Shown: piece after piece, positions 1 through 14,760 of the stretch
Layout: every line of letters begins with the position of its first letter
Position numbering within the stretch: position 1 is the first letter of the stretch
NCBI GenBank assembly: GCA_005223085.1
Contig: NJBP01000049.1
Coordinates: 1 to 14,760 of the forward strand
Length of the DNA: 14,760 nucleotides
Direction of reading: 5' to 3'
Origin: Candidatus Aerophobetes bacterium Ae_b3b
Lineage (GTDB): Bacteria; Aerophobota; Aerophobia; Aerophobales; AE-B3A
Notes under the pieces: generated by a model
Told to the model about the DNA's origin: nothing
What the model saw: only the letters and a program-made list of their open reading frames with translations
Database searches by the model: none
Position numbers and translations under genes: made by a program

Positions 1-559
1 TGGTCTCGATGTTACCCACATTGTCCTGGGCCCTGACCACGTAGTAATAGGTTACTCCATCGGTGGTGGAGGTATCGGTATAGGTGGTGGTTCCGGCAGA
101 GACACTAGCAAGAGAGCTGTTATAGTTCTGACCTCCAGAGCTGGTGGCCCGATAGATGTTATACTGAGCTACATTGGTCTCGGGGGAGGATGCGGTCCAG
201 GTAAGCTTGATGCTGCCGCCGGCAATGGCCGTAGCGGTTAAATTAGTGGGAGCGGGAGGACCGGTACCACCAGATGCGGTAGCTGAGACCTCATTGGTGT
301 TGGTTTCGATGTTGCCAGCAGCATCCTGGGCCCTCACCACATAGTAGTAGGTCTGACCATTGGTAGTGGAGGTATCAGTATAGGTAGTAACTCCCGCAGA
401 AACAGTATAGATGGGAGAAGAATAATCTTGACCTGCCGAAGTGGTGGCCCGGTAGATATTATATTGAGACACATCAGTTTCGGGAGAAGAAGCAGTCCAG
501 GTAAGTTTAATGCTGCCGCCGGCAATGGCGGTGGCGGAGAGACTGGTGGGAGCCGGGGG
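1..559 (-). repeat. Adjacent fibronectin type III repeats (second and third copies)
   Basis: FN3 copy 2 (559-272) and copy 3 (259 to the left edge) follow each other without a calcium-loop module between them. By hand alignment 69 of 86 residues are identical, and long DNA runs match, for example around the AIAGGSIKLTWTASSPET segment (near 209-235 and 509-535). This points to recent duplication of the FN3 unit alone. Copy 3 is cut by the window edge. Confidence 0.8.
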
Positions 560-2359
560 AGCCGTATTGTCTAGAGTCAGGTTAATGCTCTTCGTCGCTG
601 TATTTGACGCTGCATCGGTGGCGGTGACCGGGACGCTGTGGGAACCATCAGCTTTAGTATTGACGAGGCTAATAAGATAGCTAATAACATAGATACCCTG
701 TTCAGCCGGCTCATCGGTTTTCCCATCTCCATTATTGTCCACACTATCGGTTCCCCAATTTACCACTGACTCGCCTCCGGTAACATACTGACTATCAATG
801 TTGGAGAAGTCTGCCGTAAGGGTGCAGCCGGTGTTATGATTAGCCAGGGTCACCGTGAGAGTAATGGTGTCTCCGTCCTTGTAGGAGGATTTGCCTGAGG
901 TAATGCTGCTGAAGGAGGGGCCGGCGGTGATCCCGGCTGTGGCTGAGGCCTGGGTAGTGTTGGTATCAGTATTGCCAGCAACGTCCTGGGCTCTTACCAC
1001 GTAGTAGTAAGTTGTTCCACTGGTGGTGGAGGTATCAGTGTAGGTAGTCGTCCCGGAAGCGACCTGGTAGGTGTAGGCGGAGTAACTCTGACCCCCGGAG
1101 CTGGTAGCTCGGTAGATGTTATAGTTGGCTACGTCGGTTTCGGGAGAAGAGGCAGTCCAGCTAAGCTGGATGCTACCTGCCGCAATAGCTGTGGCTACAA
1201 GATTAGTGGGAGAAGGGGGAGCGGTGTTATCCAGGGTAAGAGAGGTGCTGTTGTCAGTGGTGGAGTTACCCACCCCGTCGGTGGCAGTAACGGGAACCAA
1301 ATAAGAGCCATCGCCTATGTTGTTCACCGTACTAATAGGATAGGTAATCACATAGACACCCTGCTCGGCCGGCTCATCTATGTGTCCATCTCCATTATTA
1401 TCCACTCCGTCAGTTCCCCAGTTGTCGAAATCCTCTGCCCCGGTAACATACTGATCATCAATATTGGAAAAATCAGCCGTAAGAGTACAGGCGGTATTAT
1501 TATTGGCCAGGGTTACCGTGAGAGTGACGGTATCACCATCCTTATAAGCTAATTTATCTTTAGTAATGCTGGTAAAAGAAGGAACGGGCGCGGCTTTTAA
1601 TTCAACGGCAGCAATCGCCCATTTGCGGCCGGGGCTGAAAGTAGTGTTGAACGTGTACGTCCCAGCCGTGGGCACCTCCAGATCACCACCCCAGAGGCTA
1701 TCATCATCGGTGGAGCTGGAGCCGGTGGCGGCATCCCATCGCCCGGTGATGTCGGTACCGGAGACGAAGGAGCCGGCCACGTCGCCGCCCCGGACTGACG
1801 CCGCCCCAAAGATGAGGGAGTCGGCGTTCACGTCGGTGATGGTAGTGGTAGCCTCGTTGTTAGTAGGGGTATCATTGGCGCCGGCGGTTTCCCCGATGGG
1901 ACTACTCTGGTGGACACCGGTGAAGTTCACCGCGGCAATCCCGGAGGGGTTTACGGGAGAGGCAAAATGGACAATGACATTCTTCGCGGTCACCACCGGA
2001 GGGTTGACCAGGTACCAGAGCTCAACCCTTTGGTCCTGGTCGGTGGACCCGCCATGGGCTTTCGCCAGCGAGAGGGACTCGTCAGCATAAGTAACCGAGC
2101 TCACCGACTCATCAGCGCGCATCATCACCGCCACCACCAGGAGGCGGTAGGATCCCGAGAAAACCGTGTGCGAGACGACCGCGTCCGAGCGCCATGAATT
2201 AGAAGTATCAAGATAGTGGCTCTGATAGGCAGGAGGATTAGCCGCTTGAGCAACTGGCAGCGGCGTGAGTCCCACTACCAGAGAGATGGCCACGAGAGAG
2301 ACCAGCAATCCAGATAAGAAAAGAATAGATCTTTTCTTAAGAACCAGGGGATATCTCAT
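1..2359 (-). CDS. Secreted multidomain protein with fibronectin type III and calcium-loop modules (3' end outside window)
   Basis: Reading the minus strand from ATG at 2359 gives 786 uninterrupted codons to the left edge, so the C-terminus is missing. Residues 1-39 form a signal peptide: Lys/Arg-rich start, hydrophobic 11-31, cleavage probably after AQA (37-39). Residues 40-257 form a beta-rich domain with an IAAVNFTGV motif (141-149) and a closing WAIAAVELK (247-255); I do not know a family name. Then two composite units follow: beta modules at 260-378 and 481-598, each with a DNNGDG calcium-type loop (320-325, 541-546), each followed by an FN3 domain (381-475, 601-696). A third FN3 starts at 701. 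The ribosome-binding site AAAAGGA lies 6 nt before ATG, and a strong promoter lies upstream. An extracellular, adhesive or structural role is inferred; no catalytic domain is seen. The unseen C-terminus would hold any sorting or anchoring signal. Confidence 0.88.
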   Translation of the reverse strand, partial: MRYPLVLKKRSILFLSGLLVSLVAISLVVGLTPLPVAQAANPPAYQSHYLDTSNSWRSDAVVSHTVFSGSYRLLVVAVMMRADESVSSVTYADESLSLAKAHGGSTDQDQRVELWYLVNPPVVTAKNVIVHFASPVNPSGIAAVNFTGVHQSSPIGETAGANDTPTNNEATTTITDVNADSLIFGAASVRGGDVAGSFVSGTDITGRWDAATGSSSTDDDSLWGGDLEVPTAGTYTFNTTFSPGRKWAIAAVELKAAPVPSFTSITKDKLAYKDGDTVTLTVTLANNNTACTLTADFSNIDDQYVTGAEDFDNWGTDGVDNNGDGHIDEPAEQGVYVITYPISTVNNIGDGSYLVPVTATDGVGNSTTDNSTSLTLDNTAPPSPTNLVATAIAAGSIQLSWTASSPETDVANYNIYRATSSGGQSYSAYTYQVASGTTTYTDTSTTSGTTYYYVVRAQDVAGNTDTNTTQASATAGITAGPSFSSITSGKSSYKDGDTITLTVTLANHNTGCTLTADFSNIDSQYVTGGESVVNWGTDSVDNNGDGKTDEPAEQGIYVISYLISLVNTKADGSHSVPVTATDAASNTATKSINLTLDNTAPPAPTSLSATAIAGGSIKLTWTASSPETDVSQYNIYRATTSAGQDYSSPIYTVSAGVTTYTDTSTTNGQTYYYVVRAQDAAGNIETNTNEVSATASGGTGPPAPTNLTATAIAGGSIKLTWTASSPETNVAQYNIYRATSSGGQNYNSSLASVSAGTTTYTDTSTTDGVTYYYVVRAQDNVGNIET
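269..1582 (-). repeat. Two tandem copies of a calcium-loop plus FN3 composite module
   Basis: Unit A (1582-926) and unit B (919-269) are in-frame copies of about 218 residues. Both contain YKDGDT, LTVTLAN, CTLTADFSNID, the NWGTD...DNNGDG...DEPAEQG loop, LTLDNTAPP, then an FN3 domain with WTASSPET and YYYVVRAQD. Identity is also visible in the DNA, so these are internal duplications within the secreted-protein gene. Confidence 0.85.
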
Positions 2360-2365
2360 TGGAAT

Positions 2366-2436
2366 TCCTTTTAAACTATCGAGTTTGGGACCCATTTTAT
2401 CATCACTATTCTAGTATGCCCTATACATATTGTCAA
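2366..2436 (-). promoter_or_regulatory. Sigma70-type promoter and ribosome-binding site of the FN3-protein gene
   Basis: On the minus strand a perfect -35 TTGACA (2436-2431) is followed by a 17-nt spacer and a -10 TAGAAT (2413-2408), five of six matches to TATAAT. Transcription should start near 2401, giving a leader of about 42 nt with a ribosome-binding site AAAAGGA (2372-2366). A small 5-bp hairpin, AAACT/AGTTT with a 4-nt loop (2386-2373), lies immediately before the ribosome-binding site and may modulate translation weakly. This is the best promoter seen in the window and sits in the only real gap (102 nt) between the two exported-protein genes. Confidence 0.75.
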
Positions 2437-2461
2437 ACTGTCTATTGGGGAAGCACTTCAC

Positions 2462-5400
2462 CTAAAATCTTATTTCTACCTCACAGCCCCCTCCCCAGAA
2501 ATAATAATCCTCACCTTCCCTTACCCTATCTTCAAAATACCCTCCTTCCAATCCCAGTTTCATCTGAACGTTCTTTCCCACCTTATATCCTGCTTCACCA
2601 AAGAGAGTCCACTTTTGGGTATTTTTGCTTATCCGGCCAGAGCTAAGATAATTTTTTTCTCTCTCCCGATCCAACCCGGTAGTAAAATGGACTTTATCCT
2701 CAAAGTTTATGATCCGTCGCAGAAAAGGAATCTTTTTCCCCCAGGGACAAAGAGTAAAATAATCCAGCTTTATCCCGTACCAAGAAGAGAGTTTAACTAA
2801 AATTGCTGGCTCCTGATGATATTTTTTTCTATCCTCGCTAGAATTATAACTAACAGTTAGACTAAGATCCTTGAGGTTCTTAAAATCCCCTTTCCAGACG
2901 AGAGAAGGCCGATAGGTTTGGGTAAAAGATATATTCTCTTTGTGGGTGAGTTTCTGGACATAGCCGGTCATGAGAAGGGAATTGGCAAATAGTCTCCCAG
3001 AGAATCTCCCTATACTCCAAGGGCTCTTGTTCAAATCAATCCTAAGATCCAGACTGGGCCAGGTTCTGATGGTGAGAAGATAAGGAGTTCCTTCCCGGAT
3101 CTTTTTCTCCCTCATATTGCTATAATCAGCTCCAAAATTAAGAAAATCAAAAGGTTGCCATCTCTCTCTTAGACTAAAATTTTCTCTCTTTAAGATCAGC
3201 TTTGTCCTCCCGTCTTTTAAATCGAGAGTCTTTAGTCCCAACTGAGAATCAAGACCCAAGGAGCTGGAAGTATCATGGTAAAGAGCTTCTCTGGCTATTT
3301 CATATTCGGTATAGAGCCTTAAAGTACTCAAAAATTGAGAGCGAAGAAAGAATTCTTTCATTCTCAACGGTAAACTTAGGGAGATTTGAGAATGAGTGGA
3401 GATATCCCTTTTTTGGGGACTCTCAAAAGAGAAACCATCTTCTCTATAGCCACCTTGAAACGAAAGGCGAGGGGAAAGATGAAGGAAGGAAGCCTCTGAT
3501 TCTAATCTAAATTCCTTTTCTCTCAACTTGGGCATAAAAGCCCCCTCAGACATCTCATTAACTTTCGTCTGACTATAGGTGGGCTTGATCTTGAAACTCT
3601 CAAAGGTTTCCCAGGGAAGGGTAATTCGCCACTTTCTTGTTTTCTCTTTTTTATTTTCCCCTGCATCCAGAAAAATTTTTCGCTTTTCTCCTATCTCATA
3701 GGCAGTCTGGATAGAAGTAGGTAGAAACACAAAGCGATAAGGATTCTGGTATTCTAAAGAGACCCCATAGGTATCCTGATTCTCGATCTCGGCCAGAGAT
3801 TGATAATCGGTAACCTTATTTTCCACCCTTAGACCCATCCTGGGCCAACGAGGAAGCAGAAAATCTAATCTGTAGTCTCTTTTCTCCTCCACCGCCTTCC
3901 CCAATAGTTTGCTGCTCAGGGGAGTCTCTCGCACCCATAAGGTGTTGGTTTCCTTTCTGGTAAAACCATATGAGAGGGGAAAATACTCCAGAGGTAAAAG
4001 ATTGATTCCCAGGTGAGATTCTCTCATTCGCTGATGGGTAGGGAGTACCCCTACGGTTCGGAATACCGCATCCAATGTCTTATATTCACTACTAATGGAG
4101 AGGAACTTTCCCAGCTCCATCTTTAATCCCACTCGGTTAGCAAAACCCTCTTCCTTTTTTACCCCCGAGAGAAAGATGTCATTAAAGTAAACTCCTTTGT
4201 CGGGATTAGAATTGAAATTACTTCTTGTTCCTATTCTTAGCTGCTTGATCTCCTGCAGGGAGACGCTTCCCTGGGAAGCTAAATCAGTCTTTATCAGCCG
4301 CCAGCCAGTGAAGTCCACCGTGACTTCCTTTTCTAAATATTCTCCTCCATCGCTAACATCTGAGCCTATACGAAGATAGGCAGAATAGGTATTTTCCTGG
4401 CTGCATTCATCAGATCCCCAAATCCAGAAATTAAGAGTTCGGTAACTGCTAAAGTCTTTAGGACTGATGAAGGTTTGTTGAACATAACCCTCATCTCCCT
4501 GGGCCAGGCCATAGAGAAAAAGGGCTCCCTCTTTTTTTCTTTTGTGATCACGGGTTTCAAAATCTCCGTACATCTCATCATAGTAGCTGCGAAAACCCTC
4601 ATCATCAAAGGGATTATAATCTGGATCATCCTGATTATTTTTGGCTTCAACTTTTAGATTCTGTTTCTGCCAGCGATCCCCCGAAATACTTATTCCAGCA
4701 AATTTAAGGCTTGCCTCACCCGAGTTTCCTTGAATCCATAGACGAAGATGCTTAACTATCTCATTCACCTGGTCCCAATTAGAAGCCCTGGCTAAGGGAA
4801 TAGTGACCTTTCTCCAGCCTGCCCAGCTAATTTTTAAATCAGGCTCAATCGTGTCTCCATATTGAGAATAGTTTTCAGTAGTGCTCAGGTTACCATCGCC
4901 GTCAAGATCCTCAGTGTCCAGTTTTCCGTTACCACTTCCCACTAGTTCTCCACCCAGGTCAATACCGGTGTCCTCTCCCGGATTAAGCTTTCCATCCCCA
5001 TTTTTGTCCTCGGTGTCTAACTCACCATCCCCATCAGCATCCTCACTCACTACCCCCAGATCAAACCATAGTCTCTGTCCCTGACCATCCCCTTTGATCC
5101 ACAGCTCAAGATAGTACCTCTGAGTATAATCCCTTCCTACTTTCGAGATAGGATAAACTAAACTCTCCCAACTCTCGGGCATGGAAAAATCAAAATTGAG
5201 AACCAGAACCTCTATTTGGTCCCGACTCCAGTCAGGATTAATATCCTCACCGGGAATATCTTCACTCCGGATATCAACCCCGCCCCTTTCTCCCAAACTC
5301 GCCAGATCCGGCCTACTTCCGAGCCGCCAGGCATCCTTATCCATAGATAAATCATCGCTAATTTTGGTAGATTCAAAGCTCTCTATAATGGCTTTGCCAA

Positions 5401-7117
5401 AGGTGTTGGGGTCATACAGGCTTCTGGCCACCTCTCCTGAAACCTTTAGATTAAGTGCATGAGCAGGATCGTCTTCTACAGATGAGCCGGGCCCCAAATT
5501 AAACTGGGTGTCCAGTCCCATTGCCTGATGAGAGACCGGAGAAGATCCCACCTGCGGTGGTTGGTTGACGCGGGGAGAACCCTGGGAAAGAAAGGTTGAC
5601 CCTAAAGAAACTCTCTCGTGAGGAACCCAGGCTCCTCGAACTCCAAGAATAGTCGCCTTTCCCCCCATAAAGGGTATCCATTCATAATCTACCTTGATCT
5701 TGGTATCTTCGGTTATGTGAGCTGGATCAAAAAAGGACAAAAAGCCCGAACTATAATCGATTAAATAATCTACCTCTTTGGTTAGCCTCTTTCCATCCAT
5801 CCATACAATTTCACTTCCGGGAATGATGTCAGGATGAAGAAGGTAGACATCAATGGCATGTTTATATTCGGTGTAAATGGTGTACTCATGAGTGGGATGA
5901 GGAGGGTAGGCGTTGGGGAATGGCGGCAGAGGATGAGTAAATTTTAAAACCCCGAAGTCATAATCTATCTCAAATTCATAATTTGAGGTTACGTCACGGC
6001 CGATCAAATCAAAGATGAGAAGAGTAAAATCCTCCCGACGAATTTTCTGGGAGCCGAGATAATAATAGTTTCTTAGCTCGTACTCTTCTATATAGACAGG
6101 AGCCTGCTGTTTCTTTATCATGCGGTATCCTGAGGCTGGATATCGGATACCATCTTTATCCTGGTAGCTAATGGCAATGACAAAATTTTCCTCTATGCTT
6201 CGGCGAAATTTTACTGTTCCCTCCCTTGAGTCCCACAAATAATCTTCTCCCGGGTATTGTAGATCAAAATAGCCAGTATAAGAGTCACTTCCTTCCCCGG
6301 TTACCGTTAGCTTGACCGCGGTTTCATTGTTAGTGCCATCCTGATCATCTAAGTAAACTTCCAAGCTTTGGGAAGTAAGAGGAAGATGGGCAGGATCAAA
6401 GTAAGTCAGGTAATACCTTCTCTTCAAATAAGAGGTATCAGGGATTTCCTTTTTCTCAAAAGTAGTCTTTCCGGTGAAGGTTTTACTCTCTGAGACCCCT
6501 TTGCTCACGCTGCCTATTCCCATAAGGTTAAACCCGCCTTTTTTAGCGGTCACCTTAGCCCCAAAGAGGCTCTTATTATAGGCAAGGAATTCGGTATCAG
6601 GCCAGCCCAATTGAAGATCCCCTAAGGCAACTTCCTGGATGATTTCATTCTCTTTCCCCTGGTAGGTAAGGGATATTTTTTGCTGCTCACTCCGGGGAGC
6701 AGTATCATCATAATCCACATTAGCAAAAATCCTCTCCCCTACCCTTCCCCGCACCTTAACCTGAAGCTTTTGCTGAATTTCGGTTTCTGTGGTAGGCTTC
6801 TTTGGTTCAGTCTGGGCCTCACCTCTTTTAAGATAATGGCGCTGCCGGTATTTTATACCAATTACTTTGCGACCAAAGATCCTCAGGTGAGGTTCCCAGG
6901 AAAGTTGGGTGCTGATGATTCCTTTTTTTTCGCTATTTCCTTCTAACGAGACATCCGCGGCTTCTTCTTTCCACAAAACCCCACCCAACCAGGCCGAATA
7001 GAGTTTTTCCTGGGCTATTTCCCAGAGACTTATCTTTTCGCCTGCTTTTATGGGTCCGGGAAGACAGAAGATCAAAAGGAAAAATAAAAAAAATGGAGCT
7101 GCCCTGCTTATCCGCAA
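2462..7117 (-). CDS. SprA/Sov-like large outer-membrane protein
   Basis: This 1551-residue protein resembles the SprA family, the outer-membrane translocon of the type IX secretion system. A signal peptide (residues 1-25, APFFLFFLLIFCLPG core, cleavage near KA-GE) opens it. Residues 115-245 match the SprA N-terminal pattern: KVRGRVGERIFANVDY, then ENEIIQEVALGDLQL, then NKSLFGAKV and a following YFDPAH. Residues 435-480 hold a VWMDGKRL...DYLIDY segment. Around 577-600 is FESTKISDDL...AWRLGS, and at 684-692 WFDLGVVSED, both SprA-like. EF-hand-like loops lie at 693-749. Two jelly-roll-like stretches (610-815, 850-985) precede a C-terminal half rich in alternating strands ending in Phe, typical of outer-membrane barrels. 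Known SprA proteins are longer (about 2400 residues). The start is TTG with GAGG 9 nt upstream; it is chosen because the signal peptide begins exactly there. No other type IX gene is present, so function is inferred from family resemblance. Confidence 0.72.
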   Translation of the reverse strand: MRISRAAPFFLFFLLIFCLPGPIKAGEKISLWEIAQEKLYSAWLGGVLWKEEAADVSLEGNSEKKGIISTQLSWEPHLRIFGRKVIGIKYRQRHYLKRGEAQTEPKKPTTETEIQQKLQVKVRGRVGERIFANVDYDDTAPRSEQQKISLTYQGKENEIIQEVALGDLQLGWPDTEFLAYNKSLFGAKVTAKKGGFNLMGIGSVSKGVSESKTFTGKTTFEKKEIPDTSYLKRRYYLTYFDPAHLPLTSQSLEVYLDDQDGTNNETAVKLTVTGEGSDSYTGYFDLQYPGEDYLWDSREGTVKFRRSIEENFVIAISYQDKDGIRYPASGYRMIKKQQAPVYIEEYELRNYYYLGSQKIRREDFTLLIFDLIGRDVTSNYEFEIDYDFGVLKFTHPLPPFPNAYPPHPTHEYTIYTEYKHAIDVYLLHPDIIPGSEIVWMDGKRLTKEVDYLIDYSSGFLSFFDPAHITEDTKIKVDYEWIPFMGGKATILGVRGAWVPHERVSLGSTFLSQGSPRVNQPPQVGSSPVSHQAMGLDTQFNLGPGSSVEDDPAHALNLKVSGEVARSLYDPNTFGKAIIESFESTKISDDLSMDKDAWRLGSRPDLASLGERGGVDIRSEDIPGEDINPDWSRDQIEVLVLNFDFSMPESWESLVYPISKVGRDYTQRYYLELWIKGDGQGQRLWFDLGVVSEDADGDGELDTEDKNGDGKLNPGEDTGIDLGGELVGSGNGKLDTEDLDGDGNLSTTENYSQYGDTIEPDLKISWAGWRKVTIPLARASNWDQVNEIVKHLRLWIQGNSGEASLKFAGISISGDRWQKQNLKVEAKNNQDDPDYNPFDDEGFRSYYDEMYGDFETRDHKRKKEGALFLYGLAQGDEGYVQQTFISPKDFSSYRTLNFWIWGSDECSQENTYSAYLRIGSDVSDGGEYLEKEVTVDFTGWRLIKTDLASQGSVSLQEIKQLRIGTRSNFNSNPDKGVYFNDIFLSGVKKEEGFANRVGLKMELGKFLSISSEYKTLDAVFRTVGVLPTHQRMRESHLGINLLPLEYFPLSYGFTRKETNTLWVRETPLSSKLLGKAVEEKRDYRLDFLLPRWPRMGLRVENKVTDYQSLAEIENQDTYGVSLEYQNPYRFVFLPTSIQTAYEIGEKRKIFLDAGENKKEKTRKWRITLPWETFESFKIKPTYSQTKVNEMSEGAFMPKLREKEFRLESEASFLHLSPRLSFQGGYREDGFSFESPQKRDISTHSQISLSLPLRMKEFFLRSQFLSTLRLYTEYEIAREALYHDTSSSLGLDSQLGLKTLDLKDGRTKLILKRENFSLRERWQPFDFLNFGADYSNMREKKIREGTPYLLTIRTWPSLDLRIDLNKSPWSIGRFSGRLFANSLLMTGYVQKLTHKENISFTQTYRPSLVWKGDFKNLKDLSLTVSYNSSEDRKKYHQEPAILVKLSSWYGIKLDYFTLCPWGKKIPFLRRIINFEDKVHFTTGLDREREKNYLSSGRISKNTQKWTLFGEAGYKVGKNVQMKLGLEGGYFEDRVREGEDYYFWGGGCEVEIRF
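4871..5041 (-). repeat. EF-hand-like calcium loop cluster inside the SprA-like gene
   Basis: Residues 693-749 of the SprA-like protein contain four loops in succession: DADGDGELDTED, KNGDGKLNPGED, GNGKLDTED and LDGDGNLSTTEN. The Asp/Asn spacing is that of dockerin or thrombospondin type 3 calcium loops. They interrupt the first jelly-roll-like module, directly after the WFDLGVVSED segment. Confidence 0.7.
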
Positions 7118-7126
7118 TTTACCCGT

Positions 7127-7164
7127 CCTCTGTTTATGATATAGAAAACGGGAAAACTAGGCAA
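7127..7164 (-). promoter_or_regulatory. Possible promoter and ribosome-binding site of the SprA-like gene
   Basis: On the minus strand TTGCCT (7164-7159) is followed by a 17-nt spacer and TATCAT (7141-7136), which matches TATAAT in five of six positions. The -10 box overlaps the hisD stop codon. Transcription would start near 7129, leaving a leader of only about 12 nt with the GAGG ribosome-binding site (7130-7127) at its very start. The -35 box is weak, so this is a suggestion only; the gene could equally be read through from hisD, whose stop is 16 nt before the TTG start. Confidence 0.35.
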
Positions 7165-8591
7165 GAAATATCCCGGGAAAGTCCCTCGATAGGCGTATAA
7201 ACCTGCCAACTATTAATACTTCTTGGCACTATCAAGAGAAAGGTGGCGAGGGAAATTGGAATGGTGGGAAACTTAATATCTTGCCTTACCTCGATGGAGC
7301 GTGCATGGGCATCATAGGGCCCTTCAGCAAAAGCAAGAGTAGCTATATCTTTAGCCATCAGTTTTAGGGCCCCTTTGGTAAGGGATTGATAGGTTAGTAA
7401 TTTAAGGAAGGTCTGAACCGAAAGGCCAGAAAAACTTTTGGCCCAGCCTCCTGTGGGAAGAATATGATTGGTTCCGCTTAGATAATCAGCCGCAGCTACC
7501 GGTGAGAAATCGCCCAGAAAGACGGAGCCGGCATTCTTTATCTGCTTAAGAACCCCCTCGGGTCCTCGGGTCATTATCTCTAGATGCTCGGGAGCAAAAT
7601 CATTTACAAAATTGACGGCTTCATCCAGGTTCTCCACCATTAAAATGGCTCCGTATTTTTCCAGAGATTTTTCCATTATTTTTCTGCGGGAAAATCTTTT
7701 TATCTCCTTAGTTAGAAGCTCACAAACTTCTTCAGCCAATTTTTCCGAAGTGGTTACCAGGATAGAGCAGCTCTCCTCATCGTGCTCTGCTTGAGATAGT
7801 AGGTCATTCGCTACATAGGCCGAATTTGCCGAATCATCGGCCAGGACCAAAATCTCACTAGGCCCGGCCGGACAGTCTATCCCCACTTTCCCTAAACTAG
7901 AAAGATAGGTCTTTGCTGCATTAACATAGACATTTCCCGGACCTACCACCAGGTCAACTTTAGGAATGGTACCTGTGCCCAAGGTTAGAGCAGCTATTGC
8001 CTGTACTCCACCCACGTTAATCATAAGATCTACCCCGGCTATATCAGCCGCTACCATAACTACCTCGGCCATTTCACCCTCCTTGGAAGGAGGACTGGCA
8101 AGGATGATCTTACCTACCCCGGCCAATTTTGCTGGAACTGTAGCCATTATTGCGGTGGAGGGATATCTGGCTTTTCCCCCTGGGACGTAAACACCTACCT
8201 GATCAAAGGGAACAAATCTTTGCCCCAGGGTGTAACTACCCTCACCTTTATTTAAGAAGGTTTTACTAATTGACCAGTCCTTAGGCAACTGGTGTCGATG
8301 AAAATCATAAACCTGGTCTCGCATTTTCCTTAGTGATTCTATAACTTCTGAACTAACCCTTTTATAAGCCGCTTTTACCCTCTCTTTTTTAACCAAAAAA
8401 TCCCGTGAGCTAAGGCTAACCCCATCAAATTTACTGGTAAACCTCGAGACTGCTTCATCGCCGCGTTTTTCAACTTCCTGAATAATGGGGATAACACGAG
8501 AGAGAATCTCCTCCATCCTTGAGCGAGATCTTTCTAAGATCCTCTTATAATCACCCCTACTTAAATCTTTTAACTTCTTGGGCATCAACAT
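7134..8591 (-). CDS. hisD: Histidinol dehydrogenase with C-terminal extension
   Basis: HisD catalyses the last two oxidations of histidine biosynthesis, L-histidinol to L-histidine with two NAD+, using a zinc site. The 485-residue protein shows the family motifs in order: VGVYVPGGKARYPST (132-146), VVGPGNVYVNAAK (215-227), GIDCPAGPSEILVLADD (237-253), QAEHDEES (267-274), FAPEHLE (332-338), DYLSGTNHILPTGG (369-382) and HARSIEVR (429-436). Expected zinc ligands are Q267, H270, D369 and H429; the catalytic pair is E335-H336. The family normally ends soon after the last motif (about 430 residues in E. coli); here about 49 further, partly hydrophobic residues follow, which is odd. AAAAGG 7 nt upstream supports ATG 8591, overlapping the mtaB stop; ATG 8585 (TGATG overlap) is the alternative. 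No other his gene is present, so a HisD-family dehydrogenase for another alcohol cannot be excluded. Confidence 0.92.
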   Translation of the reverse strand: MLMPKKLKDLSRGDYKRILERSRSRMEEILSRVIPIIQEVEKRGDEAVSRFTSKFDGVSLSSRDFLVKKERVKAAYKRVSSEVIESLRKMRDQVYDFHRHQLPKDWSISKTFLNKGEGSYTLGQRFVPFDQVGVYVPGGKARYPSTAIMATVPAKLAGVGKIILASPPSKEGEMAEVVMVAADIAGVDLMINVGGVQAIAALTLGTGTIPKVDLVVGPGNVYVNAAKTYLSSLGKVGIDCPAGPSEILVLADDSANSAYVANDLLSQAEHDEESCSILVTTSEKLAEEVCELLTKEIKRFSRRKIMEKSLEKYGAILMVENLDEAVNFVNDFAPEHLEIMTRGPEGVLKQIKNAGSVFLGDFSPVAAADYLSGTNHILPTGGWAKSFSGLSVQTFLKLLTYQSLTKGALKLMAKDIATLAFAEGPYDAHARSIEVRQDIKFPTIPISLATFLLIVPRSINSWQVYTPIEGLSRDISCLVFPFSIS

Positions 8592-9871
8592 GAGAATACC
8601 TTTTCCACTTCTCCCAGAACCTCTCCCTGGTTAGCACTTAGGAGCCTTGCCATGACCAATTTATTTTTTAGCTCATTTTCACCTTTAAAACTTGCCCGAA
8701 TATAATTATCAGTATATCCGGAAAACCACCCAGTTTTTGAGTCAACCGTTTCTTCCACCAGGACTCTTAAGCTCTCACCCAAAAAACAGGAGGCAAAATT
8801 CTGGGCCAGATCCTTTCCCAGCTCCCTCAGGTAGTTGCTTCTTTCTTTCTTCACCTTTTCTTCCACACGAGGCTGCATTGAATAGGCCCTGGTCTCTATG
8901 CGGGGAGAGAATCTGAAGATATGAAGGCGACTGAATTCAATTTCTCGCACGAAATGATAGGTATTAAGGAACTGTCTTTGGGTCTCGCCAGGAAAGCCTA
9001 CCATAACATCAGTGGTAATAGCTACCGAGGGAACCGTCCTTTTAATATTCTCAACCAGTCTTCGGTATTGATCAGGACTATATTTTCTTCCCATACGCTG
9101 CAAAATCTCGGGATCTCCACTCTGCAGGGGAAGATGAAGATGAGCACAGATAAGAGAGCAACTGCCCATAAGATCAATTAGTCCTGAGGGAAGAAGATGA
9201 GGCTCAAGAGAGCTCAGTCTCACTCTGGTAGTTTCTTCAAAACATTGCATGCCTCTCAAAAGATCAACCAGACTGATGGATGGGTCAAGGTCTCTTCCGT
9301 AAAGGGCAAGATTTACTCCCACCAGAACAATTTCTTTAAACCCATTGAGGATAAGACTTTCTACTTCCTTGAGAACTTCATCGGGAGCTCGGCTCTTAAT
9401 CTTAGCTCCACGCACATAAGGCACTCTACAATAACTACAAAACTGGTCGCACCCATCCTCTATTTTTACAAAGGCTCGACTATGGGCATGAAAGGTCTGA
9501 ATAAAGGATTTTGTATCTTCATGATTTTCATTAGGTCCGGTAATTATACGTGGTATCTTTAATTTCTCCTTATTTCCTAGCACTAGATCTATCTGAGGAA
9601 ATCTTTTTCTTAGGTTGTCTTTTCCTGCTTCAGCGTAACAGCCAGTAACAATTAAATGAGCGTTAGAACCATTCTTTTTGGCAGCCTTGATTAACTCTTC
9701 TGATTTGTGATCAGCTCTCTCAGTGACGCTGCAAGTATTTATAATGTAAAAATCCGCCTTTTCCTTAAAAGAAACCTCTCGAAAACCAGCCTGAATGAGG
9801 CACTCCCGCAAAAACTGCGTTTCATATTGATTTACCTTGCAGCCTAGAGTGGCTAAAGCTACTTTGGGCAT
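8585..9871 (-). CDS. mtaB: tRNA (N6-threonylcarbamoyladenosine(37)-C2)-methylthiotransferase
   Basis: MtaB is a radical SAM enzyme that adds a methylthio group to t6A at position 37 of ANN-decoding tRNAs, making ms2t6A. Counting from ATG 9871, the N-terminal methylthiotransferase domain begins with the MtaB-typical ALATLGCKVNQYE and supplies cluster cysteines C11, C47 and C78. The radical SAM motif CDQFCSYC gives C141, C145 and C148, followed by the PYVRG stretch. The HLPLQSGD segment (246-253) and the GFPGET motif (292-297) are also present. A TRAM RNA-binding domain fills roughly 364-427. Length (428) is normal for the family. GAGGAG lies 8 nt before ATG 9871 but only 2 nt before the alternative ATG 9877, so 9871 is preferred. 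The stop overlaps the hisD start region, indicating co-transcription. The LGCKVNQYE start separates it from MiaB and RimO. Confidence 0.93.
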   Translation of the reverse strand: MPKVALATLGCKVNQYETQFLRECLIQAGFREVSFKEKADFYIINTCSVTERADHKSEELIKAAKKNGSNAHLIVTGCYAEAGKDNLRKRFPQIDLVLGNKEKLKIPRIITGPNENHEDTKSFIQTFHAHSRAFVKIEDGCDQFCSYCRVPYVRGAKIKSRAPDEVLKEVESLILNGFKEIVLVGVNLALYGRDLDPSISLVDLLRGMQCFEETTRVRLSSLEPHLLPSGLIDLMGSCSLICAHLHLPLQSGDPEILQRMGRKYSPDQYRRLVENIKRTVPSVAITTDVMVGFPGETQRQFLNTYHFVREIEFSRLHIFRFSPRIETRAYSMQPRVEEKVKKERSNYLRELGKDLAQNFASCFLGESLRVLVEETVDSKTGWFSGYTDNYIRASFKGENELKNKLVMARLLSANQGEVLGEVEKVFSC

Positions 9872-9879
9872 CCTCATCG

Positions 9880-9885
9880 CTCCTC
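9880..9885 (-). promoter_or_regulatory. Ribosome-binding site deciding the mtaB start
   Basis: The minus strand reads GAGGAG here. Its spacing is 8 nt to ATG 9871 and 2 nt to ATG 9877. Only the first spacing is efficient, so translation most likely begins with MPKVALATLG. Confidence 0.7.
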
Positions 9886-9925
9886 TTATTTCTCGTCCCG
9901 GCGACTATTCTCGGTACCTGATAAA

Positions 9926-9984
9926 CCCCGTTAGAAACAAAATCTCTAACAGGGCGCACGGACGGAGCCTTTTTTCTAACGGGG
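9926..9984 (-). repeat. Triple palindromic repeat with competing hairpins between dnaJ and mtaB
   Basis: The outer arms CCCCGTTAGAAA (9984-9973, minus strand) and TTTCTAACGGGG (9937-9926) are a perfect 12-bp inverted repeat around a 35-nt loop. A third copy, CCCTGTTAGA (9954-9945), can pair with the same right arm as a 10-bp stem with one G-U pair and a 9-nt loop. The two foldings exclude each other. A short U-rich stretch (UUUAUC) follows the right arm, so the inner stem could act as a weak terminator of the chaperone operon or an attenuator before mtaB. It could equally be a dispersed REP- or MITE-like element; only one copy is visible in this window. Confidence 0.65.
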
Positions 9985-10013
9985 TAAAATTGGCCAAAAA
10001 ATAAGTGATTCTA

Positions 10014-11159
10014 TTAGCTGCCGAAAAGCCGCTTTACTTTATTAAAGAAATCCTTCATGCGGGGCTGTCCATTTCCCTGTTTCAGTTCATCAAATTTCCT
10101 GAGGAGCTCCTTTTGTTCCTCGCTTAGATGCACCGGGGTCTCCACCACTACCTTTACCCATTGATCCCCTCGATTAGGAGAGTGTAGATAAGGAATGCCC
10201 TTACCCCTTAAGCGAAAGATTTTATTGGTTTGCGTTCGGGGGGGAATAGTTAACTTTACTTTGCCATTCAAGGTGGGAACAATGACCCGTCCTCCCAGGG
10301 CGGCCTGGGCAAAACTAATGGGAACCTCACAGACAATGTTATTTCCATCCCTTTCAAATATGGGATGGGGCTTGACGCGGAGACTAACGTATAGATCACC
10401 AGGTGGACCCCCACGTGAACCAGCCCCTCCTTGCCCCCCTAACCTCAGGTGAGCTCCATGATCGACCCCGGCGGGAATCTTCACCTTGATCTTCCGGGCA
10501 GTTCGAATCCTTCCCGTACCTCGACATTGCCGGCAGGGGTCTCTTATGATAGTTCCCCTTCCCTGACATTGAGTACAGGTTCTGGATATGGAGAAAAAGC
10601 TCTGACTCAATGAGACGTAACCGGTCCCTTTACAAGTTGGGCAATCTTGAGGTTCAGAACCAGGTTTAATTCCGCTTCCTGCGCAACTGGAGCATGGCTC
10701 GAACCTACCAACTCTGATTTCCTTTTCGGTTCCAAAAGCCGCTTCCTCAAAGCTAATCTCCAGAGTATAACGAAGGTCTGAGCCTGGCTGGGTTTCCCTT
10801 ACTGTGGCTCTGCGCCCGAAAAAATTTCCAAAAATATCCCCTCCGAAAGCTCCTCTACCAAAGACCTCCTCAAAGATCTTAAGGGGATCGAAGTCAAATC
10901 CACGAAATCCGGCACCTGCGCCAACTTCTGCCTCCAGTCCCGCATGTCCATATTGATCGTAGATTTGCCTTTTTTCAGGGTCAGAGAGAATCTTGTAAGC
11001 CTCGGATACCTCCTTGAATTTCTCCTCTGCTTCTTTGGAATTGCCCGGGTTTCTATCAGGGTGGTACTTGATAGCTAATCTGCGGTAAGCCTTCTTTACC
11101 TCCTCAGGAGAAGTATCTCGGGAAATGCCTAGAATTTCATAATAATCCCTCTTGGCCAC
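10014..11159 (-). CDS. dnaJ: Chaperone protein DnaJ (Hsp40)
   Basis: DnaJ delivers unfolded proteins to DnaK and stimulates its ATPase in the cytoplasm. The 381-residue protein is a full type I DnaJ: J domain at 1-70 with HPD at 33-35, a Gly/Phe-rich linker (about 75-115), and a zinc-finger domain with four CxxCxGxG repeats at 156-163, 173-180, 195-202 and 209-216. The C-terminal substrate-binding and dimerisation region (about 220-345) follows, with its GDLYV (254-258) segment. The start is GTG at 11159. A GAGGAG ribosome-binding site 7 nt upstream (11172-11167) lies in the last codons of dnaK, and only 4 nt separate the two genes, so translational coupling is likely. A charged, lysine-rich tail ends in LFGS. 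Nothing is missing or broken. Confidence 0.97.
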
Positions 11160-11163
11160 TCCG

Positions 11164-13098
11164 CTACTCCTCTACCTCATAGTCAGCATCAGTTACATCT
11201 TCTCCCTCTTTTTTCTCCTTTTTTTCCTCGCCAGCCTCACCTTTTTGCTTAGGTTCTTCTTGAGCCTGTTTTTTGGCTGTCTCCTCATATACTGCCTGGC
11301 CGAGTTTTTGCGAAACCTCACTCAGTTTTTTTATCTTATCTCTAATTTCCTCCACACTACCTGTATCTTTTGCCTTCTTAAGTTCCTCGATTGCCTCCTG
11401 GATATTCTTCTTATCGGCCTCGCCAACCTTATCCCCATGCTCCTTAAGAGTCTTTTCCGTAGCGTAGATTATGTTATCTGCCTGATTTTGAGCTTCAATC
11501 TTTTCTTTCTTCTTTTTGTCTTCTTCAGCATGTTGTTCGGCCTCTTTGACCATGTGGTCCTTTTCTTCACTGGATAAAGCACCTGATTCTCTAATAGTAA
11601 TTTCTTGCTCTTTGCCAGTGCCTTTATCCTTGGCCTTAACATTTACGATGCCATTGGCATCGATATCAAAGGTAACTTCAACCTGAGGGACACCACGAGG
11701 AGCAGGGGGAATTCCGGTAAGCTGAAATCTCCCCAGAGTGCGGTTGTCGGCGGACATAGTTCGCTCCCCCTGCAGAACATGAATATCCACCGCTGTCTGA
11801 CCATCAGCAGCCGTAGTGAAGACTTTACTCTCTTTGGTGGGAATAGTGGTATTTCTCTCAATGAGCTTGGTGCACACCCCTCCCAGAGTCTCTATTCCCA
11901 GGGAAAGCGGAGTAACATCCAGAAGAAGGATATCTTTGACCTCTCCAGCCAGAACTCCACCCTGGATAGCTGCCCCTACCGCCACTACCTCATCCGGATT
12001 AACTCCCTTATGGGGTTCTTTTCCGAAGAGCTTCTTCACTACTTCCTGCACTTTGGGCATTCTGGTCTGGCCTCCCACTAAAACTACCTCCCGAATATCC
12101 CCAGGTTTCAACTTAGCATCTGCCAGTGCCTGCTCACATGGCTTGATGGTCTTTTCAATTAAATCCTCGGTTAGCTGCTCTAACTTGGCCCGGCTAAGGG
12201 TGAGGCTCAGGTGTTTAGGCCCACTTTGATCAGCGGTAATAAAGGGTAGATTTATCTGGCTCTCCAGACTGGAGGAAAGCTCGCATTTAGCTTTTTCTGC
12301 CGCCTCCTTAAGCCTTTGCAAAGCCATCTTATCTTCTCTTATGTCTATGCCACTTTGCTTTTTGAATTCCTCTGCCGCCCAGTCCGCCACTTGCTGGTCG
12401 AAGTCATCTCCTCCCAAATAGGTATTTCCATTAGTGGAAAGAACTTCCACCACTTTATCCCCTACATCCAAAATGGAAATATCAAAGGTTCCCCCACCTA
12501 AGTCATAGACTGCTATTTTCTTTTCTCCCTTTTTCTCCAATCCATAGGCCATAGCTGCTGCCGTAGGCTCATTTATAATACGCTCTACCTTAAGACCAGC
12601 AATAGCACCGGCATCTTTAGTTGCCTGGCGCTGACTATCGCGAAAATGAGCAGGAACAGTAATTACCGCTCGCTCTACCTTTGCTCCCAGATGCTGCTCG
12701 GCTGTCTGCTTCATCTTCTGGAGGGTACGGGCTGAAATCTCCTGGGGTAGAAATTCTCCTTTGTTTACCCTCACTTTGACTCTGCCTTGAGAATCTTTCA
12801 TTAAATCATAAGGGATTCTTTTCTTTGCCTTCTCTACCGTTGACTCATCGAACCTGCGACCCATAAGTCTTTTTATGGAATTGACTGTATTCTTAGGGTT
12901 GGTTATAGCCTGTCTTTTAGCTGGTTCACCTACTAACATTTCTCCTTTATCGGTGAAAGCAACCACGGAAGGAGTCGTTCGAGAACCCTCTTGATTAGTT
13001 ATAACCACAGGCTCATCCCCCTCTATTACCGCCACACAGGAGTTGGTGGTACCCAAATCAATACCGATTATTTTTTTAGTTACTTTTTTGTCACTCAT
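11164..13098 (-). CDS. dnaK: Chaperone protein DnaK (Hsp70)
   Basis: DnaK is the ATP-driven Hsp70 that binds and releases unfolded polypeptides, with DnaJ as co-chaperone and GrpE as nucleotide exchange factor. At 644 residues it has normal length. The nucleotide-binding domain shows the three Hsp70 signatures: [10 protein letters not shown] (11-20), [14 protein letters not shown] (197-210) and [13 protein letters not shown] (338-350), plus [13 protein letters not shown] (175-187). The interdomain linker is [15 protein letters not shown] (389-403). The substrate-binding beta domain carries VLQGER (441-446). The helical lid (from about 508) ends in a Lys/Glu/Gln-rich tail (606-636) and a DADYEVEE terminus resembling other bacterial DnaK ends. 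ATG 13098 is preceded by GGGGGAG with 5-nt spacing. It follows grpE after 67 nt and precedes dnaJ by 4 nt. Confidence 0.98.
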
Positions 13099-13119
13099 AA
13101 ATACTCCCCCTTTTAGAAG

Positions 13120-13139
13120 TAATCAGAGATCAATGATTA
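13120..13139 (-). other. Small inverted repeat in the grpE-dnaK spacer
   Basis: The minus strand reads TAATCA, an 8-nt loop, then TGATTA, a perfect 6-bp but AT-rich stem, 21 nt upstream of the dnaK start codon and close to its ribosome-binding site. It does not resemble CIRCE (TTAGCACTC-N9-GAGTGCTAA) and lacks a U-tract. It could be a processing or translation-modulating hairpin, or chance. Confidence 0.3.
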
Positions 13140-13165
13140 GGGTAAAATCCGCTGTGTCCCCATCA

Positions 13166-13798
13166 CTAATCTTTGCTTTTATCTTTTTTCTTGTTTTCTT
13201 GACTTCTCTTGTTTACCTTAACCATAGCTGGTCTTAAAATCTTATTGTTGAGCTTATAACCTTTTCTCATCTCCTCCACTACTAAGTTATCCGGATATTC
13301 GGCTAGGTCTACGCTCATAAGCGCCTCATGAAAATACGGATCAAACTCTTCACCCTTTGCCTCAATCTCCTGTAATCCCTGCTTCTGAAGTATGGCTTTT
13401 AGCTGGTCAAGAATCATCCTCATCCCCTCCATTAGACTGGCAAGGTTATCATTTGACTGTTGACTTGAGTCCACCGCTCTTTCCAGGTCGTCTAAAACCG
13501 GCAAAAATTGCTTAATTAAATCCTCGTTGGACCAACTAACTATCCTTTCTCTCTCTTTTTGACTCCGACGTTTATAATTCTCAAACTCTGCTTTTAATCG
13601 CTTAAGATAATCCAGATACTCACCTGTTTCCTTATCTGTTGATTTCAGTTCCTCCTTGACTGCTTTAACCTGACTCCGAAGGGAGGAAATCTCCTTTTTA
13701 GCACCCTTAAGTTTTTTTTCTTTAGTGGTGAATTTCGCTTTTATTTCTAAACATTTATTTTGGTAATCTACCTGGTCTTTATTTTTCTGAGAACTCAT
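13166..13798 (-). CDS. grpE: Nucleotide exchange factor GrpE
   Basis: GrpE releases ADP from DnaK and works as a cytoplasmic dimer. From ATG 13798 it is 210 residues. A long, highly charged coiled-coil region fills residues 1-90, followed by the dimerisation helices with FLPVLDDLERA (98-108) and the C-terminal beta domain with the family signature: FDPYFHEA (152-159), VVEEMRKGYKL (173-183) and LRPAMVKV (188-195). A Lys-rich tail follows. ATG 13798 is preferred because AGAGG lies 7 nt upstream and the codon overlaps the kinase stop as ATGA. A GTG at 13816 in the same frame would add six residues and is less likely. Sitting directly before dnaK confirms the assignment; the usual partner hrcA is not adjacent. 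Confidence 0.95.
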   Translation of the reverse strand: MSSQKNKDQVDYQNKCLEIKAKFTTKEKKLKGAKKEISSLRSQVKAVKEELKSTDKETGEYLDYLKRLKAEFENYKRRSQKERERIVSWSNEDLIKQFLPVLDDLERAVDSSQQSNDNLASLMEGMRMILDQLKAILQKQGLQEIEAKGEEFDPYFHEALMSVDLAEYPDNLVVEEMRKGYKLNNKILRPAMVKVNKRSQENKKKDKSKD

Positions 13799-14739
13799 TC
13801 TCTTGCCTCTTTCCACCTAATTTTATCCTTAAGCTGGTTTATTCTTTTAAGAGAAAGTGGCTTTTCTCTTCCCTCTTCTGCACTGGCTGCTGCGCAAGCT
13901 ACCGCCAGAACTGACATCTCCTTTAAACTTAATCCTCGGGAGAGTCCCACAGCAAAACCACCCACCAGAGCGTCTCCTGCTCCTATTGTATTCAGAGAAT
14001 TTATTTCAGGAGGAGAGACCATGAGCAGGCTCTTTTTTTCCATCACCATAACTTTATCTTTGCCCCGGGAGACAACCACCAGCTGAACATATTTTTGAAC
14101 AAGAGCCCTTACCTGCCGAATTAAATCGGCTTCAGACTCAAGGCTTTTTCCCATGAGATTCTCCATCTCTTCTTTATTGGGCTTAAGCATGAAGGGTCTA
14201 CCCTGAAGTCCCTGTTTGAGGGGCTCACCTCGCGTGTCCAGAATAGGGATGATGTTCTCCTTTTCCCGGTAGACTAAACGGATTAAGGAATTGTAGATAT
14301 TCTCACTTACTCCTGGGGGGACGCTTCCAGAAAAAACTACCACCCTCGCCTTTCTTACCAGATCTCCAACTTTTTCCTCTAGTTTCTTTATTTCAGAGGG
14401 AAAAATCCGGGGACCCTTCTCCACCAGGTGGGTCTGGCTGGGGATTACCGGATCGAGAATGGTCAAATTCAGCCTACTTTCTCCCGCGATGGAAACAAAA
14501 TCGGAAGCTATACCCTCCTTTTTTAATCTCTCCTTTATAAACCCTGCAGTACGGCCTCCCAGCCAACCAGTGGCTAAAGTTGGCTCGCCTAAAATCTTAG
14601 CTACCCGGGAGACATTTATCCCCTTTCCCCCTGCCACCCTTATTCTCTCTTTTTCTACCCGGTTGACCTTCCCAACTCGAAAATCGGTGATCTCAACTAC
14701 CCGATCCAAGACGGGATTAAGGGTGACGGTAAGGATCAT
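13795..14739 (-). CDS. fruK: PfkB-family sugar kinase, 1-phosphofructokinase type
   Basis: This 314-residue protein belongs to the PfkB/ribokinase superfamily, in the branch of 1-phosphofructokinase, tagatose-6-phosphate kinase and minor 6-phosphofructokinase. These transfer phosphate from ATP to a ketohexose phosphate to give a bisphosphate. Visible motifs are VTLNPVLDR (5-13), AGGKGINVSRVA (36-47), FSGSVPPG (136-143), KPNKEE (186-191) and the ATP/anion-hole signature NTIGAGDALVGGF (250-262) with the catalytic base D256. Sequence alone does not settle the substrate; no fructose PTS gene is visible to favour FruK, so the symbol is provisional. ATG 14739 has only a weak upstream ribosome-binding site. 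The 21 bases before it contain a short open frame ending in TGA that overlaps this ATG, so a preceding gene may be coupled. Its stop overlaps grpE (ATGA), an unusual union of sugar metabolism with a chaperone operon. Confidence 0.85.
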   Translation of the reverse strand: MILTVTLNPVLDRVVEITDFRVGKVNRVEKERIRVAGGKGINVSRVAKILGEPTLATGWLGGRTAGFIKERLKKEGIASDFVSIAGESRLNLTILDPVIPSQTHLVEKGPRIFPSEIKKLEEKVGDLVRKARVVVFSGSVPPGVSENIYNSLIRLVYREKENIIPILDTRGEPLKQGLQGRPFMLKPNKEEMENLMGKSLESEADLIRQVRALVQKYVQLVVVSRGKDKVMVMEKKSLLMVSPPEINSLNTIGAGDALVGGFAVGLSRGLSLKEMSVLAVACAAASAEEGREKPLSLKRINQLKDKIRWKEARE

Positions 14740-14760
14740 ATCAGCTTTAATTCTATAAAA

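What the first reader, a model, noticed from the sequence alone, without database searches (positions are those of the whole stretch)
2462..7117. Compact SprA-like translocon candidate with no visible type IX partners
The N-terminal pattern (GDLQL ... NKSLFGAKV ... YFDPAH) and the WFDLGVVSED segment match what I know of SprA, the large barrel that moves cargo across the outer membrane in type IX secretion. Here it is only 1551 residues, against about 2400 in Bacteroidota, and sits among housekeeping genes. It may be a minimal or divergent relative, or a SprA-derived outer-membrane protein with another job.
Basis: partly seen in the sequence, partly recalled or inferred. Interest (0 to 1): 0.6.

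Follow-up and report, generated by a model that had tools for sequence, protein, structure and literature searches.

The report
Compact SprA translocon outside FCB bacteria
This gene encodes a shortened but complete-looking version of SprA, the giant outer-membrane pore of type IX secretion, in an uncultured bacterium (Aerophobota) from outside the group thought to own that system, and its relatives carry the matching carrier protein and tagged cargo but none of the usual motor or sortase parts that could be searched for.

Summary
Confirmed and extended. The 1551-aa ORF is a SprA/Sov homologue. TIGR04189 matches at E 5e-55 (186 bits, cut-off 200; an orthologue scores 210). AlphaFold2 models of two overlapping parts find only SprA as strong structural matches (Foldseek E 1e-36 to 4e-52) and together run from SprA residue ~130 to its C-terminus. 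The genome is Aerophobota, outside the FCB superphylum. Orthologues occur in 11 of 17 Aerophobota genomes, relatives in Elusimicrobiota; the tree separates this lineage from FCB SprAs (100/100).

Aerophobota encode PorV carriers, mostly directly downstream of genes whose products end in a type IX C-terminal sorting domain (CTD). The window's own genome has a PorV fragment and a CTD protein. GldL, GldM, GldN and C25 (PorU-type) sortases were not detected, though divergent forms could be missed. SprA's N-terminal segment, the SkpA/SprE dock in Flavobacterium, is short and unconserved.

Most likely a stripped type IX translocon: CTD cargo enters the barrel, binds a dedicated PorV and leaves sideways. 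What powers carrier release is unknown. Caveat: four genomes with CTD cargo and PorV show no SprA orthologue. Verdict: new variant of a known kind.

The parts
2462..7117 (-). compact sprA/sov-like gene, 1551 aa, TTG start
   Evidence: TIGR04189 E 5e-55; Foldseek top four hits all SprA for both part-models
7043..7117 (-). predicted Sec signal peptide, residues ~1-25 (read from sequence)
   Evidence: MRISRAAPFFLFFLLIFCLPGPIKAGE; basic start, hydrophobic core; cleavage site not computed
6893..7042 (-). residues 26-75: short, unconserved N-terminal segment at the place of SprA's SkpA/SprE-docking N-terminus
   Evidence: conservation 0.35 over residues 1-75 against 0.51-0.78 elsewhere; pLDDT under 50; structural alignment to SprA starts at model residues 45-50 = SprA 130-135
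2465..6892 (-). residues 76-1551: SprA barrel and cap region
   Evidence: part-models align to SprA 130-1761 and, from residue 754, to its C-terminus at 2401
4676..5368 (-). residues ~584-814: CBM/CIA30-like jelly-roll with calcium-loop insert
   Evidence: Z 12.2-14.1, rmsd 2.7-4.3 to CBM11/27/30 and CIA30 folds; PF03425 weak
4883..5041 (-). residues 693-745: repeated DxDxDG calcium-loop-like motifs, the most conserved stretch
   Evidence: many invariant columns in A1; conserved in form across phyla
2471..4195 (-). residues ~975-1549: 26 consecutive candidate membrane strands
   Evidence: DSSP of model m02ff4fb8c24f, mostly pLDDT 80-95; my count
2..2395 (-). fn3/Ig-repeat surface protein with signal-peptide-like start, cut by contig end; possible cargo (C-terminus unseen)
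   Evidence: fn3 4e-17, Big_13 1e-14; homologue also downstream of sprA in G007/L020
7134..8591 (-). hisD, upstream neighbour of sprA in several Aerophobota
   Evidence: same order in L017 and L026; L018 with a porV gene between

Best explanation
The gene encodes the outer-membrane translocon of a stripped-down type IX secretion system. The product is exported by Sec and inserted in the outer membrane as a very large SprA-fold barrel. Cargo proteins with a C-terminal sorting domain (CTD) enter the pore from the periplasm, the CTD binds a PorV-family carrier docked at the barrel's side, and the carrier-cargo pair leaves sideways into the outer leaflet, so the cargo ends on the cell surface. Each cargo tends to have its own PorV encoded just downstream. 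SHOWN: SprA homology and fold, PorV homologues, CTD homology, cargo-porV gene pairing, and non-detection of GldL/M/N and C25 sortases. INFERRED: that these parts work together in secretion, the sideways-exit mechanism (by analogy with Flavobacterium), and that release is driven by something other than a recognisable GldLM motor (a divergent motor, another energised inner-membrane system, or cargo folding).
For: SprA homology and fold. Orthologues in 11 of 17 genomes and 9 of 12 genera. PorV_fam NF033709 in 16 of 17 Aerophobota genomes; the profile of their PorVs hits a single PDB sequence, the PorV of the SprA-PorV complexes (E 2.8e-19). The CTD profile hits the CTDs of PorU (5e-10), PorZ (2e-9) and a CTD solved in a SprA complex entry, 8glj (1e-3). 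The CTD gene is the nearest upstream same-strand ORF of porV at 19 of 27 Aerophobota porV genes (my tally), often within 75 bp. In L022 sprA, a CTD gene and porV share one 11.9-kb contig and strand; in five Elusimicrobia contigs a CTD protein, PorV, LptFG and SprA lie within about 10 kb. Window's own genome: CTD protein at C33 (E 4.5e-28) and PorV C-terminal half at the C6 contig edge (E 2e-28).
Against: G001, G008, G012 and G014 have CTD and PorV genes but no SprA orthologue was found even with a profile; G006 has a PorV but neither CTD nor SprA, and G013 only weak PorV matches. Incompleteness (82-92%) may explain some, but six of 17 missing is more than expected. GldL, GldM, GldN and C25 were not found. 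The only strong PorV in the window's own genome is a contig-edge fragment. No experiment exists.
Confidence: 0.7

Rival explanations
1. A SprA-derived outer-membrane protein with another job, such as an envelope-biogenesis or nutrient pore; the PorV/CTD pairs use another route.
For: Four genomes have CTD-porV pairs without a detectable SprA orthologue; sprA is not in an operon with porV in the window; LptFG lie next to sprA in Elusimicrobia and Ignavibacteria; motor and sortase not found.
Against: Structural alignment runs through the whole of SprA's barrel and cap; the PorVs are closest in the PDB to the SprA-docking PorV; sprA, CTD cargo and/or porV are physically linked in L018, L021, L022 and five Elusimicrobia contigs.
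Confidence: 0.17
2. A fully canonical type IX system whose GldKLMN, SprE and PorU relatives are too divergent for the profiles used.
For: The same GldL/M/N profiles also find nothing convincing in FCB genomes of Cloacimonadota, WOR-3, Ignavibacteria and one Bacteroidota MAG that have SprA, so they may be tuned to Bacteroidia-type sequences.
Against: C25 peptidases are found in all six FCB-type SprA genomes but in none of the 17 Aerophobota or seven other non-FCB genomes; the SkpA/SprE-docking N-terminus is shortened and unconserved.
Confidence: 0.1
3. Contamination or chance: the contig does not belong to the genome, or the resemblance is generic barrel similarity.
For: MAG data; TIGR04189 score just below its cut-off.
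Against: Same gene order with an 86%-identical SprA in the same-genus genome (L017); monophyletic Aerophobota clade (100/100); SprA hits exceed all other folds by about 30 orders of magnitude in Foldseek.
Confidence: 0.01

Closest known systems
SprA (Flavobacterium johnsoniae) / Sov (Porphyromonas gingivalis), TIGR04189, PDB 6h3i and 8gl8
   Same: Homologous, co-linear barrel and cap from SprA residue ~130 to the C-terminus; retained calcium-loop region; compatible with a ~36-strand barrel
   Different: 1551 instead of 2403 aa; short, unconserved N-terminus where SkpA and SprE dock; about 11-18% identity in structural alignments; non-FCB phylum
PorV/PorQ-type carrier (NF033709, PF19572)
   Same: Carriers over the NF033709 cut-off in most Aerophobota; profile hits only the SprA-bound PorV in the PDB
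   Different: Several per genome, usually each directly downstream of one CTD cargo gene
Type A CTD (TIGR04183, PF18962)
   Same: YPNP start, WD, GxY, terminal GKI motif; profile hits PorU, PorZ and 8glj CTDs
   Different: Mostly below Pfam cut-offs; also related to the FlgD Ig domain
Elusimicrobiota SprA (L027, L028, L036, L039, rumen Endomicrobia)
   Same: Related non-FCB lineage, 1733-1868 aa, with PorV and CTD M6-peptidase genes nearby in the non-rumen members
   Different: 12-34 PorV-family genes per genome; LptFG beside sprA

Membership tests
SprA/Sov translocon | Full-length match to TIGR04189 above cut-off | tested here: inconclusive
   186.4 bits against 200 for the window; orthologue L006 210 bits; all ten members of A1 match
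SprA/Sov translocon | SprA fold with giant C-terminal barrel | tested here: met
   Foldseek E 1e-36 to 4e-52 to SprA, next folds 1e-6; 925-987 residues of the C-terminal model aligned over SprA 754-2401. Barrel closure and exact strand number not shown
SprA/Sov translocon | Conserved N-terminal SkpA/SprE-docking segment (accessory feature) | tested here: not met
   only ~50 residues before SprA position ~130, conservation 0.35, pLDDT under 50; substrate binds translocon lacking SkpA/SprE (PMC10994853), so not essential to being SprA
Type IX secretion system | PorV-type carrier | tested here: met
   in the window's genome a contig-edge fragment at 99.9 bits, cut-off 90
Type IX secretion system | CTD-bearing cargo | tested here: met
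   own-genome protein scores 25.2 bits on TIGR04183 (cut-off 23)
Type IX secretion system | GldL/GldM (PorL/M) proton motor | tested here: inconclusive
   none in 13 Aerophobota genomes; GldL control positive in 14 of 61 Bacteroidota genomes but negative in other FCB SprA genomes, so divergent motors could be missed; GldM had no positive control
Type IX secretion system | GldK/GldN (PorK/N) ring or track | tested here: inconclusive
   GldN none in 17 genomes, controls positive in three; GldK not tested
Type IX secretion system | C25-family sortase PorU (type A attachment) | tested here: not met
   PF01364 none in 17 Aerophobota or seven other non-FCB genomes; present in all six FCB-type SprA genomes and controls
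Type IX secretion system | SprE/PorW, PorD, Plug, PPI, PorG | not tested
Type IX secretion system | Secretion of CTD proteins depends on SprA | not testable with these tools
   needs experiment

The most novel reading that the evidence does not exclude
Aerophobota and Elusimicrobiota carry a non-FCB branch of type IX secretion made of SprA, dedicated PorV carriers and CTD cargo, without GldLM motor, GldKN ring or PorU sortase: a minimal system, possibly close to the state before the motor was added, in which another force releases the carrier.
Probability: 0.35. Interest if true: 0.82.

Novelty: new variant of a known kind. Interest (0 to 1): 0.62.

Why it matters
Reviews place type IX secretion only in FCB phyla, and one states that its genes are absent elsewhere (PMC11285876; also PMC11205867, PMC12421860). 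A SprA-PorV-CTD set in two non-FCB phyla, with its own deep branch, would move the origin of the translocon back and suggest that it can exist apart from the gliding/rotary motor. It makes the open question of how carrier-cargo release is energised testable by comparison, and gives a smaller SprA for structural work.

Tried and rejected
PF14349 (SprA_N) searched in the window's genome: no match and no control rang, so uninformative. Planctomycete hits L048 and L049 match only the DxDxDG-rich stretch and are taken as chance or convergence. The 850-aa protein of G014 (P0002/L012) shares only a short SprA-like segment ahead of a porin-like barrel and is not counted as SprA. SprA absences in six genomes were not rescued by a wider profile. 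Generic barrel and jelly-roll matches of similar Z (Mtr complex, porins, ushers, CBMs) rank beside SprA for the C-terminal part-model in VIA-align, so the family assignment rests on Foldseek E-values, sequence profiles and the N-terminal part-model. Literature searches for type IX or SprA in Elusimicrobia or Aerophobetes found no report; open-access papers only. CTDs without known Por genes were noted in Poribacteria (PMC3909097).

Full report
WHAT WAS CHECKED. The ORF at 2462-7117(-) is real: 1551 codons, TTG start, hisD ending 16 bp upstream. It matches NCBIfam TIGR04189 (Sov/SprA) at E 5.2e-55, 186.4 bits, slightly below the curated cut-off of 200. PF14349 alone is weak. phmmer finds F. johnsoniae SprA in the PDB (5e-10), and a profile of ten orthologues gives 3.8e-28.

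WHERE IT IS. The window is one whole contig of a 2.04-Mb MAG, 88.6% complete. So the contig is not a binning accident, and the phylum is Aerophobota.

FAMILY. Orthologues were found in 11 of 17 Aerophobota genomes and 9 of 12 genera (some are contig-edge pieces; G004 has two copies); full-length ones are 1514-1642 aa and 44-56% identical to the window protein. All ten members of alignment A1 match TIGR04189 and at least one passes the cut-off (210 bits). A scan of named genomes found relatives in Elusimicrobiota (best segments 23-35% identical, full proteins 1733-1868 aa), Fermentibacterota (Hyd24-12), Cloacimonadota (~2050 aa), WOR-3 (1863 aa), Ignavibacteria and Bacteroidota (2300-2330 aa). 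The proteins align end to end with a size gradient. A maximum-likelihood tree splits them into an FCB-type group and a group of Elusimicrobiota, Aerophobota and one unclassified bacterium (100/100), with Aerophobota a clade (100/100). The tree is unrooted.

STRUCTURE. Two overlapping parts were modelled (residues 27-1160 and 380-1551; mean pLDDT 78 each; pTM 0.57 and 0.51). Foldseek's four best PDB hits are the SprA structures for both parts (E 4.5e-36 to 3.6e-48, and 1.5e-38 to 3.6e-52); the next folds are at 1e-6 to 1e-7. VIA-align places the first part on SprA from residue 130-135 to about 1760 (Z 18.8-22.6, at the top of the list) and the second on 754-2401 (925-987 residues aligned, Z 15.0-16.2, tied there with unrelated barrels). 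rmsd is high (7.5-18 A), as expected for cut barrels. I count 26 consecutive strands at residues 975-1549 plus about a dozen earlier candidates, compatible with SprA's 36 strands (number from PMC10994853), but closure was not shown. A CBM-like jelly-roll (about 584-814) carries DxDxDG calcium-loop-like repeats that are the most conserved stretch. The region before SprA position ~130 is short, poorly conserved (0.35) and unstructured. In Flavobacterium that N-terminus binds SkpA and SprE and is needed for transport (PMC10994853).

PARTNERS. PorV_fam (NF033709) is found in 16 of 17 Aerophobota genomes. The PorV profile A6 hits one PDB sequence only, the PorV of the SprA complexes (2.8e-19). Por_Secre_tail (PF18962) rings in 11 of 17 genomes; a CTD profile built from the loci (A2) rings in 13 and matches the CTDs of PorU, PorZ and 8glj, but also, more weakly, FlgD. 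Cargo bodies include subtilases, a papain-like protease and invasin/Big_1-domain proteins. At 19 of 27 Aerophobota porV genes with readable upstream DNA (my tally; loci partly chosen by CTD hits) the nearest upstream same-strand ORF ends in this CTD, usually within 75 bp. In L022 (G015) SprA, a CTD protein and PorV lie on one contig and strand; L021 has a CTD gene directly upstream of sprA; L018 has a divergent porV. In Elusimicrobia L027, L028, L029, L036 and L039 a CTD M6-peptidase-type protein, PorV, LptFG and SprA are neighbours. The window's own genome has a CTD protein at C33 (A2 E 4.5e-28; TIGR04183 25.2 bits, cut-off 23) with a signal-peptide-like start, and the C-terminal half of a PorV at the edge of C6 (99.9 bits, cut-off 90).

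WHAT WAS NOT FOUND. GldM and GldL in 13 Aerophobota and 13 other SprA genomes; GldN in all 17 plus 13 (one sub-threshold 18.9-bit hit in G029). Controls: GldL in 14 of 61 Bacteroidota, GldN in three of three. But these profiles also miss FCB genomes with SprA, so divergent motors cannot be excluded. C25 peptidases are in all six FCB-type SprA genomes and the controls, and in none of the non-FCB ones. SprE, Plug, PorG and GldK were not tested.

INTERPRETATION. The simplest reading is a stripped type IX translocon: CTD cargo, cognate PorV carrier, SprA pore with lateral exit. The steps are inferred from Flavobacterium, where CTD binding to the translocon needs no energy and carrier release does (PMC10994853, PMC12635249). 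What drives release here is unknown. The main worry is that four genomes with CTD-PorV genes lack a detectable SprA; they are fragmented MAGs, but this leaves room for an independent role of either part.

NOVELTY. Published accounts confine type IX genes to FCB phyla (PMC11285876, PMC11205867, PMC12421860). I found no report for Aerophobota or Elusimicrobiota in the open-access library; reports in closed journals or preprints cannot be excluded, and automatic annotation may already name such proteins SprA.

Noticed in passing
window 7134-8591: hisD runs 485 aa here against about 437-447 in relatives (L017 ends ...EVRQE); the stop is lost or shifted so that the gene reads about 45 residues further, almost to sprA.
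   Followed up: partly
window 2-2395: The fn3/Ig-repeat gene has GC 0.54 against 0.44-0.45 for the rest of the contig, and a homologue lies downstream of sprA in G007 too.
   Followed up: partly
L012 766-3252 (G014:C73): 850-aa frame with a short SprA-like segment ahead of a porin/SlpA-like barrel, about 3 kb from a CTD gene; a second such segment at G014:C105. May be a SprA-domain chimera.
   Followed up: no
G017-G023 (genomes of L027, L028, L029, L036, L039, L031, L030): Elusimicrobia and the unclassified bacterium hold 12-34 PorV-family genes per genome, far more than the Aerophobota.
   Followed up: no
L018 and L025 (G004): One genome labelled 'Clostridia bacterium' in its record carries two compact SprA paralogues and groups firmly with Aerophobota: probably a mislabelled record.
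   Followed up: partly
G009:C69 (L055): CTD fragments with stops lie on either side of a porV gene: possibly a decayed cargo gene beside an intact carrier.
   Followed up: no
L027 5518-6930; L029 5459-6901: Elusimicrobia PorV proteins of 470-480 aa; in L027 the C-terminal part is a CsgG/LpoB-like periplasmic domain, an unusual carrier fusion.
   Followed up: no
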